Assembly (NCBI GenBank): GCA_030052745.1
Contig: JANBVO010000014.1
Coordinates: forward strand, 1 to 64,000
Reading direction: 5' to 3'
Length of the DNA stretch: 64,000 nucleotides
Source of the DNA: Pleurostoma richardsiae
Taxonomy: Eukaryota; Ascomycota; Sordariomycetes; Calosphaeriales; Pleurostomataceae
Positions 1 through 64,000 of the stretch are shown here, one piece after another. The translations under genes and the position numbers were made by a program. Position 1 is the first letter of the stretch; each line of letters begins with the position of its first letter. The notes below the pieces were generated by a model that searched no databases, had not been told where the DNA came from, and saw nothing but the letters and a program-made list of their open reading frames with translations.

Positions 1-2136
1 GGTCGTGTACTGCGGAGTCAACCTAAACGGTCTGTCCACTTTGATGACCTACCACCTCGCGCAATAACGGTCGATATACCTCCTAAAGGTAGGTCTAGGT
101 CCGCTGGGAAAGAGGCTGTAAGAGCTAAATCTACCGGGAAGGCGGCTGCAAAGGCCAAATCTAATGAAAAGGAGCCAAGGCGAGCTACTACCTCCAACAA
201 ACGCGCTATTTAAGGGGAGGAAAGTAGATCGTAGAAAGCAAAGAAAACGTCAACTAGAAGGGCTTTTTCTCGATCCCGTAACTTATCACGTCGGATACCG
301 ATATATAGTAGCCTAGAAGGGACCCCGGCTGTGGAAGAGGCCCCGGTTATGGAAAAAGCCCCTGAGATCGATCTCACTAACGAACCAAGCTCTCCAGCAG
401 AGGCAGGGTAATCCCTAGACCCTCCTAGGGAAGCTTTATCCCCCGGAGGTAATCCTAGGCCTATTAGTAGTAACGAGGATAATCTATTCCGTATACCATC
501 GCCGCCGCCAACGTAGCCCCGAGAAGTCGAAATAACTAGAAAGGCAACTATTATATAGACTGGCACGGTTAAAGGTATAAAGCCGCTATCGCCACTGACG
601 TTCCCTTAGATTATCCCCGACGGTAATCTCGAGCTTAAACTAAGCCTTAAATAGAAAGAGATAGCTAGCCAAACTAAAGTAATCGTTGACCGACTTATTA
701 GAGATAGCGAAGCTCGAATTAAACTTAAATAGACCGTAGTTACTGCTTATCGAAGAACCCGGCCTAATATATTAGACGCCAGATATTCAAACATTGTTTT
801 ACCTACTGCTACTAAGGATTTCGGAAGGCCTAATTTTAACGCTATCGTAAAGGCCTTCCTAGCCGGAGCTCCGCCATATTAGCTCCTATTGACGTTTAGT
901 TTCAAGCTAACGGCGTTGCCGAAAAAGACTACCCCTTATACGCCATCCGGGAGGTTTTTGGGTAATATTGAACAGCCGTTCACACCCTCTCTATCTCATC
1001 TTGCGAGACCTTCTATTGCCGGAACGCCAGACTCGGTACAACAAGAGGTCGAAAAGCTCTTCGCGCCTTTAACGTCAAAGAAGAGGTCGACTTCAGAGCA
1101 AATAACGGCCCAGCACACGCAAAAGACGATACTGACGAGAGACGCGTTTGCGGCCCTTCATAGGGAGAAATCGTGTTAAGACCCCTTCAGGTGCCGCAAC
1201 CACCCAGGGGCTAACGCAGGGGCCCCGGGCTATTATTACGTTAACCCCAAAAACGGCCGCCACTTGAAGATAAACCACAAAGACATAAAGCAGTAAGCAG
1301 AGGCTATATCTAACGGGCAAACGAGCCATAACAACCCCCCAGCGAATATTCTCATAAGAATTCTCCGAACTAAAATCGAAAGCCAACAGGGAGAAGATAA
1401 GGGCGCTAAGAGCGTAACCGGCCTCCCTAATCCGTTATTTAATCAAGAGGGACAAGGCCGAAGGAAAAGAAGTCGATATAAAGCTAGGACAAACGGTACG
1501 ATATATAATATCAACAACTTTTCCAGTATCGAGCTTCTTATCCAACAAAGCGTACAGTCAGCCTTTACTAGACTCTTCGCCGGCGGCCACAGGCCTCTTC
1601 TTCCAGCTCCGCAGCTCCCACCGTTGACGTCTATACCGTCTATTGCTTCCAATTACACTCCTTCTATTAGGCTCTTTCCTGCTAAAACTAGAGCCCCTTT
1701 AACTAGACCAGCGCCTGCAATAGGCGCTATAAGGAACCCACCAAAGCCGTTTATACTCCGGTCTTCTTCACCTATAATACCAGAAAGAGTAGACGTTAAC
1801 GGCCTAAGGCATAAATTCTTTCGGACTTTTCGACGGACCGAACTATTTGACTTGGCTCAAGTAGATGAAAGCAAACGGCTAGAATTAGCGTTAGAAACTG
1901 AAGGTATTCCGCTATCGAAACTAGACTCCTTACCAGATCCTTAGTTTTCGCGTAGGGATTTCGACTACTATTTCATTGAGACGCTCCGGACTTACTTTAA
2001 GCGCTTTATCGAAGCTAAACGGGTAACTATAAGTAACGAAAGAGCTATAACAACGCCAGTTAAAACTATAACGGATAATAGCAGCGGCCGAACTAAAGGT
2101 AGTTTAGCTAGGCTTAGTAAGAGTAAGTGCCCTTAA
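1..2136 (+). pseudogene. RIP-degraded long reading frame of unknown identity, 5' end outside window
   Basis: One reading frame (frame 1) can be followed from the left edge to about 2133 without any apparent frameshift. It is broken by roughly a dozen stops, for example near 211, 409, 514, 556, 607, 649, 730, 880, 1177, 1294 and 1942. All the stops I read are TAA or TAG and none is TGA, as expected if CAA/CAG codons lost C to T by repeat-induced point mutation. The DNA is visibly rich in TpA. The decoded protein is about 700 residues, with a Lys/Arg/Ser/Pro-rich disordered first half and a few more ordered stretches (the intact piece at 1624-1944 is 106 residues). I do not recognise the family. 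A structural (gag-like or ORF1-like) protein of a transposable element fits, but a duplicated host gene caught by RIP is equally possible. Confidence 0.55.
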
Positions 2137-2329
2137 GTGCCTAGATTTCAACTTTAGCAGTAATTTCCTCCGCTTTAACAACGTTTAACGTCGATTTAAC
2201 TCGTATAAGCTCTTAATCTAAGCTTTATACTTAATAGGCTAAAAGGGATTTATATTCGCAAGCTTATATACCTATAGAAGAAGAGGTAGTAGATATAAAA
2301 GTTAGTAAAAGTAACGCTATCTTTTACCT

Positions 2330-3436
2330 CCCTGTAGGTAATCTTAACTGCTTTCGTTCTAGTTATTTACCCTTTGATAGAGGCTATTACTCTTTTAATC
2401 TAGGCATTCGAGCCTTGCGAAAATAGCCTCGGATAACTTTACGGCGCGCAGATACTGCGTAGACGTAGTTAAGGAGGAATTGCCGCCACTCCTCGTCACA
2501 CGTCTAACTATCTGCCCGGTATTGGTAATAGTGCCGGATATATATCTTTAAGTCCTTAAAGAAAGCCTCGATTAGGTTAAAATCCAGGGAATACGGCGGT
2601 AAATATACCAACTTAACCCTATAGCCGTTATAAACGCCTCGGATTAGGTTATAGTAGTGGAACGATATATTATCTAGTACTAGGACAGATTTAAGCTCGG
2701 GAAATGGCGTTGTCTTAGGCAAAATACAGTCTCTAAGCTATAAGAAGAACCTCTAGGTATTTATACTATCTGTATATATAGCGACGGTTATTACACCTTC
2801 TAAGGCCAAAGCCGGGAAGATTTAATAGCAGCAACCGCGCCGTTCAAGAGCAACCTCTACCGAACTCAGCCCTCGGGGAGCCCAGCCCGTACGCCTCTTT
2901 CCATCACGTTTGTCGACCCCTAACTCGTCAAGAAAGACGAATTGGTCAAGCCTATAGTCTAATATCGAGTAAAGATATTAGCCTCGCAGCTCTTCGTTAC
3001 GTTCAAAAACTATCCGCTTAAACCTCTTGTTTATCCAGTCCACGACCTTTAAATGGCGGTAAATCGTAAATACATAGACCCGGAGACCAAACATTTCGTA
3101 TAGATACCACTACATTTCGTCTAAGTAGCGGTCGTTCTTTTCGCAAAGGACGTCAATGAACGCCTATATAGTAATTAGGGGGGTAAAACCATAGATTAAC
3201 TCCGTCCAGGAAACAGGACTACCCATTTCCATATATACGTTTATCAGTTTTTAGCTCCCTCTAAAACTTCGGAGAACAACTATCGAGCCAGTTATACCTT
3301 CCCGCTTACGAAAGATCTATACGTAACGAACAGTACAACCAGCCATCACGGAAATATCCTTGTTATTGAAGAGCTCGCTATATAGACAGACCTGGATAAG
3401 GGCCTTCTAGCTGCTTGTCAGCAGCCGGACCATGGC
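2330..3436 (-). mobile_element. RIP-inactivated Tc1/mariner-like (DD34E) transposase relic
   Basis: On the minus strand a single frame reads as a DDE transposase with TAG/TAA replacing glutamine codons at many points (for example 3407-3409 and 2504-2506). The catalytic triad is visible. The first Asp lies in FLDELGVDKRDG (about 2900-2940). The second is in LVLDNISFHYY. The Glu is in FNLIEAFFKDLK after the YLPPYS motif. The second Asp and the Glu are separated by 34 residues, the Tc1/mariner signature. The frame stays open without indels from about 3436 (candidate ATG of MVRLLTSS) to two adjacent stops near 2384-2389, and shortly beyond if those are RIP stops. Terminal inverted repeats and a TA duplication could not be placed by eye. 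The element is certainly inactive. Confidence 0.82.
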
Positions 3437-3495
3437 TTCAAGCCCACGGCCAGGTCCGCAATAGCCGACTACGCGTATAGAGAATAACCTCACGC

Positions 3496-4344
3496 TCAAC
3501 AGAGCCGAATTGGGCGAGAAACGCGTCTGGGAAGTCCAAAATATCGCGATTTTGGCGATATGAGGAATTGGGATGTGTGCGGGGAGATGAAAAAAGTGGG
3601 GGGCGAACACGAGCTTGCAATAGACAGTAGTCCAATGAGGAATTGCACCCCCATGGCAACGCCGTCAACGACCATGACCTCTCTCTCATTCATTTTCACG
3701 GCTTCGCTGCAGACCTGCTGCATCTCGGTCATACCAGCACAGCCAAGGCAAATGCAATCCGCACCCCTTTCAACCAACCTCCTCGCCGCTGCCACTAGCG
3801 CTACGTAGACCTCCTCCTTAGGCTTCGATTCCAGCTCGAGGACGCCGAGGTCGGAAGTCTCGCAGCCTGCGCTGAACGATCCCAGTCCGTAAGATAGCGC
3901 GATAGCATCCTCGTGCAGAAAACGTGATCGCTGCCCCGTCGTCACGATTCCCAGCCGGTCACCGCACATCCGGCTAGCATACAGGGCCGCCTCCATAATG
4001 CCGATAGCAGGCTGAGTGAACTCCTCTCGCAGCATAGGAATCAAGGGATGGGCGCTGAAGCAGGCGACCAGGAAGGCGTCAAATTTCTGTGACTTGGTCA
4101 TCAAAACCACAGATCGGAAGCAGTCTGCGGCGGACAGCACGGCATCGGCACGGCCTTCGATGGCAGACGGGGCCGAAGGTGGTGCGGTAAAGCCGTGCAC
4201 TGTGACCATGGGTGGGAGAGTTTCCCCGATACTGCGGAGACAGGCGGCCGTCATAGATGGTGTCGAGTTGGGGTTGATAAGGAGGATGGAGATCGGAGTG
4301 GTGCAGGCACCTGTTACCGACGGGAGGGTAGGGGCGGTATCCAT
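3496..4344 (-). CDS. Asp/Glu/hydantoin racemase family protein (DCG1-like)
   Basis: This is a 282-residue frame of the Asp/Glu/hydantoin racemase superfamily, which interconverts the two enantiomers of substrates such as 5-substituted hydantoins with two cysteines acting as acid and base. Both cysteines are present: C95 in VACFSAHP and C202 in CLGCAGM. The N-terminal ILLINPNST motif and the TTGQRS loop also fit. The yeast relative DCG1 sits in the allantoin (DAL) cluster. The neighbours are a hydantoinase-type gene and an N-carbamoyl-D-amino-acid hydrolase, which favours hydantoin racemase over glutamate racemase. The last roughly 40 residues after GVQFLIGLL do not look like the family. The true C-terminus may come from an unrecognised splice, or it may have been altered where the gene meets the RIP-mutated repeat about 60 bp downstream. 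Start chosen as the first in-frame ATG before ILLINPNST. Confidence 0.85.
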   Translation of the reverse strand: MDTAPTLPSVTGACTTPISILLINPNSTPSMTAACLRSIGETLPPMVTVHGFTAPPSAPSAIEGRADAVLSAADCFRSVVLMTKSQKFDAFLVACFSAHPLIPMLREEFTQPAIGIMEAALYASRMCGDRLGIVTTGQRSRFLHEDAIALSYGLGSFSAGCETSDLGVLELESKPKEEVYVALVAAARRLVERGADCICLGCAGMTEMQQVCSEAVKMNEREVMVVDGVAMGVQFLIGLLSIASSCSPPTFFISPHTSQFLISPKSRYFGLPRRVSRPIRLC

Positions 4345-5174
4345 GTCGCTATGTTCTCAAGTGCCACGCTTTCACGAGTATGGATGCTTCTACAGGTACA
4401 GGATTGTAACGTGAAAAGACGTCTCGTCACGCTGTCATCTATTAACAAGAAGTGGAGGCCGGCCGTATCTGAATGGTGGGACGAGCCCTTTAGAGTGCTG
4501 CCTTTCACTGTGGTAATGATAAGTGATAGCCGCCGAGCGGAGCCGGCCGCCTGGGCCATTCCGGTTAGCTAAGATGCAGTAAGCCTCGATATTGCCGCCC
4601 GGGAGCACGCTGCCTTTCTACTAAAATGAAGCCTTTAGCATACTGTTGTAAGACCATGAAATCGAGGTCGCAGAACGTGGGTTACAGGAACAATCACAGA
4701 TCCTGGCATGCTCTCATCGCAAGCTCGTTATTGGCCTTCAACTTCAGCTTCTCTAGCCGGAGGTCGCAAATGTTCAGGTATTTCTAAGGAACTCCTAAGT
4801 GTAAATTGCTATCGAACATCCGACATAATCATTTTCTTCTACTGTGTTTCCGCTTGATCATAAGAGCAAATGCGTGAGAGGCAATTAGCATTAGCAACCA
4901 TAGGGACGGGAAGGCAAGTAGCTAGCATTTGTAAGAGTTTGTTGCCACGGACAAAGTGAGAAATCCTCTTGAAACAACATACTCTACTTGTCATAAGCGG
5001 GCATGTGCCGAACTTGAATAAGCTAGCAGTGCGAATAAAGACAAGACTCGTTGTGTTGAGATAGAGAGGTCCCGCCTCATGCACCCATGTTGACTACATC
5101 TCATTTAATTGCAGAGTTGTCTGCCAGGATTACTGAGGCTTTCCGTTGTATAATCTGCCCTATTCTGGTGGCTC
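4345..5174. other. Intergenic, promoter of the racemase and 3' flank of the hydantoinase gene
   Basis: These 830 bases separate two genes that are both on the minus strand. I see no convincing coding frame: the open frames at 4195-4572 and 4839-5084 have no recognisable motif. The stretch should hold the racemase promoter next to 4345 and the 3' untranslated region and terminator of nothing else on the left side. Base composition is more AT-rich than the genes. I found no tRNA or repeat in it. Confidence 0.5.
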
Positions 5175-6928
5175 CTACATCCAGTAATCCCGTTCGCCAT
5201 CCATCATCCCCGTCGCTATTCTACCCATCTGCCCTGTCAGAATGGTAGACTTGCCTCTCCTCAAGTACTGTCCGTCACTCTTGCCACCCACAAGGCCGCC
5301 ACCGTCGCGATTCCACACCAGCTTACCCCTCAATAGCACCCGCCGCGGCCAGTTGCGCACCTCGACCCCTTCAAATGGGGTGTAGTCAATGCTGTGGTGA
5401 AGGCTGTCGTTCGTGATCTTGAACTTCCTCGGAGCTCCAGGATTTTCACCGCCATGTGCAGCCACCGCCACCGCGGATGGCTCCTCTGGATACCAGACAA
5501 CAATGTCTGCGTCGTACCCCGGAAGCAGGCTGCCCTTCCTATGGCTGAGTCCGTATAGCTTCGCCGGGTTCGTCGAGGTCAGCTCTACAAATCTCGGCAG
5601 TGAGATCCGGATTTTGTTGTTGCCCCGCTGCTGGTCGCCAATGTTTGGGTCGAAGGTCCTATCGAATATCAAGGGCAGCCGGGTTTCTATCCCCGGCAGG
5701 CCGTTGGGCACGTCTCTGAAGTCGGCATGTGCACATGCATGGGTAGCGCTCTCCCCGCTCTCAGCCATCCTTTTTGCTATGGCCTTTTTCTTCCCGCAGG
5801 GGTGGTCGAAGGTGCTCGGCGCATGATCGGAGCTGACGACGGTGAACGTTCCGTTGGCGAGGTTGAGCCACATCGCCTCGAGATCACGGGGGCTGTGACG
5901 TAGGGGTGGTGCGCATATGTTCTTCGCGCCTTCAACGTCGTGCTCTCCCGAGCGGAGGCGGTCGCTCAGCAGATAGAGATAGTGAGGACAGGTCTCGGCA
6001 TGGATAGGGAGCAGCCGCTGCTGGGCATCGTTGACGTGCTTGACCGCCTGTGGCGCCGACATGTGCACCAGCAATATTGGTGCGTCAGTGACCTCTGCTA
6101 AGCTGATGGCCCTGTAAGTGGCCTCGACCTCCGCGATCTGAGGGCGCGCCACGGAGTGGAAGAAAGTTCCAGTATTGCTGGCCTTGGACAAGTGTTTGGT
6201 GATCTGCTCGATGATGTCGCTGTTTTCGGCGTGGATCATCGTCGTGATGCCTAGGCTACGCGCCTTCATCATGATATTAAACAGGTCAGCATCTCCGAGT
6301 TTCATCGGCTCGTACGTCATGTACAGCTTGATACTAGAGATGCCTTCCTTCTCCACCAGCTCTGGCAGCTCCTTTTCCAACACATCCTCAGTGGGATTGG
6401 TTAGAATCACATGAAACCCATAATCACAGTACGCGTTTCCTGCGGCCTTCTTGTGATAACCACGCACCGCTGGCCATATGCTGTTTTCTGTTCGCTTCTG
6501 GGAGGCGAAAGCGATCACCGTGGTGTTGCCCCCAGCTAGGGCACTGCGAGAGCCGGCCTCCCAGTTGTCTCCCGTTGGAGAGTTCTCCTGCTCAATGTGT
6601 ACATGAGAGTCTACTCCACTACGTAGATTATTTGACGGTTAGTGACGGATGATCCGGGTCCGAGCCCCTCGCCGTGCCTAGTGACGTACCCCGGTGTGAT
6701 GTAGGCGCCCTCAGCATCTACGATCTGAGTCTCGGGGCCAACCTGCAGAGTCCGGCCGATGGCGGCGATCTTTCCGCCTTGTATTCCAATCTCCAGCCCG
6801 AAAGGGAGCACCTCCGTAGCTGTCACCTGCGGGTCCTTTGTCAGCTCCGGTCTGAAAACACCATTTTGATGATTAGATGAAGATGAGCTCCTCACTATGA
6901 GACCATTTTTGACAATGACGTCGAACAT
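5175..6928 (-). CDS. Dihydropyrimidinase / hydantoinase (PYD2-like), 2 exons
   Basis: This is a cyclic amidohydrolase that opens dihydropyrimidine or 5-substituted hydantoin rings to N-carbamoyl amino acids. Two exons (6690-6928 and 5175-6618) are joined over a 71-nt intron (GTACGT..GTAG). They give 560 residues, close to the fungal PYD2 length. Splicing restores the metal-binding motif GGVDSHVHIEQ. Metal ligands are visible: H85 and H87, the lysine to be carboxylated K177 (SIKLYMTY), H209 (MIHAENSD), H265 (LLVHMSA) and D344 (SSDHAPS). The C-terminal DYTPFEGVEVRNWPR stretch is typical. Start chosen at MFDVIVKNGLIV; an in-frame ATG at 6976 would add 16 residues. It shares a 650-bp divergent promoter with the carbamoylase at 7579, so the product can pass directly to that enzyme. 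Whether the substrate is dihydrouracil, a hydantoin or both cannot be told from sequence. Confidence 0.9.
6619..6689 (-). other. Intron of the dihydropyrimidinase/hydantoinase gene
   Basis: Donor GTACGT follows codon ..ITPG and acceptor CGTAG precedes the GVDSHVH codons. Removing these 71 bases joins two otherwise separate frames and creates the metal-binding HxH motif, so the call rests on both splice signals and protein continuity. A candidate branch site CACTAAC lies shortly before the acceptor. Confidence 0.88.
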
Positions 6929-7578
6929 GCTGTCTTTCTGTGATTGCTGTTGAAATCCGGAGGCCGAGTTCTTCAATCATTCAGGCATCACGGCCAGAGA
7001 GTAGGACTTAGTGGCCGCCAACCTATGGAATAGGCCTTGTGCACCTTATCCGAAGCCGCGGCCACGGCGATAACCTCAAGCTGTGAATATCCGAATGTCG
7101 GCCGCAACTCTTCGGGCACCTCCGATCGGAGACCATTCTGCTGAAGCCAATGGCATCCTGGCGGGCAAGCGATAAGCACGGCCAAGCATCAAGCATCTTC
7201 TGCTCGGCCGGCGCGATAAGACGGCGCCGCCTCTAACAGGTACGTTGGGATGATTTAGTGAGGCGGGCGGGGCAGGCTAAGCAGCACAATACGTGATCGG
7301 CTCATGAAGCCGAAGATGCCAGAGGATGGCCGGACATCGGAATGGCGCTCGCAGCGTCCGTTCGTCGGGCTTGAAATCGCCGGTGAGAATTATTCTGAAC
7401 TACAAGGAACCCATCCGCTCCTGTTGTAAGCACAACAACGGTGTTGACAGCGAACGTAGCCACCGTCTGGATCAAGAGAGCTTGACTGGCCAAGTCTGGT
7501 TATCGCGGTCTCCTCCCGCCCCCATCCCACACACTGGAAGTCTAGGAAAGAGGCGCAAGGAGTAATCCAAGTAACACA
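6929..7578. promoter_or_regulatory. Divergent promoter of hydantoinase and carbamoylase genes with GATA motifs
   Basis: This 650-bp region lies between two divergent catabolic genes. It contains CTTATC (GATAAG on minus) at 7045-7050, GATAA at 7069-7073, GATAAG at 7171-7176 and GATAAG at 7215-7220. AreA/NIT2-type GATA factors bind HGATAR sites, and two or more closely spaced sites are usual in nitrogen-catabolite-regulated promoters. Control of both genes by nitrogen supply is therefore likely, but this is inference. Short open frames here (6988-7185, 7302-7493) look fortuitous. Confidence 0.6.
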
Positions 7579-8676
7579 ATGACGGCCAACGGCACTTCGC
7601 CCCCTTCCCGGCGCTTCAAGGTCGCCGCGGCTCAGATGGGCGGCAACCAGCTGGCTGAGCCGCGACAACACGTACTGGAGCGGATGCTAAAGTTGCTGAA
7701 CGAGGCCGGCGAGGCTGGTGCAAAGTTGATCGTCTTCCCGGAACTGGCGCTGACCACCTTCTTCCCGCGGTGGCAGATTGACGACCCGGTGGAGAAAGCC
7801 AAGTTCTTTGAGCCCGAGTCGGCGGCGGAGCCGCACGCTATCCGGGACTCACCGAACGCGAAGCCCCTCTTCGACCGCGCCAGGACCCTCGGCATGGACG
7901 TGTACCTGGGCTACGCAGAGCGATGGACGGACGAGGCTGGTAAGACGACCGACTACAACACGACCGCGTACTACTCAGCCAGTGAGGACCGCATCATCAG
8001 CAAGTACCGCAAGGTGCATTTGCCGGGGACGAAGGAGCCGCTTCCGGACACCGGAAGGGGTGTGGAGCAGCAGTTAGAGAAGCGGTACTTCACGCCCGGC
8101 GACCTAGGATTCCAGGCCTTCCGGGCGCCAGGGCTGCTGGCGGGCGCAGTGAAGGTGGAGGATGGCGTGGACGCGGCCGCAACTGTGGGAAAGGGTGACC
8201 CGATCGTCGGAATGATGATCTGCAACGACAGGCGGTGGGCGGAGGCATGGCGAGCGTACGGCCTGCAAGGCGTGGAGCTGGTCCTGGAAGGTTACAACAC
8301 GACGGCGTGGGCGCCGCAGTATGATGGCACTGTCGAGGAGCAGGAGGCGGAGTCGCTGTTCCACCACTGGCTTTCGTGCCAGCACGGCAGCTACACCAAC
8401 GCGTGTTACAGCATCAACGTCGCCAAGTGCGGCAACGAGGACGGTGGGCTGCTGATCGCAGGGTCAGTCATCTACGATCCCGACGGCCACGAGGTCGCCA
8501 AGTCGAAGACGAAGGGCGACGAGCTGCTGGTCGCGGACATCGACCTGGCCAAGGTCCGACGAGGAAAGGAGAGGATCTTCGATATGGCGAGACACCGCCG
8601 TGTCGAGCACTATAAAATCCTAGTGGAGCAGACCGGGCCAAAGGAGCCGCCGTTGCTAAGCGGGAAGGGCAAATGA
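7579..8676 (+). CDS. N-carbamoyl-D-amino-acid hydrolase (nitrilase superfamily)
   Basis: This is a single-exon, 365-residue member of the carbon-nitrogen hydrolase superfamily. It cleaves N-carbamoyl amino acids to the amino acid, CO2 and ammonia. The catalytic triad is visible: E55 in VFPELALTTFFPRW, K145 in KYRKVHLPG and C215 in MMICNDRRWAEAWR. The CNDRRW motif, which in bacterial D-carbamoylases supplies residues holding the substrate carboxylate, together with GYNTTAW and the C-terminal ARHRRVEHY, points to the D-carbamoylase group. It does not look like an eukaryotic beta-ureidopropionase or Nit/amidase. Length exceeds bacterial D-carbamoylase (about 304 residues), partly through an insertion around residues 155-205. 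It diverges from the hydantoinase-type gene and so completes a racemase, hydantoinase and carbamoylase set. Start is the only ATG in frame before the conserved VAAAQMG strand. Confidence 0.9.
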   Translation: MTANGTSPPSRRFKVAAAQMGGNQLAEPRQHVLERMLKLLNEAGEAGAKLIVFPELALTTFFPRWQIDDPVEKAKFFEPESAAEPHAIRDSPNAKPLFDRARTLGMDVYLGYAERWTDEAGKTTDYNTTAYYSASEDRIISKYRKVHLPGTKEPLPDTGRGVEQQLEKRYFTPGDLGFQAFRAPGLLAGAVKVEDGVDAAATVGKGDPIVGMMICNDRRWAEAWRAYGLQGVELVLEGYNTTAWAPQYDGTVEEQEAESLFHHWLSCQHGSYTNACYSINVAKCGNEDGGLLIAGSVIYDPDGHEVAKSKTKGDELLVADIDLAKVRRGKERIFDMARHRRVEHYKILVEQTGPKEPPLLSGKGK

Positions 8677-8923
8677 ACAGCAGCACATCTTTGTAGGCAA
8701 AGCAAGTAGACAGGTGGATCAGCGAGGATGGCAGATCGGTTCGGTCGGATGTGAGGCAAGACAAATCCATCCAGCGATTCCATTGCGTATCATTATCAAG
8801 GTAGCAGAAGCCAAGCTACCCGACGCATCACCAACGTACCTAGCTAGTTCATAAATTTGTCATTACAAGAGAAAACAATAGAAAGTTGCATCATCCCTCC
8901 AGCTCAGTCAGACACTGAACGCC

Positions 8924-11900
8924 TCAGCGGGCGGCTTGAGGAGCCGCCAGGCCGTTCTGCTGCTGCCCCCTCCGCACAATGTAGTCCCTGTTTTCAATCG
9001 TCACGCTCTTCGTCATATGGTTGACCTTGTACACTCCGACCAGTCTCGCGGCCAGCTCAAACATGTTGTTTCGCAACGAGATAACAATGAATTGCGCGTT
9101 CTTCGTCCTCTCCTTGATATAATTCGCAACGATGGAGACCTGTTTTCCCCCAAGTCAGCACTAGCCCTTCATCCATGACGGAGGAGTAGAAGTCATCAAC
9201 TTACATTCCGGAAGTCCAGCGCAGCGTCGATCTCGTCCATGACATACAGCGGTGTAGGCTTGTAGTGGTGAAGGGCAAAGACCAGTGCCAGACTGCTCAG
9301 TGTCTTCTCGCCACCAGACAAGTTGCTAATGTTCTTCCACGACTTCTTAGGCGGCATGACGCTGAAGAGGATGCCCTCGGAGAACGGGTCAAGCGAGTCG
9401 ACGAGTTCAAGCTCAGCATTGCCACCCATTGTGATCATCTGATACATCTCCTTGAGGCGAAGCGAGATGATGCTGAAGCCCTCCATGAAGCCTTCAAGCC
9501 GCATACGGCGAAGGTCATCGCAGCGCTTCTTCGCCGCATCGCGCTGAGCAACGGCGCTTGCGAGATCCGATGAGCGAGCTGCGTGCTCCTCGACTCGACG
9601 ACGGTACTCGGCCAGAACGCCGAGATCGACGTTGACGTTCTGCGTCTTTTCTTCCAGCAAAGCAATCTCGCCTTTCAGAGTCTCCTTGTTCATATCGGCA
9701 AGTTCATCCTTGCTATATTGGGGAAGTCGAAGAGCCGCTTTGCGGTTCCCGATGACCGTCGTCTCTGCCTCCTCGGGATCTCCCGTTGTGTCCCCGTGCG
9801 CCACTTCCGAGTTGTCTCCAGTGCCTGCGGTGTCATCCTGGGTCTGAACCTCGGCGTTTGATTTTGGTGCACTTCCTGCCTCGAGGTCGTTGATGTCCTG
9901 GAGGACAAGCTTGGACAGCTTATCTTCCCAGTAGCGGAGTCGTTTCTGATTCTCGACCAGGACCTTCTGGTTTTCCTCGAGCTTGTTGCGCATCTCAATC
10001 TCAACTGCCCGTGTCTCATTTAGCTCGGCTGTCTTCTCGTCCAATTCTGCTTTCAGCTGGGCCAGCTCTTGCTTCTTGACGGATAGACCTTCCTGGGCTT
10101 CCTCCACTCGGCTTCTAAATGACTCTGCCTTGTCACCCTGGTTCTGGATCTCCTGCTCAAGCTTATTGAGCTCGCGAACAGCAGCGTCAAGATCTTTCGT
10201 GGCCTTGGCGTGATCCTTCTCCAGCTTTGCCTTCTGCTTTTCGGTCTTGACCTTCTTGACCTCCGCGTTCGACGTCTCCTCGTTTTGAGATGCAATCTCC
10301 TCCTTGAGCGAATCGACCTTCTGCTTTTGTGCTCGGAGTTTCTCGCCGCCAACTTCCATGATCTTGTCCTGCAAAGCCTTGATCTCGTCCTCAACAGTGG
10401 CTGTTTCGCCATGGAGCTTCTCGACCTCTTTGTTGAGTTTGGCGACCTCTTTCTCCAGAACAAGATTACGGCTGTCGTCCGTCTTGGAGGGCTGGTGTTC
10501 CTTGCTGAGCTCCTTGATGCGGCGCTGAGCATCAGCCAGATTCCTCGAAGCGCTTTCGATCTCAAGGTTGAGCTTTTGCATCTTGGTCTCCAGCTTGGGG
10601 ATCTGGTCCGTCAGCTGCCGGAGCTTGGTCTCCTGCTCCCGTTGATACTCTTGAAACTCCTGGAACTTCTGCTCCAGTGCCTCGAGGTCGGTCTCAAGCT
10701 TGCCGACTTGCTCCTTGGTGACGCCTGCGACGAGTTTGGATGACATCAAACCCTTCTTCTTCGAGGTGCCACCTCCAGACATGGTACCAGACTTGTCGAT
10801 CAATTCTCCGTCAAGCGTAACAACTCGCCATCGCCTGGCGCCATATGCAATCCTATTCGCCTGGGCCAGGTCATTGGCGACCAGCGTGTCCTGGAGAGCG
10901 TGGTAGAAAGCGGGCCGGAAGCGTTCCTCCTTAGCCTGTATCAGGTCGAACAGCCGTGGAGCATTCTCTGGTGTCTGAATGGGAGACATGTCACGGGCAC
11001 GAAGCTTGTCCAGGCACATGAAATTGCCGCGCCCCAGATTCGTCTTCCGGAGGTATTCGATGCATTGCTGGCCGGCCTCGACGGTATCGGTGACGAAGTT
11101 GTCGAGGGCACCGCATGCAGTGGATATGGCGACATCGTACTTCTGGTCGATCGTTCCCAGGTTGCCAAGACGGCCATGGAAACCATCGATACGGCCAGAC
11201 TCCTTCATGCGCATCAAGGCCGTCAGGACATTGCCCTGGGTCTGGGTCGCCGACAGGTTAGACCGAGCCTCATCTGTCTTTTGACGAGAGTTCGAGAGCT
11301 TAGCTCTCCACTTGGGTTCCTGCTGAGAAAGTGTGTCGAGCTCCGCCTCGGCATTCCGCGCTTCCTGCTCCAGCTCGGCCTTCTCGGCCTGGCATGCCTT
11401 CAATTCTTCCTGCTTGGCCGCACGGCTCTCCTCAATGGCGGCCATCTTTGCCTGCATCTCTTCGAGGGCCACGGCTCCAGCATTGGCCTTCTCCCTGAGA
11501 ATTGACATCTCACTCTCGGCAACGGCGATGGCGGACTGCTTCTGGTTGATCTTTTCCTTCCATGGTTCGAGCGATTTCTGTTTCGCGGCGATCTGGTCGG
11601 AATATGCTTGAGTTTTGCCCTTGAGGTTCTCCCGGATGTTGCCGAGCTGAGCTTCCTCGTCCTTCAGCTGCTGTTCAAGGGTTGCGATCTCCTGGGCGCG
11701 GGATTCGATCTCCTCAGCGCATCGTCGGATGGTCTCCTCGCCCTCGGAAGCTGCAGCTTCGGCGTTCGCAATCGTCTTCTCGAGCTTCTTGCGCTTGTCT
11801 GACAGGAATTTGCGCTTCTCGTCGAACTTGACGCGTTCCTGTTCGAACTTGGCCATCTCCTTGGCCAAGGCCTGGGTTTCCTTCTCCTGCGCCTCATATT

Positions 11901-13473
11901 CCTTACTACTCTTGGAATACGTCTTCTGCAGCTGCTTGATGACTTGCTCACTGCCATTGTGCTTCTCGAGCTCGTCGTCCAGTTGTGCCTGCATCTGGCC
12001 GATCGCCTCTTCGGTTACGGCCAGATTGTCGTTGCATTCGCTAATGTACAGCTGATACAAGGCGGACTGCTTCATAGCCAGCTCGTTTTCGTCACGGATA
12101 TACGCAACAGCCTTCTCTTTTTTGTCTTCAAGGCTGTTCTTCTCCTTTTCGACATGCTGGACGCGACCGCTCTTCTCCATGCATACCTCATTGAGGGTCT
12201 CAACCTCGTTGGCGGACTCCTCAATCGGAGCCTTGTACTTAGATGTTCCTATGATATCCTCTAGGTACTCCAGCAGGCCATCTTCGTGCTCGTTCGCAGC
12301 TTTCGGTTTCATTTGCGCGATGGACTCGACCTCACCCTGGAGAATGAGAAAGCGCTTATGATCTAGGTCGACACCGCGCTCGCGCAGCAGTGTCGTGACC
12401 GTCGTGAAGTTGGAGGTCTTGCCGTTGATGTAGTACGTGCTCGAGTTGTTCCGGAATGCCTTGCGTGAGATCACCAGATCGGAATCAGGAATAACAGTAT
12501 GGCCACCACCCCCGGGCTGGAATTCACTCTGTCAGCTCGATGGACTAGTATGAAACCAGGAAGGCAGTGAAGGGGAACTTACCTGGTCCATGACTTCCTG
12601 GAAGTGAACGGCGACCTCACAATAGTCAAGGCTGGGATACTGCGCCGAGTTGTGAATCAAGGCAGACAGCTTTCCCTGTCTCATCTTGCTGGCACGGAAT
12701 CCAAAGACGAACAGCAGGGAGTCAATGACGTTGGACTTGCCAGAACCGTTGGGACCAACCACCGAGGAAAAGGATGCGTGAAAGGGCCCAACTTCCTGGA
12801 CGCCAGCATAGCTCTTGAAGTTCGTGAGGATAAGGTAGGTAATAACGATGCGGGCCTTTGGTGCTGAGTCTTCCACGATAGGCACGGTCATGGTGCGCGA
12901 CTTGAGGACGATATCCATGGGCTTTTCCAGGATCGTGTCCAAGGGCTTGACGGGCTTGACGGCCAGCAGCGTCTCGTCTGGAGACCGCCGCTGCTCGTTG
13001 ACGCCAGATATAGTGATGTCAGCGAGAGGAGTGTGAAGCTCTGCAGGCTCGGGGGAAGCAGACGGCTTGGGAGTAGGCAATGGCGGTTCTAAATCCGGGG
13101 CCGTGGGCGTCGACGCCTTCGTGGCTCGCGGTGCTACACTCTTCCTCTTCCTGGGGGACGCCTTCTTCACCGGTTCCTCTGCCTCCGCAATCGCTGTCTG
13201 GTTCTCCGGGTCGAAGTTTTCGCTCGGTTCGGCTATAGAAGCTGCGACGCTCTTCCTCGGCCTGCCAGGCCTCCGCGGCGTCGTCGGGGCTACATCGCTT
13301 GCTGTCGTCCTTCGTCTTCCGGCGGTAGACTTGCGCGGACTCCTAGAGGGCGCTGGCGCAAAATCATCTTCGCTATCCTCGGCGACCTTCTGGTTGTCGT
13401 CCATCATCTCATCGTCGGAGTCGACAACAACCTGCCGGCGCGTCGCAACGCGACGAGATTGTCGCGTGGCCAT
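8924..13473 (-). CDS. SMC4: Condensin subunit SMC4, 3 exons
   Basis: This is the structural maintenance of chromosomes ATPase of condensin, acting in the nucleus in mitotic chromosome compaction. Exons are 12583-13473, 9205-12516 and 8924-9139, with introns of 66 and 65 nt, giving 1472 residues. The N-terminus is a long basic/acidic disordered tail with PRRPGRPRK. It is followed by the head with Walker A (GPNGSGKSNVID), a coiled coil, a hinge (around GFHGRLGNLGTID to ..SGTMSGGGTSKKKG), the second coiled coil, the signature LSGGEKTLSSLAL and Walker B LYVMDEIDAALDFRN. An acidic insert near residues 1160-1230 breaks the second coil. Splicing supplies PGGGGHTVIPDS at the first junction and the C-terminal NMFELAARLVGVYK block at the second. 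Start chosen at MATRQSRR, which opens the conserved basic tail; an upstream in-frame ATG at 13521 is less likely. Confidence 0.95.
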
Positions 13474-13950
13474 GGCGCAAGTAGAGAAAAGGGTATGGTC
13501 GCAAAAAAGAGGATGAAGCAATCACCAAAGGAAGTTCAAAGAGCACGATATGTCACCTGTTGTCTGGTTTGAAAGAGGGCGCTACTGTTCCGCAACTCTG
13601 CAGCACTTTGACGATGGGAGTGTTTGTTTGTGGGCGCGGACTGCCGTGTTGCTCCCATCCCCCACTGTTGACTTTGGATCGGCCGGTTTGTAAACAAACG
13701 CGAGCCACACCTGCAAGCCACGCGGAAAACGCGCTAGTTAGGTACGTAGGTACTGTACCTGTCGTATGCCCCCCACCTCCAACTTCCACGGCCTCGAGAA
13801 ATGCATATTGAATTCAATTCGCAAATTCTTTGCATTTTCGGATCCATTCAACTAACGGTGGCTCTGTATCCCCAAACCTTCATCGGATCCGCAAATTGTA
13901 CTCGGTACAGTGCGGCTGCCCTCTTTCTGTGAAGCAAGACCCAGAGAGAT
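13474..13950. promoter_or_regulatory. Divergent promoter between SMC4 and the ELYS-domain gene
   Basis: This 477-bp spacer lies between two divergent housekeeping genes. It contains a cluster of GGTAC units at 13738-13760 that includes the perfect 11-nt palindrome GGTACTGTACC at 13749-13759. The same palindrome recurs in the VPS41/APC1 divergent promoter at 56623-56633. No coding frame is convincing. Confidence 0.5.
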
Positions 13951-15028
13951 ATGGACTACACAAAAGTTCACGAGGTATTCGGCGCCGAACTGGGCACGCC
14001 GTATGATCAGGACCTGGTACGGGAGCTCGAGGTGTTCAGGAAGAGCTTCCATGGCGTCCTGTTCATCGACCGCGTCCTCAAGGCGCTGGGCGTTGCGAAA
14101 GGTCCGTCGCACACGCGCAATGCGCCTCACCCCAGCTGATGGAGAAGAGAAGAGCTGACAGCTGCGCCGAAACAGCCAAGGCATACCCGCCGCGCGGCGA
14201 GAGCGGCCTCCATACCCTCCACCAGCAGATATGCGAAAGTGGAATGACTACCCACCATAAGCTCTCCGTCTTCTACTACCTCCTCCTCGACTTCGATGAC
14301 AGACTTGGCCTGGCAGGCGCGAAGAGCAAGGCGGCGCGCTTTGCTGAGGCATCGGGCCTCCCGAGGAAGTACCAGATCTTCATGGAAGGATTGTGGTACA
14401 TGGACCGCCAGCGATTTCCGGTGGGTAGCGGGCTGAACGCACCATGGTGGTCGTAGCAGCAGAGCTTGCTAACCCGCAATTGGCGCTGCAGCTTGCGGTA
14501 GAGTTCCTCTGCCACCCGTCTCTCCTACCTGAGTTCGCCGACGATATCATCGCTGTCCTCGTCCGCCACGCCGAGAACAACGACTACAGCCTAGCGCTCG
14601 CATACTTCCACGCTGTCCAGCCGGTGCTCAGGACCTCGGCGGCACTAGAGCTTCTCTTCGGCGCCTTGGCGCGAACGAGTGTCACTGAGGCGTTCTACTT
14701 TTCGCGCACACACCCGGAGAGCACCCGCCAGCAGCTCTTCCACCGCCTGATATCGGCGGTGCTTGACGGGCGGGGCAGTCAGGATGTGGCCACCCGTGCG
14801 TCGGAGCTGGTCAGCCTACCTCTTCAGCCGGTCGAAGAGCGGTGGTTCGAGGAATACCTTACGGCGGGCGACGGCAGGAAGCTGAAAAAGTCGCAGGATA
14901 CGTTGGTGATGCGAAAGGTCATCACTGGCCGGCACGACCAGTCATTGTCGGAGAAGAGCCTTGGTGGGCAGTGGGGCATTGTCTTCGAAGGCTTCAAAAA
15001 TGGCTTGGGCGGGCGGATCGACTCGTGA
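13951..15028 (+). CDS. ELYS-domain protein (nuclear pore complex assembly), 3 exons
   Basis: This is a fungal ELYS-like protein. The domain occurs in animal ELYS and fission yeast Ely5 and links nucleoporins of the Y-complex. Exon 1 is 13951-14101 and exon 2 starts at 14176 after a 74-nt intron. Exon 2 ends near 14420, followed by a very short intron to about 14464 (donor GTGGGT, branch CTGAAC, acceptor CAGAG), and exon 3 ends at 15028. An alternative pair, donor GTAGCG at 14425 with acceptor at 14455-14462, also keeps frame. The product is about 310-315 residues. Typical ELYS helices are visible: MTTHHKLSVFYYLLLDFD, GLPRKYQIFMEGLWYMDR and EFLCHPSLLPEFADDIIAVL. It is divergent from SMC4. Domain identity is good; the second junction is uncertain. 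Confidence 0.78.
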
Positions 15029-15657
15029 AGGAAGGGGGTGGACACAATGTATGAGTATCACGAGCGCATCTTTCACTGCATGGCGATGGCGTTTTATGCG
15101 AGGCGTTCTTTTGAGGGGGCTCCGGCCTGTCTGCCTAGGACCGTCTCTGGTCGTCAGGCCCGGCGCGAACTACATAGGTTGACGTTCGAGTGTATATCCA
15201 ACAACTCGGCAGCAGCGCAAGTTCAAGTCTATCGCGGCACCAGGGGAGCGTGGGCGGGACGTTGACAGCTTTTAAACCAGCAGCTGCCAACTTAAGAATC
15301 ACTCTGATGGCCTCGGCTGCCTTCGAATACTCCTATCTCGCTTTCGAAATCTGAACTGTGCCTCCTCGTAGAAGGCACTCCAGCGGTGCTGACTGATTCA
15401 TCGGTGATAGCTTGGCTATTCCTTTGATTTCAATCAGTATGTTGCTGAAATTTCGTGAACCGTACATACAAACAATAATCGGCCCCAATCTATGTGCCTA
15501 GTAAGACAGTATGGTGCTCGAGGTTACACAAGCATAGAGGGTATTCAGTTAATCCCGAGAGTTTGCCGTCCCCTCTTCGCCAACAACTCCAAAAGATACA
15601 TGGTTGTTTTCTCCAATCCGCAGACGCCGACGATATGAGGTGGAACAACCCTTAGCT
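15029..15657. other. Intergenic, convergent 3' ends
   Basis: These 629 bases lie between the 3' end of the ELYS-domain gene (+) and the 3' end of a Zn2Cys6 factor gene (-). I see no coding frame with family features, no tRNA and no repeat. Presumably it is 3' untranslated sequence and terminators of both genes. Confidence 0.5.
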
Positions 15658-18211
15658 TCAAGCCGTTCCGCAATACGAGTCCAAATCCGCAAACAATTGA
15701 TTCCAGCCGCTCCAACCGTCCGTCATGCCAACGTTGCCCATCAAGTCATCCCACAGCCCGTCTAGCCCGAGGTCCTGTTCAGCGGTCACGGACTGCGGGA
15801 GCATCTCGTAGCCGTTCTGTGCGGCGCTGTGGCTATCCGCTTCGATCTCCGGGCGCGTAGGCTGCGCTTCCACGGCAGAGCTCCTACCGCCATCTATCCC
15901 AGTCACGGCAGTGTCGACGCCCTGGACACGGTACCGCTTCAGCACGTCCACAAGTGAGCGGACAAGCCCCGCCGCGACGGTGGACTCCTCTCCGGCAACA
16001 GCAAGGACGCGACACGCATCTGTCAAGAGAGTGTGCGTGTCCGTATCCTCAGGCTGGCTTTCAACACAGTACGTGCCTCCCGTGCCGTTGGCGACGCGAC
16101 CAGAGGTCAGGCCTACGTTCAGGGCCAGGACCGTGCAGGCCATGAACATGTGGTTGATGACAGCTCCCAGGCGGTGCGAGGACGGTCCTGCCGAGACCCT
16201 CTTCCTGCCGCTCCCATTGCCGTTGGCGCTGGTCATATCAAGGCCCAGAGACTTCTCCAGCAAGCCAGTTGCGATAGACAGCACCGTGCGGGCCGACCGC
16301 AGGCAGATTTCCCGTGAGTATGCATACCGCGAGTCAGTGGTGCTCTGCAGTAGAAAAGGCCGATGCAGGCGAGACCGCCGGGACAAGAAGCCGAGGTGGA
16401 TGATGGCGCGCTGAAGTTCGAGATGCCGGATGGATTCGGGAGGTATGGGCGCGTTGACGCGAAGGAATGGCGGCAGGTCGCAAAGGCCCTGCTCAAAGAG
16501 GCGGTCCAGAGCGAGAACTTTATTGTAGTCAAGTATGTCAGCTTCGGGGCTACCGGGTTCTTTTGCGTCCATGATTGACCGTATGATCTCCGCCAGGCGG
16601 ATTCGTTGAATGAAGCACGACATCTGCGTCGGCGTATTGAGCGGTGATGTGGTAGTATCATCACACAATGCTAGGTCGTTGTCATTGAGGTTGCGCGGGT
16701 ATTTCACGTTCATGTGGCGAGGCGATATCGAGTAGGTGCCATCCACAGGGCCGCCCATGAAGCCAAGAAGCCTGCAAGAGTATAAGCCACGGAGTTCCGG
16801 GGAGGGGACGAGCAGGATCACTTTACCAGTCTGTGGCAGCAAGATGCCACCATATCCTCCGCTTGATCTCCCTTGTGACTAAGTCGTCGTTCTGCTCTGA
16901 TCTTGGGCTGTCGACAATGTGCAGAGAGAGCTCGCGGGCGACGCTCACGGAGCAGTTGTGTAGAAACCGAAAGCTCGCAGAGCAGCCGTCAACATTGTAG
17001 ATGAGGTAGGCCAAGATCGACCAGGCCTGGACGCCCTCAAGGCACGGGCGTCCAATCCTCATAGACTCATTCAAGATGTCCCATGCCGTTCTGCGCCAAG
17101 CCAAGGCGGCGCGCGCTGCATTCTCACTAGACTTGAGGTCTGCGTGAAGCTGGGCATCTTTGTGCCAGAAATAGGCACTAGTCGAGGCTATGGTGAGAAT
17201 CAGGGCCGCTTCAGCCGGCCGGACCTCTTGCCCCTGGGATAGGCGAGCATAGAACTCGATGATGAGGGCCCGTGCCGAGGACTCGTGAACGATGGGAAGG
17301 AGATGGTAGGCATGATCGGTGAAATCATCTAAGAGAAGCAAGGCTTCTTCCCTCGTCATCATATGGATAACTCGTCGCCCAGAATCCAGGTCTCCCTGGA
17401 TGCTGGTGGAGTTGACCGCTGCATCCTCACGACCACCGGTGAGAAACGCGCTCGCGGCCACCTTAAAGCCGAAGCACCCATATTGTCCAGGGGCCTAGAA
17501 TAACGTGAAGTCAGCATGCTCTATCACTTGATACAGGGGTCACCTCCGGGTTGGCCACACCATAAAGTCATCTTGCGACAGCTGTGTGTAGCTATTGTCC
17601 AGCATCTTCGCCGTCTGATGATGCTCGCTCTCAAGTATAGACGACACCGGAGTGTGGCCGGCACTCGGATATCGATTTGCGCCTCTAGCACGGCTTTGCG
17701 CCTCGACGACATCTGTGGGTGAGCCCGCGGATTGTCCCTTGCTGCTTGCAAACACTGCCTGCTCGAGGCTCCGGAGCCTTTCCAGGAGTACATCGTTGGG
17801 CAAAGCAGGGAAACTAGAAGGGCCTCTGTCAGCACTGCCTTTCAAGACACCCTTGCCAGTGGCGCGGTTGTGCCATCCAGTGGCACCACGGTCAGCCTCT
17901 GATCGTACAGGCTAACCCTGTGATACGTCCACCATTAGGGGACCTGTACCGTAGGATGCAGGCAGACCCCCATGAGCCTCGGGGTGGGTTCATTGGCCGA
18001 CATCTCCCCATACATACCTCGTACGAGTGGCCGTCCCGGGTCCGGGCTGCCCTGTGCACGTCAAGCCGCGAGTGACGCAGCTCGAACATGGTACTTCTCG
18101 GTCGCACTTGAGCTTCTTCTTCCGGCAGAAGTCGCACGAAGTCTGGGGCTGCCTCCGCCGGGGCTGATGCTCCTCGGAGGCACCAGGCTCCTTCCGCTTC
18201 ATGCTCATCAT
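15658..18211 (-). CDS. Zn(II)2Cys6 transcription factor with fungal-specific regulatory domain, 4 exons
   Basis: Exons read as 18018-18211, 17561-17813, 16827-17494 and 15658-16771, giving 742 residues with frame kept at each junction. Exon 1 carries the binuclear cluster CDFCRKKKLKCDREVPCSSC..C (C26, C29, C36, C42, C45, C52 counted from the ATG at 18211) after a basic N-terminus. Exon 2 opens with a short heptad-like linker (LPNDVLLERLRSLEQAVFAS). Exons 3-4 hold the fungal-specific transcription factor domain, with the typical EIKRRIWWHLAATDW junction and FMGGPVDGTY. The 204-nt first intron is long for this window and could hide a small exon; the exon 2 to 3 junction (donor GTGTGG at 17560) is the weakest. 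It is divergent from the MFS transporter at 18761, a common regulator-target layout, so it may control that transporter. The ligand is unknown. Confidence 0.85.
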
Positions 18212-18760
18212 TCTGTACCAGCGCGAAGAGAGGTGGGCTGTCAGATTGCTATCGGCCGAGCCCGCGGATGAAGAAGGGAGATGGCACAGAGTGTGAGAGG
18301 GCGATGGCCGGAAGTTCCGCGGAGCTCAGAAGAAAAGAAATACGGAGTCGGTCCACTTTTAGCACTAACAACTGTTCTAGTAATACCTGTGGCTAAATGT
18401 TAAGACCAGTGGCCATCATATCATCATCAGTAAGCCACCCCAGGTTTCCCAAGGGAAGGCCGGATCGTCCGGGTTGACAGGAGATGGAAGACTCTTTCTA
18501 GGGAAACGCTGAACATCACGACACAACACGATGACTCAGCATCCGCGAACCGCTCACCGTGACTGTAGATGGCCTCTTTTCTCCAAGGTGCCTGCAGCCC
18601 AGCGACCCTGGATGATCCGGAAGGAATCGCAGTCGTGGAATGTATATTAGACGTATGTATGTAGTGGGTTGGGGATCAAAGTCGAGGCATAATGCCCTGC
18701 AATAATCCCCAAGAAGCATCGTGAGCGCGTCCCGTATTGAGGCGAGAGCCAGAGAAAGCT
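18212..18760. promoter_or_regulatory. Divergent promoter between Zn2Cys6 factor and MFS transporter
   Basis: These 549 bases separate the divergent start codons of a regulator and a transporter. The region contains no convincing coding frame. It should carry the promoters of both genes. I could not pick out a clear paired CGG element by eye. Confidence 0.5.
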
Positions 18761-20274
18761 ATGGCGGTATATATGGATGCGGCAGAGTGTCGTGACAGGT
18801 AGGCTCCAGGGTAGCAGAGTTTCGGGTGGTTCTCAGATCTAAACTCTTGTCTGAGCAGTTTCCGGTCGTGGCTCGTTGTGTTTGGGGCTGCGTTGGCCCT
18901 CTTCTGCACCGTGGGCTTCGTCAACGCGTTTGGCGTGTTCCAAGAATACTATATGGAAAATCTCGAAGGCTATTCGGCATCTGACATCTCATGGATCGGC
19001 TCCGTCTCTCTCTTCGTCTTCTATGCTGGATCTGCGTTTATCGGCATCCTGGTTGACAGGATTGGACCTGCAGTACGTGCCTAAGAGAGCCAAATCATTG
19101 GGAGCAGACTATAACATCCTATTAGGTACCCCTGTATGTTGGAAGCATTGCGGAACTCGTAGCCGTGTTTATGACGTCTCTCTGCACCGAGTATTACCAG
19201 ATCTTCCTTGCACAAGCAGTCCTCCTAGGCATAAGCATGGCATTGATCATTAACCCATCGCTTGCCGTTGTTTCGCGTCGACTCGCACGTCGTCGTGGCC
19301 TGGCGCTTGGGCTGGTTCTTGGCGGGTCCTCCATTGGTGGCGTTGTCTGGCCGATCATGTTGGAACGACTTCTGAGCCATGACCAAGTGAGCTTTGGGTG
19401 GACACTGAGAGCTGTCGCCTTCACCATGATTCCTCTCCTGGCCATCGCCTGCCTCACAGTTAAGGAAGCGCCAGAAATACCACCATCTCCATCAGAGATG
19501 ATATCGGACGGTCCTGAAGCATCACAGACAGAAACGCAAGACGAAAAGCCGGTCAAGAAGAAGACCGATCTTTCCATCCTGAAGAACCCGGCTTTTGACC
19601 TGCTCTGCGCCGGCCTTGCCATTGGATACCTAGGTCTCTTTGCGCCGACGTTCTACATCTCTTCTTTCGCTATTAGCAATGGTGTTTCTTCCCAACTGGC
19701 CTTCTATCTCCTATCCGTATACAACGCGGGTTCCTTCTTTGGGCGTGTGCTCCCTGGCCACTGGGCTGACCGCTTCGGGCACTTCAATATCTGTACCCTC
19801 TCTGTCTTCGTGTCCGGAATCACAGGGTTTTGCTGGATTTCGGCGAAAAGCCCAGCTGGTCTCACAGTATGGACGTTAGCCTACGGATTTGCTTCAGGGG
19901 TAGGCATAATATCTCATCGCGACTCGCTGCATATGTCCACGAGCTGATTACTCGGTATACTACAGGCAGTTATGAGTCTACAGGGAGCCTGTGCTGGTAA
20001 GGTTGCTGGCCACCATAGCCAAGGCACGGCGGTTGGCCTCATGATCGGATCTGTTGCTGTAACGTATGGTGACAGAATCAAGTGGCGGCTAAGTTTGCGG
20101 AGTGCTGACACTTGAAGTAGGGCACTGGTTGGCACACCCATTGCAGGCCAACTCGTCGATAACTACGGCTACCTCGCACTGTCTATGTATACGGGAGCAA
20201 CACTCTTCGCCGGTGGTATCGTATGTGCCATTGCGAGATGGAAGCTGGACCATAGTGTTTTCGTGGTGGTATGA
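18761..20274 (+). CDS. MFS transporter, monocarboxylate (MCT) type, 5 exons
   Basis: Exons are 18761-18798, 18859-19072, 19126-19899, 19966-20063 and 20121-20274. All junctions are GT..AG with frame preserved, giving 425 residues. The first 12-codon exon joins to [15 protein letters not shown], the usual opening of fungal MCT-like porters. Hydrophobic segments with MFS loop motifs follow: DRIGPAVPLYVGS after TM2, [30 protein letters not shown] and a late helix [14 protein letters not shown]. The long loop after TM6 is charged (residues about 215-240). Members carry mono- or dicarboxylates, riboflavin or unknown substrates across the plasma membrane, and the substrate cannot be read here. At 425 residues it is compact, with a short N-terminal tail. 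It is divergent from the Zn2Cys6 gene. Confidence 0.85.
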
Positions 20275-21249
20275 TGGGAGAAATGGACCACCACGGCGTT
20301 AAAGGTCTTTCAGGGTGAGCCTTTTATACTGAGAGTTGGCGGGTCAGAAGTGAAGAAAGGTCCAGAAAATACCTAATATATAGACGAAAGGAAGGGGTGT
20401 TGTTTGCTATTTGTACAATATGTCATGTTATTGATTAACGTTATAGAGGCATACATTCTGGGAGAGTGACGTGCATCTACCCCGTCTCAACAACACCCTC
20501 GACTAACTTGGCCTTGGTACTTGGGTCTCTTCTCATCCCTGGGTTAGCGCCGTCCTGCGTGCATATTATTGCTGTCTTCCGACCTTACACTTTACAACAC
20601 TGCCTGAGACAAACAGACTAAGACGACCAAGTAGAATCATACGCTGCTTTCAAGATTCTATTCATACTTTTCTCATGTTGTGCTGCCTGCGAAGCGAGCT
20701 CTAGCATCTGGAAGAGCAACACTCCGAGACCTCAAGAGTGGCGGATCCTGTTGTGCTCCACTAGAAACGACGTTACCTTCAATGTAGTTCAGCAACTTAC
20801 CAATCCAAAGATATTTGTTGGCATTGCGACTTCCATGTGATCTGGAAGCTGGTGCAACCTACGCACTGTACGCGTTGGTGGACTGCTTTGAGGATGACGG
20901 CGATGTTCACCCATACTTTCTGCATGTTGGTCGCGAGGTGATGTGGCTGCGCCGCGCACCGCCTCAAGTAGGATTGACAGGGGGATGCTGCTGCCTAACA
21001 TGTACGGAATTGACCACCTCAAAACCCCTCCTGCGGCCGGGCTTGGGATCCGGATTCTGCAATCGCTTTGGGCCATCTGGATGGATGCTGCAGCTGAATA
21101 CCCTATACAACTACCTATGTAAACCGTCCCTGTTCGAATCGTTCCGTTTTGTTGTCGTTCCCAGTCTTTACTTGCGTTCTCCAAGCGATCGACAATGAAG
21201 CGTCGTAGGATCTCGCCGGTGCCCGGGCCGGAGGGAGCCCGCGGAGGTC
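20275..21249. other. Intergenic upstream of the C2H2/GDSG protein gene
   Basis: This 975-bp stretch holds the 3' flank of the MFS gene and the presumed promoter of the next gene. The open frames inside it (for example 20789-21256 minus, 20815-21198 plus) show no family features. Another frame starting at 21195 (MKRRRISPVPGPEG) runs into the next gene in a different frame and is discussed there. Confidence 0.45.
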
Positions 21250-23967
21250 TTGACAAGTGGGGCGTCTTCGACGAGACTGGCTTGGGTACCTACGGGTTCG
21301 GGCTCCTGGTGCCGGCCGGGGCAGACGACGCCGGCGCCCGCAGCGTCGGCGCCGTCTCGCCTTGTCCCCGACGACCCTATCAGCTTCAACCCACTCGTGG
21401 CCGGCCCATGGGCCATGAAGCAGTTGCAATTCCCCAGTATCGAGGTCTCTGATTTCACATGCGCCGGCGGGGTGCCACGCACCAGCTGCCCCGGCGGGTT
21501 GAATACCAGGACGGCGACGACCGGGTCCCAGAGAACGTACTCGGGAAGCTGTTCGAGCGTGTCGTCGGCGGTGTCCACGTCCAGGGCGACCTTCTCACCG
21601 CTGAACACAGACATCGCGTCTGCTGATGGGTGTACCGTCGTGCCGTCGAACTGGTCCCGCGGGCCTAGCCCCCTCTCCCAGGCACCTCCCGTTTCTGGGG
21701 GGCCGTCCTCACGGCCTGTGACAGCAAGCGGGGACGAGTACCTCTGCCTCGCGCCTCAGTGCGACGCGAGATACGGCACCCACGACCTCCTTGATGAGCA
21801 CGTCAGGTCCGCGCACGCTGCTGACAGCTTCACCTGCAACTGGGCCGAGTGTGAATCCGCGGTCTTCACCACTCGGGATGGGCTGAACTGGCATGTCAAA
21901 GCAGAGCACCTCCTCGTCTGTCCCGTTCTTGGCTGCCGCTACGGGGCTGGTTTCCAGAGCCAGAAACTCCTGGAAAGCCACATTCGCGCAGCGCACCCGA
22001 ACGAAAAAGGTCCAACTGCCCAGACATGTAATGACGGGTTCGCCAATCTCGGCGGACGTAGGGCCACATGCCAAGCAGAGTCACTGTCTTCACCGCAGCG
22101 GACCCTGACCCTGTTAGGCCCGGAGCGCTTAGCCACTTCAACACAGAGGGTGGACACATCCGAGGAACGGGCTTTGAAGATGACACTATCCGTCGCGACA
22201 TCGAAGAGACGGTGTCGGGAGCAGCTGCGACGAATCCTCGACAAGCGAACAAGGCGAAACTACCAGGCCCGGACAGCGCAGTCGCCTAGGTCCGCGGACA
22301 CCCCGCCTAGCCGCACACCCAAGTACGTGGAGACTGCAAGCTTTTCGCTGGTCTGGGAGCACGGAGTTTTACCCTTCTTGATCGAGTTCATTCCGAGGTG
22401 GTGTGGCCCTAGCCATGTCATCAGCGTGACAAGGGGCCAGACGCCTGAATCGCGGCGCATCTGCATTATGACGAGGAAGAAAATGTCGCGGGCAAGAAAG
22501 CTTATCATCGCCGCACATGTGCGTGACCTCCTGCCAGCGTCGTATCGGCAGTCCGCATGCTTCTCCTTCTCGATCGGCGAGGTCGACCGGCTTGTGTGGG
22601 CCAGGGGTCTTAGCAGGGAGATTCCGGACGATATCTGCCAGCCGCGGAACCCATTTTATTACACGAGCCCAGTGATGGGTGATAGCATCGGCACGGCTGC
22701 TTCAAACGGTGAGAGCACGTCGACTCTGGGACCGTGCATTCTCGTAGGCGGCGGGAGCTATTGGCTGGCAAACTTCCATCCTTTCCTCGAGAGCTATCAG
22801 ACGCAGGAGAGAATCATGGTCGAGCATCCATCACCGCGGGATCGTACAGGGTGCACGGATGAAGGACACGATACGCTGACTGGGCCGGACCTTGACTTCC
22901 GTGTCGGAAAGCTGACTGCAACCTCGGGTCTGGATCTGAGGACCACTAGACTCTCCCATGATCAGTACTGGGAAGAGATGGAAATAGACGCGCCGCTTGT
23001 CGTGACGGACTGGTCGCTCATCTCAGCAGGCACCGAACAAGCCAACATGCTACGCAAGTTCCCGACGACGATGCCGCGTCTCATGAAGGACGCACCCGTG
23101 ACCGCAACCAGCAGCAACGTGCAGCCCGGCAGCGCTGTGCTCTCGACGGGGCGCACCTCCGGCCACCAGCGCGGCCGGGTGTGCGAGATCCCCGCGTATG
23201 TTTCGGGAGGCGCGCCGGGAAACGGGACTGGCCGCGCCACGCGCGAGTGGTTCGTCGAGGAGCCGGACCCTTGCGATAGCGAGGAGGCGTGGATCCGCGG
23301 CGGCATCGGAGTGGAGGGGGACTCTGGCGCTGCCATTGTCGACGCGGAGACGAACGCGCTGGTCGGAACGCTTTGGGGCCGGAATAAATACTATGGTGGG
23401 GGACCGCGGCACGCCTTCTTCACGCCGATAAGCGACGTCTTCGACGACATTCAGGAGAAGTGCGGCCAGCAGGGCAGGCCGCGTCTGCCGCAATATCGGG
23501 ACGAGGGCGAGCGCTACGCAGTGTACCCCGTCTGCCGGCCCTGTTTCGATCTGAGGACCTACCTGGACTCGAGACGCAGCTCCAGGGAATCACTGCGGTC
23601 GATGCTGGGGAGAAACGAGAGTGTGGTTCATGACTTGGACCACGAGCTCACGTCTGTTGAGGGGTTGTCCGAGCTGGCCACACCAAAGGACCATAACTAC
23701 TGGCTGCGGCACATGGGAGCTGAGGAGGCGGGCATGTCATTCATGAACATTGTATCGCCGCGGCCGACCGGCTCCTCCACATTTGATTCCCAAGGGGCCT
23801 CCCCAGCTATTGCCGAGATGAGGAGCCCCTATGCTATGAACCTTAGTGCCGAGGATCTATACGACGCCGAGTATGACGCGCCCGACGTTCCGACCGGTAA
23901 GAGGCCTCCACTGCCCATGATACGTAGCTCTAGCGTTGGAAGGCACAAGAGGCCGCGGTTGGCTTAA
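21250..23967 (+). CDS. C2H2 zinc-finger protein with serine-protease-like GDSG C-terminal domain
   Basis: This is a single open frame of 905 residues. Three zinc fingers follow one another at about residues 165-255: CLAPQC..HVRSAH, CNWAEC..HVKAEH and CPVLGC..HIRAAH. All have four-residue spacing between the cysteines. A basic stretch (KRRCREQLRRILDKRTRR) lies near residues 318-336. The C-terminal third contains GDSGAAIVDAETNALVGTLWG (serine near residue 692) followed by FFTPISDVFDDI, which resembles the active-serine strand and last strand-helix of trypsin-like folds. I cannot identify the His and Asp partners, so it may be an inactive fold. The end is basic (GRHKRPRLA), nuclear-signal-like. 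Start is uncertain: the first 55 residues are low-complexity and ATG 21415 is an alternative, while a frame starting at 21195 encodes a plausible basic N-terminus that would need a frame change. Confidence 0.7.
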   Translation: MTSGASSTRLAWVPTGSGSWCRPGQTTPAPAASAPSRLVPDDPISFNPLVAGPWAMKQLQFPSIEVSDFTCAGGVPRTSCPGGLNTRTATTGSQRTYSGSCSSVSSAVSTSRATFSPLNTDIASADGCTVVPSNWSRGPSPLSQAPPVSGGPSSRPVTASGDEYLCLAPQCDARYGTHDLLDEHVRSAHAADSFTCNWAECESAVFTTRDGLNWHVKAEHLLVCPVLGCRYGAGFQSQKLLESHIRAAHPNEKGPTAQTCNDGFANLGGRRATCQAESLSSPQRTLTLLGPERLATSTQRVDTSEERALKMTLSVATSKRRCREQLRRILDKRTRRNYQARTAQSPRSADTPPSRTPKYVETASFSLVWEHGVLPFLIEFIPRWCGPSHVISVTRGQTPESRRICIMTRKKMSRARKLIIAAHVRDLLPASYRQSACFSFSIGEVDRLVWARGLSREIPDDICQPRNPFYYTSPVMGDSIGTAASNGESTSTLGPCILVGGGSYWLANFHPFLESYQTQERIMVEHPSPRDRTGCTDEGHDTLTGPDLDFRVGKLTATSGLDLRTTRLSHDQYWEEMEIDAPLVVTDWSLISAGTEQANMLRKFPTTMPRLMKDAPVTATSSNVQPGSAVLSTGRTSGHQRGRVCEIPAYVSGGAPGNGTGRATREWFVEEPDPCDSEEAWIRGGIGVEGDSGAAIVDAETNALVGTLWGRNKYYGGGPRHAFFTPISDVFDDIQEKCGQQGRPRLPQYRDEGERYAVYPVCRPCFDLRTYLDSRRSSRESLRSMLGRNESVVHDLDHELTSVEGLSELATPKDHNYWLRHMGAEEAGMSFMNIVSPRPTGSSTFDSQGASPAIAEMRSPYAMNLSAEDLYDAEYDAPDVPTGKRPPLPMIRSSSVGRHKRPRLA

Positions 23968-26032
23968 GCAGGAAAGCCGCCACGAGCCATCTTCTTCGCT
24001 CGCTGATCTCGGCGGTTATGGTTCGCCCTAGAGCCCTTGCTGGCCTCTTTCCTTCGCCTCGCCTGCTCCGTGGCCTTGTCACCGGTCGGACCCGCGACAT
24101 TTCCACCGCCTCCACGACTACCTCCACCCCTACCTCTCCCTCTTCCCCGCCCTCTACCGCCTCGGAAAGAAGAACCCCCACCGTCCGGTTCGGAGTCTTC
24201 CGTGCCCGAAGCAGCAGGGCTCGCTCGCCATGCCGTAGGCGCGAGCTCCGACTGCTGGCCGCTGAAGGTGTTGGCGGCGCTGTACTTCAGCTCCATCTTC
24301 CTTCTTTGCTGTGGGTTTCTTGAAAGCATTACTGCCCATCCTTCTATTGACTCGTCGGTCATTCCTGTTTCCTCTTTGAGCTTGGCTCTCTGGGTCCCTC
24401 TTCTTGTGGTGGCGTCCCTATCAAATGCGCTGGGCGTTGCTTGGTATGCCTTCCACAAGGCTTCTTCATTGCCGTCGCCGAGATCCTCGGTGTTGGCTGT
24501 ATCAACGGTACCGCCAACATCTTCAGCATCATAAGTATCGTCGCGCTCGTCGTCGTCGGAATCAAAGGCCGCCAGAGCTGACAGAATGGCGGCCTTGTTT
24601 GGTGCCGTGGAGCGGTCCGCAAGGACATCATCTGCTGTCTTTTGGGGATTTCGTTTGCCGAAGTGCAGCTTCGAAGTATCTAACGCCAGTCTGTCTAGCT
24701 CATCATCATCAAAGACATTCCGACGCTGTGGAATTTGCGGCGGCGTGCGTGGGATCTGGGCTAGGGAAGATTTGCGCCTGGCGCGGGTAGATCTGCGAGC
24801 ACGTCAGCAAGTGGAAGCTGTATGAGGCGTGATGCCGTTGAATGTAAGCAAGACCAAGCATACAACTGTTCGCTACGATCCGCGCTCTGGAGCTGCGGTG
24901 GCAGTGAATCCTCCAGTAGGTGTGCAATGACTTGTTCCGAATCGTCATGATACTCATCCAAGAGCTTCGACACGAAGCCTGACCCGAGCTCTGGGAAAAG
25001 CTCCTGTATTTGCGAGATCTGGCTCATTCTGTGGATATGAACCTCGCCTTCGAATGCTTCATGGTCATCGAGTGCTATCCCTTTGCCTTTGTCGATCTTT
25101 CTCTTGATCAGACGTTTTGGCTTCATGCCCACTCCCGGTTTTCTGAACGCCGCAAGGTCCTTCAACACCATGGTCGCCCGGTTCGTCGAAGTTCCAGAAG
25201 CCTCTAGCTTGTGTTCAATCTGCTGCAAGATGGGCGTCACTGTGACGAGTTCAGCGACCAGAGAGTCGTTGACGTTTAGAGGGCCAGTCTTGTGGGCGTC
25301 TGCTGCTGCTTTCAGAGAGTAAAGCTGGTCTGTGAGCATGGAAAACTTAGGCGGTTCAGCCTCGATGAGACCCATCATGGAGAGATATGTTGTCGTGATG
25401 ATGGCCTTCCTAAAGGGAGGGTTCATTATTTTGAAACAGTTGACGAGGCCATCTAGAAAGTCGCTGCCGGCCAAAAAGAGCGATGCTGCCTGCGGTGACG
25501 CATGTATCAGATGGTTGAGTCTGTCTAGTCGTCCCTCCACAGCCTTAAGATCGCCGTTTATTCCCAAGTCGAGATTCTTGACCAAGAACTTCTTGAGGCC
25601 GGAAAGAGAAAGCTCAACGGCGTCCTTTGCTGACCTGGAGAGCTGAGACAGGAGCGGCAGCATGCGTTTTCTGCCGTAGAGCTTGACCAAATCGCAGAGG
25701 AACTCCCATTGTAAAAGAGAGGACGAAGGCGATGAAGTACGAAGAACCCTCGAGGCTAGCAGGAAGCAGTTCTTCATGAGAAGCTTCGCGGAGCCAGACG
25801 TGCCAAGGACATCTGAGCCAGCGGAAGCGACTTGACTTGCGAAAGACGTCAGGAACACGGCTAATGACTCGTCCTTGAGGGATACTTGGAAGAACTGAGG
25901 TTCGGCCAGACCCAGATGGGCTTCCGCGAGAGATATCCAGGCATCGACGCAGGCGTTCCACTCATCCAGGGCCATGAGCTCTCGCCAGGCACGGGACGGG
26001 AACGGCGCAAATGGGGGGAGAATCGTGGCCAT
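23964..26032 (-). CDS. CUE-domain protein, CUE3/ASCC2 homologue (ribosome quality control trigger complex), 2 exons
   Basis: Exons 24864-26032 and 23964-24792 are joined over a 71-nt intron (GTATGC..CGCAG), giving 665 residues. In yeast Cue3 and in human ASCC2 this protein binds ubiquitinated stalled ribosomes through its CUE domain and supports the helicase of the RQT/ASC-1 complex. The helical N-terminal half (APFPSRAWRELMALDEWNAC onward) leads to the CUE domain near residues 330-375 (ISQIQELFPELGSGFVSKLL..). The second exon carries RRNVFDDDELDRLAL, an acidic stretch and a basic RGG-rich tail (GGRGRGRGRGRGGG), probably RNA binding. Start chosen at MATILPPFAPFPS, the conserved opening; an in-frame ATG at 26110 would add 26 residues. 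Its stop overlaps the last codon of the convergent C2H2 gene by 4 bases. Confidence 0.88.
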
Positions 26033-26525
26033 GGCTATGGCGAAACAAGAGAGACTGACGCGGATGATCGTCCGTTCAGACGGACTGATGGAGATATCTG
26101 TCAAAGGCAACTTCTCCTCTAAGTCACTTACCTTTTAATGAGGAGACGTGACACCCCGACGGCACATCCTTAAGCCGACGTGGTCGAATGCAGGTACCCA
26201 TCCGGGCAGGCGATGATGTACGATGGGGGCTCGCTCGCCGGATGAGTCAGCATCGAGAGAAGGAGTATCACTGTGCAGCCGGCTCAGCCAATCGCGGGCG
26301 AGCGATAGCTACACACTCACAAGCCATACCCAAAGAGGATAATCGACAAAAAAAGCCCTAACGAAAATTCACCCCCACCACCATCGCACGGGCAAAATTG
26401 GCACTCGGCGAGAAACTCCCGTTCAACACCAGCGACGACAGCGCAACAATCTCAACGCCCGCCTCCATCACTTTGCCGTAACTTCTCACGTTCGAGTCGT
26501 GGAGAGCGCCTCTAATTCAGCCAAG
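26033..26525. promoter_or_regulatory. Divergent promoter of CUE3/ASCC2 homologue and RPS20
   Basis: These 493 bases include a CCAAT box (26288-26292, GCCAATC). Nearer the RPS20 start there is a C-rich, pyrimidine-rich tract (about 26360-26480), as often seen before fungal ribosomal protein genes. No coding frame is convincing. Confidence 0.55.
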
Positions 26526-27077
26526 ATGTCTTACCAGAAGCCCGAGAAGGAGTTCGGCGAGCAGCCCAAGACTCACAAGATCCGCATCACCCTGACCTCC
26601 CGCAAGGTTCAGTCCCTGGGTATGTGCCTCCCCTCTGGCGAATCGCTTCCTGCTGCAGCCATGTGCACGGCTCCCGCTCGATGGCGAGAATGAATGCTTG
26701 CTGACAGATATGGGCACACAGAGAAGGTCTGCACTGAGCTCATCGAGCGCGCCAAGTCCAAGGGCCTGACCACCAAGGGTCCCGTCCGCCTCCCCAACAA
26801 GGTCCTCAAGATCACCACCCGCAAGACCCCTTGCGGTGAGGGCTCCAAGACCTGGGATACCTTTGAGCTGCGCATTCACAAGCGCCTGATTGAGTATGTT
26901 GGCTTTTGTCTCTCCGCTGCCTTAATTGTAGAGGCACCAAGGCCATGACGGCAGAGCAAAAGTGCCCAGCTAACCACTCCTTTTACTTGTAGCCTCAACG
27001 CCCCCACCGAGATTGTCAAGCAGATCATCATCAACATCGAGGCTGGTGTCGAGGTCGAGGTCACTATCGCCGCCTAA
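26526..27077 (+). CDS. RPS20: 40S ribosomal protein S20 (uS10), 3 exons
   Basis: Exons 26526-26619, 26722-26893 and 26993-27077 give 116 residues, the usual eukaryotic S20 length. Introns are 102 and 99 nt, with GTATGT donors, typical of highly expressed genes. The decoded protein has [40 protein letters not shown] and [18 protein letters not shown], all hallmark uS10 segments. It ends [12 protein letters not shown]. It is part of the small-subunit head of cytosolic ribosomes. The acceptor of intron 1 is the AG of CACACAG, which is needed to keep the conserved SLEKV sequence. Confidence 0.96.
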
Positions 27078-27507
27078 GTTTCCATGTTTGGATTTCGGGG
27101 TTACGATTACGGGAACAGGTCCAGCCGCTCGAGGGAGACGGCTCTCTCCGGCTCGGCTTGCCTCCGTGGGGTACATGTCAATCTTGCGTCCGGCGCGGTG
27201 CCCTCCGGGTCTATCGCGGTAAGACAGAAAATAGAAAGGGCGTTTTGAAATCGCTGATTGTGTCACTGCTTTGCCTGGGGAGCCATATCGTCTTGAAAAG
27301 CCATGTCACGCTTGTGCGTCCACGAAGCCTGGTATCCTATCCTCGACGCCCTTGCGGTGATATACAGCCGCCAATCTGCAGTCGGCGGCGTTTCCTGTGC
27401 GCCGCGCCCTACCCATTGAACCTGACATTGGACATTCCATGCCATTCACAGAGACCACTGAAGCCCATATCAATACAGGAACACCTGGTCGTACCTGTTC
27501 GTCCCAT
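27078..27507. other. Intergenic, convergent 3' ends of RPS20 and NUP42
   Basis: These 430 bases lie between two convergent genes. No coding frame shows family features. They probably hold the untranslated 3' ends and terminators of both. Confidence 0.5.
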
Positions 27508-29357
27508 TTAGATATCCCATGCACAAAACTCTCGCAAGGGCGGCGCTTCTGGCATGCCGCCCAGCTCGAATTTCCCCGCCTGCATGAACTTCTCCCAGGC
27601 AGCCTTGTCCGCCTCACTGTATGACTGACTCGCTGCCGCTGGCTCCGTGTCCTTGTAATATGGCGGCGGACCGTCCGGAAACCATATCCTGTCAAAGGTG
27701 CCGTCGAAGTTCTGTATACCGGGAATAGCATGCTCCCCGTCCTTCAGTGCCCTGTATGTGACTGACTTGCCCTTCCAAGTCTGTAGGCGTCCGCCCACAG
27801 ACGTTGCATAGGACGAGAGGGGAGGGTGCTGCCGTGAGGCGCCAGGGGCATACGGATTATTGCTCAGCGTCGCGGTTGTAGTGCTAGCGGGTTGCGTGGC
27901 GGCACCAAAGCCACCTGATTGCTGCCCGAATGCGGAGGACGCCTGAGCGAAGGGGTTTAAGGGTGCGGCCGAAGGTGCTCCGAAGCCAGTGGTCGTGGGT
28001 GCCGGCAAGGAGGCTTCCATCGGCACCTCAACGCTCGGAGCAGATGAGAAGCCGTTTTCCTGCGTCTGGGCTTGGGCAAAGGGATTGACAGGGGCTGATG
28101 TCTGCCCGAAGGGACTGGGCGCGGCGACAGCTTTCTGTGCGAAGGGGTTCGGCGCTGCCGAAGTGGTGGCAGCTGATGCGCTTCCCATACTGCTGAATGG
28201 GCTTGGTGCAGCGCCGATGCCTGTTCCGAACGGACTCGGCCGCGCGCCGAGGGCAGACGCCTGACCGAAACCGCTACCCTGCGCCGCGGGGGCCGCGGGT
28301 TGAGATGGTTGCCCAAAGGCGGGCGTCCCGAAAGGATTGGGTCGCTGTCCGAGCGCGGAAGGCTGACCAAACCCGCCGCCGCCTCCTAGTTGCGACGATT
28401 GGCCGAACGCAGTGCCAGCGCCTGGCTGTGATGGTTGGCCAAATGCGGTGCTACCACCTGGCTGCGAGGGCTGTCCAAATGCCGCGGTACCACCACTGCC
28501 GCCACTGAAGGGGTTTGGTCGTTGTCCTAAGGATGAAGGTTGCCCAAAACCGCCACCAGTTGCCGGCTGGGATGGCGTACTCTGGAAGGGATTTGATGGT
28601 TGCCCCATGGAAGGCTGGGGGGATGCGAAGGCGTTCGTCCTCCTGCCTACCGCAAACTCGCCGTTTGTGCCGCCGGGCCTCGTGTTGTTCTTGCAAATGT
28701 CTATCCGGTTGGGGTGCTTGTTTTCAGCAGCGAGGACGAACTGCATCGCGCCGTCGACATTACTAAGAGCTGTCTGTATCTGCTGCTCGGCGTTGCTATT
28801 CAGTGCGTCGATTTCATTAACCTGTGAGGTCGGCATTAGCTTCGGTCGCGATATCTCGTCAGAGAGGTGACACCTACAGCTGCCTGCGGGTTCCCTGAGG
28901 CGGCCCCGGACAGGAAATGCATGCGTATCTCTTCGAAGCTCTGCTCTCGCGGATAGCCGCCGAACAGCTGTTCTGGCGCATCCCGGCCGGGCCCGTAGGA
29001 GGAAAGAACCCATTTTGGCCGTTCCTCGGTCAGATCCTTGAGTATCGATTCTCTGCTGAGGTGGTATGGGATTTCTGCGGCTCCGGCCCTTGAGGCGGCG
29101 CCTCGGTTGGCCACTCCTCCGCCTCCTCCGCCGCCGCCGCCTCCCAAGACACTGAAGGGGTTCGCGTTCTGGCTGCGATTTGCTCCCGGATGCTCGTATC
29201 TGCAATTGTCTGCCGCGCAGCGCGTCTGTTAGCTTGGGTCCGAGATTTGGAGGCTCCTGCGACAGGGTGTGCGGCCGTTCTCGAACTTGGAGGATGGAGT
29301 CGGCGAACCTCCGAACCTGCAGGTGCCCTGCTGCCAGAACTTGCAGACAGGGGCCAT
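27508..29357 (-). CDS. FG nucleoporin with CCCH zinc finger (NUP42/AMO1 type), 3 exons
   Basis: Exons 29309-29357, 28876-29219 and 27508-28821 give 568 residues. The first intron (89 nt, donor GTTCGC) splits the zinc finger: exon 1 encodes MAPVCKFWQQGTCRFG and exon 2 continues DNCRYEHPG, which restores a C-x8-C-x5-C-x3-H finger at the N-terminus. The middle is a helical segment (HLSRESILKDLTEERPKWVLSS). The large third exon is FG-repeat rich (FGQPSQPG, NPFAQ, GFGQ units), as in nucleoporins that line the pore channel and dock mRNA export factors such as Gle1/Dbp5. It ends in a short folded segment (GIQNFDGTFDRIWFPDG). Repeat units are near-identical at DNA level around 28260-28560, a site prone to copy-number change. 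Confidence 0.87.
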
Positions 29358-29860
29358 TGTCTTCTAACGGAGGCGCCCAAGAAACGCCGTAGAGGTGCTA
29401 GATGGGGGTGCATGAAGCATGGCGCATGTTTGTTGCTCTCCGCGCTCTCGTTCTCGGTCGATGGCGGGCGTGTCTCTTTGTTGCGACCAAAACACGGGCA
29501 GACTGGATGGGATTCAATGGAAATTCAATGTAAGAGGGTACAATCTCTGTCGCCAGAGATACATCGGCAAAAGTATCCTCAAGGCTGGGGTCCGTGCCGC
29601 TGCGGGGAAATCTAATCAAGCGTGCACAGACCCGTTTGGTGCGCTACCTCACCTAAGGTACCCTGCAGGTCCTGCAATTCCCTTTGACACGGCTGCGTGG
29701 CACTTTGCGAATAGCCTCAGTCAGGCCAGGCACTTCTTGCGTAAGGTGGGCTTGTTATCTTCTGGCTATGTACTGCTGTTGTACATGCTCAGCCCGTTCC
29801 ATCCAGGCCGCTCATGTATCTCAGTTGAACGCTGTCCCAGCCTCACTCCTGACACCCTCT
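29358..29860. other. Intergenic upstream of NUP42 and downstream of GH5
   Basis: This 503-bp region holds the NUP42 promoter and the 3' flank of the GH5 gene, both on minus. A GGTACC motif lies near 29656. Plus-strand open frames here (29190-29615, 29419-30015) are not supported by any motif. Confidence 0.45.
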
Positions 29861-31211
29861 TTACGCTAGGGTCCCGTTCACCATGCCGATCAGCGCGCCA
29901 TTCACATAGCTGGGGCTCCTCCAGGTGCTCCAGTCGTGTGTCAGCAGCCCCCAGGACTCGTCGTAGTCCTGTGTCCCTTCGCGGATGTAGTAACTACCGG
30001 CGAGCACCCAGATGAACCAGCCGGCCTTCTGCGCCGGCAAGTAGCTGGCCAGGCACGATGCGTATACGCCCTGCCAAGTGGTGGCGTCCATGCTGAAGCC
30101 GAACTCAGTGAGCATGACGGGGAATACATTCGCCGCGGCAGATGTCAGCGCCTGGAACCCATCGCTGTATAGGCTGCTCTGCAGGCTGGAGCAGCTAGTT
30201 GCTGTTGTCGCATAGTTGTGCAGTTCCAGAACCAGCTTGTTCGATAAGCCCGGGAAGTCGGTCCACGAAAAGGTGCCATTGCCCGGCGTCAGCGCCGTGC
30301 CCTGCACCACCGGCGTCAGGTACGTGTCGAAGTTGAGCCCCGACAGGAAGACCAGCACGTCCTGGTTCGCCGCGTGTATGGCCGCAGTGCCGAGCTTGAC
30401 ATAGGTGTACCAATACTCCCAGTTGTACGTCTGCGAGTCCAGTGTTGCGTTGTTTTGCGGCTCCCGCGGCTCATTGCGCAGTGCCATGGACATCAGGTTC
30501 GGCCAGGCTTTGCCCTTGGAGAGCGGTGCGGTCAGCAGCAGTGACGATAAGGAGATGCGACCAGCGCAGGGACTCGGGGCAGCGGACGATGCTGCAGGCG
30601 TCACTCACATGGTCCGCCATGTAGGCGAGTCCGCGCGTCCAGTTAGCGACAGAGAAGTACGTGTCTCCCCACCACGAGTTGCCATCCTCCGTGTTGCAGC
30701 ACCACATGCCCTTGGAAATGTGGTTGTCCAGGTGGACATAGATGTGCTGCTTCGCGCACTCGGTGGCCACGGCGTCGAAGACCTGCAGCCGTGTGATGTC
30801 GGCACTGAAATCTGGGTTCTTCTCCAGCACCTCGTTGAAGACATTCGTGCCGTTCTCAGTACCCAGCGCGTTGGTAAAAGCCGTCTTGACGGGAATGTCC
30901 TCGCCGCCGTTCTCGTAGATTTGGTCGATCATCTCGATGGCGTACGTCAGGCGGATGGCGTTCATACCGATCGACTTGAGCTTGGACACAATGCTCGCCA
31001 CGGACTGGAACTGCAGACCTTCTGGGATCATCACATCTGCCGCGCCGGGCCAGTTTGCGCCTGCGTACGTGACATTCTTGCCGCTGGCATTGAGGATGTA
31101 CCGGCCTGAGGTGGTGAAGGGTCCATTGGGCCAGCTCGTGCAAGGAACAGCGGCGCAGACGCCGCTCAGGGCCAACAGGGGAGCCAGAAGCTTGACCATC
31201 TTCAGTATCAA
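29861..31211 (-). CDS. Secreted glycoside hydrolase family 5 protein, 2 exons
   Basis: Exons 30609-31211 and 29861-30514 (94-nt intron, GTGAGT..CCAAG) give 418 residues. A signal peptide is clear (MVKLLAPLLALSGVCAAVPC), so the enzyme is probably secreted. The GH5 fold is shown by GANWPGAADVMIPEGLQ, MNAIRLTYAIEM, VHLDNHISKGMWCC, the acid/base glutamate in MALRNEPREP and the nucleophile glutamate in VMLTEFGFSM, then a Trp-rich AGWFIWVLAGSYY. Members of this branch act on beta-glucans or related polysaccharides; the exact substrate cannot be told. No cellulose-binding module is present. The ATG at 31199 is an alternative start that leaves the signal peptide intact. Confidence 0.88.
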
Positions 31212-32090
31212 CAGCTCCTGGAGGGGAAGGCTACGGTGATAGTGGAGGACCGTGGTACCAGGAGACGCCCATTTCTTTCTACCGCATAGAGCGGATGGCT
31301 GCTTTATGTCTTTCCTACTCCCATATTAAGCCTGAACCGACATGGTCACATCCGTTCATGGCCTCCCCCGGTCCGTGATGTCGCGGCCCGCAAGGTCCCA
31401 GAAAATCCATCGCGCCGGCCGTGCATGCGTGCTTCTCATCCAACATTTATTCCTTCAATGAGCACACGGAAGACTCCCAGGACCTTGCACAAGCGCACTC
31501 TTCTGGTCGCTCCGGTTCTGGCTCGGGCTTGGACCCCTCGTCATTGGGGAGCGAGGACGGCTCCGTGATCCCCGTCGGCGGGCGCCTGTCTCCAAATTCA
31601 ATTGCTTCCGTCGTATGGTGAGGAGAAAGAGGGGTGCCATTGGGGCGTCTTCAAATTGGAGAACCGGCCTGGTGACTGGGAAAGACTTCGGTAGCTCGAA
31701 TTGAGCCGAGATAGATCGGCCATGCGCGCGCCCCCGCACTCAACCAGGGCTGCACCATCATGAGAAGCCGAGAGGGGCCGTTGCATGACCCCTGCGGCGC
31801 CGCGCTGGGCTGCTTGATTGCAACCTTGGTCGTATCGCGGTGGATTATCCCTCAGAGTCACAGCGTTAAGACGTTAAGGTGACGCCGGACCGAGAACAAA
31901 TTCGGCAGCTGCTAATAACACGTTATCATAGCCCACGCGGAGATCGATACCGCGAGCCCCAACGACATCCTTCACGTGAAGTTCCGCGCCTCCGATGCAC
32001 GCTACGCATGATATCCTCAACACTGCAGGTCCGCGTTTGCCAGCTCTGATCTCTTCTTAAAGCACAGCCCAAGCCAAACTCTTGGACCTG
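31212..32090. other. Intergenic between GH5 and P450 genes
   Basis: This 879-bp stretch holds the promoter of the GH5 gene and the 3' flank of the P450 gene. I see no supported coding frame; the minus frames at 31455-31739 and 31598-31861 lack motifs and overlap each other. No RNA gene was recognised. Confidence 0.45.
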
Positions 32091-33954
32091 CTATGCATTA
32101 TCTCGCCTCCTGAATTCGACCATCACACCTTCCTTCAAGCTCGTGAAGGTATCCACAAGCTGCATCTCCCCGGCCCGATGCCGACCCCACTCCGCGCCAT
32201 CCTTGCCCTCCGCCGGGTCCGCAACTCCCGCCGCCCTCCGGATGTCGTATAAGAAGAGCAGCCTGGCCAGTGTTGTGGTCATCTCCACGTACGCAAGTCC
32301 TTTTCCGATGCAGCCCCGTGGGCCGATCGAGAAGGGGCAGAACGCAGACTGCGCGACAGCGACGTCGCGCTCGTGGACCGCTATTTTCGCCGGCTCTTTC
32401 TCGCGGTAGGTAACATGTCGGGGATCCGAGAATGCCGCATCCGACCCGGCTACCCAGCGCTCGGGGATGTAAGCGAACGGGTCCGGGTAGTACTCCGGGT
32501 TATGATGGATGGCGTAGTGTGGCGTGCCGACCACGGTACCGGCTGGAATAGACTCGCCATCAATAATCATGCCACCGGAGAGGACCTCGCGCGGCAGCAG
32601 GCCGCCGACCGACGGCGACAGCCTCATGGCCTCGTCGATACACGCCCTGAGGTACACGCATGACTGGAGTCGTGGGCCCTGATGGATCTCCTCGATGTCT
32701 TCGCTGCTGAATGTCTCGCGGACCTCGGCCGTCGCCCTCACTAGCGCGGCGGGCGTGCGGGTCAGGTAGAACAGCGTGGCCGCCATGGCAGTGGAAGTGG
32801 TGTCGGAGCCGGCGATGATGAGCAGGTTGGACTCGCCCCACAGCTCTGGGGTACCGAAGCCGAGACCGGTCTCTGGGTCGCGCGCTCTGAGCAGGTGATA
32901 GAAGAAGTCACGGCGGTCAGTGTCATCACCAAGCTTGGTACGCTCCGCCAGCTGTGCGCGGCTGTACGCCATGTATCGAGCGCGGCCGGCGGCGATGCGG
33001 CGGAAAAGCACCTTATCGAGGCTAAGCTTGTTAACGATCGGCATCGTACCGCACTATGAGCATCTGCCGTCAGCTTCGGTCGTGGGCCTAATCTATCTGA
33101 TGATACCGTTTTGCCTAGTTGCAGCAGGAACACTCACAATGAGATGCCTTTGTGCCGCGATACCCACAAGATCGATGGCGTAGCGGTTGTCCTCCCTCTC
33201 GAGCATATGGAACGCCTTGCCGAAGCACAGGTCGCCCAGGATATCCATGGCCAGGTAATTGCACCAGTCCGCCATGCACTTCGGCACAGTCCAGCCCTTG
33301 GCATCGGCAGATGGTCCGGCCCCAACCTGGTCGCAGAAGGTGCGAATGTTGGCCAGGATGTAGCGCTCCATCTCCCTGACGGCAGAGTCAGAGAATGCCT
33401 GCGCCAACACGCGGCGCTTGCGAGCGTGCAGGTCCTTGTCTCGAGCGTTATGAGTGTTGGGCGCCGGATGCACGAAGGCATCGTAGAACTCGGCCTTGCG
33501 CACGTTGGCGCGGAAGCCGTAGATGTCCTTCAGAGCGGTGGCGGAGTTGAAGGAGAGGTTGTTTGGACCGAAGCGGACGATTTTGCCTGGTGAGTTTAGC
33601 TAGAGCTTGTCCACGTCGCGGACAACTGGTCTGGGCTGCTTCTGTCCCTTTTCTTACCGTGCTTCTCATGCATCCGCCAGAACTCCAGGTGGCGGTCGCC
33701 CTTCCAGGCTTGATACAGCGCGTAGCCATCTGTGACCTTGGCCAGGAGAGGCCCGGGGTACCTGGCAAGAGGGTGGAAGAAGAGCCGGTAGATGACGAGG
33801 CTCGTTGTCTGTGAGGAAAGATCAGCACCATTCACGGTTTTCTCTCACTGTCTGTGACAGTTTTCGGCCTGCAGCGGAGCCGGGAGGGACCAACATAAAC
33901 GGCAACGACGACGACCAGCAGGCCGAGCCAAACCCACAAGTGTTGCATCGCCAT
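32091..33954 (-). CDS. Cytochrome P450 monooxygenase, microsomal type, 4 exons
   Basis: Exons 33895-33954, 33658-33808, 33138-33586 and 32091-33053 give 540 residues, with frame kept through three introns of 86, 71 and 84 nt. The N-terminus is a membrane anchor ([20 protein letters not shown]) followed by [15 protein letters not shown], the proline-rich hinge of class II fungal P450s. The I-helix oxygen-binding motif is AGSDTTS, the K-helix ExxR is EAMR, and the PERW block and the haem loop [14 protein letters not shown] with the Cys ligand are all intact. It should be an ER haem monooxygenase using P450 reductase. Substrate is unknown. No biosynthetic backbone gene lies nearby in the window, so a catabolic or detoxifying role is as likely as secondary metabolism. 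Confidence 0.93.
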
Positions 33955-35154
33955 GATTGATGCAATGGAGATGTCCCTAAACCTAGGCTGGAAAGCAGAA
34001 GAGCACTGGATGTGGATTCGCCTTCGATCCCAGTCTTCCCAGATGTGAGGCAGAGCTCGAGGAATAGAGCGTCGTCACATTACATGGACGAGGATTTCTT
34101 ATTGATTCAATGTTGTTTCCCGCACCTCGAACGACCCCTCACGCTCCTTTCCCCTCTCCATTCCAGCAGGTTGGTTGATGTCTTGCCCCGAGATTCCCGT
34201 TCGGCTTTTCGCGGTCCAAGCCTTCTTTTGCGTTTGGCGAGTCCTTTTGGCTTTGTCTGTCGGCGCCTCCGCACCTAGCCTAGGCATTCGCTGCCGCTCG
34301 ATGATGTCGACGTATTTCCCCTCTCGAAACGAGTGATCAGCTGAACGGAACAACATTGACAAGGTGGCGGCTAGTCGCGGAGGGTGCTATTGTTTCGCTG
34401 TGTATAGTTCCCTTACCTCTTCCTCCAGCGGCAACCTCATTGATGTCACAGGTGAGAAATGCCATGCAACTGATGCTGGATTATGACAGTGCTTGAAATG
34501 GCCTGGGTCCCCGTCCGTGCCGGCGTCGCCGGCGCAATGGCTGACTCGAGAAGTGCAATGAGCGAGGTAGTACCACGCAGCATACTGCGACGGTGTGCGC
34601 GGTCCTGTTTCATTTTCGGACTTGATTCCCGTGATGGCCTACGGTTCACCTTCACACAGCTTCTGCACAGCGGAACCCGTATTGCTGTGCATGTGCTGAC
34701 GTGGACTCCGGAGTGTGCAGACCGGAGATGTCCATGCATGGCCCGAAACACAGCTCCGACGGCTGAGTCTAAAGCTCTTGATGCAAGATGAGATTCTGGT
34801 CAAGAATGCCACGACAGATAGACAAATATGCCATCTCCGGTGTAAGTAGGAGACTTCGCAACCCAGTCCGGGCTGGGAAAGGGGATATGTACGAGCTCCG
34901 CCCGCCGGCGGCATCGCATTCCGAGATCGGGCGTCGGAGGACGCGGAGGAAAGGCGGGGCGAGTTTGTTATCTCTCGGAGTGGGTGCCGTGTGTGGTGAG
35001 CAGCCCGCTCATCTTACTACATCGACTCAACAAGTACTACACCTCGCCAGTGAGTTCTTCACTTCATGTATGCTCTGCTTCGTCACTCCAACAGACCCTC
35101 GAAAGCCACACACAGGGAAACATCGGCTATCAACAACAGTGGCACTTCCTAGAC
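33955..35154. promoter_or_regulatory. Divergent intergenic region between P450 and guanine deaminase
   Basis: This is a 1.2-kb spacer between divergent genes. A TTATCT (AGATAA on minus) near 34967-34972 is a possible GATA-factor site about 185 bp before the deaminase ATG. Open frames here (34099-34362 minus, 34483-34791 plus, 34639-34914 minus) show no family features. The deaminase frame extends upstream to 34984, but that part has no homology features. Confidence 0.45.
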
Positions 35155-36582
35155 ATGGGTCGACCACTTCTGTTCCATGGAGGCGTGGTGCATTCGCTTT
35201 CTCTGACCGAGTTGGAGGTGCTGACCAGTGCTCTCCTAGTCGTCGACCGCGACGGTCGGATTATCCTCTTTGAGAAAGATGTGGCGTCAAACACCGTCAA
35301 GGCCATTCTAGAGGGGAAACAGATAGGAAGTGATGCTTTTGGCGTTCCTCAAGACTTGATCAATCGCGTCTTCAACGCCGTCTACGGCATCCACGACATA
35401 TCAGCCACATTCTTGTCTCCCGGGGAGTTCTTGATGCCGGGTTTTGTCGACACCCACAATCACGCTCCGCAGTGGGCGATGCGTGGGCTCGGACAAGGCC
35501 TGCACATTCTAGACTGGCTGGATCAAGTCACATTTCCCAGCGAGGCGCGCTTCAGTGACCCCGAATATGCGCGAGTCGTATACGACGACTGTGTTCGAGG
35601 GTTCCTCCGCCAGGGCATCACCACCGCCTCATATTATGGCTCGATGCACGGCGAAGCTACGAGAATACTTGCTGACACCTGCCTCCGCAGAGGCCAGCGA
35701 GCTCTGGTCGGGAAGTGCAACATGGACCGCAACGCCCCGGACTACTACAAAGACACCGATGCCCAGGAGTCCCTGAGGGAAACTCACGCATGTATCGAAC
35801 ACATCCGCACTATCGACCCCAAGTATGACCTACTCCGGCCGGTACTCACACCACGCTTCGCCATCACCTGCACACCAGAGCTGCTCAGGGGCCTCGGCGA
35901 CATAGCAAAAGCCAATCCTGACCTACCCATCCAGACGCACTTCGACGAGGCGGAGCAAGAGACCCGGGCAACAAAGGAGCTGTTTCCCGAGTTCGCCCAC
36001 GAGGCCCAGTTGTACGAACATTTCGGTCTCCTCGGGCCTCGAAGCATCCTGGCCCACTGCACCGTTATCACTGACCGCGAGAAGGACACACTGAAGCAGC
36101 TGCGCTGTGGCGTGGCACACTGCCCCATTGCTAATATGACGGTAGGCGGCGGGTTCATGGCCGCGCCAGTCCGGGACTTCATACGGAGGGGCATCAAGGT
36201 CGGGCTCGGTACCGACAGCGGTGGCGGGTTCTCGAGCAGCATGCTAGACTCAATCCGGCAGACCTTCATCGCTTCTAACGCCAGGGAGGTGACCAGCGCG
36301 GGGTTAGACAAGGCGCTGTCGCTTGAGGAGGGTTTCTATCTCGCCACCCTGGGCGGAGCTGCCGTTTGTGGGCTGGAGGACAGGGTTGGCAACTTCGCTG
36401 TCGGAAAGGAGCTTGATGCTCTGTGGGTCAGGACAACGGGGAGGTACAGGGGCATCATGACCACGGTGCGGGAGGAAGACGGCCTCAGGACGGTCTTTGA
36501 AAAGTTTGTCATGACGGGAGACGATAGGAACATTAGCGAAGTGTTTATCAAGGGGGTTACAGTAAAAGAGGTAGAGGCATGA
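35155..36582 (+). CDS. Guanine deaminase (amidohydrolase superfamily)
   Basis: This enzyme hydrolyses guanine to xanthine and ammonia, feeding purine catabolism in the cytosol. It is single exon, 475 residues, close to the family length. Zinc-site motifs are intact: PGFVDTHNHAPQ (HxH), the strand-5 histidine in IQTHFDEAEQE, the histidine of ILAHCTVITDRE and the aspartate of GLGTDSGGG. The substrate-loop GKCNMDRNAPDYYKD also fits guanine deaminases. Many family members read H-I/L-S-E at the strand-5 site; HFDE here is a small variation. Start chosen at MGRPLLFHGG because the 57 residues upstream to the ATG at 34984 look like untranslated sequence. It lies about 1.2 kb from a Dal5-type permease gene, with which it is convergent. 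Confidence 0.92.
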   Translation: MGRPLLFHGGVVHSLSLTELEVLTSALLVVDRDGRIILFEKDVASNTVKAILEGKQIGSDAFGVPQDLINRVFNAVYGIHDISATFLSPGEFLMPGFVDTHNHAPQWAMRGLGQGLHILDWLDQVTFPSEARFSDPEYARVVYDDCVRGFLRQGITTASYYGSMHGEATRILADTCLRRGQRALVGKCNMDRNAPDYYKDTDAQESLRETHACIEHIRTIDPKYDLLRPVLTPRFAITCTPELLRGLGDIAKANPDLPIQTHFDEAEQETRATKELFPEFAHEAQLYEHFGLLGPRSILAHCTVITDREKDTLKQLRCGVAHCPIANMTVGGGFMAAPVRDFIRRGIKVGLGTDSGGGFSSSMLDSIRQTFIASNAREVTSAGLDKALSLEEGFYLATLGGAAVCGLEDRVGNFAVGKELDALWVRTTGRYRGIMTTVREEDGLRTVFEKFVMTGDDRNISEVFIKGVTVKEVEA

Positions 36583-37809
36583 AAACCACCAGTCTACAAC
36601 ATCTGTCGATGCTACAAGAGACATATACATGCATTGATAATGCCGATGACATGTAAAACGTAATGTCCCATTCCGTGCTGATGCCGATGTGCCTTCTACC
36701 GAGGTGGAATCTAACACTGCGGATCGAGTTGCGTCCACACGTAATAGAATAAGTTTCTCCAATAGCCCAAGTTAGCCAAGAGGGTATGACTAAGGAAGAG
36801 AGCATATACAATAAGCTCCTATTCCATTTTCCTCACGTGGAACATGTACCATGTTGTGCTGATTTGCCTCTGTATGTCGGACATTTCAACCGTAGGAGAG
36901 AGTATTCAGCTCGGCTTTCTGCTGTTTGAACCAGAAGGGAAGAAAGACAATTCTAAGGAAAGAGAAGAGGGGAGATCTTATATGTAAACGGTGAATGATC
37001 TGTCTAGAGCGGCATGGTTGTATAAAGACTGCGAGATCAGACACGAGTCTTTTCACGGCCGTTTACTTCGCCGTTGATGTCCTTGTGGTCTATGGTAGAA
37101 GCTCCAACTTAGTCTCCCCGGGTTGCAAGATAAAGCCCCACGGAAGACGTGGTAGACATCAGGTCTCTCCCTTTCCCAATGATAATCTAATAGTTGAGAA
37201 AAGCAACCTCCGCAGGCCGTGCTGCCAGTGACGACTCCTCATGTGTACAGGCAGGCTCTTATGCCTAGTCGAAAACGATGATTCCACCAAGTGCGGCAGA
37301 TGGAGAGAGGCACGACGCTTGTCGGCAGCTGGCTGAACCGGCCCAGCGCTAATGAACCCGTCAACCACTCTGTTCATCTTTCAATAAATTACGGCTGAGC
37401 ACTCTCTCGAGGAGCTGCTGTCGACAGGCTATATGTCGGACTGAGACGCGATGAAGTTAAGGACAAGACAACACGTGAGACTAATCTTCAACTGTTCCAT
37501 GCGTATGTGGACGTGCGCGATATCCTAGTGCGGAAAGCTTGCTGGAGTCAAGAGAGGCTCAGATTAGATAGCTTGAGAAAACAGCCCGTGTTGACAGTTT
37601 TCCCGTGTCAACTGCACGTATAATATGTACAAGTTGTAGTCTACACTAGAGTGCCTAATATATGCGGGCAACTGTGTAGAGACTCTATACTAATTCAACA
37701 TGATTCCATGCTCCCAAATCCAGAAGGTATCATGCCCATTTGCCCATAGAATAAGTTCGTGGTATTTCCCAGCAAGAACATTCTCGATCCCTCATGTTTT
37801 GCCATCGTT
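36583..37809. other. Intergenic, convergent 3' ends of guanine deaminase and MFS permease
   Basis: This is 1.2 kb, AT-richer than the flanking genes, without a supported coding frame. It contains the inverted repeat GTTGACA (37590-37596) and TGTCAAC (37606-37612) with a 9-nt loop, about 200 bp beyond the permease stop codon. The length is more than two terminators need, but I found no gene, tRNA or transposon motif. Confidence 0.45.
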
Positions 37810-39342
37810 TTACAGGTGATATTTGAAGTCGAGCTCCCTATCACCGGTCGTCACCTTGCGGTTGTCTGTCATCTCCCCCTTGGCGATCTTGGCCTTCTGA
37901 GTGTTGCACCGCCGGACATACAGATACTTGGCGACGATCAGCATCTGCGCAACGCCAAGGGCGCCAATGGAGAAGGCGTTGCCCAGGACGTATGGCGCCT
38001 TGCGGTAGATCTGGCCAGCAACGATGCCGGCGGTATTGCCCATGGTCTGCTGGAAGCCGATGGCAGCGGCACGGCGGTAGTGCGGCGCGACGTTGACGTT
38101 GAGCCAGGTAAGGTTGAGGCCCGGCCCGTTGTAGACGGCAATGGCGCACAGGAAGGTGCCGAAAAACTTGACGCCGTTGGGCGTGGGGCACAGGATCAAG
38201 ATGTAGCCGACAATCCCGAAGATGTTGGCTAGCAGGATGAAGGGGCTGCGCAGGCTGAGGTGGTCGGAGATGAAGGCGAACGTCAGAAAACAAGCGCCGC
38301 CAAGAATGTACACCGGAATGGTCAGGTATTGCGCCTCCAAGCTGGAGTAGCCCATGCTCACGATGATAGAAGGCAGGAACGTGCTGAAGCCGTAGAGGAG
38401 GATGTCCTGGCAAAACTGGATTGCGCCGCTGCAGACAAACGTTAGTTGCGGAAGCCCTCTTTATCACCCTTAGGACGGGCTGAGGTTGGAAACGTACCTA
38501 AGATACAGCTTCGGATCCATGAGCTCAATCTTGATCTCGTCCCAGCTGAACTCCTCACTTCCCATATACTGGGCTCTCTGCACCGCCCGAACCCTCATCA
38601 GATGCTTCTCGCGGTCGTTGAGGAAGTAGGCATTGGACGGGTCGTTGGGCAGGCCGAACCACACAGCAGCGGCGACAACGATGCTGAATATGCCCTCGAT
38701 AATATAAACCCATCGCCAGCCCGCGTAGCCCCCAACACCGTCCATCTTGAGAATAACGTAGGCAAGCAGACCACCGAAAGCGCCGGACAGGGCCGTGCAG
38801 ACAAACAAGTACGAGACCCTCTTGGCCTGCTCCTCCCGCTTGTAAACCATCGTCAAGTAGAGGTTAAGGCCAGGGAACAGGCCGCCTTCGCAGGCGCCGA
38901 GGACGAGACGGGCCGCGTACATGCCGCCGATGCTGGTGATGAAGCCGGAGAAGATGGTGGTCAGAGACCAGACGATGCACAGGAAGGTGATAACCAGACG
39001 TGGCGTGAGGCGCTTGAGCGCGATGGCCCAGGGAGCCTCAAATGTGACATAGGTGGCATAGAAAATTGACACGGCGGCTGAAATCTCGTTGGCAGAGGCG
39101 TGGATGTCGGCGGGCATGCCGGCGACCTTGACGTTGCCGATGTTGCTGCGGTCGAGGAAGCAGGACAGGTAGACGACCATGATGATGGGAACGAATGCCA
39201 TGTCCAGCTTAAGCAGCAGCTTGCGCTCCTCGGCCGGGTCTATGGTCTCAACGCTCTCGGCCGCCGGTGCGGCAACCACCGTGTCGTCAACATCGCTGTC
39301 GCCGGATACGGGGTGGGTCTTCTCGGAGATGTCGTTCGCCAT
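37810..39342 (-). CDS. MFS transporter, anion:cation symporter / Dal5 (allantoate permease) family, 2 exons
   Basis: Exons 38498-39342 and 37810-38428, with a 69-nt intron (GTACGT..CTGCAG), give 487 residues. The acidic N-terminal tail is followed by KLDMAFVPIIMVVYLSCFLDRSNIGNVKVAGM, the hallmark opening of the Dal5/ACS family, with about 12 hydrophobic segments. GGMYAARLVLGACEGGLFPGLNLYL and GWRWVYIIEGI are also characteristic. Known members carry allantoate, ureidosuccinate, nicotinate, pantothenate, biotin or small peptides with protons. Its position between guanine deaminase and the D-glutamate cyclase/5-oxoprolinase block suggests import of a nitrogenous anion, possibly an N-carbamoyl compound or oxoproline; that is inference. 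Start MANDISEK chosen, as the upstream in-frame residues look untranslated. Confidence 0.9.
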
Positions 39343-41070
39343 GCTGATGGCGCCGGCCTCAGACAGAAGGTGAGTGACAAGAGAATCGGTGAGAGCAGCC
39401 GAAGAATTACAGTGGTGTCCGGTTTCTGGGCTAATACAAACCAACCGACTGGACTGACGACTTGTGATATAATGCAAGGCCCCGCTGGGGTTCTGTCACT
39501 GGGTAGCATCGTGGGGAAGTGCCTCTTTTTATCCTCTTTACCGCTATCTGTCATGACGACGATGATCGCCGTTATGCTGATACGCCCGACGGGGGGGACG
39601 CCATATCGTGCAGCATCTCCGGCGCGTTTTCAGCACGGTAACGCTTATCTCGTACCCTCGCCCCTATCAATATCAGACGATGTATTGGACTATTCTTTAC
39701 GTGGCTATGACAGGTTTGAATGTGTACGTTGCAACGTCCCTAGCTAGGGCTTAAGCCGTCTCGAGGCTAGTAAGCTAGCAGCAAGGACTGCCGATAGCCG
39801 GGGAACCCGTGGTTATTTGCTGCTAGGGGTGGATGATCGGGGAAGGGCACCGACGCCGACGGTGGCAGATGTGGGGATGGAGATAGAGAAAACTTATCGA
39901 ACTGATCTGATTCAAGTGATTGTTTGATAATCTTTGAATTGTCTTACCTCGCTTCGCTGCCTTCACCTAGCTCTTCCTCTACGGAATACTGTGAAGGCCC
40001 CTTTGCTCTGTGTAGACTAGTGAGTAGACCTCGGAGTCAGCCTCCAGCTGGAACGCCCAGAGACGCCGGCTCGCCGCTGAAGAGCTTGGCTGTAAAGACG
40101 GCTCAGACAACCGAGTCCAAGGGCGGGGGCTCCCGATCTTCCAGGGTTTCTAGCCGGCTTCCATCTCATATCTCCGGATCAGATGCAGCCAAGATGATAG
40201 TTCTGCACGCTCAATCCGGTGATCCCACCTGCCCAGCATCACATATGGAAGACAGAAGCGCAGGAGCCCTGATAAGGAGAATTGAGGTAAGCTTTGCGGC
40301 TGAACGATCGCCTTCCGTGTCCTGGCGCCCTCGGGGACGCGGTCCTTTGAGCAGCTAGAGCAAGCCCCCGCAACTCTGCTTCGCTCACCCGATCTAGAGC
40401 AGCAGCTGGACCTCGGTGTATCATGATGAACATGTTAGTCTGCTCTGCCTACGCATGAATGGCTGTCGTCTCGTAGTGACCGGACGGGGTACGGATAGTT
40501 GTCTGGAGAAGAGCGTGGATGGACCGTGGAGGACTCGGGAGGGTGGGGAGTGGTGGACACCGGGCGAGACCGGCAAGCCGCGAGTCAAACGCTGCGCCCG
40601 GGCCGCTATCATCTCTATCCCCACCCCACCGCTGAGCTAAGGTGAGGTGGTGTGCGACGCGGAGGACGCTCGCCTTTCCCCTCCGAGCCCTCTCTGTCAA
40701 GCAGGCACCCTTGGGCTCTCCATTAGGCACAAGGCATACACCGTATCACAGCCCGTCAACAGAGCCGCATCTGCCTGCTGAGGGTAGTGACCTGCAGATG
40801 GTCGATCAGCTGAGGGGCAAATTATTCATAAGAACCACCGGAGCGGGTCCATAGCGTCTGGGAGGATCCCCTGGGAGAGAGTGAGGCCGGACATGATGCC
40901 CCTTGACCCGGGAATCACGCCCGACAGACATCCGTAGCACAAGCAACAGTGGAATGGCCGACATGCCCAGCTCGTCCAGGTCACCTCCCATTTCTTCGAG
41001 CGGAGAGGCCTATGCAGTGAGACCAGTCGCGTAAGTCCTTTCAACCTTCGGCGGAAGAGAAACTGCGCAG
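39343..41070. promoter_or_regulatory. Divergent intergenic region of Dal5-type permease and Zn2Cys6 regulator, with GATA motifs
   Basis: This is a 1.7-kb spacer. On the permease side CTTATCT (AGATAAG on minus) lies at 39644-39650 and CTTATC at 39893-39898, with more GATA-like cores between. These fit nitrogen-regulated GATA-factor control of a permease gene. Open frames at 39924-40358, 40416-40640 and 40449-40730 have no recognisable motif. An upstream non-coding or very short first exon of the regulator could hide near 41020-41070, since CGCAG immediately precedes the chosen ATG. Confidence 0.5.
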
Positions 41071-43670
41071 ATGGCCGTTACGGTGCGAGACGCTCACGCC
41101 TCCTGGTGTAGGTGTACGCTCTGCCGACAAAGGAGATCTTATTGCTCTAAGGAGAGGCCCAAATGTTCTAGGTGCCGTGATGGCGGCCTCGACTGCGTCT
41201 ACCCGGAGGCGAGGAAGATAACCATCAACGAAGCGTGAGTCGGACAGATGAGTTCTTCACCTGAACACGGGAGTTCCTGCAATGGCGGAGACTGAGGCGA
41301 TCCAGATATCTGAGAGATCTCGAAGCAAGGGTAAAGGCATTTGAAGGTGAGAGAAGAGTAAACCACGGCGTCGGTCGCCGAGATGATGATGACCGTGGCT
41401 GACAGCAACGGTGACAGATGCAGCCCCACGCGCCAGGACGGCTACCATCACAATACCCGCCAGAATACGACACCCGGCTTTAGACGAGGACGAGGAGTTC
41501 GAGGATGAGAACTCCTTGCTCGAACCCTTTACTCAGCTAAGCGTCGACTCCTCTGGGAGGCAGTCAACAAGTTCGCATCTCTTGCTCCAAATTTCCCTCG
41601 TGTTCCGTCTCTGACAGGTGGTATAGGATTTAAGGGGCCTGAGCATTCAGATAACTTCCTCAGGGGCGTTAGGAAGCTCTCAGGCATCTATGGCGATGAT
41701 GCCGGCCTTGACCTTAATCCCAATTTCTACGATCCGGGCGCCCTGCCATCGCGCCGCCTGTCACTCCGTGCTGGACAGGTCCGGTTGCCCCCTATCGAGA
41801 TAGCCCGGCAACTGTACGCTGCCCAGTACACATACATTGGCACCATCTTCTCGTTCGCGGACCCGGCCGCATTCGAGCAGCTTCTGGAAGCCGCCTACGA
41901 AGGGTCACCCGATCTGAGCGACCAAGAGTCGTGCCTCTCTTACGCGAAGCTCCTCGTCATCTTGGCCTTTGGGAAGCTCTACTCCATCAACCAGTGGATT
42001 GACTATAACGGCCCCCCGGGATTCGAGTACTTCACATCTGCCCTGCAACTCCTGCCCGACGCCCACGAGGAAGGCTCAATTCTCTTCGTCGAGACGCTTG
42101 CACTCGTGGGCTACTTCATGCAGAACATGAACCGGCGAGACGCAGCGTTCCTGTACATCGGCATGGCGCTGCGCATGGCTATTTCGCTGGGGCTGCATCA
42201 GGAGATGTCGCTGCCGGGCCTCGATGAGGCGACACGCGAGCACCGGCGGCGGGTCTGGTGGAGCATCTACAGCATGGACCGGATCCTGTGCGTCAAGTCC
42301 GGCAACCCCATCACCGTCCAGGACGAGGACGTGGGCGTGGCACTACCCTCAAAACTGCCGCACGAGGCCGAGTACTGCCCGGCAGTGGTGCTGCGGCACT
42401 ACACTAAGCTGTCGCAGATCCTGGGGGAGATGACGACCAGCATCTACCGGCGCACACCCAAGTCCGGGCAGCGGCTCATGGAGGCGGTGCAGCGCATCAT
42501 CCGCGCGCTGTCACAGTGGCACCGCGAACTTCCCGATGAGCTGCGCTTCGACCCGGTGCGCCTTAGCATGAGCCGCGAGTCGGTGTCGACGTTGTTGCAC
42601 TACTACCAGATCATCAATATGACGGCACGGCCCCTACTATTCCACGTCGTGCAGAAGAGACTGGCGAAGACGGGGCCCGGTGAGAAGGAGAGGGACTGGA
42701 AGGATGGCCTGACGCAGACGACCATCAAGGTCATCGAGATGTGCGTCAGCGCCGCGCAAGACACCATCAACATGATGACCATTGCCGCGCAGAAGAACCT
42801 TGTGGGTGAGTGTTTCTTCCTCTTCCTCCTCTTACTACACAGATCAGCAATTCTAGGATCTTCAAGCCTCCTGCATGATATCTTCTAATTCCTCTAATCC
42901 CTTCCATACCATCACTCGACCGTACCCTGGGTGGGCCTGGCTGACCACATCATCTCACAGCGACTTACGGCTACATGGACAGCGAACACGCCTTCTCCGC
43001 GGCTATCGTGCTAGTGATGGTGTGCGTCACTTTCCCGACCAACGCCCAGAACACCTACGCTATGAACGCCGGTCTTGACCTCCTCCGCGGCATGTCGCAG
43101 CGCGGAAACAGTCACATGGGGGCACGTTACGAGTTGCTGGCTCACCTGCGCGCGACCTTCATCCCGGAGTCCGTCCCAGCCGGCGACAACTCCCTGACCA
43201 TCTTCCCCACCACCCCGGCGTCTGTATCGTCTGCTTCTAGCGTCGCTGGCGGCGCGGGTGGCGGCGGGGGCGGCAGTAGTAGCTCCCGGCCGCAGCCACG
43301 GCAGCGCACAGCGTCTAGCCCGTCGAACCCGGGAGCATCTGGTCCGCCTCCGCAGAGCTGGGCGGTGATGGGAGGAGCGGGCGGTATTACCGGCGGGCTG
43401 CACGCGGCAGGCCTGGCGGAGCAGCAGCGGCTGGCAAATATGCCGGCGTTTCAGCTCCTGGACAATACGGCGCTGGGGGAGGACATCTTCTATAACGTCG
43501 ACGTCAACTCCGTGACTGGCAACAATGACTTCTGGGAAGAAGCGTTTGCGAACCCGGCGGGCGACGCGGCATACGGACTGGCACAGATGGGGGTCTACAC
43601 GGAAGACACGGGAATGATGGGTGGCATGGGGATCGGTATGGGTGGTATGGGAGGCATGGGGGGAATGTGA
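41071..43670 (+). CDS. Zn(II)2Cys6 transcription factor with Gly/Met-rich tail, 5 exons
   Basis: Exons 41071-41234, 41291-41346, 41418-41570, 41618-42805 and 42961-43670 give 756 residues in a continuous frame. The DNA-binding cluster is CTLCRQRRSYCSKERPKCSR..C..C (C15, C18, C25, C32, C35, C42). A coiled linker follows (RRSRYLRDLEARVKAFE). The middle domain has the usual REHRRRVWWSIYSMDRIL signature of the fungal-specific factor domain. The C-terminus holds a Gly/Ser tract and ends in a run of Met/Gly repeats (GMGGMGGMGGM). The fourth exon begins after a 47-nt intron with the unusual donor GTTCGC, its weakest junction. It lies between the permease and the D-glutamate cyclase/5-oxoprolinase pair, so it is a plausible pathway-specific regulator. 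Two CGG-N9-CCG elements sit about 1.7 kb downstream in that pair's promoter. Confidence 0.87.
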
Positions 43671-43900
43671 TGCCCCTCTCCTCGATGTTTTGAGGCTTAG
43701 CCGTTTGTTTGGCGTTTTGCTTGCTTGTCACGATGGACTGCAATGGAGTAGGTTGTCTGGGATCAAGCGTTGTGGTATTCCCATTTGGGAACTGGGCAGT
43801 CAATCCTCATATTATTCATACCTAGGTATTCATCAAAAAGTCCTGAGAGGACGGACCGTCATACCTCAAACCAATCTGGCCAAGTCACGCCATCTTATCA

Positions 43901-44902
43901 TCAATGTGAGGCATCCGCATCCGCCTTCTCCACCGCAACCGGGAATACGTCGTGGTCTCGGACGTCCAGGACGATCATGTGGCCCGGCGCGTGGGCCATG
44001 ACCGTTCCCTTGAGGCCGGCCATCATGACGGCGTTCTGCGGTGTGACGCCGCAGCCCCAGAACACTGGCACGTAGTCCTCGTCGCCTTCGTCGAACGCCA
44101 GCCCGCTGCCGTCCAGCCTGACCGCCCTCTCGCCCCATTCAGGCTTCCTGATGTCCTTTATGCCCAGCTGCGAGACGGCGTCCCAACCCCACGCGATCGG
44201 CTCACCGTGGGTGGCCACGTATGGCCGCGTCACGTCTCGCACCCTCTCCACGTCGGCCTTGCGGTAGGGCCGCATGGACACCACGTAAGTGCCACCGGCG
44301 AAGACGCCAGCCGGGCACAACGGGACCGTGGTTCGGTACATAGGCACGTTGCGGCCCTGGATCATGTGCCGCGGCGGCAGGCCCGCATCCGCGAGCGCTG
44401 ACTCGAAGCTGTAGGAGCAACCGATCAGAAAGCCGACATGGTCGTCGGTCCACTCGGCCGCCACGTCCTCAACCTCGCTGCCGGAGAATTCGCCGTCCTT
44501 GTAGACGCGGTACTTCGGGGCGTCGCGACGGAGGTCGATGTCGCCCGCTACCGGCAGGAGCACCTCGTCCTCGTGCTTCTGGGTTGGCTTGCCGCCGGCC
44601 AGGCCGCCCGCGGCACCGGCGGTCGCCCCGTGGACGGGGATCTTGAGGTGGGACTTGAGCAGCGTGGCATCGCCGGGGACGGCCGACTCGGCGAGGAGCG
44701 GGCAAGGGACAGGGTTGCGGGCACAGAGGAGGCGGAAGTCGGCGGCGTAGCGGGAGGGGAGGACGATGAGGTTCGCCTGCAGGTAGGAGGGGCACAGGCC
44801 GGAGGTCCCGGAGGTGAAGCCGTTGGAGCGGGCGGCGAGGCGGGCGGCGACGCCGGTGGGGAAGGAGACCTCGTTGCTGCCCATGGTGATACGTGTGGCC
44901 AC
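43901..44902 (-). CDS. D-glutamate cyclase family protein (former DUF1445)
   Basis: This is a single-exon protein of 333 residues. Family motifs are clear: SGLCPSYLQANLIVLP near the start, DHVGFLIGCSYSFESAL, the YVVSMRPY stretch, VFWGCGVTPQ and APGHMIVLDV near the end. In mammals the family member C14orf159 (DGLUCY) converts D-glutamate to 5-oxo-D-proline; bacterial relatives were long annotated as putative hydro-lyases. Next to it, divergent across 1.3 kb, is an ATP-dependent 5-oxoprolinase, which hydrolyses the same type of lactam to glutamate. The pair therefore suggests a route for D-glutamate or 5-oxoproline use. No mitochondrial or secretory signal is obvious. ATG at 44884 (MGSNEVSF) is a close alternative start, since conserved sequence begins shortly after it. 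Confidence 0.87.
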   Translation of the reverse strand: MATRITMGSNEVSFPTGVAARLAARSNGFTSGTSGLCPSYLQANLIVLPSRYAADFRLLCARNPVPCPLLAESAVPGDATLLKSHLKIPVHGATAGAAGGLAGGKPTQKHEDEVLLPVAGDIDLRRDAPKYRVYKDGEFSGSEVEDVAAEWTDDHVGFLIGCSYSFESALADAGLPPRHMIQGRNVPMYRTTVPLCPAGVFAGGTYVVSMRPYRKADVERVRDVTRPYVATHGEPIAWGWDAVSQLGIKDIRKPEWGERAVRLDGSGLAFDEGDEDYVPVFWGCGVTPQNAVMMAGLKGTVMAHAPGHMIVLDVRDHDVFPVAVEKADADASH

Positions 44903-46186
44903 AACGTCGTGTCTCCTTAGGGGCAGGGTTAGGTAACGGAAGTAGGCGAGAGATTTCGTACGGACAATCAGCTGATTGGGTATACTGAGACCGTCAGCTC
45001 TGGAGAGGATGTCAGGGCATGGAGGAGCTACAGTACATGACGAGAGGCAGGACGGACACGCGATACCTTAAGTCACGGCCGGGGCAGCGCTGCGAATGAG
45101 GCTCAAGAGTAGAGTATTATCAATGCGGGGTCCCATCGGGCCATGCGATAAAGGGTCTCTTGCAGAGTGCGCCGTGGATACGTGGAGCTGTCGGCGATGC
45201 AGGTGATGATGCCGAGATGCAGCGGCTGCCAGGACGGCTCAACACCGAAAGCGTGATGTCTTATCGGGACCTTATCGAGGAGGGGCAGCGAGCCGGGGAC
45301 CCACCCCGCGAATACCGAATCTCCGGGCCTCGTGGGGGGCTCGTGCTCATTTCACGCACGGCGCCGGGGGTGTGTGTAGCGTCGGGGACCCACCCCGATC
45401 AAGGCCCGCCCATCAGAACTGGAAGCGCGCGATCTCTCGCCGCCATCACCTTCGGAGTGCAATCCCTTGGGCCTGACATCCTCGGTCCGCATCTTGAGCT
45501 ACGAGGGAGAGCCATGGATACCCACAGCGGGCAGCTTTGACACCTAGGACACTGTAGACTGTACTTTCTCGCGCGATGCTCACTGTTGTTGCCCTTGGGC
45601 TCGTGATACAGGCAAGATGTCTTGCCGGGCACGAAAAGTGCACTGGAGCAGAGCGGCTGTCGATAATCCTCTTCAGCTCGACTTCAGTCTGCCTTGACGG
45701 TGCAGAACGGTCTCGGGGACACTGGGCTTGGCCTTGGCTCTGGCGGACACACGGGTTTTCAGCAGCAGGCGGAGAGACAGACGGTCGACACGCGATGTCT
45801 CCACCCCGAACGTCGGGACGGGTCCTCGACCCTGAAGCCATCGGAGAGGGTCCAGCGCCGGCCGGGGCGTTGACTACCATGGCTTACTCACAATTGGCTT
45901 TGGTCCTTGACCCATCTCCGTGGAAGGGTTTCCCTTAGTTGATTCCGCAGGATGAGGTGCTCCAACACGGAGGCAGTGGCGAGTAGCCCTTACGAGACGG
46001 ATACCTTTATTAACGAGACTCCTCCGTCGTCGTCGCCCTGTCTCATGGTGAAGTGCTTGCTGGCCTCCTTGTTCATCTCCTCTCCCCCTCTCTTCGTCTG
46101 TGCGTGTTTCTCTCCACTGGTCTTGGACTGTTGGACGCCACCTTCGCATTTGATACCACACTGCGTTTCTGCTCTTTCTCCTCACG
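44903..46186. promoter_or_regulatory. Divergent promoter of D-glutamate cyclase and 5-oxoprolinase genes
   Basis: These 1284 bases contain two identical 15-nt elements CGGGGACCCACCCCG at 45294-45308 and 45383-45397. Each is CGG-N9-CCG, the layout bound by Zn2Cys6 dimers. GATA motifs lie close by: GATAA at 45147-45151 and CTTATC at 45260-45265 and 45271-45276. A pathway regulator plus a nitrogen GATA factor acting together is a reasonable reading. Open frames here (45160-45540, 45446-45880, 45576-45938, 45874-46311) carry no family features. Confidence 0.6.
45294..45397. promoter_or_regulatory. Paired CGG-N9-CCG inverted-triplet elements
   Basis: Two perfect copies of CGGGGACCCACCCCG begin 89 bp apart (45294 and 45383). 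The ends are inverted CGGGG/CCCCG, so each copy is a near-palindrome. Inverted CGG triplets with fixed spacing are the classical target of binuclear-zinc regulators, and one such regulator gene ends at 43670, two genes' span away. Function is inferred, not shown. Confidence 0.55.
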
Positions 46187-49100
46187 ATGGCGGTCAAGCC
46201 GCTCCGTATTCGCATTTCAATCGACCGCGGTGGTACCTTCACGGATGTCCACGCAGCAGTCCCCGGTGGAGATGACATTGTCTTAAAGTTACTGTCTGTA
46301 GATCCAGCCAACTACAAGGATGCTCCGACGGAAGGCATCCGGAGAGTGCTTGAGCTGGCGACAGGGCAGGCCTATCCGCGGGGCCAGCTGCTTGATTTAT
46401 TCCACATTGAGTCCATCCGCATGGGCACCACCGTCGCGACAAATGCATTGCTGGAGCGGAAAGGTGCCAGATCGGCCCTGTTGATCACCAGAGGCTTCAA
46501 AGACCTGCTCCTTATTGGCAACCAGTCTCGGCCTAACATCTTCGACCTGTCAGTCGCGAGGCCCGAAGTTCTCTACGAGCAGGTGGTCGAGGTTGACGAG
46601 CGCATCACCATGGAGGACTACATTGAGGATCCCGCGCTGGTCAAGACCACTCCCGAGGAAGGCTCCGCCGACCTCGTCTCCGCTATCACGGGGGAGACAG
46701 TCCGCATTCTTCAGCGGCCAAATCTCGATGTGGTCCGGCATTCGCTGCAGGAGCTTTGGGATCGGGGTTTCCGCTCGATAGCCGTCGTCTTCGTTCATTC
46801 ATACGCCTATCCGGAGCACGAGATCGCCGTGGGCAACATCGCGCTCGACATGGGCTTCTCCGTCACTCTCTCATCCGCCGTTCAGCCAATGATTAATGTT
46901 GTTCCGCGTGGCATGTCTGCGATGGCGGACGCGTATCTGACGCCCGTGATCAAGCAGTACATCGAGTCGATTGAGTCCAATTTCAAGGGCGGCTTCTCGT
47001 CGCCGGACACCCGCATCGAGTTCATGCAGTCAGACGGCGGCCTTGTTGATTACAGGAAATTCAGCGGTCTGAAGGCTATTCTGTCGGGCCCGGCCGGAGG
47101 TGTTGTTGGCTATGCGCAGACCTCATGGGATGGAGAGGAGCGTTGCCCGATTATCGGGTTCGATATGGGTGGAACTTCGACTGACGTCTCTCGCTACGCC
47201 GGCGTCTATGACCACGTCTTCGAGACGACGACGGCTGGAATCGCGATCCAGTCACCGCAATTAGATATTCATACTGTTGCAGCCGGAGGTGGCTCCATCT
47301 TAACGTGGAAGAACGGCCTCTTCAACGTTGGCCCGGAGTCAGCGTCTGCGCATCCCGGGCCTGCTTGCTACAGGAAGGGCGGTCCGCTGACGGTCACTGA
47401 CGCGAATCTCTTTCTGGGCAGACTGCTGCCCGAGTACTTCCCGAAGGTGTTCGGACCCAAAGAGGATGAGCCGCTCAACAAGGAGGTCACGACGCAGAAG
47501 TTCAAGGCACTCACTGATGAGATTAATCAGGAGCGCTGTCGCGCCGGCATGTCCTCCTTCACAGCGGAAGAGGTGGCGATGGGCTTCTTGGAGGTCGCCA
47601 ACGAGGGTATGGCCAGGCCTATCCGTGCATTGACCGAGGCTCGTGGATTCGAGACGTCGGCCCATCATTTGGCTTGCTTCGGAGGCGCTGGTGGTCAGCA
47701 TGCCTGCTCTGTCGCCGCGGTCCTGGGGATCTCCAGAGTTATTATTCACAAGTACTCATCTATCCTCTCCGCCTACGGCATGTCTCTGGCCGATGTCGTC
47801 CACGAGATTCAGCGGCCCGCAGCCATCACCTACGCACCCGAGTCGGAGCCTGAGATCCGCGATCAGCTTAACAAGCTGGCCGCCCAGGCCGCGCTCGAGC
47901 TGATGGAGCAGGGTTTTGCCCAGGAACAGATCTCTTACGACTGCTACCTAAACATGCGGTATGCTGGCTCCAGCAGCTCGCTCATGATCTTGAAAGGAGA
48001 CGATTGGGATTTCAAGGGCGAGTTCGAGAAGGTCCACAAGAGGGAATTCGGCTTCCACTTCCCTGAGAAGTCCATTACCGTTGATGACATCCGTGTGCGC
48101 GCTATTGGGTCCGCGCAGGCGAGAGTAGAGAAGAGCCCATTCGCACAGCTGAAAGAGACGCAAGGCACTGCGGCGGTGACGCCACCGCCGAGCTGCATGA
48201 GCCGCGTCTACTTCGCGCCTGATGGCTGGACCGACGCGCCGACCTTTGAGCTGCAGGGCCTGCCTTCCGGCGCCAAGGTCCATGGCCCTGCACTCATCAT
48301 CGACAAGACACAGACTATCGTGGTCACGCCTGGTACGCTCGCGACGATTCTCCCAAGCTATGTCGTTATTGACCGCCAGACGACCCCGGCTGTTGCCCAG
48401 ATCACTGAGCAGGAATTCAGCCCTATCCAGCTATCCATCTTCGGCCACCGGTTTATGTCTATCGCGGAACAAATGGGCCGCACCCTCCAGAAGACCGCCG
48501 TCTCTACCAACATCAAGGAGCGCCTTGACTTCTCGTGTGCCATCTTCAGCCCGGACGGAGGCCTTGTCGCCAACGCGCCGCACGTCCCGGTGCATCTCGG
48601 TTCGATGCAGTTCGCCGTCCGGTACCAACATAAGCTGTGGGAGGGCAAGCTTCGGGACGGTGACGTTCTGGTCTCAAATCACCCGTCATGCGGGGGCACT
48701 CACCTGCCTGACATCACCGTCATCACTCCTGTCTTCGATGGCGAGGAGATTGCGTTCTACGTCGCCTCTCGGGGCCACCATGCTGATATTGGCGGCATCC
48801 TTCCTGGCTCTGTGCCGCCAAACTCTACGGCACTTTGGCAAGAAGGCGCCTCTATTGAGTCGACAAAGCTGGTGAGCGAAGGGGTCTTCAACGAGGAGGA
48901 GATTACTCGCTTGCTGCTTGTTGACCCTGCACAATATGATGGCTGTTCTGGCACACGCAAGCTTTACGACAACATCTCTGATCTGAAGGCTCAGATCGCC
49001 GCTAATGTCAAGGGCATCAGTCTGATCAAGGCTCTTATCGCCGAGTTTGGGCTGCCCACCGTCCACCGCTACATGTTCGCCATCCAGCACACGGCTGAGA

Positions 49101-50032
49101 TCGCAGTTCGCGAGCTCATGAAGTCCACGCTGGACAAGTACCACGGTGAACCGCTCGTCGCCGTCGATTACATGGATGACGGCACCCCGATTCAGCTCAA
49201 GGTCTCTGTCCGCCCTGACGGCTCGGCCACCTTCGACTTCACCGGGACAGGCCCGCAGGTGCTTGGCAATACCAACGCACCCATTGCTATCACGCACTCG
49301 GCCATCATCTACTGCCTTCGCAGCTTGGTGAACTCCAACATCCCCCTCAACCAAGGCTGCCTCAACCCGATTGACATTGTCGTCCCCGAGGCGAGCATCC
49401 TTTCGCCGGAGAAGGGCCTCGCCGTGGTCGGCGGCAACGTGCTGACGTCGCAGCGTGTGACTGACGTCGTGCTCAAGGCCTTCAACGCCTGTGCCGCCAG
49501 CCAAGGCTGCTGCAACAACCTGACCTTCGGCACGGGCGGCAAGGATCCAGTCACGGGCGAGCACCGCGACGGCTTCGGGTACTACGAGACGATCGCGGGC
49601 GGCTCCGGCGCCGGGCCCACCTGGGCGGGCCAGAGTGGTGTGCACACGCATATGACCAACACGCGGATCACCGATCCGGAGGTGTTTGAGAAGCGCTATC
49701 CGTGCGTGCTGCGCCGGTTCGAGCTGCGGGCAGGCAGTGGAGGTGTGGGCAAGAACAGGGGCGGTGACGGTACGGTGCGTGAGATCGAGTTCCGCGTCCC
49801 GGTGCAGTGCTCGATCCTCAGCGAGCGCCGGAGCAGGCGGCCATACGGCATGAGCGGCGGCGGAGACGGGCAGGCCGGTGTGAACCTCATCGTCCGGAAG
49901 GACGCGGAGGGCCGCGAGAGCGTGGTGAATCTGGGGGCCAAGGCGACGGTGAGGTTGGATGCCGGTGACAGGGTTGTCGTCCAGACGCCGGGCGGTGGTG
50001 CTTGGGGCTCTCTCGAGCAGGAAGTTGGCTAG
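46187..50032 (+). CDS. ATP-dependent 5-oxoprolinase (fused hydantoinase A/B type)
   Basis: This enzyme opens 5-oxoproline to glutamate with ATP, the last step of the gamma-glutamyl cycle, in the cytosol. One exon gives 1281 residues, the normal length for the eukaryotic fused enzyme (OXP1/OPLAH). The N-terminal HyuA half has RISIDRGGTFTDVHAAV, GTTVATNALLERKGA and the second phosphate motif GFDMGGTSTDVSRY. The C-terminal HyuB half starts near residue 740 with FGHRFMSIAEQMGRTL, then NIKERLDFSCAIF, NHPSCGGTHLPDITV, GAGPTWAGQSGVHTHMTNT and GGVGKNRGGDGTVREIEF. All are intact. Related hydantoinase A/B enzymes open N-methylhydantoin, so hydantoin activity is an alternative. Divergence from a D-glutamate cyclase gene favours 5-oxoproline. 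An antisense open frame (48686-50086) is a codon-bias shadow. Confidence 0.95.
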   Translation: MAVKPLRIRISIDRGGTFTDVHAAVPGGDDIVLKLLSVDPANYKDAPTEGIRRVLELATGQAYPRGQLLDLFHIESIRMGTTVATNALLERKGARSALLITRGFKDLLLIGNQSRPNIFDLSVARPEVLYEQVVEVDERITMEDYIEDPALVKTTPEEGSADLVSAITGETVRILQRPNLDVVRHSLQELWDRGFRSIAVVFVHSYAYPEHEIAVGNIALDMGFSVTLSSAVQPMINVVPRGMSAMADAYLTPVIKQYIESIESNFKGGFSSPDTRIEFMQSDGGLVDYRKFSGLKAILSGPAGGVVGYAQTSWDGEERCPIIGFDMGGTSTDVSRYAGVYDHVFETTTAGIAIQSPQLDIHTVAAGGGSILTWKNGLFNVGPESASAHPGPACYRKGGPLTVTDANLFLGRLLPEYFPKVFGPKEDEPLNKEVTTQKFKALTDEINQERCRAGMSSFTAEEVAMGFLEVANEGMARPIRALTEARGFETSAHHLACFGGAGGQHACSVAAVLGISRVIIHKYSSILSAYGMSLADVVHEIQRPAAITYAPESEPEIRDQLNKLAAQAALELMEQGFAQEQISYDCYLNMRYAGSSSSLMILKGDDWDFKGEFEKVHKREFGFHFPEKSITVDDIRVRAIGSAQARVEKSPFAQLKETQGTAAVTPPPSCMSRVYFAPDGWTDAPTFELQGLPSGAKVHGPALIIDKTQTIVVTPGTLATILPSYVVIDRQTTPAVAQITEQEFSPIQLSIFGHRFMSIAEQMGRTLQKTAVSTNIKERLDFSCAIFSPDGGLVANAPHVPVHLGSMQFAVRYQHKLWEGKLRDGDVLVSNHPSCGGTHLPDITVITPVFDGEEIAFYVASRGHHADIGGILPGSVPPNSTALWQEGASIESTKLVSEGVFNEEEITRLLLVDPAQYDGCSGTRKLYDNISDLKAQIAANVKGISLIKALIAEFGLPTVHRYMFAIQHTAEIAVRELMKSTLDKYHGEPLVAVDYMDDGTPIQLKVSVRPDGSATFDFTGTGPQVLGNTNAPIAITHSAIIYCLRSLVNSNIPLNQGCLNPIDIVVPEASILSPEKGLAVVGGNVLTSQRVTDVVLKAFNACAASQGCCNNLTFGTGGKDPVTGEHRDGFGYYETIAGGSGAGPTWAGQSGVHTHMTNTRITDPEVFEKRYPCVLRRFELRAGSGGVGKNRGGDGTVREIEFRVPVQCSILSERRSRRPYGMSGGGDGQAGVNLIVRKDAEGRESVVNLGAKATVRLDAGDRVVVQTPGGGAWGSLEQEVG

Positions 50033-50841
50033 GTGGATGATGCAGCTTTCAGTTTCATGGTCTACTGGTTCTCTCGAGTTTGGCATGGCATAATATTCTT
50101 CTTGGAAGGTCTGCTCGGTGCAATGTTGTGACGCTCTCTCATCTTATAGAGTAGATATATCCACTACGCTTTGATTTCACCTTAGCTCCTATATCAACCT
50201 GTGACATTACCTAAACTCCTTACCCGTACTTATCCATTGATCAAAACCGTCCCAAACCTCGAGTTTAGCAGTTCGCTCAACGATCGACTAACCTGCCCAA
50301 ACTACGTACCTCCTTACATTTAAAGACGAACAGTGTAATGGAGTCGTGGTTTGGGGAGATGCAGTGGTTGTTGACAGGCGTGGCAGTGATGTAACTTCTG
50401 CCATTCTGAATGTTGTGCATATACGTTTCATGCTATCCCCTCTATCCCCTTAAGAATTTCGAGGGCATCTGTCTCCTTAATCATACTAACGGAATTTAAA
50501 GGAGATTGAGGTTCCTAGCACCTTGTACTTCGGCAATAGTCATACATACTAGCAAGGACTCGATTCATTTTCTATGGATATCAGGATACAGCGGACTGGA
50601 CGCAGACGACGCCAGGTTGTCACAGCACCTGGAGCTTGACAAGATTTTAAGGTGCCCATAACAACTCCTGATATTTTGCCTTGCAGCATGTTTCCGCCAG
50701 GGACTGGTGTGCTTGATCTAGTTGCATTTTGCATTGTACTGAACGGCTTGACAAGATCGTTCAAGAGCCGACCGTGCTGGACAAGACATCCGCCCCTGAC
50801 CATTGTAGCTGCTTACCACTTCATTTTCTTCGTTCTCAGTG
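50033..50841. other. Intergenic, convergent 3' ends of 5-oxoprolinase and CFEM gene
   Basis: These 809 bases lie between two convergent genes, AT-richer than the coding DNA. I see no supported coding frame or RNA gene. They should hold the 3' untranslated regions of both. Confidence 0.45.
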
Positions 50842-51240
50842 TCAGCATGAGTCCAAACTTCGCGACAGGAAAACGCGGCTTACAGCAAGAGTGGTGGGAG
50901 CGGGAGTCGCTGTGGCACTCCACGACGCGCATTTGGCGTAGCCGACGCTCTGGGCGATAAACAGGTCAGAGAAGGAGCAGTTGTCCAGGAGGCAAGGGAT
51001 TGCGGCATTGGCGATGGCCGTCTGAGTCGGTCCGCACTGGCAGGGCATGTTGGTGCCCGGAGTGCAGTAGGCGTTGATCGCGGAAGAGAGGCAAGGGACC
51101 TGAAAAGAAGCTGAGAGTCAGACACTTCGTTGTCTATATTGAAGTGATGGTGCGAGAGAACTCACGGCACATGAGGGCTCGCCAGAGAGATCCTGGGCGG
51201 AGACGGCAGCAGCGATGAGAAGGATAAGAGTGTTCTTCAT
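50842..51240 (-). CDS. Small secreted CFEM-domain protein, 2 exons
   Basis: Exons 51166-51240 and 50842-51099, with a 66-nt intron (GTGAGT..TTCAG), give 110 residues. A signal peptide (MKNTLILLIAAAVSA) is followed by an eight-cysteine CFEM domain. It starts PSCAVPC, continues with a CQC pair and ends VGYAKC. Spacing fits the fungal CFEM consensus throughout: C-x3-C-x8-C-x7-C-x-C-x13-C-x4-C-x15-C. CFEM proteins act in haem capture, cell-wall structure or host interaction. The Asp that usually precedes the CxC pair, an axial haem ligand in haem-binding members, reads Asn here (GTNMPCQC). No GPI anchor tail is evident, so it is probably free. A GTAAGC near the 3' end could start a further intron and change the last 12 residues. 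Confidence 0.85.
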
Positions 51241-52240
51241 GGCGGCTGCTTTTTTGCTGATTCGGGTCTTGCGATCCTTCAAAGGCTTGGAATGGTGTTG
51301 TAGGAACTGTTGTAGTATCGCACTTGATAAGTCGATGCGATGCCTGAGACTGTTGCACAGAACTCCGTTGGGGAAAAGCCTATCTTATATAGCTGTACAT
51401 ACAGCCCTCGCTTGCATTCGATCCTGTACTGCAGCTAGAGAGCTGCCATGACCTGCTACATAGCGGTAAGGAAGTTGCGTCCGTGTCTCTGTGTCAGAAA
51501 CTCTTTCACGATGTCAGACTCTCGTATCATAGGGTGGCTGTGGAGACGATGAACATCGAGGAGACACGCAACTATTGCAATCTTTGCTACCGTCCTGGAC
51601 TGATAAAGGGCGGGGTGGATAGAGTTATAATCCGGGGAGATGACGGTCATGTGAATATCTGGCGAGATCTGGAGAAGCCCCTCGTGATCTGGCGCGATGA
51701 CGGGGGCGTAGCCAACCATCGTTCCTACGAGCAAACAGCAACAAGGCCACCCCCTACGCTATCTGCTGCGTGCTTCAGCTGATGAACCACTATTAACGTC
51801 AATTTCGCCGATAACGGGGAGAAGGAACTCCATGTGTTCGAAAACTTACGCAAAACTCGGCCTCCGTGGAGCAGAAAGGGTTAGGGTACTGGCTGCACTT
51901 CCTTCGGTATGGGCTGTGCTTACCTCACGGTACTGGCTTTACCACGTTACATCTACAACGGACTCGACAATTGTCGAGTACACGACCAACAGGAGCGGTG
52001 AGCCTGGTAATGCGAGGCCGCGTAATTCATCTGTTAAGAGTCGTCCGTTAGACACAGGAGGGGAAAGGACTCGGAGTCGGGCTGAGGTGATAGGTCGAGG
52101 TAAACCCTGGGCGCTTCGTCGTTTTTGAGTGCGGCTCCTCTGTTGCAAGCTGTTGCACAGTGGACGAATGGCTTCACGTCTATGAACAGAAGACTGTGTG
52201 CGGTTTTGAGCATGCTAACTCGTCTATTGCTCAGGCGAGC
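51241..52240. other. Intergenic between CFEM gene and VPS41
   Basis: This 1-kb region contains the CFEM promoter and the VPS41 3' flank. Frames at 51456-51734 (minus), 51483-51782 (plus) and 51832-52128 (plus) lack any recognised motif. No tRNA or repeat was found by eye. Confidence 0.45.
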
Positions 52241-55200
52241 TCATCCTCCTGCCCCATCCTCACTATGAGTACAGACCGGACACCCGCCAGCGATGCGGTC
52301 TCTCAGTAGCCTCGCATGCGTGACCTTGGTGCCGATGATGTTGCGCCTGGGACGTTCCTCCTCTCCGAATGCGAAGTCGACATCTGGAGGCTCCCCAGGG
52401 TGTAAGAATTCTAGCAGATGCGTCAGGTGGAAGATGTGTCCACACGTGAACCCGACAAGCGTTTCAGTCTCCCACTCGGTGAAAGGCTCATAGCAGCGTG
52501 CGCAATGACCTGGCTTCCACCCCTTTGACCTTGTCGCCTTCTGTTTCTGCGATGGGTCGTCAGCTGTCGCTAACCCGTCGGCTCCAGGTTGGGTCTGGCC
52601 GTCACCGAGCCGAGCAGGGTCCTGGCCAGCTTCGTCAACAGCTGGCACGTCTTGCACCTCCACGTCGATGTGGTCACCGCCCTGAACGACGACCTCAAAC
52701 TTGACGCCCTTCCGCTGTCCGTTTCTCAAGATGTTTTGTGCCGCAGCGACTTCGCTTCGCAGCACACGTGCGACGCCTTCACTGATGCTGTACTGGATCT
52801 CGTGCTCCTTCATGATATGTTTGAGACCCTCCCTCAGTCCCTCTATCTCGAGGCCTTCCGGTATCCTTCGCACGAGTGTGATGGGATCTATAGCTGTCCC
52901 GACTTCCTCGAGCAAGGCGCGTATGAATCGCGGTTTGTCCATGCTGTAGTTCAGCAGATCCTCCCACAGATCGGGGTCGTCCTGCTCCTTGGCAAAAGAT
53001 ATTGCTTGGCTCACGTCTCCGAGCCGGTCGATGATGAGATAGAGCGCTCGTTTCATCTGTCCCGTCTTCGAGTAGAGATAGACAAGCTCGGGGATGTAGT
53101 TGTGATCCTCGCACTCTTGTGCTGCCTGCGTGGGTGGATTAGCAGAATCCAGCTTTCTTCAGGGCGCTTTCGAGCTCTTACCTTCTCGAACGCGTACGAG
53201 GTGGACGTCTTCAAGAAGTCCATGAGAATGGACTGGTCGTACATCGCGAAGAGATGAACTGCCAAGTCTGCGAACTCGTCAACGAGTGACTTGCTTTCCG
53301 AAACGAGCCGCTCGCGGTTCTCGCCCATGTGTTCCTCGATTCCGTCGCCTCTCCACAGAGCGCGGAGATAAAAGAACAAGTACAAATTCAGGTTCTTTTC
53401 TTGCAGTTGTGAGACCACTACCTCTGGTTTGACCAACCCATGCTGTGCTTCGTCCACAAGCAGAGTGATGGCCTCAGATGTCGCCTCCTCCAGCTCTGGT
53501 AACGTCATCCGCCCAGCTTGACCGGGGGGTACCCTGAGCGCAATAAAGCTTGGGATGTCATCTGCAACGGTGTCGGCCAAATGGCCGTCTCGAATCAGGC
53601 GCATTGCGCAGTCCGCGTCTTGTAACTTGATGTAGCATTTGAGCGCCTCGCGGTTTCGCCCGTTCGCCTCGTGCAGTTTGGCAAGACTCTCGATGATGAT
53701 CCTCCAATCTCGACCTTTTTCTCCGCCTTCGACGCTGTCCTCCCTGACTTCGCGGTACTTGAGAAGGTTCTCCAACGCCGTCGTGACGGTGTTGAGGTCG
53801 TAGAGCTCCGGGCCCCATCGATCTAACAACTCTCGAAAGCGCACTCTGTCCGTCTGAATATAGTGGCCCAGCACAATCTCGTATACTGTCCCTGGTATCG
53901 GGGGATGCATCGGCTCTGTAGGGATGTAGTTTGCAATCTCATCGAACCTGTTCGCGCTGGCAAACGTCCAGATGCACTTTTCCCACCGATCCGAAGACGT
54001 CAGGACTTTGCCGGCCACCTGAGCGGCTCGAGTCCAGTCGCCAGCCTCGATGAGCTGCTGGATCCACAGGCCGCCAATTCGGCGTTTCTCCTTCTCGGCA
54101 GTGGAGTTGAAAGCTTTGCTTGTTGCATCGATTGTCGAGGCATTGTCCTCGTAGAAATCGTCGCTGCTCTGCGTTGCTTGCGACCTGTCAGGCGTCGATG
54201 GGCCTGCGATGTCTGCCTTCTCGGTAGTATTGGCTATCTCGGGGTGCTCATCAAGCAGCTCCCAGGCTTGCTGATAGTCATGACGCTCAATCAGCCACGC
54301 CAGATGGTCAGCCAGGTCTCGCTTCGTCGCAAGAATGCAGTCATAAGGGCTGTGGATGAAGATTTTGACTCCCGGCTTGATCAGATTGGGGTGCACAGCC
54401 GGCGGTGAGCGTTGGCTCGCCTTGACACTGCCTGATGTACTCGCAACTCTTGTGCTGGAGCCACCTTCGCCGCTGCCCCCGCTCCTGATGCTCGCCCCGG
54501 AGTTGAAGAGGGAGACCGGATTGATCGCTGCTCTCCACATGTCGGTGCCCAAGCCCGCCAGAGCCTCTAGTGCACCCCGGGACGACGCCGCAGCCGAAGC
54601 GGCATTCTGGGGCAACAGGGCCAGATGGTAGTCATTCGATGATAGCCGCTCATAGCGACTGACACTCAAGCTATCCTTATCGATCTCGGCTTGGGAAGCG
54701 AGGTCAATAAGCCGGAGCTCGGGCGGCTGGTTATTTTGCCGGCGTTGAATGCCTCCCGGAGGCTCGCTGCTGCTCGACGCCGTCGAAGCTTTTGATCTGT
54801 GTCCTCGAGCAGGGGCTTTCCCGCCGCTATCCTCTTCATCTTCGTCGTCATCGGGCAAGCAATAGGCAAGAACCAACAACAGATTCTGGGTATATAATGA
54901 AATGCCGGAAATGATGCAATCCATGCGAAGTCTAGAGACGGTGAGCCAGAGCGAGGCGGGGCAACCTGTAGTAAGGGCATGGACTCACATGTTAACAATT
55001 TCTGCTCGCCCGACAGACCTCTCACCGGCGTTCTTACCGACACCGACGCCGCCGGGATGGACATGGATAATCCAGATCGTGCCTCCCCAACCAACTAGAA
55101 GTCTTTCTATCCGCTTCATACTCTTCTCCTGCGTCTGCTTAAGCTTCTCCGTCGCTAGTGATGCCGCCGCCTCTCGCAGCTCTGGCTCGCCATCTTCAGA

Positions 55201-56485
55201 TTCGACCGCTTGTTCGTCGATCCACTCGGCTCTTCCCTTCCAGACACCGGCCATGGTATCCCACTCCTCGGTCTGCGGTCTGTCTATATGGCCAATTCTC
55301 TTCCAGGCGTCCTCGGCATCAGCGCTTTCTAGATGCAACTTTGTACGCATGATCTTGATGCCGTGCTCGTTCAGCCATGCGACGTATTTCCCGGACAAAG
55401 ACCACTTTATGGTACTTATAGTCCCTTCTCCAGAGTGCAGAATAGTATCCTTGCCGGTGTTGGTCCCGAGTCCCATGCTCCCAAGCCACCCAGATGCTGC
55501 CGCGGCAGCTGTGCCGACGGTAGTGGACGTGCTCCGGCCAGGTTGACCGCCCACAGTAAGTATGAGGTTCCCAGCCAAGCCACCGGAGAGGTACGTCCTG
55601 TCGTTCCGGTAGTCGGGCGATAATGCTACTGCCTGTACAGGTCGCGCGAAGTTCCGCAGCTGGACATCTTTGATATCCACGAGTGACTGCACGCAAACGT
55701 TGCCATCGAGAGAGGACGTGGCAATGTAGATGTTGTTTGAAGGAGTGTTGGGGATCGCCGGCGGTTCCCTTGGCCTTCTAGATGTCGCTGAGGGTGCAGA
55801 TGTTGACTGCCGGGACTCTGGCCGCAGGGGGCTGGCGGCGGCCGCCTGGGTTGTTGCTCGTGTCGCAACATCTGACCTGATCCCTGGGAGAGGAGGCGGA
55901 TATGGGAATATGGAGACGGAGGTGACGGTCGCGGAATGTGCGTGGTAGACGCGTAGGGCCTGGAATATCGGCAGCTGGACGACATGCTAGCTCGCTGTTA
56001 GCACTGCACAGGGACGGGGGAACGCGTGTTAGCCTACAATATTGCCGTTATGAGTGCCGATTATCTAGCCCAGAGCGTCAGTAAGCGGCCAGAATGGTGA
56101 CGGACGGACGGAGCCTATTTCATACCATCTTGTCGCCGGCGACGAGAAAGGTGCTGGTAGCATCACCGTTGCGGTACACGGAGCCGAGGTGTGAAGTAAG
56201 TCTCGCGTACTTCAGTCTAGGCTCCTCGTCCTCGTCCTCGTCCTCATCTTCATCATCATCATCATCCCCGTCATCCTCCTCTTCCTCGTTTTCCGCGTCA
56301 TCGTCACCTTCATCATCTCTGCTATCGCCTCCCTGTGCTGCAACACCGGGCTGGCTGCGGCTCTCCTGCTCTCCAGGCGCGTCTGGTTCTTGGGTACGTG
56401 GAGGAACCGTTTGGTGGGCGGTGGCCGGGCTCTTGCTGGCGCCGCCATCGCCGTCATCGCCGCCATCAAGCGACTCGTCTGACAT
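52241..56485 (-). CDS. VPS41: HOPS complex subunit VPS41, 5 exons
   Basis: Exons 56126-56485, 56038-56064, 54989-55986, 53182-54931 and 52241-53125 give 1339 residues with frame preserved. VPS41 tethers Rab7-bearing membranes for vacuole fusion. The N-terminus is an acidic Asp/Glu tract (56220-56300) leading to EPRLKYARLTSHLGSVYRNGDATS, then a beta-propeller with SSLDGNVCVQSL. The middle has a clathrin-heavy-chain repeat region (EAGDWTRAAQVAGKVL to YIPELVYLYSKTGQMKRALYLIIDRLGDVSQAI). The C-terminal RING-like domain is CARCYEPF..HIFHL..CPVC. Exon 2 is only 27 nt (IIGTHNGNI), needed to complete the first propeller blade. It is divergent from APC1. The protein is longer than yeast Vps41 (992 residues), through the acidic tail and disordered inserts. 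Confidence 0.92.
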
Positions 56486-57071
56486 AGTCGTTAGCCCTTG
56501 GAGGGTTGTGACGGAAACATTGTAGTTGCTGCTGATGGGTCCGAGGAGTGGTGTTGAAGGGCTTAAGGAGCTCGTTCGTTTGGTCAGGGAGCTCGGCCTG
56601 TGACCATGGAGCTTCCCTAGCAGGTACTGTACCAGACCTCCCGCACCTTACGTCAGAGCAGTACCTTACATAAGCCCGAGGTGACAGATAGATGCGGCAT
56701 AGTGGGAGCTCAACACAGCCAATTAGGTACAGTAGGTAGGTACCCAGGGTACCTTCTGGACTACAGTACGGAGTACTAGTGTGCAGTGTACTGTCAGCCT
56801 TTCCTGGGAGGGCGGGCGCGTCTGGGTGTCCCGCACACGCGACTCCAAATAAATATCTACGCTCGACCTGGAATCTACAAAGTACATCAAGGCAAGACAA
56901 GTCGCCCGACGCAGAGCACGCTCGCCACAATGGCAGGCAAAGATGGTGGTGTCTAAATTCTCCTAAGCGATTGGCCCTGCTGAACAGCTTCCGGACCCTC
57001 GCCGCTTCTCCCGAATTCTGAATTTCCTGCCTGTTCGCACTACGACCAGCGAATGGAGCCTACGTCTCGAG
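56486..57071. promoter_or_regulatory. Divergent promoter of VPS41 and APC1 with GGTAC palindromes
   Basis: This 586-bp spacer contains the 11-nt palindrome GGTACTGTACC at 56623-56633, and GGTAC units at 56726-56730, 56739-56744 and 56748-56753. The same palindrome occurs in the SMC4/ELYS divergent promoter. No coding frame is convincing. Confidence 0.5.
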
Positions 57072-60000
57072 ATGGCGTCTGTCAGGTCTCTGGGGGCACA
57101 CCAGCCTACCGGTCTGCAACACGCCATTAGTCAGAACCTCCTGCCCCATGAGCCTCCCGCGGACTCGTACACATGGGAGGTTACGCCTACGGATGCGGGC
57201 GGCGATGGGGAGAACGAAGGCGAGGATGAGCTCCTCACCGTCGGCAACTGCGTCCTGTGGTCTCGGGGAGGTGTGTTCCGCAAGAGTTTCAACTTCGATG
57301 TCGAGAATGAATCTGTCACACAGGCCCTCCTGACCTACTTTCCCATGTCGGAAGAGCATTCCTCCCCGAACTTCAAGGCAGACGGCACAACTTTAATGCC
57401 GGACTCGCAGTTCGAACAAGAGAAGACATCCTACGCGAAGGCACTGGTGGTCTTCCTTCGAACACAGGCCCATATCTGGTTCCTCTCGGGGACTAGCTAT
57501 GTTGTTCATATGCCATTCGAGGTCGAATCCGCCTGCGCTGCTCCCTACGGCGTCATCATCCAACGCAAGTTTAAGACGGACAATGTTGCGCCGATCAGTC
57601 TCAAGTTTCCTCGAGTCCCGCCGAACTCGTTCGTCTCCTCCCACCTCTCGCCTCCGTCCCAGCGTCGTTCTACTGCCGGCTCCGCATTCTCCATCGAGGG
57701 ACTCGGCAACCCGAAAACCCTCCCACTGAGACTGAGCTCAACGTTGGAGAATATGTTCGATGCGCCTCTCGAGGCATCCGACTCACACTGGCCGCGCCTC
57801 GTCTCTCTTACGGAGCCGCTGCTTGAGCTAGGATTGGTAGTTGCCCACCCCGAGAAACCGAGCAAGGACTCCCGACGGCGAAGTTCTATCAGATCACCTT
57901 TCCTTGATCCCGCTGAGGAGATCTTACATATCGAGACGATTGAGGAACCGGGGAAGAGCCGTGCCAACATAGATGACGCACTGGTGCTTGCGGTTACCGT
58001 TAACCGAGAAACCAGTATGTACTCCGTCTGGCGGCTGACATATATCAGGAATGAGGATCTATTCGCCAGTCGTCATAAAAAGCCCAAGGCAAAGGCCGCC
58101 CGCCGAAGAAGCTCGATGCAGCCCGGCATACCCAGCGGCGCGACCACACCTATGCCTCCGACTACCAGGGAGAGTTTCGGGGCGCCGATGCCTGGAAAGA
58201 AATCTCGCAAGAGTGAGAAGATGGAGAAATCCATCGAGATGGCCCTTTCGCTGGAACCTGAAAATGGAGGAGAGCTCACACGGAGACAGTCTCGTCGAGT
58301 GAGCTCTCTGCTAGCCAGGGCCGACTTGTCTGCCTCTCACGAGCGGGCGGGCTTTGCGGAGCCGCCGCTGGCTTCCAGTCAGGGCGCCGAGAGGAGAAAT
58401 ATGTCCAATGCAGCTCATCGGGGACGCCTGAGCGGGGGATACGGTCGCGGTAGCATGGGTGGGACCTATGGTCACAACCTCAATAATCTTAACAGCCTCT
58501 TAGAAGCTCCAGTTGATGACCTTCTTGATGAGCTTCGCTCGGGCGGAGACTTTGAAGCCTTCCACGACCTTGATCTTGACAACCATGGTTTCGATGGGCT
58601 GACCCGCGAGATCCTGCTGACCAAAATTCACACCGTTCCAATGGACAATGCCAATGTACGGTACTCCCTCTCCGACAAGCCTGCACGAACGCAGTCCAAG
58701 GTCTTCGTTGTTGCGGGTCCGCCATATGCGTTCGACGAACAGGGCCGGCGCTATGTTCTCGTCGGAATCCAGGATCCGGTGGACAAGCGGCTGCAACTTC
58801 TCACCCTCTATCTTGAAAAGCAAAGGAGATTCGACTTGGCTGTCCAGGCGGGCAAGAAAGCCACGCCAACGGGCTCGGAGTATACCAAGATCACCCCTGG
58901 CGTCTTACGCAGGGCTCAAAATGTGGTAGACTCTTGTAAAGTCTCAGATGGCAGCCAGTCCTCGATCATGATATTGTCTGAAAACATGGCGGGCCATCGG
59001 GAAATCAGCATCCAGGCGCCATGGAGTCCTGTCGTCACAATAACGCTTCCGAGGTTGTTCCTCGACAACCTCAACAGCCTGGATTACACTGGCAAGCACG
59101 TCAATCGAGAAGTGCGAGGGAGGAAATCTCTCGACGCACAGTTCTCGTCCACTCATGTGGAAGCTCTCCTGCACTCGAGACCAAGGGGAGTAATTGACAT
59201 TCGAGACAAGCAGGGGCTTGTTCACCGGATCAAGATCCAACTGCAGCCCACTTCCCCCCAAACCCGCAAGATACTGGCGGTCTGTCGCAGTATACTACCT
59301 ACTTCCTACGGCGAGAAGATGTTGGCAGGTTGGTGGCATATCATGAAATGGCTACCAGAACAAGGGGAAGACATTGCCGACTGCGAATGGTCCTCCCTTG
59401 TCATCGAGCTTTTCGCCCTGTACTTGGCCCTGGGCCACTCCGATTCATCCACAATTAAATACGACTCTCAACGTCCGCCACGCAGAAGGGCAAGGGTCAG
59501 TGATGTTCCCACGATGCTCAACTGGGATGCGATGCAGACATTTGACACGCCCAATGCCTCAGCTTGTCCGACGTGGATGGCGTCCCATGCCTGGCGCTGG
59601 CTAGGTGATGAAGGCCATATCGCGACGGGTGAGAAGGATGGCGACTCGCAGAAGGAAAGCTTTGTCTCGGCGCATGTCAGGTACGCAAAGCAGTACTTGG
59701 CTTCGGAGCAGGGGCAGGTCGCTCTCGGGCCTGCGGGGTATTTGCCGACGGCGTTAAACAGAAGCCCAGAGAGCCGAAGGAGGGCAGCTTGGAGCATCGC
59801 CAGCGCATTGCACCTGCTCTTAGAGGAACAGAAGCTGAATGTTATGTCACCGGAATACCTGTCACCTGGCCGCGCTGACCTGCGGGTTGTGCTCTGCCAG
59901 ATTGGCAGATGGCTACGCTGGCGCGATTTCACAGCCTTACACGAGCTCGGCATCCAGTCTGATGTAGATACAAGACAGGAATCTGGTAAGTGGGTTCTTC

Positions 60001-63000
60001 TTAAAGGAAGATGATAATGACTGACGTCTGGCAGAGCTCGAGATCAATCCACCTCTTCCTGACTCGCCGAGCCTGACTTCCGTCTTTGACTGGATCCAGT
60101 CACACCTAGCAGGCAACAAGAGCGCCTCTATCCCAACTTTGGCTGAGATATACAGTACTGCAAATCAAGAGACGGTTAAGGAAGCAGACAAAGCACGTCG
60201 CTGGGGCACGGTGACTCCGAGGACGTTGATGTTTGAGAAATTCTTTGCGTCCCTTAAACCTTCGGGGAGCCACGTTGAGTTTGTAGAGGCGATGCGGGCT
60301 TGCGGCTTTACAATCGAGGTTCTGGAGACGCTGCCAGAAGCTGTTCTCGCACCGCTGCAAGACGCTATCTTCTTGTGCCAGCCGCGACCGCCACCGAGCT
60401 GGGGCAAAGACCTGCTTGCGTTGGTCAACCGCTCCGACATGGCCTTGGTCCTCGAGCCAGACCGGGTCCGCCAGACGCTACCGGTGAACGTCACTGTAAG
60501 TTACCGAATGCCCTTTCCTCTCCTAACGCTGACTCAGTCTCAGACCTCGTCCCACGCGGCGACGTGGGACTTCCATATGGTCTGCACAAGCATCGACGAT
60601 GTCAACAGCGTAGGGTATGACGAAGGCGAAGGGACGGAACGCCAGGCTGTTGTCCGTGCCTTATTCAAGGACGATCGCCGCCTTAACGAGGCACAGAACT
60701 TGCTGTGCACACACCGCCAGAGAGTCGTCCGCTTGAACCCAGAGCCGCATTGGACTGAGCCGGAGTATCTCGAGAAACAGAAAGAGTTGGTTACGACTGT
60801 AGCCACCGGTACGCTGGCGGTTCCCGCCGGCCGCGGCCTATTATACTACAACCTCAGATATCCGCTTCTCACTCAGAAGTTCTTCATTGGAGGGTTCAAT
60901 CTCTCGTGTCTTGTCAAACCTGCCAACAACACGGTCGGTGTTGAGAAGACATTGTTCAACGAGGAGAAGGTCAACTGGGCTTTCTTCCATCAGGGTGTTG
61001 CCGCGGGTCTGGCGATATCTTCGCAAGCGAAGGGAATCGATACTTCATGGATTCTGTACAACAAGCCCGGTCAGGATCTCAACAACCGACACGCTGGATT
61101 TCTGCTTGCATTGGGTCTAAATGGTCACCTCAAGTCGGTTGCGAAATGGGTTGCGTTCAAATACCTGACGCCCAAACACACCATGACGTCGATTGGCCTG
61201 CTGCTCGGTCTTGCGGCGTCATACATAGGGACCATGGACTCACTGATTACCCGGCTCTTGTCTGTCCATGTGACCCGCATGTTACCCCGTGGTGCTGCCG
61301 AGTTGAACCTCTCACACTACACCCAGACAACGGGCATCATGGGCATCGGCCTCCTGTATTGCAATAGCCAGCACCGACGAATGAGCGAAGTCATGATGTC
61401 GGAAATTGAGTATGACGAGGACGAAGATGACGAGGATCCCCTGCGGAACGAAGGCTACCGCCTCGCAGCCGGATTTGCTCTTGGCTTTATCAACCTTGGA
61501 AAGGGCGCCGACCTCAAGGGCTTACATGACATGCGGCTGACTGAGAAGCTTCTCACTCTAGCTTCGAGCACCAAGAAGATCGAGCTAGTGAACGACCTCG
61601 ACCGCTCTGCAGCGGGGGCCGTTGTCGCCATTGCCTTGATGTTTATGAAGTCTGAGGACCACATCGTAGCGCGCAAGGTCGATGTCCCCGACTCGCTGTT
61701 ACAGTTTGGCTACGTCCGGCCGGATCTTCTACTCCTCCGGACGCTCGCGAAGAACTTGATCATGTGGAGCAAGATCCGACCAACCTTTGAATGGATGAGG
61801 GCCAACCTTCCCAAGGAGCTTCGATGGCGGTACAAACTAGGCGGTGCGCACACGCTGCGCAGCAAGGACATGCCTTTCTATTCTATCTTGGCAGGGCTGT
61901 GTTTCTCCATCGGCCTGAGATATGCGGGGTCGGCCAACATACAAGTCCGAGACCTGCTTGTTCATTATCTCGACCAGTTCATACGCATTGTACGGATAGA
62001 TGCCGACACTCCCGACGCGCAACTCGCAAGGGGCAATGCATGTATGTGCATGGACGTCGTAGCCCTCTCGGCTGCGGCGGTGATGGCTGGCACAGGTGAT
62101 ATCATGGTGCTACGGAGACTTCGCTCTCTCCATGGCCGTAACGACGCTCATACGACGTACGGTAGCCACATGGCAGCCCATCTGGCGGTGGGGGCCCTGT
62201 TTCTTGGTTGTGGGACGGCGACATTCAGCACGAGCAATCTTGCCATAGCAGCACTCATCGTGTCTTTCTACCCGGTCTTCCCTGCGGACGTGCAAGACAA
62301 TCGCTCACACCTGCAGGCTTTCCGGCATTTCTGGGTGCTTGCGACGGATCTTCGCTGTTTAGTCACGAAGAACATCACGACAAGCCAGCCAGTGAGCGTA
62401 CCGGTGCTCATCAAGATGAGATCATCTGCAGTATCCCTGGCTAATGATGATGACGCGAGCGGCGCCCTGAAACAGGAGACCGTCATCCGCAAACACACTC
62501 CCTGCCTCCTCCCGCCCCTCGAAGACATCATATCTATCCGCACGGACGCTACAGCGCAAGGGTATTGGAATTTGGAGCTCGACTTCACTCAGAAGCCCGA
62601 GCTCGTTGCCACGTTCCACAAGGACCAAAGTCTATATCTCCGCCGCCGACCCATCCACGAAGGCGCTTTCGCGGCGACCATTCGTGCACTCGGCCAGGAC
62701 GCGCTCTCTGAGGCCGCGGAGAAGGTCGAGCCAGGTCAGGGGAGCGGCAGCGGTAGTGCTCTGCGGAAGAAAGACCCACTAGAGTGGGTGTTTGACCAGG
62801 ACACGCTGAAGGTGCTGACACACGCGGAACGCACAGCCGTCTTAGACCTTCTCAGCGGTGATAGTGAAGGCGCGGCCGGCTCGGCTGTCGACACAAGGTT
62901 GACGCTCGAGGCTGGCATGGATGGCTGGTCGAGGGAGAGTCTGCAGGGGCTGAAGCTGCTCTTCGAATGGGCTGATAAGCGATCTCTACATCGGGATGCA

Positions 63001-63135
63001 GAGGTGGCAGATGGCCAGCCGATGCGTGACCAGCCCGAGGGAGAGGATGGGGAGAGCGGCTGGTGGATAAGGGACAGCGTCGTTGAGATGTTGAAGGGGA
63101 AGGTATGGCTTGCGGCACGGGCAGGGGAGACCTGA
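57072..63135 (+). CDS. APC1: Anaphase-promoting complex subunit APC1 (BimE), 3 exons
   Basis: This is the largest scaffold of the APC/C ubiquitin ligase, nuclear, required for mitotic exit. Exons 57072-59985, 60035-60495 and 60538-63135 give 1990 residues. The N-terminal half is the beta-propeller with long Ser/Arg-rich, likely phosphorylated loops (RRRSSMQPG, RRQSRRVSSLLARADLS). The C-terminal part has the proteasome/cyclosome helical repeats (GHLKSVAKWVAFKYLTPKHT, ASYIGTMDSLITRLLSVH, TQTTGIMGIGLLYCNSQHRRMSE, GYRLAAGFALGFINLGKG). The second intron, 42 nt, is in frame, so the unspliced frame also stays open. Its canonical GTAAGT donor, CTAACGCTGAC branch region and CAG acceptor make it a genuine intron, although the acceptor 6 nt later (TCTCAG) is also usable. 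Confidence 0.93.
60496..60537 (+). other. 42-nt in-frame intron of APC1
   Basis: GTAAGT at 60496 and a CTAACGCTGAC branch-like stretch precede CAG at 60537. Length is divisible by three and contains no stop, so retention would add 14 residues. A second acceptor at 60543 would give a 48-nt intron, also in frame. It is among the shortest introns in the window. Confidence 0.72.
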
Positions 63136-63423
63136 AGGTTCGGTCCATGTTTGTTCTTGGAGTCGGGCGTGCATGGGTGTCATAATCGAGGCAGCATGGA
63201 AAGAAGCATGGCTTAGACAAAATGAGGTCGGGGTATTAGATGACACGGAGTACGCGTTCGCATATCATGATGCTACAGAATTACGAATAGCGGCTCGACT
63301 GGAATGGCACACCCTTCAGTGGCCAAGTACTTGAGCATCCCTCTCTGCTGCTACCGTCCCCAACCTCCGCCGCCCTCCACTTGAAAATTGGGCCGAGGAC
63401 TGCCATGACCAGAAATAACCGCG

Positions 63424-64000
63424 TCAGATGTTGGGCACGCTTGTGTCCATTCCAGGACTCTGAGGCGAATCCAGCTCGCCCCGGTTACCCTGGCTCTGAG
63501 CATGCTGCTGCCAGATTTCGTACACGCCTATGCCTCCTTCGCTGTCGCCAACGACGACCAAACCACCGTCGACCGAGAACGCGAAGTCGGTAACTTTGCT
63601 CAGGTCGTCCAGTTGATTGAAGTGCGGCAGGCTCAGCAGTCGCTCGTTGGGCCAGGACCAGACCTCCCTGCCGCTCGAGGTCTCAATTACGGCGAATTTA
63701 CCCCCCGCCGCATCGCAATAGGCCACGAAGCGGCCGTCGGGCGATATGGCCGACTGGACGTTCGGCATCGGAAGGATCCGCGTCTTGTTCTCCTCCATCT
63801 CCCAGATCAAGATGTACCGCGACGTGACGGACACCGGCTTGTTCCAGTAGCCGCCCGGCACGAGGACGGGCCGGTGGCTGGCGGGGATCCACGTGGACAC
63901 GGCGACGTTCCCGTGTGCCACAAGGCCCGACGGCAGGGCCATGTGCAGCTCCTCGTGCTCGGATATCGTCCAGCGCCACGGCACGTGGCTCTGCTCGGGC
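63424..64000 (-). CDS. WD40/beta-propeller-like protein, C-terminal part only (5' end beyond right edge)
   Basis: An open frame enters from the right edge and stops at 63424, giving at least 192 C-terminal residues. Propeller-like strands are visible: RYILIWEMEENKTRILPMPN, SAISPDGRFVAYCDAAGGKFAVIETSSGREVWSW and VTDFAFSVDGGLVVVGDSEGGIGVYEIW. Each has the rhythm of a WD repeat, and the VYEIW and VWSW ends are typical. The protein cannot be assigned to a family from this fragment. It is convergent with APC1, with 288 bases between the stop codons. The internal ATG/GTG positions near 63984 are not the real start, because conserved-looking sequence (PEQSH..PWRWT) continues to the edge. Confidence 0.72.
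   Translation of the reverse strand, partial: PEQSHVPWRWTISEHEELHMALPSGLVAHGNVAVSTWIPASHRPVLVPGGYWNKPVSVTSRYILIWEMEENKTRILPMPNVQSAISPDGRFVAYCDAAGGKFAVIETSSGREVWSWPNERLLSLPHFNQLDDLSKVTDFAFSVDGGLVVVGDSEGGIGVYEIWQQHAQSQGNRGELDSPQSPGMDTSVPNI

Follow-up and report, generated by a model that had tools for sequence, protein, structure and literature searches.

The window analyzed here, a stretch of 64,000 nucleotides of Pleurostoma richardsiae DNA, carries near its start a racemase, a cyclic amidohydrolase and a nitrilase-fold enzyme gene, which probably form one copy of a fungal cluster for hydantoin catabolism that occurs twice in the genome and would serve nitrogen supply. In this pathway, an NCS1 permease encoded in the related clusters on contigs C1 and C83 would import a 5-substituted hydantoin, the racemase would interconvert its two forms, the PYD2-family amidohydrolase would open the hydantoin ring to give an N-carbamoyl-D-amino acid, and the nitrilase-fold enzyme would remove the carbamoyl group, releasing a D-amino acid, CO2 and NH3. 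A D-amino-acid oxidase encoded near the C1 trio would then convert the D-amino acid into a 2-oxo acid and more NH3. From sequence, we infer the substrate class, stereochemistry, step order and nitrogen regulation of the pathway. With a transposon interrupting the racemase gene of the window, it is more likely the C1 copy that encodes the intact pathway. Counting against the hydantoin reading are the PYD2 descent and low model scores of the window amidohydrolase, the Gln at position 144 of the window and C1 carbamoylases, the closeness of the racemase to allantoin racemases, the interrupted window racemase gene, the distance of the nearest reported NCS1 permease on C109, the oxygenase-like gene inside the C1 trio, and the C1 divergent promoter with its lack of GATAAG. 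Among the matches listed in the open-licence literature (titles, abstract starts and passages), no description of a fungal racemase-hydantoinase-carbamoylase cluster was found, and the accessible parts of PMC12735256 mention only a hydantoinase/oxoprolinase domain. According to the available passages of a 2016 survey, Asp/Glu/hydantoin racemases and D-amino-acid oxidases have entered fungi, for the most part plant-associated species, by repeated transfer; the role of fungal racemases is termed unknown there, with no obvious role for one in Candida glabrata (PMC5169069), and the words "hydantoinase" and "carbamoyl" are absent from its main text. A racemase acting on hydantoins, not amino acids, would, if true, answer this question of role, and the presence of a D-amino-acid oxidase near a fungal cluster would link the hydantoin pathway to nitrogen catabolism.

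Within the window, the three genes follow one another (Table 1), with no further convincing gene between them among the listed frames of at least 100 aa, and the original prediction that they are real and adjacent is borne out by their families and catalytic residues. In profile searches, the racemase scores 174.5 bits against PF01177 (cut-off 31) and contains the two expected catalytic cysteines; the claim that it is an ordinary gene ending at 3496 fails, as 3629-3496 is transposon sequence. The amidohydrolase (PF01979, 77.4 bits, cut-off 25) amounts to 560 aa after splicing of its 71-base intron and possesses the complete set of dinuclear metal ligands that had been proposed, i.e. HxH, Lys, His, His and Asp at H85, H87, K177, H209, H265 and D344. 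The nitrilase (PF00795, 144.5 bits, cut-off 23.2) likewise presents the predicted E55, K145 and C215 together with the CNDRRW motif.

Table 1. Features of the hydantoin-related gene trio and the adjoining transposon in the window.
Feature	Position	Strand	Remarks
Tc1/mariner-like transposon, right part	1..3629	.	RIP-like mutated; inserted in 3' part of racemase gene
Racemase, native part	3630..4344	-	PF01177, C95 and C202; frame continues into transposon to 3496
Amidohydrolase exon 2 including stop	5175..6618	-	D-hydantoinase/dihydropyrimidinase type
Amidohydrolase intron	6619..6689	-	GT..AG, 71 bases; spliced protein aligns across junction to dihydropyrimidinase 2fty
Amidohydrolase exon 1 with start codon	6690..6928	-	
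Divergent promoter region, amidohydrolase/carbamoylase	6929..7578	.	three GATAAG sites
N-carbamoyl-D-amino-acid hydrolase-type nitrilase	7579..8676	+	single exon, 365 aa

The window racemase gene is split by a Tc1/mariner-like element, with the 3' end of the gene located on contig C109. Base 1 of the window is the first base of contig C43 and falls within the transposon, and the native racemase coding sequence stops at approximately 3629, where the repeat starts. A search of the genome with window positions 3400-3720 yielded 40 scored matches (46 candidates); leaving aside the window itself, all 39 terminate between 3629 and 3635, and for 31 the end is 3629 or 3630. The remaining racemase C-terminus is found directly behind the matching transposon end at the start of C109. 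On C13, C44 and C1, paired end matches of the repeat lie at a spacing of about 4.05 kb, one stop-free piece of the element matches DDE_3 (PF13358, E 3.9e-13), and its dinucleotide indices are 1.58/0.62 versus 0.62/1.23 in 9001-64000. On C109, the 9 kb that follow the transposon show no reported NCS1 permease, and the nearest one on this contig is located at 40.8 kb. Of the predicted three-enzyme hydantoin cluster, the families and their linkage stand, and the intact trio in the window does not, owing to the transposon-split racemase.

A second trio is present on contig C1 in the gene order and orientation of the window and with 64-69% identity (racemase 68.9% over 235 aa, amidohydrolase 67.9% over 564, carbamoylase 64%). 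Its racemase frame is uninterrupted, and an oxygenase-like gene is located between racemase and amidohydrolase. The C1 cluster additionally includes a permease of the NCS1 family and a fungal-type transcription factor, which scores 89.3 bits against PF04082 and whose Zn2Cys6 domain, at 20.0 bits, falls slightly short of the cut-off of 21. Near this trio lies a D-amino-acid oxidase gene; its stitched protein product aligns with residues 26-363 of the 388 in 7ct4 (E 7.7e-66), and such a near-full-length enzyme is consistent with a pathway running through D-amino acids. Contig C83 contains a carbamoylase-hydantoinase-permease set that lacks a racemase; its carbamoylase is 51% and its amidohydrolase 50% (by blastp) identical to those of the window, and the NCS1 permease fragment alongside returned no match to solved structures at E 1e-3. 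Each of the three genes of D-carbamoylase type that the genome search recovered is adjacent to an amidohydrolase of the fungal trio clade. A lack of conserved linkage had been named as evidence against the cluster, and it is contradicted within the fungus's own genome: clustering is seen in the trios on C43 and C1 and in the related pair on C83, so the linkage exceeds chance. A single NCS1 or D-amino-acid-oxidase neighbor says little, because relatives of both are numerous in the genome.

The assignment of the window nitrilase as a putative D-carbamoylase is supported by its 11 best PDB matches, all of which are N-carbamoyl-D-amino-acid hydrolases (E between 3.3e-70 and 1.4e-63, followed by a match at 1.8e-9), as well as by the Cys-Glu-Lys triad and CNDRRW. 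The alternative placement with non-carbamoylase amidases did not occur, judged by PDB match scores, on which this distinction rests because the four non-carbamoylase rows of the carbamoylase tree aligned badly (branches of 8-10, not on one side of any branch). In that tree, from which 26 of 80 bacterial loci were dropped as Bradyrhizobium near-copies, the fungal carbamoylases form their own clade; viral contigs searched for carbamoylase relatives contained none. The accessible text of PMC11503299 lists His144 of D-carbamoylase as ligand-interacting; at this position the copies of the window and of C1 have Gln and that of C83 has His. Among bacterial carbamoylases (best 80 of at least 584 loci, two of them without the LEKRYF motif and left out of the typing), a neighboring strong amidohydrolase match (E of 1e-60 or lower, within flanks of up to 10 kb) is seen for 0 of 56 Gln144-type and 19 of 22 His-type genes. 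This split comes from a biased sample, because the search patterns, which required [QEV][QH]LEKRYF or [LM][IL]CNDRRW, preselect motifs, the sampled rows are relatives of one another, and neighbors may go unseen on short contigs. A strong amidohydrolase match together with a racemase accompanies 17 of these 80 carbamoylases.

By descent, sequence comparison places the amidohydrolase in the fungal PYD2 family and not among bacterial-type D-hydantoinases. Its best PDB match is dihydropyrimidinase 2fty (38.6% identical), which we take to be Lachancea kluyveri PYD2, and both share one clade with supports of 92/83 in a first tree and 97/98 in a second, which omits 16 of the 37 rows of the first and adds four; the bacterial rows are mostly tblastn-matched stretches, not whole proteins. 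With regard to family models, the window enzyme scores 388.8 against TIGR02033, just below the cut-off of 393.25 that the C1 (401.7) and C83 (399.0) copies exceed, and all three fall below the cut-off of 647 for PRK13404 (NF009941; 490.2, 513.4 and 514.7 for window, C1 and C83), for which an Azospirillum relative scores 812. Grouping with amidohydrolases linked to bacterial carbamoylases is rejected (AU p 0.00026), and the trio enzymes may split off before or after a lone PYD2-like gene on C50, separate from the trio enzymes (p 0.135 and 0.432). The closest solved racemase is allantoin racemase 5lfd, and a tree that took in 21 of 42 bacterial racemases puts the fungal racemases near 5lfd and 3qvj (95/79), nearer to allantoin racemases than to those of bacterial hydantoinase loci. 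A grouping restricted to the window and C1 racemases plus 5lfd and 3qvj is rejected by a narrow margin (AU p 0.045). As far as the bacterial hydantoinase-linked enzymes sampled are concerned, the trees reject a common origin with the fungal amidohydrolase or racemase; the AU tests used groups named after the trees were seen, with limited bacterial sampling and the long-branch problems of the model carried over. En-bloc transfer of a bacterial hydantoinase operon was also considered and is rejected by the same tests (p 0.00026 for the amidohydrolase, 0.0001 for the racemase).

The divergent promoter of the window contains GATAAG at 7045 (minus), 7171 (plus) and 7215 (plus), compared with 0.22 sites expected from base shuffles, and none of 84 tiles of 650 bases in 9001-64000 reaches three. 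Summed across all three clusters, whose intergenic regions number seven, 10 sites are present versus 2.04 expected. The triple GATAAG is found in one promoter, that of the window. The C1 divergent promoter is devoid of GATAAG and has no long motif in common with that of the window, and the words common to both are not clearly above shuffles (two 10-mers versus 1.13, eight 9-mers versus 4.85).

The window copy might be a decaying duplicate without present function, which is compatible with a hydantoin-catabolic C1 copy and, although on balance doubtful, has to be taken seriously. Here, the transposon in the racemase and the uninterrupted racemase frame and larger number of neighbors at C1 point to decay, but the amidohydrolase and nitrilase genes of the window are intact and retain every catalytic residue named, and the C1 racemase could complete the window trio. 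Loss of the racemase tail need not inactivate the enzyme, because none of 42 racemases beside bacterial carbamoylases (best 80 of at least 584 loci) carries the C-terminal motif searched for, in a search without a positive control; tail loss as proof of inactivity is therefore rejected.

An unlikely assignment is to a reductive pyrimidine or beta-amino-acid pathway, with the amidohydrolase as dihydropyrimidinase (PYD2), the nitrilase as beta-ureidopropionase and the racemase acting on a side substrate. The shared clade with 2fty and the undecided branching relative to the C50 gene would agree with it, but that lone PYD2-like gene exists elsewhere, as do M20 hydantoinase/carbamylase-family genes, which are presumably PYD3-like (C65 and C69 above the TIGR01879 cut-off, C50 in pieces that are each below). 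The anticipated counter-evidence of a pure dihydropyrimidinase with PYD3 elsewhere is thus half realized, the family and the M20 genes agreeing with it and the separate C50 gene not. Moreover, the nitrilase matches D-carbamoylases at E 3e-70 and the sole structure labelled beta-ureidopropionase, 3ivz, at 1.8e-9, and there is no evident place for a racemase or a D-amino-acid oxidase. A search for dihydropyrimidine dehydrogenase identified none as such; it gave a pair of DHO_dh matches, of which the second falls in a frame of 344 aa. Quite improbable is a branch of allantoin/purine breakdown with an allantoin racemase, for which the proximity of the fungal racemases to 5lfd and 3qvj would speak, along with the yeast DAL cluster, which according to the accessible part of PMC3646786 combines DCG1, termed an allantoin racemase, with an allantoinase and a permease. 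Against this, the amidohydrolase remains below the allantoinase cut-off (TIGR03178, 208.8 versus 357.85 bits), an exclusive grouping of the racemases with 5lfd and 3qvj is marginally rejected, allantoicase and the ureidoglycolate enzyme were not recognized among the frames read beside the trios (part of all frames), and D-carbamoylase and D-amino-acid oxidase do not fit.

Industry uses the enzymes of the bacterial hydantoinase process, and the natural substrates of these enzymes are, to our knowledge, poorly known. With regard to the hydantoin-catabolic reading, it is tentatively suggested, with a likelihood somewhat short of even, that a eukaryote assembled its own hydantoin to D-amino acid to 2-oxo acid cluster independently of the bacterial operon, from a duplicated PYD2 amidohydrolase, an allantoin-racemase-like racemase, a D-carbamoylase, a permease, a regulator and a D-amino-acid oxidase; this would give a role to the Asp/Glu/hydantoin racemases and D-amino-acid oxidases that plant-associated fungi have gained on repeated occasions. 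Bacterial hydantoinase operons resemble the fungal cluster in the clustering of three enzyme families, whereas the latter is eukaryotic, with introns and a fungal regulator, its amidohydrolase and racemase lie outside the bacterial lineages sampled, and a D-amino-acid oxidase is located near the C1 trio. Dihydropyrimidinase 2fty belongs to the same fungal clade as the window amidohydrolase, which differs in being linked to a D-carbamoylase and a racemase and is distinct from the PYD2-like C50 gene. The N-carbamoyl-D-amino-acid hydrolases 6le2 and 1erz share Cys-Glu-Lys, CNDRRW and a match over most of their length with the window nitrilase, but two of the three fungal copies have Gln for His144, and extra fungal residues precede the CNDRRW strand. 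Racemases 5lfd, 3qvj and yeast DCG1 are, like the window racemase, two-cysteine members of the Asp_Glu_race family; the window enzyme is about 30% identical to 5lfd and 3qvj and has no allantoinase linked to it. Finally, the permease beside the C1 and C83 clusters resembles Mhp1-type hydantoin permeases in belonging to the NCS1 family; Mhp1 is described in the accessible part of PMC4195764 as an NCS1 protein that imports 5-aryl hydantoins.

Three consecutive enzyme genes lie in the window: a racemase of the Asp/Glu/hydantoin family, an amidohydrolase of the D-hydantoinase/dihydropyrimidinase type and a nitrilase-fold gene. Every catalytic residue named in the original prediction was found at its position in the three proteins, whose Pfam scores are all well above the cut-offs. 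The closest PDB entries of the nitrilase are N-carbamoyl-D-amino-acid hydrolases (E 3.3e-70 to 1.4e-63), with the next match at only E 1.8e-9; genes so annotated are common in filamentous fungi. The amidohydrolase is closest to dihydropyrimidinase 2fty, which we take to be Lachancea kluyveri PYD2, with D-hydantoinases second; for the racemase, the nearest entries are allantoin racemase 5lfd and a putative hydantoin racemase. The trio is real, and its support is stronger than a first reading of the window could give, since this genome holds a second copy that has a D-amino-acid oxidase gene in its vicinity. It is also less tidy than first described: the racemase is broken by a transposon, the supposed hydantoinase is by its tree a PYD2 relative, and the substrate class is putative.

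Coordinates of the trio genes, their surroundings and related loci
Feature	Location	Strand	Remarks
Racemase	window, start 4344	minus	
Amidohydrolase	window 6928 to 5175	minus	one 71-base intron, 560 aa
Nitrilase-fold gene	window 7579-8676	plus	365 aa
Large coiled-coil protein	window 9196-13521		adjoins carbamoylase; by eye resembles SMC condensin subunit
Cytochrome P450 (PF00067), C-terminal part	window 32094-33053		open frame
Amidohydrolase-family gene (PF01979)	window 34930-36579		by eye resembles guanine deaminase
Second trio	C1, 1.060-1.067 Mb	minus, minus, plus	racemase, amidohydrolase, carbamoylase
Oxygenase-like gene of second trio	L038:9480 to L039:783 (C1)		
Membrane dipeptidase and MFS transporter	L074:756-1661 and 2702-4533 (C109)		adjoin detached racemase 3' end
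D-amino-acid-oxidase relative (30-37%)	C109:74510-75532		~75 kb past other half of window racemase
Contig starts in the transposon terminus	C109, C130, C17, C86, C9, C3		
Contig ends in the transposon terminus	C43, C57, C84, C93, C122		
Racemase-family gene adjoining amidohydrolase	L155:5240-7431, L156:3253-6174		Azospirillum and Paraburkholderia plasmids
Amidohydrolase adjoining Gln-type carbamoylase	L088:8120-9520		bacterial locus

The second trio, on contig C1, has the gene order and orientation of the first, with identities of 68.9% for the racemase (over 235 aa), 67.9% for the amidohydrolase (over 564) and 64% for the carbamoylase. Here, a 2-oxoglutarate/iron-oxygenase-like gene separates racemase from amidohydrolase (top PDB match an ethylene/succinate-forming enzyme, E 3e-46). 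Neighbours of this trio are a permease of the NCS1 family and a transcription factor of fungal type (PF04082), whose Zn2Cys6 domain scores one bit below the cut-off. Past this regulator lies a D-amino-acid oxidase gene, the stitched protein of which matches residues 26-363 of the 388 in 7ct4 (E 7.7e-66). On C83, a carbamoylase and an amidohydrolase (51% and 50% identical to the window copies) are adjacent and also adjoin an NCS1 permease; no PF01177 matches were reported for C83. A further amidohydrolase, the fourth, is on C50 and has no carbamoylase beside it. An amidohydrolase thus adjoins all three carbamoylase-type genes found in the genome, and a racemase is also present at two of them. 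Neither kind of neighbour is scarce in the genome, which has 91 exon-level NCS1 matches and, in our grouping of 17 matches, nine loci with D-amino-acid-oxidase relatives. A single one of them beside a cluster would thus say little; a permease family shared by two clusters carries more weight.

The window begins at the first base of its contig, C43, in a genome of 39.4 Mb, and positions 3400-3629 are repeated genome-wide (40 scored matches, 46 candidates). All 39 non-self matches stop at 3629-3635, 31 of them exactly at 3629 or 3630. The element is ~4.05 kb long, judged by the spacing of paired inverted end matches on C13, C44 and C1; one stop-free piece matches DDE_3, and its RIP-like dinucleotide indices are 1.58/0.62 versus 0.62/1.23 in window 9001-64000. 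Contig C109 starts with the same terminal sequence, followed by DNA that encodes the C-terminus which the window racemase lacks, similar to that of the C1 copy. A Tc1/mariner-like element, present in the window at 1-3629, therefore splits the racemase gene, with C43 and C109 as neighbours across it. The same terminus occurs in at least 11 other contig ends, and contig ends of this assembly are often transposon breaks. The shortened racemase may still be functional: a search, run without a positive control, found the tail motif in none of the 42 racemases adjoining bacterial carbamoylases. Beyond the break, C109 first encodes a PF01244 membrane dipeptidase and then an MFS transporter, and tying either to the use of D-amino acids or ureides would be guesswork; NCS1 matches on this contig come no nearer than 40.8 kb.

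In the amidohydrolase tree, the fungal sequences including 2fty form one clade (97/98), within which the three clustered copies group together (100/99). Grouping these three with bacterial carbamoylase-linked amidohydrolases was rejected (AU p 0.00026), as was grouping with the enzymes of Azospirillum and Paraburkholderia that are linked to a racemase (p 3.7e-8), which are the closest bacterial ones among those compared. Neither an origin before nor one after the C50/2fty split was rejected (p 0.135 and 0.432). The window and C1 racemases fall near allantoin racemases (95/79); a constraint joining them to just 5lfd and 3qvj was marginally rejected (p 0.045), and grouping them with racemases of hydantoinase-linked bacterial loci was rejected (p 0.0001). 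By the rejected bacterial groupings, the fungal set was probably put together from parts and not received as a bacterial operon, in tests that covered a limited bacterial sample, groups defined after the trees were seen and a single filamentous fungus. A further racemase, on C73, is ~51% identical to the Azospirillum and Paraburkholderia plasmid racemases.

The best 80 bacterial carbamoylase relatives (of at least 584) are 42-49% identical, giving no sign of recent transfer. Within up to 10 kb on each side, a strong amidohydrolase match (E at most 1e-60) occurs at 19 of these loci, a racemase (E at most 1e-5) at 42, and the two together at 17. These loci divide by the residue preceding LEKRYF, which corresponds to His144, named among ligand-interacting residues of D-carbamoylases (PMC11503299). 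A strong amidohydrolase match adjoins 19 of the 22 His-type loci and none of the 56 Gln-type loci; the remaining two lack the motif and are outside this typing. Although annotated N-carbamoyl-D-amino-acid hydrolase, the bacterial Gln type may have a different substrate. The L088 amidohydrolase, whose neighbour is a carbamoylase of the Gln type, reaches 521 bits against a cut-off of 600 on the model of hydantoin-5-propionate amidohydrolase ErtD, an ergothioneine utilisation enzyme. Residue 144 is Gln in the window and C1 carbamoylases and His in that of C83, which calls for caution, as the former two may favour a different side chain. Their Gln does not place them in the bacterial Gln group, judging by the tree: the three fungal enzymes form one clade (98/94), separate from the bacterial His clade (98/99) and from the Gln rows.

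A pyrimidine-type pathway is weakened as an explanation by the carbamoylase type of the nitrilase, the separate C50 amidohydrolase gene and M20 hydantoinase/carbamylase-family genes at other loci, and allantoin breakdown by the amidohydrolase's below-cut-off score on the allantoinase model. Family assignments, racemase and D-amino-acid oxidase fit together in a hydantoin route, whose steps go past gene content: hydantoin would be taken up and racemised, its ring opened to an N-carbamoyl-D-amino acid, and this decarbamoylated and then oxidised, yielding a 2-oxo acid and ammonia. GATA sites are associated with nitrogen control. The divergent promoter of the window trio has three GATAAG sites (0 of 84 control tiles have three or more) and that of C1 none; over seven intergenic stretches, 10 were observed against 2.04 expected. 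The triple site and this excess hint at nitrogen control.

No published account of a fungal trio was found among the matches listed from open-licence literature. Transfers of Asp/Glu/hydantoin racemase and D-amino-acid oxidase into fungi are catalogued in PMC5169069, which terms the role of the racemases unknown. The three-enzyme process of bacteria is reviewed in PMC7431475, and the hydantoin importer Mhp1 is an NCS1 protein (PMC4195764). In the yeast DAL cluster, the racemase-family gene DCG1 occurs with allantoinase and a permease (PMC3646786).
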